Assembly: GCA_023144005.1 (NCBI GenBank)
Contig: JAGLGN010000012.1
Span: 1-41,105, forward strand
Direction: 5' to 3'
DNA length: 41,105 bases
From: a bacterium
Lineage (GTDB): Bacteria; AUK180
Shown: positions 1-41,105 of the stretch, piece after piece
Layout of the letters: every line of letters begins with the position of its first letter
Position numbering within the stretch: the first letter of the stretch is position 1
Notes under the pieces: generated by a model
The model's input: only the letters and a program-made list of their open reading frames with translations
What the model was told of the DNA's origin: nothing
The model's database searches: none
Translations under genes and position numbers: made by a program

Positions 1-312
1 CTCTCTCAGACAGCATGTCATTTTTTGCGACGATACTCACCACGGCCATCATTCATTGAAATCCCAAATAGTAAGTGGACCCAGTGAACAAGTGTCCCTG
101 GGACAAGTGGAAAAGGAAAGATAAGCACAGCCGTAACCAAAAAACCGCTCTTTCGCTTATTTTATTTATAATCAATCGATATAATATAGAACGCTGGAAC
201 TAATCTAAATAGGGGACACGCCGTACTCCGCTGGAGTTCGACTGTCCCGATGTTAAAGTTCCAAGCGTAGAGTTGAGAATTGCCAAGCAATTGTAAACGC
301 TACGCCTTTTAC

Positions 313-449
313 AATGTCGCTTGAATGGTTCAAAACTCTTTGGGGTTGGTCGCCCGGCGCTGCCGGGCTCCCGTTGAGCGGATGCGGGAAGGAAAATAAA
401 GAAGTGGAAAGTGTCATCCAGAGGGAGTTGGCGACCGTGGGATCCAGTT
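313..449 (+). repeat. Long dispersed repeat, copy 1 (inverted copy at 40861-40996)
   Basis: This is a 137-bp block, nearly the same as the reverse complement of 40861-40996. It contains a perfect hairpin (GCCCGGC, 3-nt loop, GCCGGGC) and ends in a conserved stretch covering GAGGGAGTTGGCGACCGTGG. The two copies differ by a 1-nt indel in the middle, which argues for a DNA or RNA element over a protein-coding one. Confidence 0.75.
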
Positions 450-507
450 ATATTTTATCCTGTCTGTTCCCACTTTACACCTCGCACTTCACACTTCAGA
501 CAGCATT

Positions 508-571
508 TATCGTTGGAATTGACTCACATCTAACAATTCCATTATCATCGTATTTATGATACAGTACACTA
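508..571 (-). mobile_element. MITE-family fragment (right end)
   Basis: Positions 508-571 match the right end of the complete element at 20324-20597: the TCGTTGGAATTGACTCA segment followed by the terminal repeat ending in CACTA. The internal GGAATTG/CAATTCC pair can form a 7-bp stem. The end lies about 10 bp before the ribosome binding site of the next gene. With the flanking bases it creates a TATAAT at 570-575, a possible -10 box without an obvious -35. Confidence 0.7.
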
Positions 572-593
572 TAATTATTTGCGGAGGTCGATT

Positions 594-1706
594 ATGACAT
601 CAAAAGTATTTTTCGCAGAGGGACGAGCATCCGGAAGAAAGAGCAATAAAATCTCAAAAATCCTAAGATTACTGGAAAGCGCTGGGGTGAAAGATATGAT
701 ACGGCAGGATGATCTTACCGCTATCAAGGTCCATTTTGGCGAAAAAGGAAATGATACCTTTATCAACCCGATCTTCGTGCGGCAGGTGGTAGATATCGTA
801 AAAGCCGCTGGTGGTAAGCCCTTTATTTCAGATACGAACACACTTTACAAAGGCAGCAGGCACAATTCCGTAGATCACCTTATAACCGCATTGGAGCATG
901 GATTTTCATATGCTACTGTAAACGCCCCTCTGATCATAGCGGATGGTTTGATTTCCGGAAATTTTTCCGAAATAGAAATCGATTGTAAGCATTTTGACAA
1001 AGTCAAAATAGCGAAAGACATCATAAGCGCCGACGCGATGGTGGTCATAACTCACTTCAAAGGCCACATGCTGGCAGGATTCGGCGGAGCCATCAAGAAT
1101 CTCGCAATGGGGTGTTCCCCCGCTAAGGGTAAAATGGAGCAGCATTCAACCCGCCCGCAAGTCGTAAAGAAGACTTGTACCGGCTGTGGAGAATGTAGTG
1201 AAAACTGTCCCACAGATGCCATCGCTATCATCAGTAAAAAAGCGAAAATTAACTATTCTCTCTGCATAGGATGCGGGGAGTGTCTGACCGTTTGCCCGAA
1301 TAGGTCTATGATAATGGACTGGAGTACGGATAAAATAGAATTCGTTGAAAGAATGACCGAATATGCCCTTGGAGCTGTAAAAAATAAAGAGAACAAGATC
1401 ATTTATATAAGTTTTCTGATGAATATCACACCTGATTGTGATTGCGCATCCTGGAGCGATCTGCCCATTGTGCCCGATATAGGGATACTTGCATCAGCTG
1501 ATCCCGTTGCCTTAGATAAAGCATGCCTGGATCTTGTAAATTCCGAAAAAGGACTGGTGAATTCCAAACTGCCGGATAGCCATGAAGAAATATCTGATAA
1601 ATTTACCGCCGTGCACCCTGATACACGGGGCATACTGCAGATCGAATATGGAGAAAAGATCGGGCTGGGAAACGCCGCATATGACTTAATCGTGCTCGGC
1701 GGTTAA
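594..1706 (+). CDS. DUF362-family protein with two [4Fe-4S] clusters
   Basis: This 370-residue protein matches the DUF362 family: an N-terminal half with the IKVHFGEKGN and ISDTNTLYKGSR segments, then VVITHFKGHMLAGFGGAIKNL. Two ferredoxin motifs follow near residues 194-205 (CTGCGECSENCP) and 223-234 (CIGCGECLTVCP), and the DUF362 fold closes with ADPVALDKACLDLV. The family's biochemical role is not established; the clusters imply electron transfer or redox sensing in the cytoplasm. I start it at the ATG at 594, because GGAGG at 583-587 is well placed. It is transcribed like the protease that follows, but a 65-bp gap with a promoter-like site separates them. No signal peptide is visible. Confidence 0.85.
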   Translation: MTSKVFFAEGRASGRKSNKISKILRLLESAGVKDMIRQDDLTAIKVHFGEKGNDTFINPIFVRQVVDIVKAAGGKPFISDTNTLYKGSRHNSVDHLITALEHGFSYATVNAPLIIADGLISGNFSEIEIDCKHFDKVKIAKDIISADAMVVITHFKGHMLAGFGGAIKNLAMGCSPAKGKMEQHSTRPQVVKKTCTGCGECSENCPTDAIAIISKKAKINYSLCIGCGECLTVCPNRSMIMDWSTDKIEFVERMTEYALGAVKNKENKIIYISFLMNITPDCDCASWSDLPIVPDIGILASADPVALDKACLDLVNSEKGLVNSKLPDSHEEISDKFTAVHPDTRGILQIEYGEKIGLGNAAYDLIVLGG

Positions 1707-1715
1707 TTGTAAAAT

Positions 1716-1744
1716 TTGGTATTTTTAAGAATTTATTCTATTAT
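1716..1744 (+). promoter_or_regulatory. Possible sigma70 promoter for the secreted protease gene
   Basis: TTGGTA (1716-1721) and TATTAT (1739-1744) are separated by 17 bp, just upstream of the protease gene. The boxes are weaker than others in this window. Confidence 0.4.
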
Positions 1745-1771
1745 ATACCGATTATATAGATGGAGTCACAT

Positions 1772-4282
1772 ATGAATAAGAAACTATTTCTGTTTGCTGC
1801 GGTCTTTCTCCTGCTTTCATCCGTTTGTTATGCGGAAACGGTCATCAAAGAAGGGCTTCAACTCGGACTTTCAGCATTCACTCCGGAAATGATACAATCA
1901 ATGAAGGACTCCATCGGAGTCAGAGAAGCCGGCAAGAATTACAATGTGATCGTTAATGGATTGGGAACAGGATTAGCGCCACTCTCGGAAGGGCAATTTG
2001 AAGAATTGCTGAAAAATGGAAAAATTATCCTATCGGCTGATAAGCTCAGCCGCTCAAGAGCGGCAGCATCTTATGACAACTCCACTTCGGACTATTTTCC
2101 ACCCGTCGGCAATCAAAGATTTGAGGGTTCATGCGCATGCTGGTCCATGGTTTATTATATCAAGACATATCAGGAAGCGATGGACCGTTTATGGGATCTT
2201 TCCGGGGCAACCTATTCATACAATTGGGATAATCCCGGAATAAATGAGCCGGACAGCGGACATCAGGACAAGATAATGTCGCCGGATTTTGCATATCATC
2301 AGGTCAACGACGGAGACGATAATGGATCATCCTGGAGCGACATTGCAGAACTTATGGAAAAATTCGGTTCCTGTACCTGGGATTTGATGCCCTATGATGA
2401 TCAGGACCACACAACATATCCCGATGAGGCAGCCTACAGGCAGTCCGCGAAATACCGTTCGGATTGGACAGACACTTGGATCAATCTGCTGGGGGGCACT
2501 GCCCTTGACACGATGAGAACATTGCTTGAGAATAAGACACTCTTGAGTTTCGGCATTGATGCATATGAATATAATTTTCAAACCGTTTCCGGACAGGACC
2601 TGCTTGTTGCGGATTCATATCCCGCCACCGCCCAATATAATCACGCCAATACAATTGTAGGGTACGACGATAGTTTTGGTCCTTATTGGGAAGCCGATGG
2701 ATGGCACAGTGGAGCATTCAAGGTCGTGAATTCATGGGGTTCATGGGGCGATGAAAATGTTCCTGACGGTTACTATTATGTTTCCTACGCGGCTATGCTC
2801 GCCATGGATATGGAGTGGTGTGTTTACTATTATGACAAGGTGGATTACGAGCCCACTTACATCGCGAATATCCATGTTTCACATAATGCGCGTGGCGATG
2901 CCATAAGAAGCATCACGCGAAATGACGGTACAGCAGTTACACGGAATTTTGATTACAGGGGAATGAGGGGCGGGAATCATGCCTTCACGGGCGACAATGT
3001 TATCCTGGATATATCGGAAATGATCTCCTCAGACCCGAGGGGGAATTACTATTTTAATGTTTACGATCTTGCCAATGGCGAGGCCTATCCGGACTCATGG
3101 GATACTGCCGGTACTTCTACACAGGGCTCAATAACAAAATTCTGGATCGAAGATTATACCGATGTCACTTATTCAACCTATGATTCCTCTTCTCCGATCG
3201 CGATATATTATGCTACCGATACGCCGATAAGCACTATAAACGGGCAGACAAAAAGTTCTTATATCTATACTAATTATGCGCCGGTACTTGCTTGGAGCGG
3301 AGGAGGAGGATATACCGCGGACGGCGTCGAACCGAATAGCGGCAATAGCGGAGACACCTTCACCTTCATAGTGAAATATACGGATGATAACAATAATGCC
3401 CCGACAGTAGCACAGGTCTGGATAGATATTAATGATTCCGGAGTATTTGATGCCGGTGAAAAATTCAATATGATAAATTTCATGGCATCTGATTATTTCA
3501 AGGGCGGTGTAGCCTATTCATATGCCACGACACTAGCTTTTTCAGGTGACGCTGTCTTGAATTACCGTTTTGCCTTCTCGGACGGCAGAAATGCCGCCAA
3601 CGGTGTACCCACATCTGAAAGCACCGTAACCGTAACCCCGGTAGGGCCTTATCTTTCTTGGCTGGGAACGGGTAATTATATTTCAGACGGCATTGACCCT
3701 CAAGTGGGAAATTCCGGTTCGCTTTTTACATTCTCTGTTAAATTCACGGAATCATCCAATACACTTCCTGACACATATCAGGTCTGGATCGATCTTGATG
3801 ATTCAAGTGTTTATGATAATGACGAGAAATTCAATATGACAGAAAATGATGGCGGAGACACTGACCTGACCGACGGCAAGCTTTACTCATTATCCAAGAA
3901 TATCTCATATGCCGGCAACGGCAGTCTGATCTATACCTTTGAATTCTGGGCAGCAGGATCCGAAGCTCCGGGAAGCCCGGCGGGGAATTCCACCTTTGAT
4001 CTGATCACTCCTCAGGCAACCGATCTGGAAGGATTGGTGGTTTATCCCAATCCCAACAATGGCGATAACCCCGTGATATTTAATGATCTTACCGAAAATA
4101 CTTCCATAAGTATATACAGCATCGCGGGAGAACTGGTCTTCTCCACGGAAACCGACTCTCTTTCTTTCTCCTGGTATCTGGAGAATTCATCAGGTGAAAA
4201 GGTAGCTTCCGGAATATATTTTTATGTCGTTTCCAATTCCAAAGGCGATCTAAAAAAAGGAAAGATCGCGATTATTATTTAA
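1772..4282 (+). CDS. Secreted papain-like (C1A) cysteine protease with C-terminal sorting-type domain
   Basis: This protein has 836 residues. Residues 1-21 form a signal peptide ending at CYA. The papain fold follows: Gln115 and the likely nucleophile Cys121 in NQRFEGSCACW, six apart as in papain; the catalytic His in HANTIVGYDD; and the Asn in KVVNSWGSWG. Two related beta-rich repeats of about 110 residues come next, each with GNSGxxFTFxVK, QVWIDxxDS and DxxEKFNM. The last 80 residues (VYPNPNNGD...ISIYSIAGE...ASGIYFYVV) look like a FlgD/Por-secretion-type Ig domain used for surface sorting or anchoring. An in-frame ATG at 1760 exists, but TGGAG just upstream of 1772 supports the later start. 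A role in extracellular protein degradation is inferred. Confidence 0.85.
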   Translation: MNKKLFLFAAVFLLLSSVCYAETVIKEGLQLGLSAFTPEMIQSMKDSIGVREAGKNYNVIVNGLGTGLAPLSEGQFEELLKNGKIILSADKLSRSRAAASYDNSTSDYFPPVGNQRFEGSCACWSMVYYIKTYQEAMDRLWDLSGATYSYNWDNPGINEPDSGHQDKIMSPDFAYHQVNDGDDNGSSWSDIAELMEKFGSCTWDLMPYDDQDHTTYPDEAAYRQSAKYRSDWTDTWINLLGGTALDTMRTLLENKTLLSFGIDAYEYNFQTVSGQDLLVADSYPATAQYNHANTIVGYDDSFGPYWEADGWHSGAFKVVNSWGSWGDENVPDGYYYVSYAAMLAMDMEWCVYYYDKVDYEPTYIANIHVSHNARGDAIRSITRNDGTAVTRNFDYRGMRGGNHAFTGDNVILDISEMISSDPRGNYYFNVYDLANGEAYPDSWDTAGTSTQGSITKFWIEDYTDVTYSTYDSSSPIAIYYATDTPISTINGQTKSSYIYTNYAPVLAWSGGGGYTADGVEPNSGNSGDTFTFIVKYTDDNNNAPTVAQVWIDINDSGVFDAGEKFNMINFMASDYFKGGVAYSYATTLAFSGDAVLNYRFAFSDGRNAANGVPTSESTVTVTPVGPYLSWLGTGNYISDGIDPQVGNSGSLFTFSVKFTESSNTLPDTYQVWIDLDDSSVYDNDEKFNMTENDGGDTDLTDGKLYSLSKNISYAGNGSLIYTFEFWAAGSEAPGSPAGNSTFDLITPQATDLEGLVVYPNPNNGDNPVIFNDLTENTSISIYSIAGELVFSTETDSLSFSWYLENSSGEKVASGIYFYVVSNSKGDLKKGKIAIII

Positions 4283-4298
4283 TATAATGGCTCAGGAC

Positions 4299-4327
4299 TT
4301 GCTTTTCTTGTAATAATAATGTATACT
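4299..4327 (+). promoter_or_regulatory. Sigma70 promoter of the first RRM gene
   Basis: TTGCTT (4299-4304) and TATACT (4322-4327) are 17 bp apart. The expected start near 4334 gives a leader of about 113 nt. Confidence 0.7.
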
Positions 4328-4333
4328 GCGCTG

Positions 4334-4446
4334 TTACGTTCTTTTCGTCTCACTTAAAATTTCGCATTCTTTGCAGGCTGATCGTCCTTGAACTTTCCCC
4401 AAAGCATTGCAGATAAGAGTAGGGTTAAGAACAATAGGAGTTTTGA
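4334..4446 (+). promoter_or_regulatory. Conserved 5' leader of RRM gene 1
   Basis: This leader is strongly conserved with the one at 4886-4997. Shared blocks include ACGTTCTTTTCGTCTCACT, TTTCGCATTCTTTGCAGGC and GAACTTTCCCCAAAGCATTG. Such conservation in noncoding sequence, with matching promoter distance, suggests a shared post-transcriptional control element; temperature control is one possibility, known for other RRM genes. Confidence 0.6.
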
Positions 4447-4701
4447 ATGGAAAACAGCAAACTTTATGTTGGCAATCTGAGCTATGATGTTGGGGAATCC
4501 CAGCTTGAAGAACTTTTCGCACAGTACGGTCAGGTCAAAAGCGTGACCATTATTGGTAGAAAGGGATTTGGATTTGTAGAAATGAGCAACGCTGATGAGG
4601 CCAAGGCCGCAAAAGAAGCGCTCAATGACACACAGTTCGAAGGCAGGACCATGAGAGTGGACGAAGCCCAGCCTAGAAAAGAAAGAAACGACCGTTATTG
4701 A
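4447..4701 (+). CDS. Single-RRM RNA-binding protein, copy 1
   Basis: This 84-residue protein is a single RNA recognition motif: RNP2 is LYVGNL (6-11) and RNP1 is KGFGFVEM. It has only a short, charged tail and no glycine-rich tail. Bacterial RRM proteins of this type bind single-stranded RNA, and in cyanobacteria some are cold-induced; which RNAs this one binds cannot be read from the sequence. GGAG at 4437-4440 is a good ribosome binding site. Promoter, leader, gene and terminator are all duplicated 551 bp downstream with few residue changes, so this is a recent tandem duplication of a whole transcription unit. Confidence 0.9.
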   Translation: MENSKLYVGNLSYDVGESQLEELFAQYGQVKSVTIIGRKGFGFVEMSNADEAKAAKEALNDTQFEGRTMRVDEAQPRKERNDRY

Positions 4702-4725
4702 TCTGTATACATTAGATTGAATTTT

Positions 4726-4761
4726 AAAGGGAAAGGATTTAGGTCCTTTCCCTTTTTTTTT
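4726..4761 (+). terminator. Intrinsic terminator of RRM gene 1
   Basis: AAAGGGAAAGGA (4726-4737) pairs perfectly with TCCTTTCCCTTT (4744-4755) across a 6-nt loop, and an unbroken T run follows. Confidence 0.9.
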
Positions 4762-4850
4762 GTTCGAATTTTTCTTCCCTGATCTCTCCCTTTCCTTCTC
4801 TCTCCACATTACACGCTACACGCAATTTTCTTGTGGTATCACTCATAAAT

Positions 4851-4879
4851 TTGATTTTATTCCAATAATAATGTACAAT
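4851..4879 (+). promoter_or_regulatory. Sigma70 promoter of the second RRM gene
   Basis: TTGATT (4851-4856) and TACAAT (4874-4879) are 17 bp apart, mirroring the copy-1 promoter. The spacer again ends in AATAATAATG. Confidence 0.7.
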
Positions 4880-4885
4880 CCTTCG

Positions 4886-4997
4886 ATACGTTCTTTTCGT
4901 CTCACTAAAGTTTCGCATTCTTTGCAGGCCGATCGTTCTTGAACTTTCCCCAAAGCATTGCAGAAATAAGTCGGGCAAAGAACAAAAGGAGTTTTGA
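4886..4997 (+). promoter_or_regulatory. Conserved 5' leader of RRM gene 2
   Basis: This is the homologue of the leader at 4334-4446, about 112 nt long. It ends in AAAGGAGTTTTG before the ATG. The few differences are spread out, so conserved stretches can be read off by comparing the two copies. Confidence 0.6.
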
Positions 4998-5252
4998 ATG
5001 GAAAACAACAAACTTTATGTTGGAAATCTGAGCTACGATGTTGGGGAATCCCAGCTTGAGGAACTTTTCGCGCAGTATGGCGAAGTAAAAAGTGTTCGTA
5101 TTATCGGCAGAAAGGGTTTTGGATTTGTTGAAATGGGTACCGCTGATGAGGCCAAGGCCGCAAAAGAAGCACTCAATGAAACAGAATTTGAAGGCAGAAC
5201 CATGAGAGTGGACGAAGCCCAGCCCAGAAAAGAAAGAACCGACCGTTATTGA
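4998..5252 (+). CDS. Single-RRM RNA-binding protein, copy 2
   Basis: This 84-residue paralogue of the preceding gene keeps both RNP motifs (LYVGNL and KGFGFVEM) and the same C-terminal tail (MRVDEAQPRKER). Only about nine residues differ, for example Q31 to E and T35 to R, mostly outside the RNA-contacting aromatic positions. It has its own promoter and terminator, so the two could be expressed separately. Keeping both may raise dosage or allow different control through leader differences. Confidence 0.9.
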   Translation: MENNKLYVGNLSYDVGESQLEELFAQYGEVKSVRIIGRKGFGFVEMGTADEAKAAKEALNETEFEGRTMRVDEAQPRKERTDRY

Positions 5253-5277
5253 TCTGTATACATTAGATTGAATTTTT

Positions 5278-5313
5278 AAAGGGAAAGGATTTCGGTCCTT
5301 TCCCTTTTTTTTT
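5278..5313 (+). terminator. Intrinsic terminator of RRM gene 2
   Basis: The same 12-bp stem as the copy-1 terminator (5278-5289 with 5296-5307), with loop TTTCGG and a T run to 5313. Confidence 0.9.
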
Positions 5314-5522
5314 GTTCCCTTTCCCATTCTTCATTTCTCATTCTCCCCTCTCTACCTAACAACTTATCATCCTATCACCCATTTGATGCACCTGTCCCTT
5401 CCCCTATGCTCCCCTGCGCAGCGTCATTCTTCATTGTATTTTCCCACTTTACACTTCAGACTTCACACATCGCACTTTCTTTAGCACTTGTCACTGGGTC
5501 ACTGTGAAGCTTGCTTTACTGC
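5314..5522. repeat. Low-complexity spacer with CACTTC heptamers
   Basis: This is C/T-rich filler. Positions about 5445-5485 hold the CACTT-TACACTTCAGACTTCACA heptamer family, followed by CACTTGTCACTGGGTCACTG, related to motifs near 9870, 27360 and 40705. I see no gene. Confidence 0.6.
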
Positions 5523-5551
5523 TTGACATTAAAAATTGCATTTGTTATAAT
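5523..5551 (+). promoter_or_regulatory. Near-consensus sigma70 promoter of the oxidoreductase operon
   Basis: TTGACA (5523-5528) and TATAAT (5546-5551) match consensus perfectly with a 17-bp spacer. Transcription should start near 5558, giving a leader of about 70 nt. Confidence 0.85.
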
Positions 5552-5563
5552 TTTCCCAGTTGG

Positions 5564-5577
5564 ATTACAATTGTAAT
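5564..5577. promoter_or_regulatory. Palindromic operator candidate
   Basis: ATTACAATTGTAAT is a perfect 14-bp palindrome centred about 12 bp after the predicted transcription start. A repressor bound here would block the consensus promoter. No regulator gene for it is visible in the operon. Confidence 0.5.
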
Positions 5578-5628
5578 TCAGACCATTTTTTCGTAAAAAT
5601 ATTTGACAGTTCTTTTCAGGAGGGAACG

Positions 5629-6090
5629 ATGACGGAGATTAAAAGAGCAAAGATACTAAAATTCAATTCAGAGAAGTGTGTGGGATGCCTTGAATGCGAG
5701 AAGGCATGTTCTCAGGTACACTTTAAATGTGATGACGGCGGCGAAAAGTCTGCTATTCGAATACATGAAAAGGATGGCAAGTTCCAGATGCATGTCTGCA
5801 ATCAAAATGGACTGTGTATCGACATGTGTCCTGTCGGAGCAATTGAGAGGATGCCGAACGGCACTGTTATTCTCAATAAGAATATCTGCGTCGGCTGTCA
5901 GGCATGTGTGGCATTCTGCCCTCTCGGAGCAATGAAAAGATCAGCATCCAGGATCGAACCCTTCAAGTGTATTTCTTGCGGAGCCTGCGTCAGGGCATGT
6001 CCCGAAGATGCTTTGGAACTGGTCGAAGTTGATATCGAAGAGATCAAGCAGATCGTTTTCAATAATTATGGAGGTGCCAATCATGGTTAA
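5629..6090 (+). CDS. Polyferredoxin partner of the aldehyde oxidoreductase (AorA/YdhY-like)
   Basis: This 153-residue protein has four cysteine groups: CVGCLECEKAC near the N-terminus, CNQNGLCIDMCP, CVGCQACVAFCP and CISCGACVRACP, enough for about four [4Fe-4S] clusters. Proteins of this layout are encoded beside AOR-family enzymes (for example AorA, YdhY) and carry electrons to or from them. I start it at the ATG at 5629 because AGGAGGG lies just upstream; an upstream in-frame extension to 5560 would overlap the palindrome and has no ribosome binding site. It overlaps the next gene by 8 bp, so translation is probably coupled. Confidence 0.85.
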   Translation: MTEIKRAKILKFNSEKCVGCLECEKACSQVHFKCDDGGEKSAIRIHEKDGKFQMHVCNQNGLCIDMCPVGAIERMPNGTVILNKNICVGCQACVAFCPLGAMKRSASRIEPFKCISCGACVRACPEDALELVEVDIEEIKQIVFNNYGGANHG

Positions 6091-8410
6091 GGGACAGTTT
6101 TCCTGGAAAGATTATGATGCGGGTAATACAAAACATGAGTGGGATCTTCAAAAGATCCACGCCGCACATAAAGTTTTAACAGAATTCAAATATGACAAGA
6201 ACAAGATCGAAAAAGGATTCGCAAACAAAACCCTGTATATTAACCTCACTACAAATGAGATAAAAGAAAAGCCCGTAACCGATGATATGAAAAAGAAATT
6301 CACCGGCGGAAGAGGATTCGGCCTGAAGTTGCTTTGGGATTCAATTCAGCCGGACACCAGATGGAACAGTGAGGAGAATGACCTTGTCATCACGACCGGA
6401 CCCCTATGCGGTTCTACGCAATACCCGGGTTCTGGAAAATCCTTATGCCTGACCGTATCGCCTTCTACCAATATTGTATGTGACTCGAATGTGGGCGGCT
6501 ACTTCGGGCCTTATCTGAAATTCTGCGGTTATGATGCTCTGGAGATACAAGGGAAAGCAAAGGAAGATGTGATAATCGTGATTGATGGCGAGGCATCGGT
6601 CATCAGGATAGAGACCGCTCCGCTGGAAGAGATCAATACTCACCTTGTCAGCGAACAGCTGACCTATATGTATTCCTCCAAAGATGATGAACGCTCACGA
6701 CAAAGGGTATCCGTTGTTTCGGCGGGACACGGAGCTGAGAACAGTTACTGGGGTTGTCTAAATTTTTCATTCTGGGACATCAGGAGAAAGGTAGCGAGGC
6801 TCAAACAAGCTGGAAGAGGAGGACTGGGAACGGTTCTTAGAGACAAAAAAATAAAAGGCATCGTTGCACGGGTTGATAAGTTCACCGGCGTGGAAAATGC
6901 GCCAGAAAACCCGGAAGCTGCGGCGAAGGTCGGGACTAAGATCCAAAAAGAGATCCGAGACCTTGACCGTTATCAATGCAATATGAGGCAGGTCGGAACC
7001 GCGCATCTGGTTGAGATCATGGATGCATACGACCTTCTCCCCTGTGAAAATTACCGCTTCGGTTCGTTTCCCAAGGCACCTAAGATTTACTCGATGAAAT
7101 TCTTTGAAAATTTCACAAGGGTTATTCCAGATGGATGCTGGCACGGGTGTACTATGGCTTGCGCAAAGACCGTGGATTCATTCGAGGTTATGACCGGGCC
7201 ATACAAAGGACACAGAGTAACCGTTGACGGTCCTGAATATGAGACGGTCGGCTGTGGCGCCAATATGAGCTTATGGGATCCGAAATGGATCATTGAATTC
7301 AATTTCTACTGTGACACCTACGGCATAGATACTATTTCCTCGGGAACTGCCATTGCCTACTATATGGAGATGTTCGAATACGGCATCCTCAACAAAGAGA
7401 GATGCGGCGGGCTGGAGCTTGCTTTTGGAAATTTTAACGCGGTAATGCAGTTTTTACACAGGATGGCCGACGGCGATACCGACGAATTTATCAAGGTCGC
7501 GGCTAAAGGCATCAGAAGGGTCAAGGATTGGCTCAAGTCGAAGAACTGGGGCGACCATCAATTGATCGAAGATGCCGGTATGGAATCCAAAGGACTGGAA
7601 TACTCCGAATATGTTACGAAGGAATCATTGGCGATGCAGGGAGGTTACGGACTCACTCTTAAGGGGCCGCAGCACGATGAAGCCTGGCTGATATTCATGG
7701 ATATGGTCAATAATCAGATCCCCACCTTCAAAGATAAAGCGGAGGCATTGCATTATTTTCCCATGTGGAGAACATGGTTCGGCTTGAACGGACTTTGTAA
7801 ATTGCCTTGGAACGATGTAGAGCCCGCAAATAATGCGGAAACCAATGACCCGTCAAAAGTCCCCGAGCATTTAAACAATTATGTTGAATATCAGAACGCC
7901 GTTACCGGGTGGAATATCAATAAGGAAGAATTGATCCTTCAGAGCGAACGAGCATACAACTGGCAAAGGGCATTGAATGTCTGGATGGGACGCGGACAGA
8001 GAAGGGACGATTGGATACCGTACAGATCAATGGGCCCCGTTACCGAGCTGGAATATGTTTCGAGACAGGAAAGATATGATAAGCAATTGGCGGAAATTAT
8101 GAATAAGCCGCTTGAAGAAATAGAGAAGATGGATGTCGGGAAAAAAGTAAAACTTCTTTATGATCACAGACGGAATCAATATCAGATACTTTCAGATGCA
8201 GTTTATATGAGAAGGGGCTGGACTCAAAACGGCGTGCCCACGCCTGTAAAAATGAAGCAGTTGGGGTTTGCAGATGAACAGAAGATGTTGGACTTCCTCG
8301 CAAAGAAAATACAAGAAGACGAAGAAAACGGATTAAATGAATGGGGCGGCGTATATTCTGAAAGTGAAGAAAAGCCCTCCAAAGAAAGGCGATACTGGGA
8401 GTCTTGGTGA
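6083..8410 (+). CDS. Aldehyde:ferredoxin oxidoreductase-family tungsten/molybdenum enzyme
   Basis: This 775-residue protein belongs to the AOR family, whose members hold a tungsto- or molybdo-bispyranopterin and one [4Fe-4S] cluster in the cytoplasm. Seen motifs are FTGGRGFGLKLLWD (AOR N-terminal domain), GPLCGSTQYPGSGKS, the cluster cysteines near residue 352 in DGCWHGCTMACAK, and a fourth Cys near 572 in NGLCKLPW. The spacing CX3CX3C differs from the CX2CX3C usual in classical AORs. It is longer than classical AORs (about 600-620) by a 40-residue N-terminal and a charged C-terminal extension. The substrate is unknown; several family branches do not use simple aldehydes. GGAGGTG precedes the ATG at 6083. 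Confidence 0.85.
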   Translation: MVKGQFSWKDYDAGNTKHEWDLQKIHAAHKVLTEFKYDKNKIEKGFANKTLYINLTTNEIKEKPVTDDMKKKFTGGRGFGLKLLWDSIQPDTRWNSEENDLVITTGPLCGSTQYPGSGKSLCLTVSPSTNIVCDSNVGGYFGPYLKFCGYDALEIQGKAKEDVIIVIDGEASVIRIETAPLEEINTHLVSEQLTYMYSSKDDERSRQRVSVVSAGHGAENSYWGCLNFSFWDIRRKVARLKQAGRGGLGTVLRDKKIKGIVARVDKFTGVENAPENPEAAAKVGTKIQKEIRDLDRYQCNMRQVGTAHLVEIMDAYDLLPCENYRFGSFPKAPKIYSMKFFENFTRVIPDGCWHGCTMACAKTVDSFEVMTGPYKGHRVTVDGPEYETVGCGANMSLWDPKWIIEFNFYCDTYGIDTISSGTAIAYYMEMFEYGILNKERCGGLELAFGNFNAVMQFLHRMADGDTDEFIKVAAKGIRRVKDWLKSKNWGDHQLIEDAGMESKGLEYSEYVTKESLAMQGGYGLTLKGPQHDEAWLIFMDMVNNQIPTFKDKAEALHYFPMWRTWFGLNGLCKLPWNDVEPANNAETNDPSKVPEHLNNYVEYQNAVTGWNINKEELILQSERAYNWQRALNVWMGRGQRRDDWIPYRSMGPVTELEYVSRQERYDKQLAEIMNKPLEEIEKMDVGKKVKLLYDHRRNQYQILSDAVYMRRGWTQNGVPTPVKMKQLGFADEQKMLDFLAKKIQEDEENGLNEWGGVYSESEEKPSKERRYWESW

Positions 8411-8413
8411 GGG

Positions 8414-8553
8414 ATCTATTTCATAAGGACAGCAACAATGGCTGATACGGGCACAAGTGTACAAGTGACACGCTTCGCACTTCGTACATCAAACCTCATA
8501 CCTCGTTCACGAGTGAACGATTGTCATCGTATTTATGAAATAGAACACTATAG
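8414..8553. mobile_element. Short MITE-family element with heptamers inside
   Basis: The ends CTATTTCATAAGGACAGCAACAATGG (left) and the right-end repeat ending GAACACTATA are inverted copies of the family terminal repeat. The interior is short and holds ACAAGTG units, CACTTCGTACATC heptamers and a 7-bp hairpin (CGTTCAC, GA, GTGAACG; 8504-8519) also found next to rnc. The left end begins 4 bp after the oxidoreductase stop codon. Confidence 0.7.
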
Positions 8554-8560
8554 GTAAAAG

Positions 8561-9166
8561 ATGAATTCCCTGGAACACGAAAAAGAGATCAGAGATAAGC
8601 TCAAGGCGGTGAAGATAGGTGTCGCCGGCTGCGGCGGATTGGGTTCAAATGCAACGGCGGCATTGGTAAGGGCGGGCGTAAAGGATTTCGTACTTGTTGA
8701 CCGAGACAGTATCGAGACATCTAATCTGAACCGTCAGTTCTTCTTCAGCAAACAGGTGGGAGAGATCAAGGTGGATGCGCTCAAGAGCAATCTTCTATCC
8801 ATCTACACCGATTTGAATATTGATACATTTCATACAGATCTTATACCCGGAGAGATGCATCGGCATTTCACACAATGCGATATCGTTCTCGAAGCCCTTG
8901 ACGATGCCGCGGCAAAAGTCGCGTTCATTGAGGATATGCAGATAAATTGTCCCAAGATCAAGCTTATTGCCGTATCCGGGATCGCCGGCACAGCTTCAGT
9001 GGATAAACTTGAAAAGATCAGATCCGGAAGCCTCACTGTATTGATCGACCCTGAGGCAGAAGATAGCAGTCAGGGAATATTAATGGCGCCAAGGATCATC
9101 GCCATTGCCGCCATCCAGGCCTTGGAAGCGGTCATAGAAATAATTAGCAAGCATGTTAATAATTAA
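8561..9166 (+). CDS. ThiF/MoeB/HesA-family adenylyltransferase (short form)
   Basis: This 201-residue E1-like protein has the ATP-binding loop GCGGLGSN (23-30) and the DRDSIETSNLNRQF segment. These enzymes adenylate the C-terminal glycine of small sulfur carriers such as ThiS or MoaD. It lacks the CXXC zinc motifs and the long C-terminal catalytic-Cys region of full-length MoeB, resembling the short ThiF type seen in many anaerobes. The next gene encodes a Gly-Gly-ending carrier whose start lies inside this gene (14-bp overlap), a strong sign they work together. Beside a pyranopterin enzyme, supplying sulfur for cofactor assembly is as likely as thiamine synthesis. The ribosome binding site is weak (AGG at 8553-8555). 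Confidence 0.8.
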   Translation: MNSLEHEKEIRDKLKAVKIGVAGCGGLGSNATAALVRAGVKDFVLVDRDSIETSNLNRQFFFSKQVGEIKVDALKSNLLSIYTDLNIDTFHTDLIPGEMHRHFTQCDIVLEALDDAAAKVAFIEDMQINCPKIKLIAVSGIAGTASVDKLEKIRSGSLTVLIDPEAEDSSQGILMAPRIIAIAAIQALEAVIEIISKHVNN

Positions 9167-9350
9167 CTCAAAGGAAGTCATTTGGAAGAAGGATGAGACC
9201 ATCTCGCTTCTTCTTAAGAGAATGAATTTTGTTTTCCCTATGATAGTCGTCAAGATCAACGGACGACTGATAAAAAAGGACAAGTATTCCACACAACTCA
9301 TCAACGACAATGATGAGATCAGTGTAATTCACATGATCAGCGGTGGATGA
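9153..9350 (+). CDS. ThiS/MoaD-like sulfur carrier protein
   Basis: This 65-residue ubiquitin-fold protein ends in Ser-Gly-Gly, the C-terminus needed for adenylation and thiocarboxylate formation. VVKINGRLIKKDKYSTQLINDNDEISVI matches the ThiS/MoaD pattern (VAVNGxxVPRxxW...DGDxIxxI). It overlaps the end of the thiF-like gene in another frame, so it is probably translated by coupling; AATAATTAACTCAAAGG lies after its start, so no separate site is needed. Whether it serves thiamine or pyranopterin synthesis cannot be settled by sequence; its place in the oxidoreductase operon favours the cofactor of that enzyme. Confidence 0.8.
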   Translation: MLIINSKEVIWKKDETISLLLKRMNFVFPMIVVKINGRLIKKDKYSTQLINDNDEISVIHMISGG

Positions 9351-10321
9351 CTTCTTCGCAGTACCGAAGTGTTCCAAGTTCGCAGGTTCGCATGTTCCAA
9401 GTTGAGAAATCACATTCGAGATAAGAATCTCTTTGTTCTATCCTCTAATTGTCAATGTAAAATTGACAATTGAATAAAGATTATTTGATGGAGTTTTGAC
9501 CCATCTTTTCATTATTAACATATGCTTTTCTCACATCATTTCATGATGCTCAAAAAGAAAGATATATATTATTGTTCCGGAAGGGGTTCTCTTTTCTTTT
9601 CGCTTTTTCCTTTGGACCGAAGCATCCCCTCACTAAAATGCATGAACTCGTTCGGAATTTTCCTCTCTCAGACAACATGTCATTTTTCCTAGAACATTCG
9701 TTCCTGCCTCTAAAAGCTCTAACGATCGCTCACTCCTTCCGGAACTCTCGGTTGGGGCACGGCTGCGCCGTGCTCGAGTGTGGGGGAGAAGCAGAGAAAG
9801 GAGAGTAGAAGGAGAAGAACCTCTTCTGCAATATATTACTTTCTCTCTTCATATTTTAACCTGTTCCACTGGGTCCACTTGTCCCTGGGTCCACTGCGTA
9901 GCGTAACATTTGAACATTCCTCATGTAAAGGCGGCTGCAGGGGATAATAGATGCGAGAAGCGTGTTTGTCAAGGGGTGTCAGGATAACCAAAACGGGCAT
10001 GCTGTCTTTATGATAGCACAAGACCAACGTTCATTCCCCTGCAGCCAGGCTTCCTGACGAGCGCGTATTTAAATCAACGGAATGGCCGCGGCGAGTTGTC
10101 CCCCCAAATAATATACCCTGCCAAGGACGTTACCCCCTAACGACAGAGAGCCCGGAGCGGCCATTTATGTTTATTGCGTCTCTCTCCCTCCGCTAAAGTA
10201 TAATTCTGTAAATTAAAAAAGTCAAGAAAGACCAGTTAATAATTGAATTATTGAAATGTCGATGTTAGACAGGGGAAGGAGGGTTCAACTTTTGAACACT
10301 CTTCTTAACGTTAAGCGTTGA
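9351..10321. other. Long gene-poor region with palindromes and repeat fragments
   Basis: No credible gene is seen in 971 bp. Contents in order: a perfect 10-bp hairpin without T run (9447-9471); a fragment at 9614-9687 shared with both window ends; a 7-bp GC-rich hairpin (GCACGGC, TGC, GCCGTGC near 9757); GGGTCCACTGCGTAGCGTAAC (9883-9906), shared in part with 27375-27395; a strongly paired block at 9933-10165; and palindrome CTTAACGTTAAG near 10304. Short open frames at 9572 and 9836 cross repeats and have no family signal. Confidence 0.6.
9933..10165. other. Candidate structured RNA or palindromic element
   Basis: Two long-range perfect pairings occur side by side. GGCTGCAGGGG (9933-9943) pairs with CCCCTGCAGCC (10036-10046), enclosing 92 nt. 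AATGGCCGC (10081-10089) pairs with GCGGCCATT (10157-10165), enclosing 67 nt that hold a CGTTA-CCCCC-TAACG hairpin. I do not recognise tmRNA, RNase P RNA, 6S or SRP RNA signatures. The minus strand also has TTGACA and TATTAT 17 bp apart (within 9947-9982), so a transcribed RNA is possible. Confidence 0.4.
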
Positions 10322-10972
10322 TTATTTGTACATTCCGTGCTTGAATGCGGAAAGCATGAGCTCCCACTTTTTATTGAAATGTTCTCGCATCTGTTCAAGG
10401 TCTGATTTCTCGGAAATTACCTGAAGAAATTCCATTTTCATACCTAGTATCAAAGTAGACAATATCTGCAAAGAGCCCTCTAACCCGAGACGCAGCTCCT
10501 CTGTTTTTACGCCGTCATACAATATGGAAAAGATCTCCCGCGAATACGCCGTATACCTTTCGCGAAGGTCGGATGTGAGTATATTGATATCCTCCGTTCC
10601 GATCTTTATAAACATCCGGTAAAGGTCGGGATGCTCCCGATAATAATCAAAGCCGAGGTCAAATATCTGCCTGGTCCTTTCCAATAGGTCTGATGATAGA
10701 TCGCCTATGCGGTCTTTTATGAAATTCATGTAATTTTGAAGTATCCTCTCAAAAATATAGCCGTAGATATTACTTTTCGAACTGAAGTAATTAAAGAGCG
10801 TGCCCTTGGATATTCCCAATCCCCTGACTATATTATTTGTTGAGGCATTCTTATACCCTTTATCCGCAAATTCCTTGATACAGGCATTTAATATTTCTTC
10901 TCTCTTTTCATTTGATAATTTCTTGAATGCCGTTGCCAGGCCGGCCTTGGGAGCTGATATGTTATTCTTCAT
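10322..10972 (-). CDS. TetR-family regulator at the end of the exporter operon
   Basis: This 216-residue protein has a typical TetR N-terminal helix-turn-helix (KREEILNACIKEFADKGYKNASTNNIVRGLGISKGTLFNYF, split here by position: roughly residues 22-63). The C-terminal ligand domain is not assignable. Its start follows the preceding permease gene with no gap, so it is the last gene of the operon read from 19.7 kb. A TTGACCA-N2-TGGTCAA operator lies at that promoter, so autoregulation of the whole operon is the simple model. Confidence 0.85.
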   Translation of the reverse strand: MKNNISAPKAGLATAFKKLSNEKREEILNACIKEFADKGYKNASTNNIVRGLGISKGTLFNYFSSKSNIYGYIFERILQNYMNFIKDRIGDLSSDLLERTRQIFDLGFDYYREHPDLYRMFIKIGTEDINILTSDLRERYTAYSREIFSILYDGVKTEELRLGLEGSLQILSTLILGMKMEFLQVISEKSDLEQMREHFNKKWELMLSAFKHGMYK

Positions 10973-12178
10973 TTATCTGTTCCTGAGCGCATCCGCGGAG
11001 CTCATTTTCTTTGCGTGCCGAGCGGGTATGGTCGCTGAAACCGTTGAGATAAACACAGCGGCGGCAAAAAAAAGCAAGGTGTAATACCAATGAGCTTCTG
11101 TTTTCATCGCATAACTCATTGGTAGTGACACTTCCCCCATGGCTTCCTGAAAATTTATACCGTTAATCCCTACCAACACATTAAGAAGATGGCCGAATAC
11201 GGCAGCGGCGGCGCCACCGAATAGACCCAGGATAGCGCCTTCATACCTGAACATACCTACCAATTCGCTATCCGTCATGCCCAATGCCTTCAGCGTGCCT
11301 ATCTCCTTCATCCGCTCAAATACCGATTGCATCATCGTATTCACAATGACAAATGAGGAAAGAAATACAATAAGCAGCTCGAAGATCAGAAGCAGTTTTC
11401 CCTGCGCTTTGACCATTGTCCACATTGGGCCCATTTGATCCTTAAAATCCTCCACTGCAAGATCATCGGCAAGCTCTTCCCTTAGTTGATCTCTTGTGAT
11501 CGTAACAGCATCAACATCCTTCACTGTCAGAAGGATTTCCGTGGTATCCCCGGAGGTCTTCAGAAGCTTCTTGGCATTCTGCAGGTCCATCAGGAACATC
11601 TCATTGTCAAACATTGCCACACCGAAGGAGAATAAACCGGAAATTCTCAGCTTTATTCCGTTCAAGCCCCCTTCAGAGGTCTGCGTTGCGATAAGAAGGT
11701 CGTCACCTATTCCCACATCCAGATCCCGCGCAAGGCCGACACCAAGAAGAACTCCATCCTTTCCCGCCGATCCTTCTGTCAACACTTCTTTGACATTGAG
11801 CATGCTGTCTCCGAACGGAATACCCATACCGAAGGCAGGAACGGTATTCTCTCCCCTGGAAAGCATCAAACCGAAACGAATCCGCTCTTCGGCAGCAGAA
11901 ATATTCTCATTCTCCTCGATCACACTTATGATATCAGGTGTGCCGAAAAGAAGCTCATCCACCGGCATAAAGCGTTCTCTTTCGATATATTCTTTCGTTG
12001 TTACGCGTATATGGCCTGTCTGGAATTTTCTAAAATTCCTGATCATGTCATTGAAGGTCCCATCCATGAAACCCTGTGTAAAAATGGCGATAACGGTAGC
12101 CACGAAGATCGCGGTCGCTGTGATCAGTGTCCTTTTCTTATTTCGAAGAACATTTCTAAAAGCCATTTTCAATAACAT
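10973..12178 (-). CDS. FtsX/LolC-family ABC permease, type A
   Basis: This 401-residue permease has one N-terminal membrane segment after NVLRNKKRTLI, a periplasmic MacB-PCD-like domain (about residues 45-250), and three C-terminal segments with the FtsX motif FERMKEIGTLKALGMTDSELVGMF. It shares QTGHIRVTTKEYIERERFMPVDEL with the gene at 13391, so these two are type-A paralogues. Such permeases, with a LolD-like ATPase, extract lipoproteins or other lipids from the inner membrane or drive periplasmic work. It lies 1 bp after the type-B permease, so it is in the same operon. Confidence 0.85.
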   Translation of the reverse strand: MLLKMAFRNVLRNKKRTLITATAIFVATVIAIFTQGFMDGTFNDMIRNFRKFQTGHIRVTTKEYIERERFMPVDELLFGTPDIISVIEENENISAAEERIRFGLMLSRGENTVPAFGMGIPFGDSMLNVKEVLTEGSAGKDGVLLGVGLARDLDVGIGDDLLIATQTSEGGLNGIKLRISGLFSFGVAMFDNEMFLMDLQNAKKLLKTSGDTTEILLTVKDVDAVTITRDQLREELADDLAVEDFKDQMGPMWTMVKAQGKLLLIFELLIVFLSSFVIVNTMMQSVFERMKEIGTLKALGMTDSELVGMFRYEGAILGLFGGAAAAVFGHLLNVLVGINGINFQEAMGEVSLPMSYAMKTEAHWYYTLLFFAAAVFISTVSATIPARHAKKMSSADALRNR

Positions 12179-12179
12179 A

Positions 12180-13394
12180 TCAATCCCTCAGACATTCCGC
12201 CGGTTCCATTTTTGTAGTTTTATTCGCAGGGAAATAACTTGCGCCGGCTCCTGCGACAATACTAATCAAAAGGGAATGCAGATACGGCGCAAAGCTCCAT
12301 CGGGTTTTGATCACTCCCATGACCTTATACCCGATATCCACATCATCCGATCCCATCATAGCGGTCAGGTCGATCCCTTTAATACTGAAATACCAGATCG
12401 CAAGAGAGCCAAGGATCATACCCAGGAAAGCCCCCGCGATCCCTATAAATGTACCCTCAAGGACGAAGAGGTCGCGGACTTGGCTATCCGCCATGCCCAA
12501 GGCCTTCAGAGTTCCTATCTGCTTTCTTTTTTCAAATATCGAAAGCATCATTGTATTCGCGATCCCAACAAACGCCAGGATCATCACCAAAAAGACAAAG
12601 ACCAACGCAGAATTCCAGTCGGCATTGGCAAATGCTATAAAGGATTCACCCAGTTTTCGCCATCCTATGGCTTGAACTTCCTTGGGAAGGTCCGGCGCGA
12701 TGGCTTCAATATGCCTCGTCGTCTTCTTGGGACTATCGGTAAGAATGGCGATCTCCGTAGGGTCGCTGGTTCCCAGAAATATCGCGGCATCTGAAAGGGT
12801 GATATATACGGATGAATTATTGACCTCGGGGTCGGCGGCGTTAACAATACCGCCGATCAGAAATTCCCTTGAGTCTATCATACCGTCCATTGAGCGTACG
12901 GTCAAATATACATGATCATCCATCACCACATCAAGATCCGTTGCCAGTGACTTTCCGATCAATAATGCGCCTTCGCTCAACTCACCCTCGGTAACAAATT
13001 TTTCCAATTTGAAGACACTGCTATCGCTTTTCCCCGAGATACCCCATATCAGAACATTGATCGAATCGATGCCATTATCAACTTCACCTACTATCTTTAT
13101 GCGGGGAGTGAATCCCTGTATAAAATCTTTTTCTTTCAATATCTTGGATATAGAATCCCAGGAAGAGATAAAATTGCCCTTGCTGAAAGGTTTTTTCTCA
13201 TCATACTCAATATTTCTGATCTTTATATGCGAGGTAGTGAATTCGATAAGATTCTCAAAGGATTTCTCCCTTATCCCGCCGGCCGCGCCGTAGAACCACA
13301 TGTATAATCCGATACTGAATGTGATCAGAAGAAGCGTCAGAATTGTGCGTCTTTTATTGCGGATCAGGTTTTTAACGGCAAGTTTGAAGATCAA
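12180..13394 (-). CDS. FtsX/LolC-family ABC permease, type B
   Basis: This 404-residue permease has the same four-segment layout: NLIRNKRRTILTLLL at the N-terminus, a periplasmic domain, and FEKRKQIGTLKALGMADSQVRDLF ahead of the last segments. It is most like the gene at 15317 (shared SFENLIEFTTSHIKIRNIEYDEKKPFSKGNF pattern in shorter pieces), so these are type-B paralogues. It overlaps the upstream type-A gene by 4 bp (ATGA), implying coupled translation. It probably forms a heterodimer with a type-A partner. Confidence 0.85.
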   Translation of the reverse strand: MIFKLAVKNLIRNKRRTILTLLLITFSIGLYMWFYGAAGGIREKSFENLIEFTTSHIKIRNIEYDEKKPFSKGNFISSWDSISKILKEKDFIQGFTPRIKIVGEVDNGIDSINVLIWGISGKSDSSVFKLEKFVTEGELSEGALLIGKSLATDLDVVMDDHVYLTVRSMDGMIDSREFLIGGIVNAADPEVNNSSVYITLSDAAIFLGTSDPTEIAILTDSPKKTTRHIEAIAPDLPKEVQAIGWRKLGESFIAFANADWNSALVFVFLVMILAFVGIANTMMLSIFEKRKQIGTLKALGMADSQVRDLFVLEGTFIGIAGAFLGMILGSLAIWYFSIKGIDLTAMMGSDDVDIGYKVMGVIKTRWSFAPYLHSLLISIVAGAGASYFPANKTTKMEPAECLRD

Positions 13395-14593
13395 AGTTTT
13401 CTCAACGCCTCCGCTGCGGAAAGTTTCTTCGCGTATCTCGCGGGGAAATAGGCCGCGATCGAAGTTACGATTATTGCTAAAAACACGGTAATAAAAAGAA
13501 TTTCAATGCCGGTATAAGGCCTTATGACATAGGTCATTGGATAATCCATTCCCGATAAGGCGGATTCCATGTTTATTCCGACCTTGTTGACCCAGAGAGT
13601 GAGCACATATCCGGCGATCGCGCCGATAAGGCCGCCGAATGTACCTATGATTCCACCCTCCATAGTAAAGCTGCCCTGTATCTCGCCGTCGGTCATCCCA
13701 AGCGCCTTAAGGGTACCGATCTCGCTAAGCCGTTCAAAGATCGATTGCATCATGGTGTTAACAACAACAAAAGACGCGAGTGCGAGGATAAGTATTTCGA
13801 TAAAGAAAACAATCCCCTTGTAGCTCACTACCATATCCCAATAAGCACCGATCTGTTCCTTGGCGGTACGGGCGGTAAGTCCTTTGTCTAAGCGGGATGA
13901 CAATACCTCACTTACAGGCATCATATCGTCTCTATCTGTAAACACATATATCTCAGTAGAAGCTCCCTTCATTTTCAAAAGTTTTTTTGCATCCTTTTCA
14001 GCAATATAGAACACCCTTTCATCCATGGAAGCTACCTGCATTTGAATGAGGCCGTTCACCCTGAATTTCATACCGTTCAAGCCGCCTTCGGAGGTATTCG
14101 TAGCCAGCAAAAGTTCATCCCCTATCTGCGCGCCGATCTTCTGGGCAAGTTTCACTCCGATATAAAGCCCTTCGGGTGAAAATTCTCCTTCCGACAGATT
14201 ATTTTTTATATCAAGACAGGTTTTTTCCAGATCAACGCCGATTCCCATAGCGGTAACCGTTTTCGCGCCTCTTCCCAGAAGGATCCCGAAGCGAACGCGT
14301 TCCTCTACGGAAACGACTCCCTCTATTTTTCTTATCTCATCGATCAATTCCGCAGAATTATAGATGAGTTCGTCAACGGGAAGGAACTTTCCTCTTTCGA
14401 CATAATCTTCTGTAGTGACCTTAATGCTACCTGTCTGGTACTTTGTAAAATTACCCATCATCATGTCCAGAACGCCGTTCATATATCCCATGGAAAACAC
14501 GGATACGACCCCGGCGAAGAAGATTGCGAGTCCGGTCAGGAGTGAGCGCCTTCTATTACGGAAAACATTTCTGAATGCAAATTTAAGCAGCAT
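13391..14593 (-). CDS. FtsX/LolC-family ABC permease, type A'
   Basis: This 400-residue permease starts at MLLKFAFRNVFRNRRR. An upstream in-frame extension is possible, but AGGAGG lies 6 nt before the ATG at 14593. It has the type-A periplasmic signature (YQTGSIKVTTEDYVERGKF) and FERLSEIGTLKALGMTDGEIQGSF. Its ribosome binding site is held in a 9-bp hairpin (14594-14622), so translation may be restricted. Upstream of that lies the inverted-repeat element with the S23 gene, which separates it from its likely type-B partner at 15317. Confidence 0.85.
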   Translation of the reverse strand: MLLKFAFRNVFRNRRRSLLTGLAIFFAGVVSVFSMGYMNGVLDMMMGNFTKYQTGSIKVTTEDYVERGKFLPVDELIYNSAELIDEIRKIEGVVSVEERVRFGILLGRGAKTVTAMGIGVDLEKTCLDIKNNLSEGEFSPEGLYIGVKLAQKIGAQIGDELLLATNTSEGGLNGMKFRVNGLIQMQVASMDERVFYIAEKDAKKLLKMKGASTEIYVFTDRDDMMPVSEVLSSRLDKGLTARTAKEQIGAYWDMVVSYKGIVFFIEILILALASFVVVNTMMQSIFERLSEIGTLKALGMTDGEIQGSFTMEGGIIGTFGGLIGAIAGYVLTLWVNKVGINMESALSGMDYPMTYVIRPYTGIEILFITVFLAIIVTSIAAYFPARYAKKLSAAEALRKL

Positions 14594-14622
14594 AAAAACC
14601 TCCTGCTTCGCATGAGGTTTTT
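14594..14622 (-). promoter_or_regulatory. Hairpin hiding the ribosome binding site of permease A'
   Basis: In the mRNA AAAAACCTC pairs perfectly with GAGGTTTTT across an 11-nt loop. The second arm is the ribosome binding site and runs right up to the ATG, so an intact hairpin should hinder initiation. Translation from upstream or a bound factor could open it. Confidence 0.6.
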
Positions 14623-14631
14623 GGTAGCAAG

Positions 14632-15319
14632 TAGGAAGTACGATGTACGAAGTATAAACCCCCACATAATTCAAGCTTTATTAATATGTACGCAGACTTG
14701 AGTACATATCCTTCAGATTCAAAATCAATCTTGATAAAAGGATCTCTATAGTTTTTCATTATTTAACTCCATGATCTTCTTCTTTGTGTTTATAAGTAAC
14801 CCAAGAACATTCTGACAATGTTTTTTTATTTCAAGATATATATCATCATGAAGAATACCAAGCTCTTTACATAAATATAGCTGATAATCCAATTCTGAGC
14901 ATGATCCTATTGCAACTTTCAGAAAATATATGTATTCCTTTTCTGAGTGGCGCGCATCTCCCTCGATCAGATTAGATGGAATCGACACCGCAGCACGTCG
15001 CATTTGAGATGTCAATCCGAATTTTTCTTCTTCATGGAACTCTTTGGTAATCTTATATACGCCTATAGCAAGTTTATGTGATTCTTTAAAAACTTCCATA
15101 TCCTTTAGTTTCATCTCAATATATCTCTCTCTTCCTGATTCTCCCACATCACACTTCGTACATCGTACATCGTACTTCGTACGCCGTACTATATTTATCA
15201 CATCGCACTTCGTACCCTCATATTTCCTTCTTTCTTCACCTCGCACATCGTACCTCTTACCTTCTTATTTCCTTCCCCTCTCCACTTCGTACTTCGCACT
15301 TCGTACATCGTACTTCCTA
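14632..15319. mobile_element. S23 cassette 1: inverted-repeat element carrying a four-helix-bundle gene
   Basis: Arms 14632-14653 and 15298-15319 are perfect 22-nt inverted repeats. They start TAGGAAGTACGATG and are built from the 7-bp unit. The right arm begins with the TAG stop codon of the permease at 15317. Between them lie the S23 gene (14746-15114) and further heptamer arrays (15145-15190: CACATCA CACTTCG, then TACATCG twice, TACTTCG, TACGCCG; more at 15200-15260). The same plan occurs at 16566-17060. Confidence 0.7.
14746..15114 (-). CDS. S23-type four-helix-bundle protein (23S rRNA intervening-sequence family), cassette 1
   Basis: This 122-residue protein has the family pattern MEVFKESHKLAIGVYKITK, QMRRAAVSIPSNLIEGDAR and EYIYFLKVAIGSCSELDYQL. 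The family (PF05635-type) folds as a four-helix bundle and was first found in intervening sequences of 23S rRNA genes; its molecular role is not established. The longer open frame upstream runs through heptamer repeats (reading as repeated TKYDVR/TKCDV), so I start at the ATG at 15114 where the family begins. It lies between two permease genes of one operon, inside an inverted repeat, and looks like an insertion. Confidence 0.85.
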   Translation of the reverse strand: MKLKDMEVFKESHKLAIGVYKITKEFHEEEKFGLTSQMRRAAVSIPSNLIEGDARHSEKEYIYFLKVAIGSCSELDYQLYLCKELGILHDDIYLEIKKHCQNVLGLLINTKKKIMELNNEKL

Positions 15320-16537
15320 TTGGTTCGTGCGCAAACATTCCGCAGGCTGAAGCTTTGTGGTCTTCTTTGCAGGAATAAAGCTTGCAACAACACTTGCAAT
15401 CACGCAGCCCGTCATTGAGGTGACAATGCTCGCGATATCCCATTTGGCCTTAACGATCCCCATCACCTTATACCCGACATCCATACTGGCATCCCCTCCG
15501 GTAAAGGCAGAAATATCAAAGCCTTTAACTAGGAAATACCACATGAAGAGAGCACCCAGAATGAGACCGAAAATAGCGCCGAAGACGCCAACAAGAAAAC
15601 CCTCCCAGACGAATATTTTCTGGACCTCGCCATCTGTCATGCCAAGAGCCTTCATTGTCCCGATCTCCTTTTTCTTTTCAAGAACTGACATCAGCATGGT
15701 ATTAATGATGCCTACGAGCCCGATTATTGCGATAAACATGATAAAAATGCCCTGGCCCCTTTTCTTCATGGTTGTAATATTGAAAAAGGATTCTCCCAGC
15801 TTTCTCCAGCTCAATACGGCAAGGCCGGGTAATGCTTTTTCAAGCTCGGGTTGGTACTTCTTATATTTTTCAAAATCAACAGTTTTCATGGCTATTTCAG
15901 TAACGCCGGGCAACTCAATAAACCCTTGTAGCTCCCCGATATTCATGAACAATGTTGAGCTGTTAATAAGCGGATCAGGGGCATTTAAAATTCCACTGAC
16001 CTCTAGCTCAATGGAGTCTATCATGCCTTGGGCCGTTCTGAATGTAAAATATACAAGATCACCCGTATCCACTTTCATGTCCTTGGCAAGGTCGCGGCCA
16101 AGTATCACGCCTCCGGGGGTCAGAGATCCTTTTGATACAAAATCGTTCAGATTAAATACCTTGTGATCTTCCTGCGCGTCAATCCCATAAGCCATACATG
16201 GCTTTGAATCCAGTCCGTTATCAAGCTCGCCTCTCAAGGTGAGCCGTGTAGCAATACTTGTAACAAAGGGAAGTTTTTTCAATTTTTCAATAACCGCTTC
16301 GTATCCGGTAACAAAGTTGTCCTTCGAAAAAAGGATCTCCTCGTCAAAGTCAATCGTTCTGATCTTGAAATGGCCGGTCTCAAAATTTATAAGATTCTCC
16401 ACGGACATATCATCAAATCCTTTCAATACACCAGCCATCCACATATACATCCCCACAGCGAATGAAAGTACCGCGAATGTCAGAAAGGTTCTACGCTTGT
16501 ATCGAAGAATATTTTTCAATGCAAATTTAAAGAACAT
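15317..16537 (-). CDS. FtsX/LolC-family ABC permease, type B'
   Basis: This 406-residue permease has N-terminal NILRYKRRTFLTFAVL, a periplasmic domain, then LEKKKEIGTMKALGMTDGEVQKIF and three membrane segments. It is the type-B paralogue of the gene at 12180. GAGGAGG lies 7 nt before its start. Its TAG stop codon is the first three bases of the S23 cassette arm, so insertion took place at or very near the stop codon; the C-terminus CLRTNQ resembles CLRD of its paralogue and seems intact. Confidence 0.85.
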   Translation of the reverse strand: MFFKFALKNILRYKRRTFLTFAVLSFAVGMYMWMAGVLKGFDDMSVENLINFETGHFKIRTIDFDEEILFSKDNFVTGYEAVIEKLKKLPFVTSIATRLTLRGELDNGLDSKPCMAYGIDAQEDHKVFNLNDFVSKGSLTPGGVILGRDLAKDMKVDTGDLVYFTFRTAQGMIDSIELEVSGILNAPDPLINSSTLFMNIGELQGFIELPGVTEIAMKTVDFEKYKKYQPELEKALPGLAVLSWRKLGESFFNITTMKKRGQGIFIMFIAIIGLVGIINTMLMSVLEKKKEIGTMKALGMTDGEVQKIFVWEGFLVGVFGAIFGLILGALFMWYFLVKGFDISAFTGGDASMDVGYKVMGIVKAKWDIASIVTSMTGCVIASVVASFIPAKKTTKLQPAECLRTNQ

Positions 16538-16565
16538 TTTCGCCTCCTCTGCAGGTTGTGAGTCT

Positions 16566-17060
16566 GAAGTGTGAAGTCTGAAGTGTGAAGTAAGGGAGTT
16601 TAATATTATTAATAACTGCCCAACAATTGCATTTTATAAAGAGTAATCCATCATTCATTTCTTTCCTCCACTGCCTTTCTGGTACTTATGAGAAGATTCA
16701 TTGTTTCCTCACATAGATAATAAGCATTGTTTTTCTGTTCAGTATCTATATATCCCAGGTCATTGCATAGCAGATACTGATATCTTAATTCAGCACACGA
16801 ACCTATTGCCATTTTCAAGAAGTATCCATACTCCTTCTTCGAATATCTGGAATCTCCTTCAATTAAATTTGTGGTAATAGAAGTAGAAGATCTCCTCATC
16901 TGATTTAGCAGAGTAAATCGTTCATCATTTGGAAGATCTTTGGTAATCTTGTAAGTGTATAAAACTAATTCATGGGATTTTTTGAAAACTTCCATTTCCT
17001 CAATCTTCATTTCTCTCTCCTCTTCCCACTTGGCACCTCACACTTCACACCTCACACTTC
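16566..17060. mobile_element. S23 cassette 2: inverted heptamer arrays around a four-helix-bundle gene
   Basis: Arm 16566-16591 (starting GAAGTGTGAAGTCTGAAG) and arm 17035-17060 (ACCTCACACTTCACACC...) are 26-nt inverted repeats matching at about 22 positions, with most mismatches allowing G-U pairing in RNA. They enclose 443 nt with the S23 gene at 16651-17010. One end lies 7 bp after the ATPase stop codon, the other 28 bp before the next permease start. Confidence 0.65.
16651..17010 (-). CDS. S23-type four-helix-bundle protein, cassette 2
   Basis: This 119-residue paralogue of the cassette-1 protein has MEVFKKSHELVLYTYKITKDL, QMRRSSTSITTNLIEGDSR and EYGYFLKMAIGSCAELRYQ. GAGAGAG lies just upstream of the ATG. 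The two S23 proteins are clearly related but far from identical, so the cassettes are not a recent local duplication, or have diverged for long. The gene sits between the ATPase and first permease genes, inside an inverted repeat, and has no obvious link to export. Confidence 0.85.
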   Translation of the reverse strand: MKIEEMEVFKKSHELVLYTYKITKDLPNDERFTLLNQMRRSSTSITTNLIEGDSRYSKKEYGYFLKMAIGSCAELRYQYLLCNDLGYIDTEQKNNAYYLCEETMNLLISTRKAVEERNE

Positions 17061-17067
17061 TTATTGT

Positions 17068-17742
17068 CTACGATTCCACGATACGCCCGTCTCTCATTTT
17101 GATGACGCGCTTGGCATGCTTCATTATAACAGGGTCGTGCGTAGAAAAAAGGAATGTAACTTTCTCGATCTCATTCATCTTTCTCATGATATCAACTATC
17201 ACTTCACCTGTTTTTGAGTCAAGATTCGCCGTTGGCTCGTCCGCAAGGACCATCTTTGGCTTTTTTACGAGCGAGCGGGCTATAGAAACCCTCTGCTGCT
17301 GTCCGCCCGAGAGTTCCAATGGCATTCTTTTTTCCAGGCCCTGAAGCTCCACTTCCTCCAAGATAGCGAAGACCCTGTCCTTCATTTCTTTATGGGTGTG
17401 TTTGCCTAATAATTTCAGAGGCAGCTCAATATTTTCATAAACCGTCAGCACAGGGATCAGATTATATGTCTGAAATATAAATCCGAAATACTCCCTGCGC
17501 AAAAGAGCCAATTGCTTGGAGCTCTTACCCGTCAGATCTATTCCGTCTAAAATAACATTGCCACCATCCGATGAATCAATGCATCCTATTATATTCAAAA
17601 GAGTGGTCTTCCCTGAGCCGGAAGGACCGACGAGAGCAACAAATTCTCCCTGATCAACCTCCACGTCAATATCGTGTAACGCCTGGAAATCAACTTTGCC
17701 GGAATGGTAGATCTTATTTATTTTCTGCACATCCAATAGCAT
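17068..17742 (-). CDS. LolD/MacB-type ABC transporter ATPase
   Basis: This 224-residue ATPase has Walker A GPSGSGKTT (39-47), the Q-loop FIFQTYNLIPVLTVYENIELPL, signature LSGGQQQR, Walker B KMVLADEPTANLDS and the switch His in FLFSTHDP. Length and motifs fit the LolD/MacB branch, whose ATPases power FtsX-type permeases and do not move substrates through a channel. It is the only ATPase in the operon, so it probably serves both permease pairs. It follows the barrel gene by 9 bp. Confidence 0.9.
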   Translation of the reverse strand: MLLDVQKINKIYHSGKVDFQALHDIDVEVDQGEFVALVGPSGSGKTTLLNIIGCIDSSDGGNVILDGIDLTGKSSKQLALLRREYFGFIFQTYNLIPVLTVYENIELPLKLLGKHTHKEMKDRVFAILEEVELQGLEKRMPLELSGGQQQRVSIARSLVKKPKMVLADEPTANLDSKTGEVIVDIMRKMNEIEKVTFLFSTHDPVIMKHAKRVIKMRDGRIVES

Positions 17743-17751
17743 ATATGCCTC

Positions 17752-18798
17752 CTATAGTTTTGCTTCAAATCTTAACATGATCCCATATCTTCCCATGGCA
17801 GCGGAGGAGTACTCATCCTTATTGCCGCCGGTGAGAAAAAAGAGGTTCATCGTGGCGTTCAAGCCATTATTTATTGTCCATCGAATTCCTGGCGCGATCA
17901 CAGAACTCAGATCGATCCCGTTCGTGAAAGAGTATATGTAAAAACTCAGAAATTCGTCATAAGAGAAGCTCAGATTCGCATAAAGATAATGTTTCGCCTT
18001 ATTGTAGGCATCAGAAAATACTTCTCCGTATTCTGAAATTTCATCCGCTCCTTTTTCATTGTAATAATATACCAATTGTAAAAAGACCGTTCCGAAAAAG
18101 CGCTCCAATCCCAAATTTGCTTCTAAGAAATCACGAGTCACTGAATCGTCGAAATGCTGGGCGAGAGCCGCCTGCACAGAAAAATAGAGATCTCCCTTAA
18201 AATACAAACCTGCAAGATTCTGTTCCGCGGAAAAGCGGCTTAGAACTGCCCCAATATCAAATGTCCCGATATTCGTATGAAGAGATATGCCTGCGGCTCC
18301 TTTTTCGACTATGGTATCCGGCGCGAGCCACATCCTTAATCCGGTCAGGTCCCCAAGAGAGAGATCCCAGATCACTCCATCCATTCCTGTCTTATCATAA
18401 GAGACATCTGAAATATTCAGCTCCTTTGAGGTGTCAAAGGGATTGAAGGGGCCAATATTTCCAACAGCGATATATGTTCTGCCCAAGGTGAATGTCCCGA
18501 ATGATGAAGAAAACCTGATAAAAAAGCGCATCGGCTGAAATTCAGGGTCTGGAGAAATCTCTCTGAACAACCCGCTGTAAATGTATAGCCTGAGGTCGCC
18601 GTAGAATTTCCAGCTATTGGCCGATTTTCTCAGTATAAGCCGGTTTTCCATTGAATTGCCGTAACTGAAGCCGTTACCTGCCGCGACAAGATACAGATCG
18701 TCTCGAAATACTCCCGAAATATCAAGAGCGCAGGGAGTCAGAAGGCAGGTGCTTACAAAAAGAAATGATAACAATATGACAAGAAGAGGTCTTCTCAT
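17752..18798 (-). CDS. Predicted outer-membrane beta-barrel protein
   Basis: This 348-residue protein has a signal peptide (about residues 1-24, ending near CALD) and many alternating aromatic/polar strands, such as WKFYGDLRLYIYSG, FMIRF-like and FLSFYIYSF, with a final strand ending RFEAKL. I do not recognise a named family. Between the LolA-like gene and the ABC ATPase, it could be the outer-membrane end of the export route or its cargo. It begins 1 bp after the LolA-like gene, so translation is probably coupled. Confidence 0.6.
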   Translation of the reverse strand: MRRPLLVILLSFLFVSTCLLTPCALDISGVFRDDLYLVAAGNGFSYGNSMENRLILRKSANSWKFYGDLRLYIYSGLFREISPDPEFQPMRFFIRFSSSFGTFTLGRTYIAVGNIGPFNPFDTSKELNISDVSYDKTGMDGVIWDLSLGDLTGLRMWLAPDTIVEKGAAGISLHTNIGTFDIGAVLSRFSAEQNLAGLYFKGDLYFSVQAALAQHFDDSVTRDFLEANLGLERFFGTVFLQLVYYYNEKGADEISEYGEVFSDAYNKAKHYLYANLSFSYDEFLSFYIYSFTNGIDLSSVIAPGIRWTINNGLNATMNLFFLTGGNKDEYSSAAMGRYGIMLRFEAKL

Positions 18799-18799
18799 A

Positions 18800-19543
18800 T
18801 TACCTTTTTAAATATTCGCGGGTAAAAATCCCCTCTGGCAATTTCACATCAAATTTCACCTCTGTAAATTCCATCGTCGTAATTGAATTCTTCTTTTTCT
18901 TGTCTGTGATTATTATCTTGGAGCCGAAATAACGTTTGCCGACCTGAATTACCTTTTTAACCAGCATCTCCTTCAAGAGACGGCCGGATTTTGCGTACAA
19001 CTCAACCTTGCGCATAATGAATTTATCCTTATCAACCCACATTATTTCACGATAATAGGTCACATCTTTCACGCCGGGCTTCGCGGTCAATTGTATCTTA
19101 TAACATTCAACTCCCTCGTATTCTTCTTCTTCAAGAAGCTCGACATCGTACTTCTCGCTGAGATCCTCCATACGGACCATGTCCTCATAAGAGAGATCGC
19201 TGCCCATCATTCCCTGCTTGAGCATGGAGCCCGAGATCTTCATAATATCATCGGCATCCGGGAAATAGATCCAGAGCTCGTCGGCGATCTTCAGGTACTT
19301 GACACCGACATCTTCCGTATTGGTGAATTCCATGAAAAAGGATTCTTCATTATCCTGACCGTACCCGATAAACTCCTTGATCAGTGTCCGCTTTCCTTTA
19401 TTGATCTCCATCCGGCCGTTGAAGAACTGATTGGAAGCAATGCTGTTCTCATCTACACGGTCAATGATCTCCTGGGCGGTTAATGCGAAAGAAGTTGAAG
19501 AAAGCAATAAAAAAATGAGTAGAAACATATTTATTCGTTTCAT
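18800..19543 (-). CDS. LolA-like outer-membrane lipoprotein-sorting protein
   Basis: This 247-residue protein has a signal peptide (MKRINMFLLIFLLLSSTSFA) and the LolA-like fold pattern: TAQEIIDRVDEN, GRMEINKGKRTLIKEFIGYG, DELWIYFPDADDIMKISGS, DLSYEDMVRM and KVELYAKSGRLLKEM. This family (PF17131-like) often sits beside ABC permease pairs and TetR regulators. It probably ferries a lipid or lipoprotein across the periplasm. I use the ATG at 19543, since GGAGGT lies 6 nt upstream; the in-frame extension would run into the operator. It is the first gene of the operon. Confidence 0.85.
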   Translation of the reverse strand: MKRINMFLLIFLLLSSTSFALTAQEIIDRVDENSIASNQFFNGRMEINKGKRTLIKEFIGYGQDNEESFFMEFTNTEDVGVKYLKIADELWIYFPDADDIMKISGSMLKQGMMGSDLSYEDMVRMEDLSEKYDVELLEEEEYEGVECYKIQLTAKPGVKDVTYYREIMWVDKDKFIMRKVELYAKSGRLLKEMLVKKVIQVGKRYFGSKIIITDKKKKNSITTMEFTEVKFDVKLPEGIFTREYLKR

Positions 19544-19642
19544 AGTACCTCCAAATGGGATCTTAGTGTGCTGTGTCAGACACAATACACTTCTATGAGC
19601 ATAATTCATTCCAAAGATCAGCAAGAAGCCAGGAAGTTGTAC

Positions 19643-19658
19643 TTGACCACCTGGTCAA
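19643..19658. promoter_or_regulatory. TetR-type operator of the exporter operon
   Basis: TTGACCACCTGGTCAA has perfect 7-bp arms around a 2-bp centre. It lies immediately after the minus-strand -10 box, spanning about +3 to +18. A bound TetR dimer there would block initiation. The only TetR gene in view is the last gene of this operon. Confidence 0.7.
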
Positions 19659-19667
19659 CCTCGCTAT

Positions 19668-19696
19668 ATTATAAGCAGTATTTGAGCGAAAGTCAA
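19668..19696 (-). promoter_or_regulatory. Sigma70 promoter of the exporter operon
   Basis: On the minus strand TTGACT (19691-19696) and TATAAT (19668-19673) are separated by 17 bp. Transcription should start near 19661, reading through nine or more genes to 10322. Confidence 0.85.
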
Positions 19697-19702
19697 GTTT
19701 TT

Positions 19703-19730
19703 TTGAATATTAATTTTTCTGTGATAGAAT
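19703..19730 (+). promoter_or_regulatory. Possible promoter of yhbY
   Basis: TTGAAT (19703-19708) and TAGAAT (19725-19730) are 16 bp apart, about 18 bp before the gene. The -35 is next to that of the divergent exporter promoter. Confidence 0.5.
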
Positions 19731-19748
19731 TAAGAAATAGGAGACAAT

Positions 19749-20030
19749 ATGGAACTCACAGGAAAACAAAAGAGAACTCTGAGGGCGAAGGGTAACACAT
19801 TGAAGCCCCTTCTGAAGATCGGAAAAGAAGGTATTTCGGATAATACGATAAGCGCGCTTTGTGAACTTTTTGAGAAACGCGAATTGATAAAGGTCGAGAT
19901 CACTCGAAATTGCCCCGTCACCACAGCCGACGCAGCGAAGGTATTGGAGCAGAAATGCGACGCACAACTGGTCAGCATCATCGGAAGGAAGCTGCTCCTA
20001 TTCAAAATAAATCAGGATGAGCCTAAGTGA
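19749..20030 (+). CDS. yhbY: YhbY-like CRM-domain RNA-binding protein
   Basis: This 93-residue protein is a single CRS1-YhbY domain: LTGKQKRTLRAKGNTLKPLLKIGKEGIS at the N-terminus, a KVEI...CP strand, and IGRKLLLFK near the C-terminus. In E. coli YhbY associates with pre-50S ribosomal subunits, so a role in ribosome assembly is inferred. GGAG lies 8 nt before the start. It is a single-gene unit, divergent from the exporter operon. Its stop codon is within a GTGACATTACCGGGA repeat that recurs 48 bp later. Confidence 0.9.
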   Translation: MELTGKQKRTLRAKGNTLKPLLKIGKEGISDNTISALCELFEKRELIKVEITRNCPVTTADAAKVLEQKCDAQLVSIIGRKLLLFKINQDEPK

Positions 20031-20081
20031 CATTACCGGGAAGCTAGTGATCTGTAAAAAGAACATTTTGTGAAGTGACAT

Positions 20082-20113
20082 TACCGGGAGGATAATTAAA
20101 ACACCTCCCGGTA
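20082..20113. terminator. Hairpin between converging genes
   Basis: TACCGGGAGG (20082-20091) pairs perfectly with CCTCCCGGTA (20104-20113). No T run follows on either strand, so a terminator role is possible but not typical. The first arm is part of GTGACATTACCGGGA, repeated at 20027-20041 and 20075-20089. Confidence 0.45.
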
Positions 20114-20142
20114 TGTAATTCTCTGCAATTTCGAAACTTTCC

Positions 20143-20295
20143 TCATAATATTTTCATATGGGGCCTTGTTCTGCCTGAAAGGGATTCTTCTTTCTTGATC
20201 CTTATAGGCCTGGGACGATCTTCCATCATATAGGAAAGCCCTATGCACATTACGGGAATAACTATACCAAACATCGCAACAAGTATTTCAAACAT
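20143..20295 (-). CDS. Small single-span membrane protein (50 aa)
   Basis: The reading frame starts MFEILVAMFGIVIPVMCIGL and continues SYMMEDRPRPIRIKK to a basic tail. Residues 3-22 form one membrane helix; the tail is probably cytoplasmic. GGAG precedes the ATG by 5 nt. The stretch IVIPVMCIGLSYMMED aligns with FVIPGGCIAASYVMDA in the small protein at 20584, so they are probably paralogues. No function is known to me. It shares strand and likely promoter with the two small genes upstream, but a MITE now lies between. Confidence 0.65.
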   Translation of the reverse strand: MFEILVAMFGIVIPVMCIGLSYMMEDRPRPIRIKKEESLSGRTRPHMKIL

Positions 20296-20323
20296 ACTAT
20301 CTCCTTCTTCTCTTCTCAAGTGT

Positions 20324-20597
20324 AGTGCTCTGATTCATAGATAGGGTAACAATGGCTGATGCTATTTTGCCTCGTATACAAGGCGCGAGGAACGCCGCAT
20401 ACCCGCTGCGGTATGTAAGCAACGAGCAACGCAGAAAACGAAAAAAGAGCTTCAGCCCGAAGGGAAATCTCATCTTTGGCCAATTCCTTTCTCTCTCTTC
20501 GCTTACGTACCACCATGGGTACGCCGCACTCATCGCTCGTTGGAATTGACTCAAATCTAAACATTCCATTGTCATCTTATTTATCAATCAGAACACT
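20324..20597. mobile_element. Complete MITE-like element, 274 bp
   Basis: The left end AGTGCTCTGATTCATAGATA and the reverse complement of the right end (AGTGTTCTGATTGATAAATA) are terminal inverted repeats of about 32 bp, both ending GACAATGG/AACAATGG. There is no coding capacity. Other ends of this family lie at 508-571, 8414-8553, 25458, 27199 and 27429-27972. Flanking TA-like bases fit a Tc1/mariner-like TA target, but this is not consistent at all copies. Confidence 0.85.
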
Positions 20598-20688
20598 TGG
20601 CATCCATAACGTAAGATGCGGCAATACATCCTCCTGGGATGACGAAAGCATAAATAAAAGCAACAGCGGCTACTGCGTATCCTGCCAT
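20584..20688 (-). CDS. Small membrane protein (34 aa) whose C-terminus comes from a MITE
   Basis: The frame reads MAGYAVAAVAFIYAFVIPGG, then CIAASYVMDAKCSD. One membrane helix spans about residues 4-26. AGGAGG lies 5 nt before the start, inside the preceding gene, whose stop codon it overlaps. The last codons (KCSD and the TGA) are the end of the MITE at 20324-20597, so the original C-terminal tail was lost or displaced; the paralogue at 20143 has a 26-residue tail here. Confidence 0.6.
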   Translation of the reverse strand: MAGYAVAAVAFIYAFVIPGGCIAASYVMDAKCSD

Positions 20689-20810
20689 TTTTTCCTCCTT
20701 CTGGTTTCAACAACTTCTTCAACGCGGGAAAGATCTCTGATAAACAACATTGAGAAGATCCCCTGCAAGATCAAAAACAAAACGAAAGCATAGGTGAGGG
20801 TAATTTCCAT
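20670..20810 (-). CDS. Small membrane protein (46 aa)
   Basis: The protein begins MEITLTYAFVLFLILQGIFS and continues MLFIRDLSRVEEVVETRRRKKWQ. One membrane helix spans residues 4-24, followed by a charged, possibly helical tail. GGAGG precedes the ATG by 6 nt. It overlaps the next small gene by 19 bp. I do not recognise the family. Small proteins like this often act as subunits of larger membrane complexes, but no partner is encoded nearby. Confidence 0.65.
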   Translation of the reverse strand: MEITLTYAFVLFLILQGIFSMLFIRDLSRVEEVVETRRRKKWQDTQ

Positions 20811-20855
20811 TGTGTCCTCCAAATTTGTGAAAGAGCTTCTCTCTGATCGCATTAT

Positions 20856-20884
20856 ATTATAAGGGATGTTTTACAATTTGTCAA
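20856..20884 (-). promoter_or_regulatory. Perfect-consensus sigma70 promoter of the small membrane protein genes
   Basis: TTGACA (20879-20884) and TATAAT (20856-20861) with a 17-bp spacer on the minus strand. The predicted start near 20849 gives a leader of about 40 nt. Confidence 0.85.
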
Positions 20885-21055
20885 GTCTTTATTTATATTC
20901 TATAAGTTATTATTTTACTTATTGTTATTTTCTCCAATGTAGAAAGACTTGGGCGGGCAATATTTTTTGATATTTTTCCTGAAATAACGGAATTATGAAC
21001 AAAATTAGCGAATTATGTGAGTATATTAGATATTATTTACAGAATCCTTTACATA

Positions 21056-21640
21056 TTATAAAGTATTGCTTTTCTGTTTTGTTCCCGGAGCATAGAGAGG
21101 AATATTGTCTTTGCAAAGTGGGCAATCTTCCGGAGAATACAGTGGAAGTTCCATTTTTATCAGTCGGATATATTTTCTTTCCGGGAATGGTTCCTTAACA
21201 CTTCGGTCAATAATAGATGCGATCACTTCGATATGAGCGCCCATTTCTTCAAGAAGCTGCATGGTCTCTTTCACAGAGCCTCCGCTTGTAACGACATCCT
21301 CGACCACAAGGATCCTTTCTCCCGGCACGATTTCAAAGCCCCGGCGCAGTGACATAACTCCGGTCTTTCTTTCCGTGAAGATAACTCGTTTACCCAACTG
21401 ACGCGCAACTTCATAAGCCATGATCACCGCGCCGACCGCAGGGCCTGCTACGGTATCGATCTGTTCTGTATCCAATTCCGAGATCAACTCGGCAACTAAT
21501 TTTTCAGCGTATTCGGGCCGCTCAAAGAGCTTGGCGCATTGCACGTACTTCTCAGAATGCTTGCCAGAAGCCAGAAGGAAATGACCGTTTTTCATGGCTC
21601 CGCTTTGTTCTAATATTTTAATTATCTCTCCTCTATTCAT
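21056..21640 (-). CDS. pyrE: Orotate phosphoribosyltransferase
   Basis: This 194-residue enzyme makes OMP from orotate and PRPP in pyrimidine synthesis. The PRPP loop is RILVVEDVVTSGGS. The N-terminal SGKHSEKYVQCAKLFERPEYAEK and C-terminal CPLCKDNIPLYAPGTK match the shorter thermophile-type PyrE branch. GGGGGAA precedes the ATG. It is 1 bp after pyrF and last in the pta-pyrD-pyrF-pyrE cluster. Confidence 0.95.
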   Translation of the reverse strand: MNRGEIIKILEQSGAMKNGHFLLASGKHSEKYVQCAKLFERPEYAEKLVAELISELDTEQIDTVAGPAVGAVIMAYEVARQLGKRVIFTERKTGVMSLRRGFEIVPGERILVVEDVVTSGGSVKETMQLLEEMGAHIEVIASIIDRSVKEPFPERKYIRLIKMELPLYSPEDCPLCKDNIPLYAPGTKQKSNTL

Positions 21641-21641
21641 T

Positions 21642-22310
21642 TTATTCCCCCAATTCCTTTAGAAGTTTCTCTACCGGATGTTTGAAAAGAGAGCGGCCCA
21701 TAACAAGCATATCGGCTCCGTTGGCGAATGCCTCGGCCGGAGTTGTAACCCGCTTCTGATCATCCGCGAAATCCTCTTTATATCTTATGCCCGGGGTAAT
21801 TTTGACAATATTCGGAACATCAACTGCGCCCAGATCTGCAGCGGACATGATAACCCCAGGTACGCCCCAGTCAGCTGCGGACTCTATCCTGCGGTGAATA
21901 AGAGATGAATGATCCTTATCAATACCCATGGAATGAAGATCATCAGTCGATAAACTCGTAAGAAGGGTTACGCCGAGGATCTCAACGTCCAATTGCCGGC
22001 CTTCCGTCGCCAGAGAACGCATGGCCGCTTCACCCGAGGATATATGCGCCGTGAGATAATGGAATGTGAATCTCTTTCTCAAGCTTGTCAATCCCTTCAG
22101 CATCGTATTCGGAATATCATTCATCTTGAGGTCAAGAAAGATCTTCTTCCCTTTATCATCAAGAAAATCCATAACCCTAGCTCCTGCTTCAGAGTAAAAA
22201 AGCTGATATCCCACCTTGAAGAGTTCTATATGTGAAGAGATCTTGTTGAATTCTTTTTCAAATGTTTCAAAATCTGAGAAATCCATGGCGGCGAAAATCT
22301 TTTCTATCAT
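21642..22310 (-). CDS. pyrF: Orotidine 5'-phosphate decarboxylase
   Basis: This 222-residue TIM-barrel enzyme converts OMP to UMP. The catalytic DXKXXD segment is FLDLKMNDIPNT, and the phosphate-binding end reads TPGIRY...DDQKRVTTPAEAFANGADMLVMGRSL. It overlaps pyrD by 4 bp, so the two are translationally coupled. It does the step after pyrE, giving the last two steps to UMP in one unit. Confidence 0.95.
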   Translation of the reverse strand: MIEKIFAAMDFSDFETFEKEFNKISSHIELFKVGYQLFYSEAGARVMDFLDDKGKKIFLDLKMNDIPNTMLKGLTSLRKRFTFHYLTAHISSGEAAMRSLATEGRQLDVEILGVTLLTSLSTDDLHSMGIDKDHSSLIHRRIESAADWGVPGVIMSAADLGAVDVPNIVKITPGIRYKEDFADDQKRVTTPAEAFANGADMLVMGRSLFKHPVEKLLKELGE

Positions 22311-23185
22311 TGTAAAACCCCTTTGATTTCATTGATATGTCTAATATTGCTGCTTTCCAAATATTCTCTTAATCCCTTTATGATCATTTCCGCTCTCTTT
22401 GGAGAAGAGAATATACCCGACCCTAATTGCACAAGATCGGCGCCGACCATGAGGTACTTGATAAGATCTTCGTGATCAAAAACACCACCGCAGCCGATCA
22501 ATGGAAGGTTCGTCCATTTTCTCAAGTCGCTGATGGCCTTCAAGCCCACAGGCAGCAGGAAACGGCCGCTGAGGCCCGCGACCTTATTCTTGAACTTGAA
22601 GCTTCTATTGTGAATATCGACATCAATTCCCGGCAATGTATTTATTGCGGTAATGCCGTCAAAACCTAATTCTTCAAGAAGTTCAGCATTTTTTTGTTTC
22701 ACTTGAAATACTGACAGCTTTACCCAGATAGTTGTTTCGGCAAAGGCTGCCCTGATACTTTTTAAGAGAGGTTTAATATCAGAGAGATCCTCCAGAGACG
22801 GCTTTCCCATAATATTCGGACATGAAAGATTCAATTCTACGATGCCGATTTCTTTTTGGCTGATGGAAGCAGTGAACTTCTCTATCTCGGACTCATCAAG
22901 GATAGCCACGGACGCGATGAGCAGGGAATCAAGGGAAACAAAAGGAAAAATATCCAATTCACTGATCCCGGGGTTAGCAAGCCCGATAGAATTCATCATT
23001 CCTCCCGGAAGTTCCATTATCCGAAGACCGGGATTTCCGCTCCGTTCTTGAAGTGTATGCGTTTTCAGAACTACACCGCCAAAGGGGATATCTTTGTAAA
23101 AGCCTAATTGTTCCTTTGAAAAAGTTCCCGATGCCGCAAGCAGAGGGTTCTTAAAAGTAAGTCCCTTGAGCTTTACATCTATCAA
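22307..23185 (-). CDS. pyrD: Dihydroorotate dehydrogenase, class 1 catalytic subunit
   Basis: This 292-residue FMN enzyme oxidises dihydroorotate to orotate. NSIGLANPG and ELNLSCPN are diagnostic; Cys in NLSCPN marks class 1 (class 2 has Ser). Class 1B normally needs the iron-sulfur/flavin subunit PyrK, which is not in the window, so either pyrK lies elsewhere or this is a 1A-like form. It overlaps pta by 4 bp at its start and pyrF at its end. Confidence 0.92.
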   Translation of the reverse strand: MIDVKLKGLTFKNPLLAASGTFSKEQLGFYKDIPFGGVVLKTHTLQERSGNPGLRIMELPGGMMNSIGLANPGISELDIFPFVSLDSLLIASVAILDESEIEKFTASISQKEIGIVELNLSCPNIMGKPSLEDLSDIKPLLKSIRAAFAETTIWVKLSVFQVKQKNAELLEELGFDGITAINTLPGIDVDIHNRSFKFKNKVAGLSGRFLLPVGLKAISDLRKWTNLPLIGCGGVFDHEDLIKYLMVGADLVQLGSGIFSSPKRAEMIIKGLREYLESSNIRHINEIKGVLQ

Positions 23186-24162
23186 AGAAGGGAGCTCACA
23201 GCTACGGTGTCAACAATATCTTCCCAATTGCAGCCGCGCGACAGGTCACAGAGCGGTTTCGCGAAACCCTGGATCACCGGACCGATAGCCATTGCGCCTG
23301 AAATCCTCTGCACAAGTTTATAGCCGATATTTCCGGAATTCAGGTCCGGGAATATGAGGACATTTGCCCTCCCTTTCAATGGAGAATCCTTTGCTTTCCT
23401 TTCCGCGATCGCGGGGATTATTGCGGCATCTACCTGGATCTCTCCGTCAAAATCAAATGTCACTCCTCGTTCTTTTAGAATATTGCATGCATCTACCACC
23501 TTCTGAGCCTCGGGGGATTTCGCGGATCCTTTTGTTGAAAAGGACAAGAGTGCGACCTTCGGGTCAATATTCAGTATCTTCCCGGCATTTGATGCGGTCA
23601 TCATTGCGATGTCCGCTAATTGAACGGAGGTAGGATTCGGCACAACTGCACAGTCCGCGAAAAATATCGCTCCGTTCTCACCGTACATCTCTTTATCCGT
23701 AACCATTATAAAAAAGCTTGATACAGTATTGATCCCCTCACGGAGCCCTATTATCCGCAGTCCCGCACGGATCACATTTCCGGTTGTATTTACCGCTCCC
23801 GCTACCTCCAGGTCACCTATGGAATGCCTTAAAAGCATCGCGCCGAAAAATACATCCTGCAGGACTTCTTTTTTGGCCTGATCCAGGGTGATCCCTTTTT
23901 CTTTTCTTATTTCGTAGTATTCTATAATGAACTCTTCCGTCTTTTCATAGGTCTCCGGATTGATGATCTCTATCCCTTCCAGATCTACACCCACACCTTC
24001 TGCGATCACCCGCAATTTCAAAGGGTCGCCAACAAGAACGGGAAACGCTATCTTTTCCTTCAGCAAGAATTTCGCGGCCTGCAAAGTTCTTTCATCATAT
24101 GCCTCGGGTAGGATAACTCTTTTGTTTAATTTTTTGGCTTTCTCTCTAATCTTTCTATTCAT
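23182..24162 (-). CDS. pta: Phosphate acetyltransferase
   Basis: This 326-residue enzyme interconverts acetyl-CoA and acetyl phosphate. The length fits the short, single-domain Pta. Seen motifs are KRVILPEAYDERTLQAAKFL, ADCAVVPNPTSVQLADIAM, LSFSTKGSAKSPE and VANVLIFPDLNSGNIGYKLVQR-like segments (here RANVLIFPDLNSGNIGYK). It is translated together with pyrD through a 4-bp overlap, an unusual pairing. GGAG lies 7 nt before the start. No ackA is seen here. Confidence 0.93.
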   Translation of the reverse strand: MNRKIREKAKKLNKRVILPEAYDERTLQAAKFLLKEKIAFPVLVGDPLKLRVIAEGVGVDLEGIEIINPETYEKTEEFIIEYYEIRKEKGITLDQAKKEVLQDVFFGAMLLRHSIGDLEVAGAVNTTGNVIRAGLRIIGLREGINTVSSFFIMVTDKEMYGENGAIFFADCAVVPNPTSVQLADIAMMTASNAGKILNIDPKVALLSFSTKGSAKSPEAQKVVDACNILKERGVTFDFDGEIQVDAAIIPAIAERKAKDSPLKGRANVLIFPDLNSGNIGYKLVQRISGAMAIGPVIQGFAKPLCDLSRGCNWEDIVDTVAVSSLL

Positions 24163-24199
24163 ATATTGCTCCGATCGGTATCAAATTTTCAAGGGTCTA

Positions 24200-24817
24200 T
24201 CAGAAAGTGAACACTTTTGCAAGCAGATCTCTCAGTCCTTCAGTGATTTGCGGATACAGAAAAAGAAATGTGGGGATGCCGATAAAAAATAATACCGCGA
24301 GCAAGGTCCATCTTTCTGAACGCAAACCTTTTGTAATGTCCACAGCGCTATAATTATTCTTGTCAAATACCTTGATCAGATTCGGAATGAGGGGATGGAC
24401 GCTCTTTTTATACTTTATATATTCGTCACCGAACTTTTCAAGCAAAGTGTCCTCCTCGTAGATCACAATAAAAGTATACTGGAATACAAATAATGCAAGA
24501 GAGGCAGCGATCAGGATCAGACTCCCCGAAGTAGTCACAAAGCCCATGAAAATAAAGAAATTGCCGACATAAAGAGGATTCCTCACAGCGGCATAGGGCC
24601 CCGTGATCACCAGATTCCCCGTCGCATCTCCTCTGGTTCTTGATATCGAGCCTATGAATGCTACCGAATAAAGGCGAATAAACTCACCCAGAAGTATCAG
24701 GAATATCCCCAATACAAGAGACAATATCTCCACATCTGCAACAATAAAGTAAGCCAGCACCACCGGTAAGGGGGTGTAGCTTCTGAGCTTAAATAAAAAT
24801 CTACCTAATCCTTTCAT
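24200..24817 (-). CDS. Isoprenylcysteine carboxyl methyltransferase-family membrane protein
   Basis: This 205-residue protein has about five membrane segments. The SAM-binding signature of the ICMT/PEMT-like family is GPYAAVRNPLYVGNFFIF, followed by EEDTLLEKFGDEYIKYKKSV. Bacterial members methylate various lipids or small molecules, so the substrate is not assigned. The ATG is 5 nt after a TAAAAT -10 box with TTGACC 17 bp upstream, and there is no ribosome binding site, so a leaderless mRNA is predicted. Confidence 0.85.
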   Translation of the reverse strand: MKGLGRFLFKLRSYTPLPVVLAYFIVADVEILSLVLGIFLILLGEFIRLYSVAFIGSISRTRGDATGNLVITGPYAAVRNPLYVGNFFIFMGFVTTSGSLILIAASLALFVFQYTFIVIYEEDTLLEKFGDEYIKYKKSVHPLIPNLIKVFDKNNYSAVDITKGLRSERWTLLAVLFFIGIPTFLFLYPQITEGLRDLLAKVFTF

Positions 24818-24822
24818 GGCAT

Positions 24823-24851
24823 ATTTTATACTTTTTCTATTGCGGGGTCAA
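24823..24851 (-). promoter_or_regulatory. Promoter predicting a leaderless mRNA (24817 gene)
   Basis: On the minus strand TTGACC (24846-24851), a 17-bp spacer and TAAAAT (24823-24828) are followed by 5 nt and the ATG. Transcription should begin on or next to the start codon. Confidence 0.65.
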
Positions 24852-24902
24852 CCGAAATCAGAAAATAATCCGCTGATTATTTATTTCATGGCTTTATCAA
24901 TA

Positions 24903-25406
24903 CTATTTAATAAACGAACCTTTGAATTCAATTTCCTCTTTCTTCGGGAAACCCTTCTCATCCAATTGTCTCATTACTCCTGAAAAGGCACCCTCAATGG
25001 CAGTTATCAGGAGGCCGCCGTAGGTACTTGTTCTGCTTTCGTATTTGGTAACAACAATATTCGTTTTATCTACTATGTATCCCTTAAGGTCCATATCTCC
25101 ATCAGGAAATTCCCCTATAGAACTGCCCGTGAAGGACAATGAGAAGGTGGAGAGGCGGATCCCCTGCTCGGTGTCTGTATATCCACCGGAGATGATCGTT
25201 TCATCAGACATTGAATCGTATCTCACATCAGCCGTATTATAGACATGTTCTTCTTCTGAAAAGTGAAGGGTCACACGGGTTTTTACTGCTTCCTTCTCGG
25301 AAACCACTGCCTTATCAGCACTTTCACTTGATCCCGGGGCTTTCGTGCCCGTACATCCGGTAAATATCAATACTGCCGCAAAAAAGAATAATATGATCTT
25401 TCTCAT
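24903..25406 (-). CDS. Predicted lipoprotein of unknown function
   Basis: This 167-residue protein has a lipoprotein signal peptide (MRKIILFFFAAVLIFTGC) with Cys18 as the lipid-bearing residue. The rest is beta-rich (VRYDSMSDETIISGGYTD..., GEFPDGDMDLKGYIVD) and ends in KKEEIEFKGSFIK. I do not recognise a family. GGAGGAG precedes the start, and a consensus promoter lies upstream. It is probably anchored in the periplasm. Confidence 0.75.
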   Translation of the reverse strand: MRKIILFFFAAVLIFTGCTGTKAPGSSESADKAVVSEKEAVKTRVTLHFSEEEHVYNTADVRYDSMSDETIISGGYTDTEQGIRLSTFSLSFTGSSIGEFPDGDMDLKGYIVDKTNIVVTKYESRTSTYGGLLITAIEGAFSGVMRQLDEKGFPKKEEIEFKGSFIK

Positions 25407-25424
25407 AACTCCTCCAAGTGCTTA

Positions 25425-25453
25425 ATTATATTACTTGAGTTATAGAATGTCAA
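25425..25453 (-). promoter_or_regulatory. Perfect-consensus promoter of the lipoprotein gene
   Basis: TTGACA (25448-25453) and TATAAT (25425-25430), 17-bp spacer, minus strand. A MITE end begins 5 bp upstream of the -35 box. Confidence 0.85.
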
Positions 25454-25457
25454 ACCA

Positions 25458-25520
25458 TAGTGTACTGTTTCATAAATACATTAACAGTGACTGAGGCTAT
25501 TTTATTCAGCATGAGAGGCG
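25458..25520 (+). mobile_element. MITE-family fragment (left end)
   Basis: It starts TAGTGTACTGTTTCATAAAT and continues through TGACTGAGGCTATTTTATT, like the left end of the element at 20324. It stops at the end of the radical SAM gene (stop near 25524). The right half is missing. Confidence 0.65.
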
Positions 25521-25523
25521 CTT

Positions 25524-26501
25524 TTAAACCTTATTGCCCTTGGATCGTCTGAGCTGAAATCGTGCACCCTTTTTAAAGGACAGGCCTATTCCCAGAGAAT
25601 TGAAATAGGAAATATTCTCTCTTTTGAAACCGATCAGATGATGTATTATCTTGTCCGGAGCATAAACGGTAAAAGCGCCCTTGGCAGGGCCTATGCGTTT
25701 TGCTAGAAGGTCTCTGTAATATCTTGACCAAACAATAGAACCGAAAGCGGGATGGAACGGCCCGGCGATCACAGACCCCTTCTTTACGAGCTCCTCATCG
25801 GGAAAAAGCCCGAATCTTGTCACTGGAATATTATTTTTTATAAAATGTGGCAGCACTCGCGCGATACAGCGGGCGGCTTCTTCTAAAGACAGCGGTGAAT
25901 ATTTGCCATTCTTGAACATCTCTTCCATTTGAGTGTCCTTCAATACGATCAGTGGATGTATTCGTATACCGGCGGGTGCCAAAGATACTGCAAATCTTGC
26001 GGTGTTCAGAAGATCATGGGGCTTCTCGGCGGGAAATCCCGTCATCAGGTGAAGGTGGAGAGAGATGTTAAGCGCCTTTATGATATCTGCTGCTTTGTTG
26101 AATTCATTCATATCAAGATCCCGACAAAGAAATTTATTCACATCCTTTGAGATGGTCTCCAATCCCAATTCAATATCAGATACGGGGAGAATTTCTCCTA
26201 TCAAGGTGAGCAGCGCCGCGTTTATAGAGGAAGCCGTGGTCGAAAGTCGAAGAGACGAGGCCCCGGAAGCTGACGCGGCCTTGGCATACTGAAGGATCCT
26301 CTCCCGCGGAAGAGCCAAGAAGGTACCTCCATAGAAAGCCACTTGAAATTCATCCGTCAGAGTGGTTTTACATTTATTCAGATATGTCATGACCTCTTCC
26401 GGCGTTCTTACTTTTTTTATTCCTGTAGAAACATGCTGATTGCAATAGGGGCATCGGCTGCGGCATCCTGCATAAGGAAGAAATGCGGGGATGATCTTCA
26501 A
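25524..26501 (-). CDS. Elp3-like radical SAM protein
   Basis: This 325-residue protein has the radical SAM cluster motif CRSRCPYC (C13, C17, C20), FYGGTF for SAM binding, and DIELGLETISKDV as in the Elp3/YhcC-like branch. It lacks the acetyltransferase half of true Elp3. A protein of this type is encoded beside rnc in many Firmicutes, and a role in tRNA or rRNA modification is often guessed but unproven. It overlaps rnc by 4 bp (ATGA). A MITE fragment begins just after its stop. Confidence 0.85.
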   Translation of the reverse strand: MKIIPAFLPYAGCRSRCPYCNQHVSTGIKKVRTPEEVMTYLNKCKTTLTDEFQVAFYGGTFLALPRERILQYAKAASASGASSLRLSTTASSINAALLTLIGEILPVSDIELGLETISKDVNKFLCRDLDMNEFNKAADIIKALNISLHLHLMTGFPAEKPHDLLNTARFAVSLAPAGIRIHPLIVLKDTQMEEMFKNGKYSPLSLEEAARCIARVLPHFIKNNIPVTRFGLFPDEELVKKGSVIAGPFHPAFGSIVWSRYYRDLLAKRIGPAKGAFTVYAPDKIIHHLIGFKRENISYFNSLGIGLSFKKGARFQLRRSKGNKV

Positions 26502-27211
26502 AGGAGTTTTAATTGTTTACAGCCGTACATGGCGGCAGATCTTTCGGCTTCCTTTTTACTGGCGCCGCTTCCCCAACACAGAAGCTTTCCTCCGATATAT
26601 ACTGAGGAGATAAATCCCGGGTCATCTGGATTCTCTTTGGTATCATAAAATGGAAGGCCCTGATTAGTCTTAAGGTTATACTCCTGAAGCAGACTTTTGG
26701 GATCATGAAGATTTTCATTCTGCTCTACCTTATCGAGGCGGCCCCTGCCGATCCTAAAAAATACTTTTTTAGCGGACCGAAGGCCGCCGTCGAGATATAT
26801 CGCTGCCATGAGAGCCTCGAAGGTGTTTTCGAACGTTGAACGTGATTTTGCCAGTAATTCTATAGAAGGAGAAAATATATACCTTTCCAGATGAAGGGTC
26901 TTCCCCAATTCCCATAGAAAGGCCTTTGAACTGATCTTCCCCTTTCTTTTTGATAGGAATCCCTCTTCATTACCCGTATATTTTTCAAAGAGATAAGTTG
27001 TTACCAGAAAAGCGATGACAGAATCACCTAAGAATTCCAATCTTTCATAATCAAAAGAGATCTCCGGATGATTGCCCTTGTAGGAGGGGTGCATCAGAGC
27101 TTTCACGAGCAAGGCTCTGTTTTTGAATTTATATTTTAAGCCCTTTTCCAGATCGAATAATTTATTCCCTTTATAGAGGTCCCTGATTAAAATTTTTGTA
27201 TTCTGATTCAT
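26498..27211 (-). CDS. rnc: Ribonuclease III
   Basis: This 237-residue enzyme cleaves double-stranded RNA in rRNA and mRNA processing. The nuclease domain has HPSY and ERLEFLGDSV (Glu56, Asp63). The second metal-binding segment is FENTFEALMAAIYLD, with Asn129 where E. coli has Asp114, and Glu132 as Glu117. The dsRNA-binding domain (DPKSLLQEYNL to KKEAERSAAMYGCKQL) is present. The ATG and first four codons lie in a MITE terminal repeat, with no ribosome binding site; codons 1-20 are extra to the fold. Confidence 0.92.
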   Translation of the reverse strand: MNQNTKILIRDLYKGNKLFDLEKGLKYKFKNRALLVKALMHPSYKGNHPEISFDYERLEFLGDSVIAFLVTTYLFEKYTGNEEGFLSKRKGKISSKAFLWELGKTLHLERYIFSPSIELLAKSRSTFENTFEALMAAIYLDGGLRSAKKVFFRIGRGRLDKVEQNENLHDPKSLLQEYNLKTNQGLPFYDTKENPDDPGFISSVYIGGKLLCWGSGASKKEAERSAAMYGCKQLKLL

Positions 27212-27242
27212 AAATACGATGACAGTCGTTCACGAATGAACG
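27199..27242. mobile_element. MITE-family end at the start of rnc
   Basis: TTCTGATTCATAAATACGATGACA matches the family terminal repeat (shortened here in text). A hairpin CGTTCA, CGAA, TGAACG (27227-27242) follows, as in the element at 8414-8553. The rnc start codon (27209-27211) lies within the repeat. CACTTC heptamers (AGTGTGAAGTGTGAAGTG) follow at about 27261-27280. Confidence 0.65.
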
Positions 27243-27428
27243 AAATGCGAGGCATTAAGAAGTGTGAAGTGTGAAGTGCAAAGTGAAAAGAATAAAACAA
27301 TATCCACACCTGCCTCTCTTTCATTATTCATTTTTCAATTCCCAACTTGTGCCTTATGCACTTGTCACTTGTGCACTGCGAAGCATAACCTTTGAACCTT
27401 TGAACGATTTTCTCCACGCGCGCTTTAA
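27243..27428. repeat. Heptamers and GGGTCC/CACTTGT-type repeats
   Basis: AGAAGTGTGAAGTGTGAAG (27259-27277) is a heptamer array. CACTTGTCACTTGTGCACTG and CGAAGCATAACCTTTGAAC (27361-27400) match the motif near 9895-9915. No gene is seen. Confidence 0.6.
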
Positions 27429-27972
27429 AGTGTTCTGATTCAAAATACGATGACAATGGAATACTTAGATTTGAGCCAATTCCAACGAATAATAAGTGCT
27501 GCGTACCCTTTGTGGTACGGAAGCGAAGAGAGAGGAATAAATTGGCCAAAGATAAGATTCCCTTCGGGCTGATGCTCTTTTCCTGTCTTCTTCGTTGCAA
27601 GTGCTCTGATTTAAAATCCGCTGACAATGGAATGTTTAGATTTGAGGCAATTCCAACGAATAATGAGCACAGCGTACCCTCTGTGGTCCGTGAGCGAAGA
27701 ATGAGGAAGAAATTGACCAAAGATAAGATTCCCTTTGGGCTGAATCTCTTTTGCCGTCTTCTACGTTCCTCGTCCCTTACATACCGCTGCGGGTATGCAG
27801 CGCTCACTGCTCCTCTCATGCTAAACAAAATAGTTTCAGCCATTGTTATCGGATTTTGAATCAGAGCACTACAGTCCCTTACATACCGCTGTGGGTATGC
27901 GGCGCTCCTCGCGCCTTGAATACTGAGCGAAATAGCATCAGCCATTGTTACCGTATTTTGAATCAGAGCACT
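27429..27972 (-). mobile_element. Outer MITE interrupted by a second copy
   Basis: 27429-27599 is a right half (AGTGTTCTGATTCAAAATAC...), and 27871-27972 is a left half (TTACATACCGCTGTGGG... to AATCAGAGCACT). Together they make one complete element, in opposite orientation to the one at 20324, split by the copy at 27600-27870. The outer edge overlaps the fabF stop codon. Confidence 0.8.
27600..27870 (-). mobile_element. Inner complete MITE, 271 bp
   Basis: It begins AGTGCTCTGATTTAAAATCC and ends ATTTTGAATCAGAGCACT, with terminal inverted repeats. Its internal sequence is collinear with the element at 20324 in reverse. It lies inside the outer copy near the point where CGTTGC and CCCTTACATACC should join, so it inserted later. 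Confidence 0.85.
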
Positions 27973-29212
27973 AAATCTTTCCAAAGAGCAGGACTCCATT
28001 ATGGCCGCCAAAGCCGAACGAATTTGAAAGCACATAGTTTAACGCTTTATCTCGTGCGGTATTGGGCACATAATCCAGATCTATCTCTTCGTCAGGTGTT
28101 GTATAATTTATCGTGGGGGGTATGATCCCTTTCTCAATGGCTTTTAATGAGCCTATGGCCTCAATAGCAGCTGCGGCTCCTAAGGAATGCCCGGTCATTG
28201 ATTTCATCGAGGATACCGGGATCTTATGCGCCAGGTCCTTGAAAAGATCCTTGATCCCGAGTGTTTCATTAAGATCATTTGCCTTGGTGGATGTTCCGTG
28301 GGCATTGATCCAGCTTATTTGATCAAGGCCTATTCCTGCCATTTTTATGGCCTGCGCCATAGCGCGGCGGCCGCCTTCGGCTCTTGGGGCAGGGGCGGTA
28401 TCATGATGGGCGTCTGCGGTATTTCCATATCCTACTATCTCACCGTATATTTTTGCTCCGCGTTTTTTTGCGTGCTCCATTTCTTCAAGGATCAGAATGC
28501 CGGCTCCTTCAGCAATAACGAATCCGTCTCTATCTTTGTCAAAAGGCCTTGATGCGGCAGTGGGGTTATCGTTAAACCCGGTGGATAATGCGTGCAGGGA
28601 ACAAAACGCCGCAAGGCTCAATTGTGTAATGGGGGCTTCGGCGCCTCCGGTGACGATTATATCCAATTCATTTCTTCTTATGGTATTATACGATTCCAGG
28701 ATCGCGTGCGCGGATGACGCACAGGCGGTTGTTGTGGAATAATTAGCACCCTTAAGATTATAGGCCATAGAGAGTCGGCCTGGAAGCATATCATTGATCA
28801 TCCGAATGATGAGAAAAGGCGATACACGGTCAAGTCCTTTTTCATTCATTAAAGTAACTTGTTCTTCAATTTCATAGATACCGCCAATACCGGAACCGGT
28901 AATAGATCCGCACCTATAAGGATCCGTTGAAGAAAAATCCAATCCCGAATCCGCAACCGCTTCTTTCGCCGCGATCAGGCCGTATGAAATAAATATTGAA
29001 AGACGGCGCAGAGCCCTCTTCTCAAAATAATCCAACGGATCATAATCATTAACTTGACCTGCCACCTTTGAAATTAAAACTTCTGTATTAAAACGCTCGA
29101 TCCGGGATATTCCCGATACACCGTTCTCAAGTCCGGTCCAGAACTCCTCAACGTTTTTTCCTAGTGAATTTATTGTACCCATACCTGTGACTACAACTCT
29201 TCTCTCACTCAT
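27971..29212 (-). CDS. fabF: Beta-ketoacyl-ACP synthase II
   Basis: This 413-residue condensing enzyme elongates acyl-ACP in fatty-acid synthesis. The Cys-His-His triad is seen in TTACASSAHA, INAHGTST and MTGHSLGAAAAIEA. GGAG precedes the ATG at 29212; a longer in-frame start has no support. The stop codon TAG is the outermost three bases at the MITE end (AGTGCTCTG), so the insertion lies exactly at the 3' end of the gene. The C-terminus NGVLLFGKI looks normal in length. It is the last gene of the fatty-acid cluster. Confidence 0.95.
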   Translation of the reverse strand: MSERRVVVTGMGTINSLGKNVEEFWTGLENGVSGISRIERFNTEVLISKVAGQVNDYDPLDYFEKRALRRLSIFISYGLIAAKEAVADSGLDFSSTDPYRCGSITGSGIGGIYEIEEQVTLMNEKGLDRVSPFLIIRMINDMLPGRLSMAYNLKGANYSTTTACASSAHAILESYNTIRRNELDIIVTGGAEAPITQLSLAAFCSLHALSTGFNDNPTAASRPFDKDRDGFVIAEGAGILILEEMEHAKKRGAKIYGEIVGYGNTADAHHDTAPAPRAEGGRRAMAQAIKMAGIGLDQISWINAHGTSTKANDLNETLGIKDLFKDLAHKIPVSSMKSMTGHSLGAAAAIEAIGSLKAIEKGIIPPTINYTTPDEEIDLDYVPNTARDKALNYVLSNSFGFGGHNGVLLFGKI

Positions 29213-29281
29213 TAATGTCTCCTTCTTTAGGCCGATAACTGCGGAGGGATGCAAAGAGCATCCTCCGCATAAAGGCATTTT

Positions 29282-29518
29282 CTACTTACCGGTCTTTTCC
29301 TGAATGTACTTGAACAGGTCGCCAAAAGCCTTAAGGTTCTCAGCGTCAGTCGCAGATATCTTCATGTCATAATCGTTCTCGATATCCATGATGAAATCCA
29401 TCAAGTCCAACGAATCAGCACCCAGATCTTCAATAAATCTTGCCTCATCGGTAACTTCCCCAGCAGCGGTCCCCAATCTCTCGACTACTTTTGCCACCAA
29501 TTCTTCTCTTAAACTCAT
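29282..29518 (-). CDS. acpP: Acyl carrier protein
   Basis: This 78-residue acidic protein carries acyl chains on phosphopantetheine at Ser36 in GADSLDLMDFIMD. Length and helix pattern are typical. GGAGG precedes the ATG. It lies between fabG and fabF, the usual order. Confidence 0.97.
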   Translation of the reverse strand: MSLREELVAKVVERLGTAAGEVTDEARFIEDLGADSLDLMDFIMDIENDYDMKISATDAENLKAFGDLFKYIQEKTGK

Positions 29519-29535
29519 AATAACCTCCAGAGTAT

Positions 29536-30267
29536 TTACATTATCATTCCGCCGTCACAATTTATTACCTGTCCGGTAACATAATTGGAAAGCTCGGAAC
29601 TGAGAAACAATACGATATTTGCCACATCTTCCGGTTGGCCGAATTTTTTCAAGGGAATTACCTTGAAATATTCCTTCATATTCTCTTCTCCGAGTTTGGC
29701 GGTCATTTTAGTTTCAATAAAACCCGGCGCGATTGCATTTACCAGAATATTCCTTGAAGCGAATTCCTTCGCTATGGATTTGGTGAATGCGATCAGGCCG
29801 CCTTTGCTGGCAGCGTAATTCGCCTGCCCGGCATTTCCCATCAGCCCGATGACCGAGGCCATATTAATGATCCTTCCCCATCGGTTTCTGAGCATATTTC
29901 TGTTAAAGGCCTTAACGGTATTGAAGGCGGACTTTAGGTTTACCGCAAGAACGGAGTCCCATTCGGATTCCTCCATCCTCATGACCAGATTGTCCCGCGT
30001 AATACCGGCGTTATTGACCAGAATATCTACTTTTTTGTATTTTTCTAAAACCTTTTCCGCGGCTTTTTCTACTTCGGCAAAAGAAGCCACATTGACTTTA
30101 TAGACCTCTTCGCCCGTGAGTTTTTTCAACTCTTCAAGTCCTTTTTCATCAAGGTCCCACCCTATTACCGTAGCGCCGGCTTCTTTTAATTTTAAGGCGA
30201 TGGCCAGGCCGATCCCCTGGGCGCTGCCTGTAACCAGGGCAACTTTATCTTTAAGATCTATATTCAT
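29536..30267 (-). CDS. fabG: 3-oxoacyl-ACP reductase
   Basis: This 243-residue short-chain dehydrogenase uses NADPH to reduce 3-oxoacyl-ACP. GSAQGIG near residue 15 binds the cofactor, NNAG follows, and the catalytic Ser-Tyr-Lys is in NMASVIG...YAASKGG. It overlaps fabD by 4 bp (ATGA), so they are coupled. Confidence 0.95.
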   Translation of the reverse strand: MNIDLKDKVALVTGSAQGIGLAIALKLKEAGATVIGWDLDEKGLEELKKLTGEEVYKVNVASFAEVEKAAEKVLEKYKKVDILVNNAGITRDNLVMRMEESEWDSVLAVNLKSAFNTVKAFNRNMLRNRWGRIINMASVIGLMGNAGQANYAASKGGLIAFTKSIAKEFASRNILVNAIAPGFIETKMTAKLGEENMKEYFKVIPLKKFGQPEDVANIVLFLSSELSNYVTGQVINCDGGMIM

Positions 30268-31184
30268 TTCTCCCCCTTATTGAAATATTCCAGATGCTCT
30301 GTCTTTTCTATATTCACCCGCACCATATCCCTGCTGAATCTTTTCATCAGTCCCGTCAGAACATTGCCCGGGCCTATCTCTATCAGCGTTGAACTTTCTT
30401 CGGACAGGACCTTCATCGTATCCGTCCAACGGACAGGAGAGACGATCTGTTTTTTCACCGCGGCCTTGATCTTGCCTCCCTGCGTTTCCGGTGTGGCTGA
30501 AACATTTAACACCACCGGCATCGTGGCATCCTTGAATTCTATTGAATCGATAAATTCGGAATACTCATCAACGGCACCTTCCATGAATGGAGAATGCCAT
30601 GCTCCGGAGACCTTAAGTTGTATCGATCTGTATCTTATGGCCAAATCACCCAGAATAGAGAAGAGCTCCTCGCAGCCGGTAGAATCTCCCGAAATAACTA
30701 TTTGCCCTACCGTATTATAATTGGCGGCAACAACAGTCCCCTTTTTCACTTTTGAAAGTCCCAGTTCCAGATCCTCATCGCTGATCGCCAGCATCGCGTA
30801 CATGACGCCTTCTGATCTTCCGGCTTCCCGGTTCATCAATTGAGCTCTTTTTGCGATCAGCTTGAATGCCGATGCCAGATCGATCACTCCGGATGCGTAA
30901 AGAGAAGACATTTCACCAACCGAATGTCCAGCGGTGATAACGGGTGAAATTTGATCCTTCACTACTTCCCAGAGCGCAAGCTCTGTACAGATCATCGCCG
31001 GCTGAGTGTTTATCGTTTTCTTCAGCTCATCATCGGAACCGTTAAAAACAAGATTAGTCATATCTACGGAGAGTATTTCCGAAGCCTGTGAGAATACATC
31101 TCTGGCGGCAGGAAATTTATCATAAAAATCCTTTCCCATTCCAATATATTGAGCACCTTGACCGGGAAAAACAAGACTGTTCAT
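30264..31184 (-). CDS. fabD: Malonyl-CoA:ACP transacylase
   Basis: This 306-residue enzyme loads malonyl groups onto ACP. The nucleophile Ser is in GHSVGEMSSLYA (GHSLGE is more common), the Arg in AKRAQLMN and the His in SGAWHSPFM. It starts 1 bp after fabH. Confidence 0.95.
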   Translation of the reverse strand: MNSLVFPGQGAQYIGMGKDFYDKFPAARDVFSQASEILSVDMTNLVFNGSDDELKKTINTQPAMICTELALWEVVKDQISPVITAGHSVGEMSSLYASGVIDLASAFKLIAKRAQLMNREAGRSEGVMYAMLAISDEDLELGLSKVKKGTVVAANYNTVGQIVISGDSTGCEELFSILGDLAIRYRSIQLKVSGAWHSPFMEGAVDEYSEFIDSIEFKDATMPVVLNVSATPETQGGKIKAAVKKQIVSPVRWTDTMKVLSEESSTLIEIGPGNVLTGLMKRFSRDMVRVNIEKTEHLEYFNKGEK

Positions 31185-31185
31185 A

Positions 31186-32169
31186 TTACCACCTTATTAA
31201 GGCCGCTCCATAGGTAAATCCTGCTCCAAAAGCGGTTAAAAGCAAAGTCTGCCCGCTTTTTATCCTGCCATCTTCGAGGTATCTTCCCATAGCGATCGGA
31301 ATAGTTCCGGCAGATGTATTGCCATAATCAGGAACCGTTATCACTACCTTTTCTTCGGGAATATTCAAGCGCTCCGCGACTTTCACCATGATCCTCAAAT
31401 TCGCCTGATGGGGAATGAGCCAATCCACTTCATCCGGCGCCAGCCCGTGTTTATCCATTAATTCCTTAGAGACTTTGCACATATCCAGAATGGCCCATTT
31501 GAAGATCTCCGGCCCGTTTCCCATCTGCAGATATTGAAGATCATTATCTATTACGGCATTGGATATCGGGTTCACAGATCCGCCACCAGGCTGTATCAGA
31601 AGATCTCCCAGAGTGCCGTCGCCGTAATTCTTGACATCGATGAGTTCATGGGCATCATCTCTCGTCCCGATGACTGCAGCTCCGCCGCCATCCCCGAATA
31701 AGACACATGTATTTCTTTCCTTCCAATTGGTGATCTTCGACAGAAGATCCGAACCGATGGCAAGGACATTTCTGTAATTTCCTGTAGCGATAAGTCCGCG
31801 GGCAATGTCCAAACCGTATAAAAATCCGGTGCATCCCGCTTCAAAATCAAATACCATGGCCTCTTTGATCCCTAATTTTTTCTGGACCATCGCGGCGGTG
31901 GAGGGGAACATATAATCCGGTGTAACCGTTCCGACTATGATCGCGTCGATCTCCTGCGGGTCTATTCCCGCCATCTGTATCGCTCTCTGAGCGCCGGGAA
32001 CGATAATATCTGAATTACATTCTTTATCCGTGGCAATGTGCCTTGTTTTGATGCCGGTTCTCTGTGTGATCCACTCATCAGTAGTGTCCACCATCTTCTC
32101 AAGGTCAAAATTAGTCAATACCTTTTCCGGTACGCTGTACCCGATCCCCAATAACCCGATCTTCGACAT
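31186..32169 (-). CDS. fabH: Beta-ketoacyl-ACP synthase III
   Basis: This 327-residue enzyme starts fatty-acid synthesis by condensing acyl-CoA with malonyl-ACP. The Cys-His-Asn triad is in EAGCTGFLYGLD, IPHQANLRI and YGNTSAGTIPIA. GGAG precedes the ATG. It lies 8 bp after plsX. Confidence 0.95.
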   Translation of the reverse strand: MSKIGLLGIGYSVPEKVLTNFDLEKMVDTTDEWITQRTGIKTRHIATDKECNSDIIVPGAQRAIQMAGIDPQEIDAIIVGTVTPDYMFPSTAAMVQKKLGIKEAMVFDFEAGCTGFLYGLDIARGLIATGNYRNVLAIGSDLLSKITNWKERNTCVLFGDGGGAAVIGTRDDAHELIDVKNYGDGTLGDLLIQPGGGSVNPISNAVIDNDLQYLQMGNGPEIFKWAILDMCKVSKELMDKHGLAPDEVDWLIPHQANLRIMVKVAERLNIPEEKVVITVPDYGNTSAGTIPIAMGRYLEDGRIKSGQTLLLTAFGAGFTYGAALIRW

Positions 32170-32177
32170 TTTCTCTC

Positions 32178-33200
32178 CTACTGTGTAGCCGCCTTCAACT
32201 GCTCTTCAACCTTCTTATTCAGTCCGGCCGCAGCTACCTTCTTTACAAATCTTAAAGCATTCCTTATAGCCACATGAGAAGAGACACCATGACAAATGAT
32301 GACATTGCCCGCAAGTCCTAGAAGCGGGGCTCCGCCGTATTCCGCATAGTCGTAATTCTTCTTTATGGCTTTGATCTCATTGTTAAAGAATACTGTCCCG
32401 ACTTTTGCCCGGACCGATTTTTTTATAATATTGTGAAATTCTTTAAAAAGAGTGCTCGCTATCCCCTCGATCAATTTGAGGACCACATTACCCACAAAGC
32501 CGTCCATAACGACTACATCGGCTTTTCCGGCAATGATATCCCTGCCCTCGATATTTCCCATAAAATTCGGTAATTTTTCTTTTAAGAGTTTATATGCCGC
32601 CAAGGTCAGCTGATTTCCCTTTGTCTCTTCTTCGCCTATGGAAAGAATGGCCACCTTCGGCTCCTTGACCTCGTTCACTAATTGAACATACAATTGCCCC
32701 ATGATGGCGAATTCCAGCATATGCTGAGGTTTGATATCAACATTCGCGCCCACATCCAGTATCAGCGCCCGTCCACTTTCATTGTTCGCGGGGGCGATAG
32801 CGGCGATGGCAGGTTTACTGACTCCCTCTATCCGCCCGAGTATCATCGCGGAGGACATCATCACAGCGCCCGTATTTCCTGCGGAAACAAAACCGTCGAT
32901 CTTTCCTTCTTTGTGATCTCTTAATGCGATCGCTATCGAAGAATAAGGTTTTTCTCTGAATGCTTTATGAGGTTTTTCATCCATCCCTACAGATTCCTCA
33001 CAATGCTCAATTACAAGATTGTGGGGGATCTTCTTCCAGGGCTTCCATTTGTAGAGTTCATGCTCTTCTTTTCTGATAAAATCTTCTTTGCCATAAAGGA
33101 CTATTGTATCCTCAGGAAGCATTTGTGCGGCTTCTATGGCTCCTTCGAGTGTGACTTTGGGGCCGAAATCGCCCCCCATTGCATCTAAGCCTAAGCGCAT
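32178..33200 (-). CDS. plsX: Phosphate acyltransferase PlsX
   Basis: This 340-residue protein makes acyl phosphate from acyl-ACP for phospholipid synthesis. RLGLDAMGGDFGP at the N-terminus is diagnostic, as are SAGNTGAVMMSS and VVMDGFVGNVVLKLIEG. The C-terminal tail after residue 320 is Lys/Glu-rich. It starts 2 bp after rpmF. Confidence 0.95.
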   Translation of the reverse strand: MRLGLDAMGGDFGPKVTLEGAIEAAQMLPEDTIVLYGKEDFIRKEEHELYKWKPWKKIPHNLVIEHCEESVGMDEKPHKAFREKPYSSIAIALRDHKEGKIDGFVSAGNTGAVMMSSAMILGRIEGVSKPAIAAIAPANNESGRALILDVGANVDIKPQHMLEFAIMGQLYVQLVNEVKEPKVAILSIGEEETKGNQLTLAAYKLLKEKLPNFMGNIEGRDIIAGKADVVVMDGFVGNVVLKLIEGIASTLFKEFHNIIKKSVRAKVGTVFFNNEIKAIKKNYDYAEYGGAPLLGLAGNVIICHGVSSHVAIRNALRFVKKVAAAGLNKKVEEQLKAATQ

Positions 33201-33202
33201 AT

Positions 33203-33385
33203 CTACTCTTCTATCGTGAGAACTTGCCTGTCGTTATAATAACCGCAATGACTACAAACCGCATGTGGCCTCTTAGGCTGTCCACAATGCGAACACACGG
33301 TTATTGCCGGATTTTTGAACTTCATGGCATGTGATCTTCTATGCCTGGTCCTTGATCTGGATTTTTTTACTTTTGGTAAGGCCAT
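33203..33385 (-). CDS. rpmF: Ribosomal protein L32
   Basis: This 60-residue protein has the basic N-terminus MALPKVKKSRSRTRHRRSH and a four-cysteine zinc ribbon (CSHCGQPKRPHAVCSHCGYY). It is a component of the 50S subunit. The order yceD-rpmF-plsX-fab is typical of many bacteria. GGAG precedes the ATG. Confidence 0.97.
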   Translation of the reverse strand: MALPKVKKSRSRTRHRRSHAMKFKNPAITVCSHCGQPKRPHAVCSHCGYYNDRQVLTIEE

Positions 33386-33394
33386 TTTTTACTC

Positions 33395-33814
33395 CTAATA
33401 TTCTATTCCATCGCAATCAGCGCTGCACAAGGGCTTAATGGGAAGAGCAAGCATGATAGTATCCCTGATACCATCCGCGAAATTGATCTCGGAGCCGGAA
33501 TAATAAAAGAGGTCATTGTCTTTGCTTTCATTATAACGGTGCCTTGCTTCCGGTAAAAAAAGAAAGTTGAACTTCGTTTCAAACCGGGCATCAAATTCCT
33601 TCCCGCATCTCGCACAGAGAGCGGACCAATGAAATTCCACTCTTCCCCGCACATATATCTTTTTGCCCTTGATATCAAACGAGCCTCTGAGCCTGATCTG
33701 CGAAAATTCGTTTCCCAGCCCAAGATTCTCCGATGATTCCTCAAGTTCGAACTTAGAGCCCGACTTTTCAAGCGCAGAAATAATAAATAAAGTGCTCTTG
33801 CTGATTGCTTCCAC
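33395..33814 (-). CDS. YceD/DUF177 family protein
   Basis: This 139-residue protein has the family core (RGSFDIKGKKIYVRGRVEFHW, CARCGKEF) and ends PLCSADCDGIEY. Usual relatives go on to GLCPxCG after this point, so the tail is short. YceD is linked to 23S rRNA accumulation, and its gene normally precedes rpmF. It starts with GTG, 20 nt after the predicted transcription start, and has only a weak ribosome binding site. Confidence 0.85.
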   Translation of the reverse strand: MEAISKSTLFIISALEKSGSKFELEESSENLGLGNEFSQIRLRGSFDIKGKKIYVRGRVEFHWSALCARCGKEFDARFETKFNFLFLPEARHRYNESKDNDLFYYSGSEINFADGIRDTIMLALPIKPLCSADCDGIEY

Positions 33815-33840
33815 TACATTTTCTCTAATAATTAATCAGA

Positions 33841-33869
33841 ATTATATTAAAAATCCCTCTTAAAGTCAA
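33841..33869 (-). promoter_or_regulatory. Promoter of the yceD-rpmF-fab operon
   Basis: TTGACT (33864-33869), 17-bp spacer, TATAAT (33841-33846), minus strand. Start expected near 33834. Confidence 0.85.
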
Positions 33870-33976
33870 ATTTATCCGTATGTAAATTTCCGCGATCCCG
33901 AGCTTTGGATATGTACCGGATCAGCACTTTCGCAGCAAATAGGTTTTTTCCTTGTGTCCGAATCATAACTATTCAC

Positions 33977-35686
33977 TCACTCATTATGCGGAATAAAGTA
34001 TTCGCTGCCGCCGATAAATTCTCTTAACGGCGATTTTCCCGGGATTATATCAAGGTTCTCAATCTCATCTATGGTTTCTAAAAGCGTGCTTGTCCTAACA
34101 CCACGGATATAGGGGGCAAGCCGTCCCTCGGCTCTGAGCTTTTCTCTAAACTCCAGAGTAGGGAACTTGTCTTTCAGGGAGGTTTTTAATGCGGGTAATT
34201 CATAAGGAAGACCAGCGTTCAATACCGCGTCAGTAGAAAGAATATACGGCACGATGTGTTTCAATTCCCCTTTACGGACATAGGGCCAGTGGGCAAGAGT
34301 GCTACTGGTACTGTAACCCCTGTGCTGAACATCGCGAATCATTCTTTTTAACATACGCACATCTGCCCAACGAGTGTAAGCGCCGTTCACATCCCGAAGA
34401 ACATTCATGGTCTCAATATATATCTTGAATTTCTTGAGCTGCGGAACAGACATTGTAAGGTTTCTGTGAAGCCCATGCAGACAATCGATAAGAATTATTT
34501 CGTCGGCCTCTATATAAAAAGGTTCATATCTTGTCCTTGTACCGGATTTGAAATCATAACATGGCTTCTCTATCTCTTTGCCATCAAGCAGATCTGCCAG
34601 ATTCTGATTAAGCAGTTCCATATCAATCGCCTCCGGCATCTCGAAATCGTAATCCCCGAATTCGTCCTTCGGCTGATCTTGCAGACCCTTGAAATAATCA
34701 TCTATATTGAGCTGCTTCAGCTTCATGCCTATCTTCTGGAGCTCCATCCCGGCTATTACCGTAGTTGTTGTTTTATTTGAACATGAGGGCCCAGCTATAA
34801 TTACTACCTTAATATCATCTTTTCTATCCACGATCTTGTCTACGACTGCGAGAACATCTTTCCTGTATCTCTCATCAGATAGCTTAATGAGCTCTTTCAA
34901 GTCCTTACCGTGATGGCCGTTCACCCAGTCATTCAAAGCAAGAACCGAATCACATTCTTGTTCAATATTCCAGGTAAGCGTCTTCCGGACAAGCTCTTTA
35001 TGTATCCCGTTAATGGTAAATTGCATGGGGGAAATATCGTTTTCATGTATCTTGCGTTTGCCTTCGCGAAATATCATATATCCTTCCGCAACATCAACTT
35101 CTCCGATATCTTTCAGCTCTTTTTCGATCGTATCCTGAATATATTCTCTGTTGGGGTACAAGTGAAATTTATCAAGCGGCTGTTTATTCAGTTCGATGAT
35201 CTTGCCATGAAGAAAACCCACGATATCACATTGTTGCTCTACATTGAGCAGTGGAAATAATCCCTCGGTATATTTGGGGTCAACCTTGGTAGAGAATACC
35301 TCTTTTTCTATGAATACCTTCAATTCGTTTTCAAAAGGATCGATATCCTGAATACTTGCGGCATCTCTGAACATTTCAATAAGCACGACAGTGATCCTTT
35401 TTGTTATCATGGCGTTTTCAAGCCGTCTAAGGCGCTCTTCAGGATCAAAATTTATGTATTTGATGATGAAATCGGTCTTGAGATAATCAAGGTCATAGAA
35501 TTCCCGGTAGATACGTCTTTCAATACGCTTTGCGTATATTTCGGCACGCTTCTGACCACTCCATTTGGCCTCCTGTGCTGTTGCCATAATAGCATTACCA
35601 ATCGATCGCGCAATCCTGTCTATATCAAAATCGGATATAGAGTGATATTTATTGATGATCTTTTCCAAAGTCTTCGGGATACTCAT
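33977..35686 (-). CDS. Uridine-kinase-like nucleoside kinase with long N-terminal domain
   Basis: This 569-residue protein has a P-loop kinase domain from about residue 290: Walker A GPSCSNKTTT near 297, the acceptor-site IDDYFKG, the PEAIDMELL helix, and FEPFYIEADEIILIDCLHGL-like strands. This matches the phosphoribulokinase/uridine kinase fold. The N-terminal 90 residues (ISDFDIDRIARSIGNAIMATAQEA) resemble an ATP-cone regulatory domain. The middle (90-280) is unassigned. The phosphorylated substrate cannot be named. GGAGGAGG precedes the ATG. It is alone in its unit, after the Clp1-like gene. Confidence 0.75.
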   Translation of the reverse strand: MSIPKTLEKIINKYHSISDFDIDRIARSIGNAIMATAQEAKWSGQKRAEIYAKRIERRIYREFYDLDYLKTDFIIKYINFDPEERLRRLENAMITKRITVVLIEMFRDAASIQDIDPFENELKVFIEKEVFSTKVDPKYTEGLFPLLNVEQQCDIVGFLHGKIIELNKQPLDKFHLYPNREYIQDTIEKELKDIGEVDVAEGYMIFREGKRKIHENDISPMQFTINGIHKELVRKTLTWNIEQECDSVLALNDWVNGHHGKDLKELIKLSDERYRKDVLAVVDKIVDRKDDIKVVIIAGPSCSNKTTTTVIAGMELQKIGMKLKQLNIDDYFKGLQDQPKDEFGDYDFEMPEAIDMELLNQNLADLLDGKEIEKPCYDFKSGTRTRYEPFYIEADEIILIDCLHGLHRNLTMSVPQLKKFKIYIETMNVLRDVNGAYTRWADVRMLKRMIRDVQHRGYSTSSTLAHWPYVRKGELKHIVPYILSTDAVLNAGLPYELPALKTSLKDKFPTLEFREKLRAEGRLAPYIRGVRTSTLLETIDEIENLDIIPGKSPLREFIGGSEYFIPHNE

Positions 35687-35852
35687 ACAAACCTCCTCCG
35701 GATAATCGGTCTTTATTTATTATTTGCCTTATAACTATATTCGATCCAAGATCCGCCAAAAGTAACCTTGATACCAATATCAGATATATTCAACAGAAGC
35801 AGTCGTACTAATAGGTGGCTGGGGAGGAGGTGGAGTGCGTTATCTCTTCGCT
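35687..35852. other. Spacer with possible gene remnant
   Basis: On the minus strand a stop-terminated frame ending at 35713 reads DIGIKVTFGGSWIEYSYKA, which looks like a barrel-protein end. An upstream Pro-rich stretch (TPPPPQPPI) lies in a different frame. It could be the decayed end of a lost gene or chance. No MITE is seen. Confidence 0.3.
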
Positions 35853-37088
35853 CTAAATAGACCCGGGAACCACAAACCCAGCTTCCGTTCCATCCTTTTC
35901 GTACCTTGTAAGCCCCATCTGTATAAATGCGGCTTTATTTTTTGTAGAGTCCGCCAAAGGAGTCAGCACGGTAATCTTCTTATTCAAAAAATCAACCTTC
36001 TGAATTGTCCCTACAGATAAAGCAAAGCCGTTGCTGTCCGCAATACCCACATAAATGTCTTTCAGATAAGAGGGGCGGAACCATCTTGTATTCGGATACT
36101 TCGCCAGAAGCTCGGCCTTCTGTTTTTGCTCGATATTCTCAGCGAACACCATAAGATTTCCTTCCCAGGCGGGAAGTTTTTCAAATCTAAGTACATCCAG
36201 AAAGTCACCATGTTCGATCACACCGCTTCCAAGATATGTTCTTTCAAAATTCACCTGATCCAATGAGAATTCCACCTCTTTGGCATTCTTAAAATATCTT
36301 TTTGAGATCGTTTCCCTCAGCTGCCTTCTCACCTCCTGCGAAGTAAAAGAAGCGCTTTTGGAAACCTTGATCCGTACGATCTTTGATTCTGGAAGGTGCT
36401 GGACCAGATGCTCCAACTCAGTTCCTCTCTGAAGCAGAATTGCCATATCGGGGTCAACTATGTCGGTTTTTGCCCTCTTTATACTTCTGCCGCCGTCACC
36501 ATGGACCCAACCCGTGGTATCCATGATAAAAACATCTGAAGTCTTGGAAGCATACTGAGCGACCTTGGAAATACCAGCAAGGAAAACCGCGAAACTGCCG
36601 CCCGGCGACAGATTGCCGATAAAATATTCCTTCTCCACAGGGACTGAGGAAAGGGAGGAATACTTCTTATCAAAGAGTCCGTAGCCGATCGTGCCCGGGG
36701 CGCCGATGTCCGACTGGCCTGTGTCTGTGTCGATCACACCCGTTTTCAATCCCATATCCATAAGTCTATTGGCGATGAATGTGGAAAAGAAGGATTTTCC
36801 GGTATCTACTTCTCCGTAAACCAGTATCTTCTTCACATTGTTCTTTTTTACCATCTCTGGGATCTCATACCAGATCGCGGGGATCGTGGATTTCTCAAGT
36901 TTTTCCCATTCGCCGCCGGTAATATCAAGGGAACCGGGTTCCAGGCAGATGAAAGGAAGCTGCTTCCCTTGAGGTATCTTGAAGGTGCCTTCCGTATATT
37001 CGCCGCCTATTATTTCGAAACGGCCGGAATTTATCTTTATCTCTATCGCGCCTTTGCCAAGGTATATTTCTTTTTTCTGAATATCCAT
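35853..37088 (-). CDS. Clp1/Grc3/NOL9-type 5'-hydroxyl polynucleotide kinase
   Basis: This 411-residue protein has the Clp1/Grc3 motifs: Walker A GEVDTGKS (92-99), the DTDTGQSDIGAPGTIG segment (120-135) that contacts RNA and metal, and MDTTGWVHGDGGRSIKRAK with the W/G-rich lid pattern. A small N-terminal beta domain (1-85) and C-terminal beta domain (about 310-411) flank it. These enzymes phosphorylate 5'-OH RNA ends and are mainly eukaryotic and archaeal. GGGAGAG supports the ATG at 37088. It is 1 bp after the small unknown gene. Confidence 0.82.
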   Translation of the reverse strand: MDIQKKEIYLGKGAIEIKINSGRFEIIGGEYTEGTFKIPQGKQLPFICLEPGSLDITGGEWEKLEKSTIPAIWYEIPEMVKKNNVKKILVYGEVDTGKSFFSTFIANRLMDMGLKTGVIDTDTGQSDIGAPGTIGYGLFDKKYSSLSSVPVEKEYFIGNLSPGGSFAVFLAGISKVAQYASKTSDVFIMDTTGWVHGDGGRSIKRAKTDIVDPDMAILLQRGTELEHLVQHLPESKIVRIKVSKSASFTSQEVRRQLRETISKRYFKNAKEVEFSLDQVNFERTYLGSGVIEHGDFLDVLRFEKLPAWEGNLMVFAENIEQKQKAELLAKYPNTRWFRPSYLKDIYVGIADSNGFALSVGTIQKVDFLNKKITVLTPLADSTKNKAAFIQMGLTRYEKDGTEAGFVVPGSI

Positions 37089-37089
37089 T

Positions 37090-37479
37090 CTATCTCTCCC
37101 TGATATCGAACACAAGCGTGGGCCAAAGCTCCTCGAGGGTCTTCATATTTAATACAAATATCTTGGAAACCTCTTTCTGAGGGATCTCATAATTCTCGAC
37201 GACCAGCATTTCCGGCGTGATATGAGTCTCGCCGTAATACTCGTTCCCATCTATTGTCACAACAAGATGTTTGGCGTTCTTATCTACTTCTTCCGGCTTA
37301 ACTGCCTTTATGATATTTCTCGCACACATGGCGACTATTCCGGGATTTATCGGAACCCTCTTTCTAAGGGACCCTATCTCTTTCAACACATCAATAATGA
37401 ATTCCTGATTCTCGTATGACTCCAGAAGGGAGTCGGTAAAATCCTGCATCTGAACAAAATCATTTTCCCAAAAGCTCAT
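37090..37479 (-). CDS. Conserved-looking small protein of unknown function (129 aa)
   Basis: The chosen start gives MSFWENDFVQMQDFTDSLLE, with GGAG 7 nt before the ATG; an in-frame extension upstream would run into the DHH gene. It has an N-terminal helical part (to about 50) and a C-terminal beta part (HLVVTIDGNEYYGETHITPEMLVV). I do not recognise a family. It is 1 bp from both neighbours (DHH enzyme and Clp1-like kinase), so the three are expressed together. Confidence 0.6.
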   Translation of the reverse strand: MSFWENDFVQMQDFTDSLLESYENQEFIIDVLKEIGSLRKRVPINPGIVAMCARNIIKAVKPEEVDKNAKHLVVTIDGNEYYGETHITPEMLVVENYEIPQKEVSKIFVLNMKTLEELWPTLVFDIRER

Positions 37480-37480
37480 A

Positions 37481-38785
37481 TTACACTCCAAATTTTTCGT
37501 TATCAAAATCGCTGCGGATCTCTTTGAACTGCTTAAGGAAGGTTCCCAAAGCACCGTCATAGTGATAGTCAGCTATCTTTACATTACATTCCGCCGCGAC
37601 AGGATGTCCTCCACCGGAGATCATATCCCTTTTATCCTCGGAAACCGTATCTTTCAGCCTTTCCGCAAGATCTCCGCAAAGTTTGCCTGCATGAATATTT
37701 CCGCCTGTGGCGCGAAGTGAGAAGTGAACACCATACCCTATCTTGGCAGCCATGATAAAGAGGCTGGGATCGCCTTCCGAATAATCGAATAAGGCGACGG
37801 ATCCGAGCATGGGCATCAGGTTCATCTCTTCACCCATATATAAAAAGACACGTGTATCCTGTGTCTTTTCGAGTTCGATCCTTGTGGAAAGAAGGTCCAT
37901 GCCTTTATTCCAGTCTGAGTCAAAGAATTTCAGAAGAAGCTTGGCGTTCTTGTGTAATCCTTCAATATTTAAGAATTCGTCTTCATTTTTTACTGCAGCA
38001 GGATTCTTTCCCGTCTTTCTGAACCCTTTTAACAGGTCAAAGGCGAAGTCCGGCTGGAACACATCCTTCAGATCTTCATCTTTGTCATTATAGAAGTACT
38101 GGAAGGCGCCGCCGGAAATGGCATGCAGGTCATGTGCATATCTTGAAAGCAGCGTTGTAACCTCTTTCTGTGAGGCCTCGAACATAGTAGGGGCAAGGTC
38201 TTTGCGTTTTTCGATCAGATTCGGGAATTTTTCCGCAAATTCTTTATAAAAAGCATCAACATAGGGTGCGATCCTGTCAACCGCCGGATCAACAACCCAG
38301 TCACCTTTCATACCCACCATGGCATACAGGTCTGTGATATCATCCCTGAACCCAAGGGCTGTCGCGATATTGTGGCAGATAAACGAAGCCGAACAATACG
38401 AATTGGGCTTCAGCGAAGGATTGTAATACATCACCTTCTCCGGAACACCGGGAGTGAAATGATGGTCAATGGTCAAAAAGGGTTTGTTCTCATCATAAAA
38501 AGAATCGTAATGCTTGAGGGTTCCCTTATCGGTCACGATTATGGCATCATATGCATCATCCTTGATATCTTCCTTGGGCAAGGCAAAATTTGAAGGCAAT
38601 GCCATCTTGTATTTAATGCCCATAAAATCAAAAAGTTCGGTCATTATAGCTGCCGATGAAATCCCATCGGGATCATCATGCGAAAAATAGTAGACCATTT
38701 TCCCGCGAAGGGATTCTAGAAGCTCCAACACATCCGTAAAAGACTTGTCCTGTTTCAACTGCTCGATAAATTGTTTGTAATTCAT
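37481..38785 (-). CDS. DHH-family phosphoesterase (RecJ/NrnA-like)
   Basis: This 434-residue protein has DHH-superfamily motifs: SHDDPDGISSA (36-44), VTDKG, TIDHH near residue 107, and the C-terminal DHHA1-type substrate motif SGGGHPVAAEC near 395. Such enzymes hydrolyse short oligonucleotides, ssDNA or cyclic dinucleotides with Mn2+. It is followed without gap by a small unknown protein and a 5'-OH kinase, so a role in RNA end or fragment processing is inferred. GGAG precedes the ATG, and a separate promoter lies upstream. Confidence 0.85.
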   Translation of the reverse strand: MNYKQFIEQLKQDKSFTDVLELLESLRGKMVYYFSHDDPDGISSAAIMTELFDFMGIKYKMALPSNFALPKEDIKDDAYDAIIVTDKGTLKHYDSFYDENKPFLTIDHHFTPGVPEKVMYYNPSLKPNSYCSASFICHNIATALGFRDDITDLYAMVGMKGDWVVDPAVDRIAPYVDAFYKEFAEKFPNLIEKRKDLAPTMFEASQKEVTTLLSRYAHDLHAISGGAFQYFYNDKDEDLKDVFQPDFAFDLLKGFRKTGKNPAAVKNEDEFLNIEGLHKNAKLLLKFFDSDWNKGMDLLSTRIELEKTQDTRVFLYMGEEMNLMPMLGSVALFDYSEGDPSLFIMAAKIGYGVHFSLRATGGNIHAGKLCGDLAERLKDTVSEDKRDMISGGGHPVAAECNVKIADYHYDGALGTFLKQFKEIRSDFDNEKFGV

Positions 38786-38808
38786 ATACTCTCCTGAAAA
38801 ATTCAGTT

Positions 38809-38837
38809 ATTATATTCCTTTTACTGCTAAAAAGCAA
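38809..38837 (-). promoter_or_regulatory. Promoter of the DHH/Clp1-like operon
   Basis: TTGCTT (38832-38837), 17-bp spacer, TATAAT (38809-38814), minus strand. It abuts the stop codon of the upstream glycosyltransferase gene. Confidence 0.75.
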
Positions 38838-38838
38838 A

Positions 38839-39900
38839 TCATAAAGCATTTCCCGACAATTGCCGATATAGATCCAGGTATTCTTCATGGACCTTCCGGG
38901 GGGAAAATCGGGAGCCGATCATTTCCTTTCCGGCCCGGGATAATTTCTTCCACATGTCTTCATTTGAGGACATCTCAAGCAGACGGTCCAATATACCGTT
39001 AATGCTTGGCTCCAGATAGCCGTTGACTCCGGCCTCAATGATCCGTCCGGCTGCGCCCACGGGAAGTGAGGCCACGGGAATTCCCCTTATGGATGCCTCG
39101 GCAAGCGTATTGGGAAACCCCTCGTATTCACTGGTACAAATAACTGCGCAAAGACCCGAATACAGTTTATCTTTGCTATGTTCAAAGGGCCGCATTATCA
39201 CCTTTTCCCCCAGTCCGTTTGCAGCGATCTTTCGTCTGATCACCTTCTCAAAAGGGCCGCGGCCATAGAAGATTAAACGGAAATTCTCTTTCTTCAGAAG
39301 GTCATGGACCAGAAATTCATTTAAGAGTTTGATGTGATTCTTTACCCGATGGAACCTTCCGATAAGCGCCGCGTCGAAGTGAGCTGCGCTCCATACAGCA
39401 TTGGAGGAAGCCGGATCAATGGCATTGGGGATATATTTGATGTCTAAGATGTTATGGCGGACCTTGAACTCTGACAGTTTATCAAAGTTGGCCGTAAAAA
39501 GATCGCAGCGGCCGGCGGTACGCCGTTCCAGAAAATAATGAACCGGCTTCTTCCAGTGGTCGGTGCTCCTGAAAGAATTAATCAGAACAGAGTCCTTGGG
39601 CTTGAAAATACGCGAAGGAATATTGGTATGAAAAAGAAATGAATGGGTAATGGCATGGGCCTTCATCAATCTGCGGATCCCATACAGGCGGAACGGCAAT
39701 AATTTATTCACCCGCAAGTCAGCCGTTCCCATCCCATGCGCTTGCGCCTGCTTCAGAAGCTCTCCATTGCCGGTCAAGGCGGCTATCGTGATCCTGAATC
39801 CCTGACCCTTCATATAAGACGCAAGATTCAGAATATTCCATTCCGCACCCGCCATGGAAGATGTAGTGGTAAGATAGAGTATGCTTTTATCTTTTGCCAT
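38839..39900 (-). CDS. Family 4 glycosyltransferase
   Basis: This 353-residue protein has a GT-B fold: N-terminal LYLTTTSSMAGAEWNILNLA and C-terminal GRFHRVKNHIKLLNEF, YGRGPFEKVIRRKIA, and the EX7E donor motif in SEYEGFPNTLAEASIRGIPVA split over Glu residues. It probably adds a sugar to a lipid or polysaccharide at the inner membrane; the acceptor is unknown. A TATAAT -10 box lies 5 nt before the ATG, without ribosome binding site, so a leaderless mRNA is predicted. Confidence 0.88.
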   Translation of the reverse strand: MAKDKSILYLTTTSSMAGAEWNILNLASYMKGQGFRITIAALTGNGELLKQAQAHGMGTADLRVNKLLPFRLYGIRRLMKAHAITHSFLFHTNIPSRIFKPKDSVLINSFRSTDHWKKPVHYFLERRTAGRCDLFTANFDKLSEFKVRHNILDIKYIPNAIDPASSNAVWSAAHFDAALIGRFHRVKNHIKLLNEFLVHDLLKKENFRLIFYGRGPFEKVIRRKIAANGLGEKVIMRPFEHSKDKLYSGLCAVICTSEYEGFPNTLAEASIRGIPVASLPVGAAGRIIEAGVNGYLEPSINGILDRLLEMSSNEDMWKKLSRAGKEMIGSRFSPRKVHEEYLDLYRQLSGNAL

Positions 39901-39905
39901 TCTTT

Positions 39906-39933
39906 ATTATAGCATCGGTAAACATTTTTTCAA
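39906..39933 (-). promoter_or_regulatory. Leaderless-type promoter of the glycosyltransferase gene
   Basis: Minus strand: TTGAAA (39928-39933), 16-bp spacer, TATAAT (39906-39911), then AAAGA and ATG. Confidence 0.65.
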
Positions 39934-39938
39934 AAAAT

Positions 39939-39967
39939 TTGATATTTACCATTGTGACAGTTATAAT
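39939..39967 (+). promoter_or_regulatory. Leaderless-type promoter of the methyltransferase gene
   Basis: TTGATA (39939-39944), 17-bp spacer, TATAAT (39962-39967), then GAAGA and GTG. The -35 box lies 5 bp from that of the divergent glycosyltransferase promoter. Confidence 0.7.
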
Positions 39968-39972
39968 GAAGA

Positions 39973-40692
39973 GTGAAAGGATATGCCAAGATCGCGCCTT
40001 ATTATGATCGTTTCGTGAACGATGATTTCTACAAAACCCTGCTTTCATATCTGTCGGGCAAGGTTATTCCGCTGCACGGAGCAAATTTCCTTGACCTGGG
40101 CACAGGGACCGGATTCTTCCCGATATATTATGCGAAACTGGGAATGCGGAGCGTGGGGATCGACAAGGACAAAGAGATGATCAAGATCGCCAAAGGGCGG
40201 GCCAAGGATGAAGAACTCGACAATATTGAGTTCATCCATCATAATATACTATCTTTCAAGACCAATGAGCGCTTTTCCTATGTAACAATGTTCTTTGATG
40301 TTCTGAACCATTTCCACACGCCCTCCGATATATCAAAATTATTTTCAAATGTTCACGAGCATCTTGAAGATGGCGGGTTTTTCATTTTTGACATCCTGTC
40401 TCAATGGGGAATGAAGAAGATGTGGGGAAATGATAAGTTCTTTGAATACTACGATGATTTCAAGATACTTTGGGTCTCGCAATGGGATTCTTCCAAGCAA
40501 TGCCTCACCGTTACAATGAAGATATTCTCCGGCAAGCAGGTCATTAAGGAAACATTTATAGAAAAAGCATATCAGAGGAAGACCATCGAAGAGAAACTCG
40601 CGGACGCGGGTTTCGAACTGCAAGGGGTTACACCGCTTTTCTTTTTCAAGAGAAGGCCTTCGCGCTATCTCTTCCATGTAAAAAAGATCTGA
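39973..40692 (+). CDS. Class I SAM-dependent methyltransferase
   Basis: This 239-residue protein has motif I FLDLGTGTGFFPIYYAKLG (about 33-51), then GIDKDKEMIKIAK (motif II), FDVLNHF (post-I/III region) and DGGFFIFDIL. The substrate is not predictable. It begins with GTG at 39973; no in-frame ATG is near, and no ribosome binding site precedes it. The TATAAT 5 nt upstream predicts transcription from the start codon itself. It is divergent from the glycosyltransferase gene, with only 72 bp between. Confidence 0.85.
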   Translation: MKGYAKIAPYYDRFVNDDFYKTLLSYLSGKVIPLHGANFLDLGTGTGFFPIYYAKLGMRSVGIDKDKEMIKIAKGRAKDEELDNIEFIHHNILSFKTNERFSYVTMFFDVLNHFHTPSDISKLFSNVHEHLEDGGFFIFDILSQWGMKKMWGNDKFFEYYDDFKILWVSQWDSSKQCLTVTMKIFSGKQVIKETFIEKAYQRKTIEEKLADAGFELQGVTPLFFFKRRPSRYLFHVKKI

Positions 40693-41105
40693 CCATACTT
40701 CGCAGTGGACCCAGGAACAAGTGTACAAGGAACAAGTAATGCTGAGCCTGCTCAGCAAGTCTGAAGTGTGAAGTGTAGAGTAGTGCTTCGCGGAGGATAG
40801 AGGCTAGAGGTTGGAGGTTAGTGAATAGGGAATATTCGAGAAAGATCACGCACGAGAGGAAACTGGATCCCACGGTCGCCAACTCCCTCTGGATGACTCT
40901 TTTCACTTCTTCATTCCTTTCACGTATCCGCTCACCGGGAGCCCGGCAGCACCGGGCGACCAACCCAAAAGAGTTTTGAACCGTTTAAGCGACATTGACA
41001 TTTTTAACGGCAGAAATGAATGGTGGCGTAGCCGAAAATATCCAATTGTCTGAGTGAGCGAAAGAGAGCGAGTTTTGGGATTTTAATGAGTGTATGCTTC
41101 GGTCC
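40693..41105. repeat. Repeat-rich terminal region
   Basis: TGGACCCAGGAACAAGTG (40702) and GTCTGAAGTGTGAAGTGTAGA (heptamers, about 40759-40779) are followed by the inverted 137-bp repeat (40861-40996). The final part (41040-41105) is the reverse complement of the family seen at 9614-9687 and 1-25, ending GAAGCATACACTCA on the other strand. An open frame on the minus strand (40646-40963) runs through repeats and is not called a gene. Confidence 0.7.
40861..40996 (-). repeat. Long dispersed repeat, copy 2
   Basis: Reverse complement of 313-449, with few substitutions and a 1-nt indel. The hairpin is kept (GCCCGG, 5-nt loop, CCGGGC), although the inner bases changed. Confidence 0.75.

Follow-up and report, generated by a model that had tools for sequence, protein, structure and literature searches.

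S23 genes between inverted arrays of seven-base repeats: a candidate class of small mobile cassette in bacterial operons

How does an S23 gene come to lie within a perfect inverted repeat at a stop codon of a protein-coding operon? S23 open reading frames between inverted repeats have been described in the 23S rRNA intervening sequences of Coxiella and Leptospira, which have been called a selfish element in the literature (PMC4990558). In the present study, a contig of 41,105 nt from a bacterium of the AUK180 lineage (the window, meaning this whole stretch) was analysed together with S23 genes from other genomes. The locus touches on two separate puzzles. First, bacterial genomes often carry S23 ('four helix bundle protein') genes, whose function is unassigned. 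Second, independent descriptions of dispersed heptamer repeats exist for several groups, with their source unstated. A tie between S23 genes and heptamers offers one testable answer to both. The best explanation, to which we assign a probability of roughly 0.7, is a widespread class of small mobile S23 cassette in which the heptamer arrays would serve as terminal recognition sites.

Two S23 cassettes in one transporter operon

The locus is an ABC transporter operon on the minus strand (ATPase, 17068-17742; permease A, 15317-16537; permease B, 13391-14593), which also holds a second A'/B' pair. Two S23 genes break up this operon, one in the gap between the ATPase and permease A and one in the gap between permeases A and B, in cassettes separated by 1.2 kb. 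The features are as follows.

14604-15319, minus strand: S23 cassette 1, whole divergent stretch from the junction alignment (flank alignments end at 15269 and 14603)
14746-15114, minus strand: S23 (23S_rRNA_IVP / four helix bundle) gene, a likely ORF from its translation, ATG start, 122 aa
15298-15319, minus strand: upstream (5') arm, starting on the permease A TAG stop (15317-15319)
14632-14653, plus strand: downstream (3') arm, matching the 5' arm in reverse complement at every position
15283-15319, minus strand: 5' heptamer array a, (GTACGAA/GTACGAT/GTGCGAA)n
15145-15190, minus strand: 5' heptamer array b, about six units, adjoining the S23 start
14623-14654, plus strand: 3' heptamer array, inverted orientation
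16651-17010, minus strand: second S23 gene, that of cassette 2, in the gap separating the ABC ATPase from permease A
17033-17061, minus strand: 5' heptamer array of cassette 2, (GTGTGAA/GTGTGAG)n, 7 nt past the ATPase stop
16560-16594, plus strand: 3' heptamer array of cassette 2, inverted

The protein encoded at 14746-15114 matches PF05635 (E=2.9e-35) and TIGR02436, 'four helix bundle protein' (E=3.8e-33), and belongs to this family by both scores, which exceed the curated cut-offs (121.1 bits against 33.8 and 114 bits against 24). S23 is the sole gene within cassette 1, which extends from the permease A stop codon to the ribosome-binding site of permease B. The protein of cassette 2 also matches both models, and a third S23 gene of the window's genome (G000), on contig C37, has a (GAATGAA)n array upstream.

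Exact complementarity confirmed the perfect arms described in the sequence-only reading (22 of 22 positions, 644 nt apart), as well as its placing of the 3' arm end 39 bp short of the next start (ATG at 14593). As a description of the arms, inverted heptamer arrays fit better than a single stem. The arms of cassette 1 are samples of a tandem (GTACGAA/T)n array and not a unique 22-mer, with the heptamer in the gene strand 5' of S23 and in reverse complement 3' of S23. Because the 22-mers belong to longer arrays, several arm pairings are possible, for example one of 30 nt at 87% with 15153-15182. The heptamer pattern has 11 matches in the window against 0.00 expected from shuffles, and an Rfam search of the window gave no match. 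Cassette 1 was described in the earlier reading, and cassette 2, with its own inverted heptamer arms, went unmentioned.

Arms, placement and orientation of S23 genes elsewhere

The arm plan was followed in 136 S23 genes (sampled genomes, 80 named genomes and viral contigs, 10 plasmid copies). An initial alignment of 27 S23 proteins proved too heterogeneous for scanning, and a narrower one, favouring the QMRRAAVSI subfamily, was used. Around the 46 S23 genes of genomes G000-G059, the self-match at lag 7 was 0.401 in the 150 bp upstream and 0.380 downstream, with lags 14 and 21 raised too and other lags or distant stretches at about 0.26-0.33. Against a background of about 0.25-0.33 at other lags and at distance, lag-7 values of 0.373 upstream and 0.368 downstream were obtained in the 80 named genomes, which belong to many phyla and include Patescibacteria, a cyanobacterium and a methanophagal archaeon MAG, and of 0.382 and 0.315 on 19 viral contigs; in phage records, no S23 was found. 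S23 cassettes occur across many bacterial phyla and in at least one archaeal MAG.

With an array called at 20 of 28 matches, arrays lie upstream of 51% of the elements, downstream of 44%, on either side of 64% and on both sides of 32%, leaving about a third with no array above the threshold. The controls gave 4.1% for distant windows and 0-1.5% for most other lags (10% for lag 8). Heptamer arrays are not exclusive to S23: at this threshold, they were called at 48% of S23 and at 18% of the remaining intergenic gaps of these loci. The two flanks of an element are inverted copies of each other (median local score 15, versus 8 for cross-element pairs), and the flank inverted repeat exceeds the 99th percentile of cross-element controls in 58% of the 136 elements. 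Moreover, inverted flanks scoring at least 16 accompany 56% of S23 genes, whereas among the remaining small ORFs of these loci the share is 6%. A link of such arms to S23 genes elsewhere is supported. Inverted arms were present at all 10 plasmid S23 genes from one search (nine clearly heptameric, L287 looser), and these cassettes sit between neighbouring genes, among others in nrd, cas6-cas4 and cmr2-cmr3 operons. In L287, on a plasmid of Picosynechococcus PCC 7003, S23 lies between cas10/cmr2 and cmr3, and the repeat is not clearly seven-base. As a separate observation, genome G014 (L290-L293) carries about eight divergent pairs of short S23-like ORFs of about 100 aa each, a fold-back arrangement of two paralogues that is repeated around the chromosome.

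The arrays of 92 elements align on a VGTNA core (G 0.79, T 0.72, A 0.64), which is weak (2.42 bits, versus 1.96, SD 0.06, after position permutation); the rest of the heptamer varies from element to element. Within this core, upstream arrays agree with reverse-complemented downstream arrays. Heptamer similarity climbs with S23 identity, from 3.15 of 7 at low identity to 4.25 at 60-70% and 5.65 above 70% (Mantel r=0.14, p=0.0005), and this rise shows the arms and the S23 gene travelling together; simple co-inheritance could also link S23 type and heptamer. The arrays are mostly four or five units long. A five-unit length matching a pentamer was considered on a first measure with mode 5 and was dropped; a stricter unit-wise measure shifted the mode to 4, followed by 5, so array length is not diagnostic of a pentamer. 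It is very improbable that the arrays act as translation stops in three frames, a unit of seven not being a multiple of three, which would protect the cassette wherever it was inserted. A stop triplet occurs in 59% of upstream heptamers and some arms provide an upstream stop codon, but this content is not above that expected from composition (0.59 versus 0.53, SD 0.05; p=0.13), and the GTACGAA of the window contains no stop triplet; the idea was rejected for its lack of excess over composition.

The 5' arm starts at a median of +1 nt from the upstream co-directional stop codon (quartiles -5.5 and +7.5, n=51), and some 5' arms provide the stop codon of the upstream gene; the insertion at a stop codon first noted for permease A, where TAG at 15317-15319 is the stop, is supported. 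Among cassettes with both neighbours close, 68 are co-oriented with both and 10 run against both (p=1e-11). Given the insertion at a stop codon and before a ribosome-binding site, in the direction of the operon, S23 would be expressed from the host operon while the host genes stay intact.

The sequence-only reading had also proposed excision from mRNA by cleavage of double-stranded RNA. Under such a scheme, the arms would pair in the polycistronic mRNA, RNase III would cut the stem and the S23 part would be removed, as from an rRNA intervening sequence. The plan does match that of rRNA intervening sequences, where an inverted repeat encloses an S23 ORF in its loop (PMC4990558), the strong co-orientation with operons would suit it, and the window transcript folds better than shuffles, to a modest degree (z=-3.07). 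However, arm mismatches show no excess of G.U-compatible ones (85 versus 96), the duplex energy falls under the first percentile of cross-element controls in just 18%, and excision is needless for keeping either gene intact, since the cassettes are intergenic. Arm RNA pairing as a selected feature was rejected for want of G.U asymmetry, and the proposal has found no support beyond the analogy; we consider it unlikely. The anatomy of the S23 cassette, its generality, its placement and its orientation are observed directly in these comparisons.

Filled, empty and exchanged junctions

The mobility of the S23 cassette was assessed in two unrelated lineages. In the window's lineage, the A/B junction of the congener G001 has flanks 96-98% identical to those of the window and a different S23 cassette in place, with GTGTGAA arms and a protein 50% identical to that of 14746-15114 and 77% identical to that of 16651-17010. 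The A/B junction of G004 holds an S23 of the GTGTGAA kind. Conservation at this place in all relatives, which would have spoken against the proposal, was seen only in part: the junction is occupied by S23 in G001 and G004, but in another version in G001, and related permease pairs of G003 and G005 have gaps of 8-22 bp. The S23 of cassette 2 is kept in G001 at 98% protein identity.

Further sites differ between G000 and G001, both draft assemblies in which gain versus loss is not polarised, and some apparent cassette gains may be deletions in the other genome. A 700-bp S23 stretch directly 3' of a stop codon in G001 (L074) corresponds to 21 bp in G000, a stretch of 633 bp (L080) corresponds to 81 bp, and the C37 cassette of G000 (490 bp) corresponds to 79 bp in G001. 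At L279/L268, the upstream array is kept in G000 and the gene is absent. One of the differing sites is a clean empty site.

The second lineage was compared on finished Nostoc plasmids. The traM junction is empty in C057 p057_A and UHCC 0926 pn2 and filled in C052 pC052_D and N. edaphicum pNe_5, where the traM stop codon marks the start of the (GGGAACA)n arms. On a second plasmid of C057, this junction carries a different heptamer pair. In ATCC 53789 pNsp_c, the arms are present and the gene is absent, a state that shows directly how orphan arrays can arise. N. edaphicum has a filled nrdB/nrdA junction, and Calothrix NIES-4105 an empty one. Cassettes are gained, lost or swapped at fixed junctions. 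As in transposable elements, empty and occupied alleles of one site and terminal inverted repeats were found. No target-site duplication was obvious by eye at the G000/G001 and Nostoc junctions, and no recombinase or transposase is encoded in the cassette, S23 being its only gene. The free-standing mobile cassette suggested from the window is well supported by these empty, filled, swapped and decayed sites.

Arrays also occur on their own. Three are in the window.

8474-8494, minus strand: orphan GTACGAA-type heptamers, no S23
27256-27291, plus strand: orphan (GTGTGAA)n array, no S23 gene
40792-40821, plus strand: orphan (GAGGTTA)n array; an S23 cassette of the congener (L073) has the same heptamer type

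GTACGAA-type heptamers without S23 are found at about 20 further places in G000, and in G006 many arrays share the heptamer of its own S23 (L090). Of the 26 genomes with S23, 16 have tandem RGTNANN arrays, compared with 4 of the 34 genomes lacking S23 (p=7.5e-5); these counts pool the pattern with its reversed form because the reversed-pattern control also matches heptamer arrays. Orphan arrays are mosaics of several heptamer types; the intergenic regions of G000 (contig C1, L105:4400-5150) are mosaics of the GTACGAR, CTTGTGC, GAGGCTA, GTGAATA and CTTCACA families. A dispersed hairpin repeat, GGGACAG(A/T)CGAACGCC...GGCGTACG(A/G)CATGTCCC, adjoins several orphan GTACGAR arrays (G000 C1, C2, C6 and others). 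Separately, TGCGAAGCA is 8- to 14-fold commoner than its reversed control in the congeners G000 and G001 and sometimes lies beside heptamer arrays and near contig ends (window copies at 14604-14612 and 27377-27385); as a candidate element end it was rejected, being enriched and adjoining some arrays, but inconsistently.

These orphans bear on a reading without mobility of the unit, in which small S23 genes would be acquired horizontally and slippage-prone intergenic repeats would be places around which recombination swaps genes. The arrays in 18% of other intergenic gaps, the mosaic composition of orphans and the site that keeps its array while S23 is absent would all fit. However, the arrays face each other across S23 in inverted orientation and agree within an element, array type follows S23 type, and arms and gene are jointly absent at one G000/G001 site and at a Nostoc junction, which makes this reading improbable.

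A possible mechanism and comparison with known systems

Herein, we propose how the mobile S23 cassette might work. It consists, over about 450-700 bp, of an upstream heptamer array, a short leader with a ribosome-binding site, an S23 gene about 115 codons long and a reverse-complement downstream array, and inserts at a gene's stop codon, ahead of the ribosome-binding site of the next gene, along transcription. The structures 2gsc and 2rld match S23, with five chains each, and the S23 protein of X. campestris is a pentamer (cited in PMC4990558); a ring protein whose own gene has repeated short sites at either end suggests end recognition. The S23 protein would recognise the heptamer arrays of its own element at both ends, with several short inverted sites per end, and the cassette would move as DNA by a host-supplied enzyme. 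Decay of the gene would leave the arrays behind as the dispersed heptamer repeats of many genomes.

As for that enzyme, a Y1 (HUH) transposase of the RAYT type might move the cassettes in trans, acting on single-stranded arms. Y1_Tnp (PF01797) was found in 26 of 26 genomes with S23 and 11 of 24 without (p=7e-6; Spearman 0.72), a correlation that spans 50 genomes only and is uncorrected for relatedness, while the control DDE_Tnp_1 was found in 12 of 26 and 12 of 24; G000 has five Y1 matches and no RVT_1 or DDE_Tnp_1 match. However, many Y1 genes carry different arms of their own (GGGACGGT...), not heptamers. A Y1 helper is consequently only a lead and, as a reading, not probable. RAYT-like Y1 genes of about 283 aa were observed at L300-L312, closely bracketed by inverted arms of their own that contain GGGACGGT. 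Two further candidates were dropped: Y1 transposase genes sharing the heptamer arms, since other arms were found, and a reverse transcriptase as helper, with RVT_1 in just 1 of 10 S23-bearing genomes.

The mobile S23 cassette seems to be a widespread kind of jumping cassette that has gone undescribed and may account for the seven-base repeats scattered through many bacterial genomes. A further step, to which we give slightly less than even odds, is that it represents a new kind of mobile element without its own recombinase, its element-specific inverted heptamers being read by an S23 pentamer, and that the repeats of Xanthomonas, cyanobacteria, Beggiatoaceae and Bacteroidetes are its scars. 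Annotation is affected as well, because cassettes interrupt cas, cmr, nrd and transporter operons.

Among known systems, RAYT/REP consists of Y1 transposase genes of the IS200/IS605 type that sit between inverted REPs, together with many REPs that are orphans. It shares with the S23 cassette a small gene between inverted arms and many orphan arm copies in the genome. Unlike RAYTs, S23 has no match to an HUH or other nuclease family, and the cassette encodes PF05635 only, with no Y1 HUH gene; its arms are heptamer arrays, not palindromes, and the Y1 genes of these genomes bear other arms than the S23 cassettes. Avd of diversity-generating retroelements, a pentamer, is distantly homologous to S23 (the second S23 protein matches bAvd at E=4.6e-05), but reverse transcriptase was absent from 9 of 10 S23-bearing genomes tested.

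Cyanobacterial STRRs are dispersed heptamer repeats. TAACTGA repeats have been reported in Beggiatoaceae, Cyanobacteria and Bacteroidetes (PMC4679880), and GGGAATC in Xanthomonas and GGGGA(C/T)T in Nostoc (PMC4692102). Such repeats resemble the present arrays in their seven-base, intergenic units, often about four in number, and in inverted pairs that are common in Xanthomonas, whereas the arrays herein are tied to S23 cassettes. One of these two papers found its heptamer repeats to have no link to mobile elements, and the main text of neither contains S23. The open-access literature searched gave no paper that connects S23 genes to heptamer repeats or to inverted arms outside rRNA.

There is likeness, too, with the rRNA intervening sequences, in which an S23 ORF also lies between inverted arms; a gene in the loop of an inverted repeat is found in the window and in S23 elements generally. 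In a motif check, no 23S motif was present near the 145 loci tested, and the window's cassettes sit between ABC transporter genes, not in a 23S rRNA gene. The present cassettes differ in occupying intercistronic gaps of protein operons, outside rRNA, and in having arms made of tandem heptamer arrays that vary between elements. S23 in an inverted repeat is already known from rRNA; the free-standing mobile class may deserve a name of its own.

Follow-up and report, generated by a model that had tools for sequence, protein, structure and literature searches.

The window analysed here, the whole 41,105-nucleotide stretch of bacterial contig JAGLGN010000012.1, contains a minus-strand operon in which an ATPase gene is followed by an S23 cassette (cassette 2), an FtsX permease gene, another S23 cassette (cassette 1), and a second FtsX permease gene with further permeases. 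The features of the operon and its two cassettes are listed in Table 1.

Table 1. Genes, arms, and arrays of the operon and its two S23 cassettes (window positions)
Feature	Position	Strand	Sequence, match, or remark
ABC transporter ATPase, host gene upstream of cassette 2	17068..17742	−	PF00005
Cassette 2, whole	16561-17060	−	S23 and inverted heptamer arrays, between ABC-ATPase and FtsX permease genes
Cassette 2, 5′ arm	17028..17060	−	Coding strand GAAGTGTGAGGTGTGAAGTGTGAGGTGCCAAGT; starts 7 nt past the ATPase stop codon
Cassette 2, S23 (23S rRNA-intervening-sequence protein) gene, 119 aa	16651..17010	−	PF05635, 1.5e-32
Cassette 2, 3′ arm	16561..16591	−	Coding strand ACTTCACACTTCAGACTTCACACTTCAGACT; FtsX start region comes next
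FtsX-like permease, host gene between both cassettes	15317..16537	−	PF02687/PF12704
Cassette 1, whole	14624-15319	−	S23 and arms between two FtsX permeases
Cassette 1, outer 5′ arm	15283..15319	−	TAGGAAGTACGATGTACGAAGTGCG...; 15298-15319 is 22/22 complementary to 14632-14653
Cassette 1, inner 5′ heptamer array	15146..15190	−	A further match to the 3′ arm: 30 nt, 87% complementary
Cassette 1, S23 gene, 122 aa counted from internal ATG	14746..15114	−	PF05635, 7.8e-35
Cassette 1, 3′ arm	14624..14654	−	TACTTCGTACATCGTACTTCCTACTTGCTAC; arm complementarity
FtsX-like permease, host gene downstream of cassette 1	13391..14593	−	ORF list; 99% identical in G001

The two S23 proteins matched PF05635 at 112.4 and 119.7 bits (cut-off 33.8), covering family positions 1-105/106, and are approximately 50% identical to each other. 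The initial annotation had described cassette 2 as an S23 gene enclosed by 26-nt arms that match at about 22 positions. The enclosed gene and the arm length were borne out, and the number of matching positions was 23 of 26 (16566-16591 with 17035-17060, 88% complementary); these arms are part of slightly longer arrays (16561-16591 and 17028-17058; 31 nt, 81%). The cassette had also been placed correctly at 7 bp beyond the ATPase stop codon: the coding strand reads stop codon TAG, spacer ACAATAA, and then the arm. Folding prediction for the window cassettes as RNA gave a single hairpin closed by the arms, with z of −2.5 and −3.9. An Rfam scan of window positions 13000-18000 gave no match, and the cassettes are not within a 23S or 16S rRNA gene; a 23S gene was not found in this MAG. 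None of eight S23 loci checked with Rfam (0/8) was located in rRNA. Elsewhere in the window, positions 27428-27973 contain 171-bp and 102-bp tandem repeats, each in two copies, with short ORF-like repeats, which recur near 20300-20800 and at other places in the genome and are perhaps another repeat family. Positions 4447-4701 and 4998-5252 encode tandem, nearly identical 84-aa proteins that are RNA-recognition-motif (RRM)-like in appearance.

Complementarity between the 5′ and 3′ flanks was scored for 133 distinct S23 loci from approximately 80 genomes, using 250-nt flanks, with the last 60 nt of the gene included; loci with a score of at least 14 were grouped as paired. Paired inverted flanks were found at 67% of the loci, as compared with 1.1% after the 3′ flank had been exchanged for that of a different S23 locus, and with 1.6% for the 318 non-S23 genes present at these loci. 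At 93 of the 133 S23 loci, the locus's own flank outscored all 40 swapped flanks. Only one of 153 size-matched genes (0.7%) from S23-bearing genomes was paired, and it was an implausible ORF, apparently inside intergenic repeat DNA. The result was replicated in 30 further, independent loci, taken from another phylum and from cyanobacterial plasmids: 21 of them (70%) were paired vs 2.9% with swapped flanks. These controls sustain the initial judgement that a functional unit is much likelier than a chance arrangement. The design is not unique to this operon; the window's two cassettes are one instance of a broad class. Most of the genomes are metagenome assemblies, in which repeats can be misassembled; complete Nostoc and Pseudanabaena plasmid records contain the same cassette design. 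We conclude that an S23 gene with paired inverted arms is a confirmed, widespread pattern in bacteria. Approximately one-third of the S23 loci lacked detectable paired arms, and these may reflect decay, a second class, or arms lying beyond the 250-nt flanks. Tandem periods of 7, 14, or 8 dominated the S23 flanks. S23 genes were present in 82 of 241 genomes sampled, a single-protein scan of genome contigs gave two S23 loci, and a search of phage records for S23 gave no match.

The heptamer units vary by cassette and include GAGGATT, AGAAGAC, GGTAAAC, GGGAACA, TAGCGTT, GAAGTGT, and GAAGTAC, among others. Because each cassette has its own heptamer, the pairing is kept and the sequence is free, an inference made initially from the two window cassettes that now extends across the approximately 80 genomes. 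Arm sequences were alike only where the S23 proteins were at least 60% identical; below that level they were unrelated, and the arm sequence was therefore rejected as a conserved recognition site. Some cassettes mirror even their irregular units without a mismatch (36/36 in L043, for example), which suggests an inherited inverted pair or template-directed correction, besides any selection on pairing. On the coding strand, G exceeded C in the 5′ arm of 58 of 62 informative cassettes. Arm mismatches were G-U in 100 cases and A-C in 78, an excess that was not significant and was not accepted as proof of RNA pairing. A preference in sense-RNA duplex energy was likewise rejected as an RNA signature, because it was also present with the swapped-flank controls. 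S23 was co-directional with the upstream gene at 85%, only slightly above the 76% baseline, and its co-orientation with the downstream gene was not above baseline. The mismatch and strand statistics neither back nor rule out an RNA stem.

Solo heptamer arrays, absent from the initial annotation, are common in this genome. A GAAGTRYG-type pattern had 257 matches in the genome vs only three S23 genes; a control with the pattern reversed had no value for this count, since the reversed heptamer hits those arrays again in a different register. A 425-kb genome sample contained 48 heptamer arrays, and shuffled sequences contained none at period 7. Because arrays are abundant without S23, an array beside a gene is not diagnostic; it is the inverted pair around S23 that is remarkable. 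Heptamer arrays inverted just as often around non-S23 genes would have refuted the functional unit, and they were not found: over 425 kb of this genome, related arrays no more than 1.6 kb apart formed 16 direct and 7 inverted pairs. The two window S23 cassettes account for three of the seven inverted rows, and the other four are without S23, demonstrating that inversion around non-S23 DNA occurs and is not the rule. One such pair (L209 14530/14989) surrounds approximately 400 nt of intergenic DNA; around other genes, inverted arrays were almost absent, as the 1.6% of 318 and the 1/153 above indicate. Some of the scattered solo arrays are related to the cassette arms of the same genome. At the genome level, a link between solo arrays and S23 presence was not established (36 vs 10 arrays in approximately 0.7 Mb each; 10/30 vs 5/29 genomes with arrays, p 0.06-0.13), and one S23-less genome (G071) carries six arrays.

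Three other features of the arrays were noted. L209 14500-15030 and the series L209-L228 are an intergenic mosaic of several heptamer families with no S23. A TGCTGAGCTTGCTCAGCA hairpin adjoins many AAGTGTG arrays in L209-L228, often in the same order and on the same strand. At the genome's third S23 gene (L003 1828-1926, contig C37 of G000), the 5′ side is occupied by long (GAATGAA)n arrays for which there is no obvious partner arm on the 3′ side.

The operon is 97-99% identical in the sister genome G001, which at junction 1 has the same cassette as the window (98%). At junction 2, G001 has a different cassette, with an S23 that is 77% identical to that of cassette 2 and arms GAAGTGTG; at junction 2 compared with G001, the window has a 50%-identical S23 and arms GAAGTACG. 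Because the cassette at G001 junction 2 differs in S23 and arms alike, gene and arms change together. The initial annotation had counted cassettes 1 and 2 as two independent occurrences. Both are real, and they may not be fully independent, because at these junctions G001 has two copies that are related to each other (77% identical). At junction 1, the outgroups G004, G005, and G006 have no cassette, and G005 has none at junction 2 either. When the positions of other G001 cassettes were compared in G000, two sites (A and B) were cleanly empty, without an array, site C kept an array without S23, and one further site had other arrays.

Reciprocal clean empty sites were found in the Nostoc plasmids pNsp_c and pC052_D, which share an operon that is 89-99% identical and have cassettes at neighbouring junctions. 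At site X the empty sequence is TTCTAGGTTATG and the occupied one is TTCTA[AATCAGGAGTC...CTTCTGGATTCTGA]TTATG; at site Y the empty sequence is a TAATG stop-start overlap, which is split by the cassette when occupied. Neither empty site has an array. The two clean Nostoc sites gave no convincing target-site duplication, with a possible 3-nt ATG at one and none at the other. As judged by these sequence comparisons, the cassette is mobile or at least polymorphic. The outgroups at junction 1 and the canonical stop-start overlap at Y favour gain over loss, a direction that is not proven at every site.

Cassettes occupy the space between the stop codon of one gene and the start codon of the next. 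Their hosts are unrelated: ABC transporter, cas genes, conjugation operons, and tRNAs. On a Pseudanabaena plasmid, S23 lies between cas6 and cas4 (L307 1489-1848); in G001, an S23 gene adjoins an apparent cas2 (L034 ~1488-1836); and L196 has an S23 cassette (2091-3034) in a group of three co-directional tRNA genes. Genome G014 has approximately nine divergent pairs of S23-like genes, one of which (L050 1121-1662, contig C7) forms an inverted repeat of 540 bp, at 77% identity, with a short hairpin in the middle. This twin-gene palindrome is apparently a relative of the cassette.

S23 genes are mostly annotated as 'four helix bundle protein' or 'S23 ribosomal protein', without a function, and to our knowledge S23 has no known catalytic motif. 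Comparison of the cassette 2 S23 gene with its sister-genome paralogue gave dN 0.114 and dS 0.943; the resulting dN/dS of approximately 0.12 indicates that S23 is under purifying selection and that the protein is maintained. Residues Q37, S44, N48, E51, and E74 were at least 95% conserved across the 133 S23 proteins. The solved relatives are 2gsc (XCC0516, Xanthomonas) and 2rld; according to PMC4990558, which cites Lin et al. 2006, 2gsc is a homopentameric ring built of four-helix bundles. Searches of the cassette genes gave only PF05635 and a weak match to bAvd (PF22296; 24 bits vs a cut-off of 40), and no Y1 (HUH) tyrosine transposase was found.

The cassettes resemble the intervening sequences (IVSs) of 23S rRNA in Leptospira and Coxiella, in which an S23 (PF05635) ORF lies in the loop and terminal inverted repeats form the stem; the two are also alike in length (approximately 0.4-0.5 kb) and in their sporadic distribution. 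The Coxiella IVS has an S23 ORF described as decaying, a 28-bp stem of terminal inverted repeats, excision by RNase III, and just upstream of S23 three tandem GACAGAT heptamers whose number varies by strain (PMC4990558). Heptamers next to S23 are thus a further likeness. One property of a 23S rRNA IVS, terminal inverted repeats able to close a stem around an S23 ORF, is met by the cassettes; another, location in a 23S or 16S rRNA gene, is not, the flanks being ABC-ATPase and FtsX genes. IVSs lie inside rRNA helices, whereas the cassettes lie between protein or tRNA genes; in addition, the cassette arms, unlike those of IVSs, are heptamer arrays private to each cassette, and the cassette S23, unlike the decaying Coxiella ORF, is under purifying selection.

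Like REP/RAYT and REPIN systems, the cassettes have one small gene, flanking inverted repeats, and many solo relatives in intergenic DNA; they differ in that S23 is no tyrosine transposase, the cassette ends are not conserved in sequence, and the genome-level link between arrays and S23 is not significant. An insertion sequence or DNA transposon would be marked by target-site duplication and conserved terminal sequences; the two clean Nostoc sites showed no convincing duplication, and the arm sequences were not conserved. Intergenic heptanucleotide repeats are known as Xanthomonas GGGAATC, Nostoc GGGGATT, Calothrix STRR, Geobacter metallireducens elements, and Beggiatoaceae TAACTGA (PMC4692102, PMC2700814, PMC4679880). 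They share with the cassette arms tandem 7-nt units, an intergenic location, variable length, and, in Xanthomonas and Nostoc, G-richness, but the publications consulted do not tie them to S23 or to gene-flanking paired arms. The accessory protein Avd of diversity-generating retroelements (DGRs) has a distantly related four-helix-bundle fold, consistent with the weak bAvd match; unlike DGRs, the cassette has no reverse transcriptase or variable repeat.

The reading that we consider probable is that of a selfish foldback cassette, approximately 0.5 kb long and related to the 23S rRNA IVS but free-standing, with one S23 gene within inverted 7- or 8-nt repeat arrays. Its arm complementarity, intercistronic site, exchange as a unit, and purifying selection were all observed; the RNA-level mechanism (hairpin, RNase III processing, and action of S23 on the stem) is inferred by analogy with rRNA IVSs, with no direct RNA evidence. 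When the host operon is transcribed, the arms would pair as a long stem with S23 in the loop, and the host messages would be separated by the stem itself or, as happens in rRNA IVSs, by RNase III; we propose that intercistronic insertion would therefore cost little. The S23 homopentamer may recognise the stem by its structure and aid the spread or persistence of the cassette, and the arms may stay matched through a pairing-dependent function, template-directed quasi-palindrome correction, or both. The cassette among tRNA genes speaks for this reading. We know of no enzyme for cassette insertion, which counts against it, as do the missing target-site duplication, the weak mismatch and strand statistics, the 0/8 loci in rRNA, and the third of S23 loci without paired arms. 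The main rival is a DNA-level mobile element, in which the inverted arrays are ends used by S23 or a host enzyme in transposition and pairing matters in DNA, for example as single-strand hairpins like those of REP/RAYT or IS200/IS605. The empty sites, the cassette exchange, the lack of an RNA strand signature among the arm mismatches, and the scattered solo arrays that are akin to a genome's own cassette arms fit such an element, and we hold it possible though doubtful, because S23 has no catalytic motif known to us, there is no clear target-site duplication, and the ends, unlike transposase-bound ends, are not conserved even at 40-60% S23 identity.

Alternatively, the arrays could be pre-existing, slippage-prone intergenic repeats in which S23 merely lands or survives, with inversion arising through hairpin-templated correction. 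The frequency of solo arrays (48 in 425 kb), the array without S23 at orthologous site C, and the known over-representation of heptamer repeats in bacteria (PMC4692102) speak for this; it is already weakened, and in our estimate improbable, because other genes lack inverted arrays (1/153 size-matched, 1.6% of 318), non-S23 array pairs are mostly direct, and the clean empty sites A, B, and Nostoc X and Y have no array. The excess of G over C in the 5′ arm could instead mean that the arm is a purine-rich, Shine-Dalgarno-like sequence maskable by the 3′ arm, with S23 and the hairpin controlling translation of the flanking operon genes as a host regulatory unit and no selfish element involved. Purifying selection on S23 and the position between cistrons would agree with this, but the hosts are unrelated, occupancy varies between sister genomes, and the outgroups lack the cassette, so that we give it very little credence.

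A search for literature linking S23 genes outside rRNA with heptamer arms found none, and the IVS paper (PMC4990558) does not describe free-standing relatives. Subscription papers were outside the search; although rRNA IVSs and heptamer repeats are separately known and free-standing S23 cassettes with heptamer arms appear to be new, priority is not certain.

S23 in paired-arm intergenic cassettes ties widespread genes without an assigned function to rRNA intervening sequences; how these arose and spread has been an open question for more than 25 years. Intercistronic insertion plus a hairpin is a testable route. Ends with conserved pairing and free sequence are an unusual type of mobile-element end. 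Speculatively, and we think it unlikely, S23 proteins might create, spread, and maintain heptamer arrays, with the S23 cassette as the autonomous element and solo arrays, including those of Xanthomonas and Nostoc, as its non-autonomous progeny. The over-abundance of 7-nt tandem repeats in bacterial genomes, so far unexplained, could have its cause in these cassettes.
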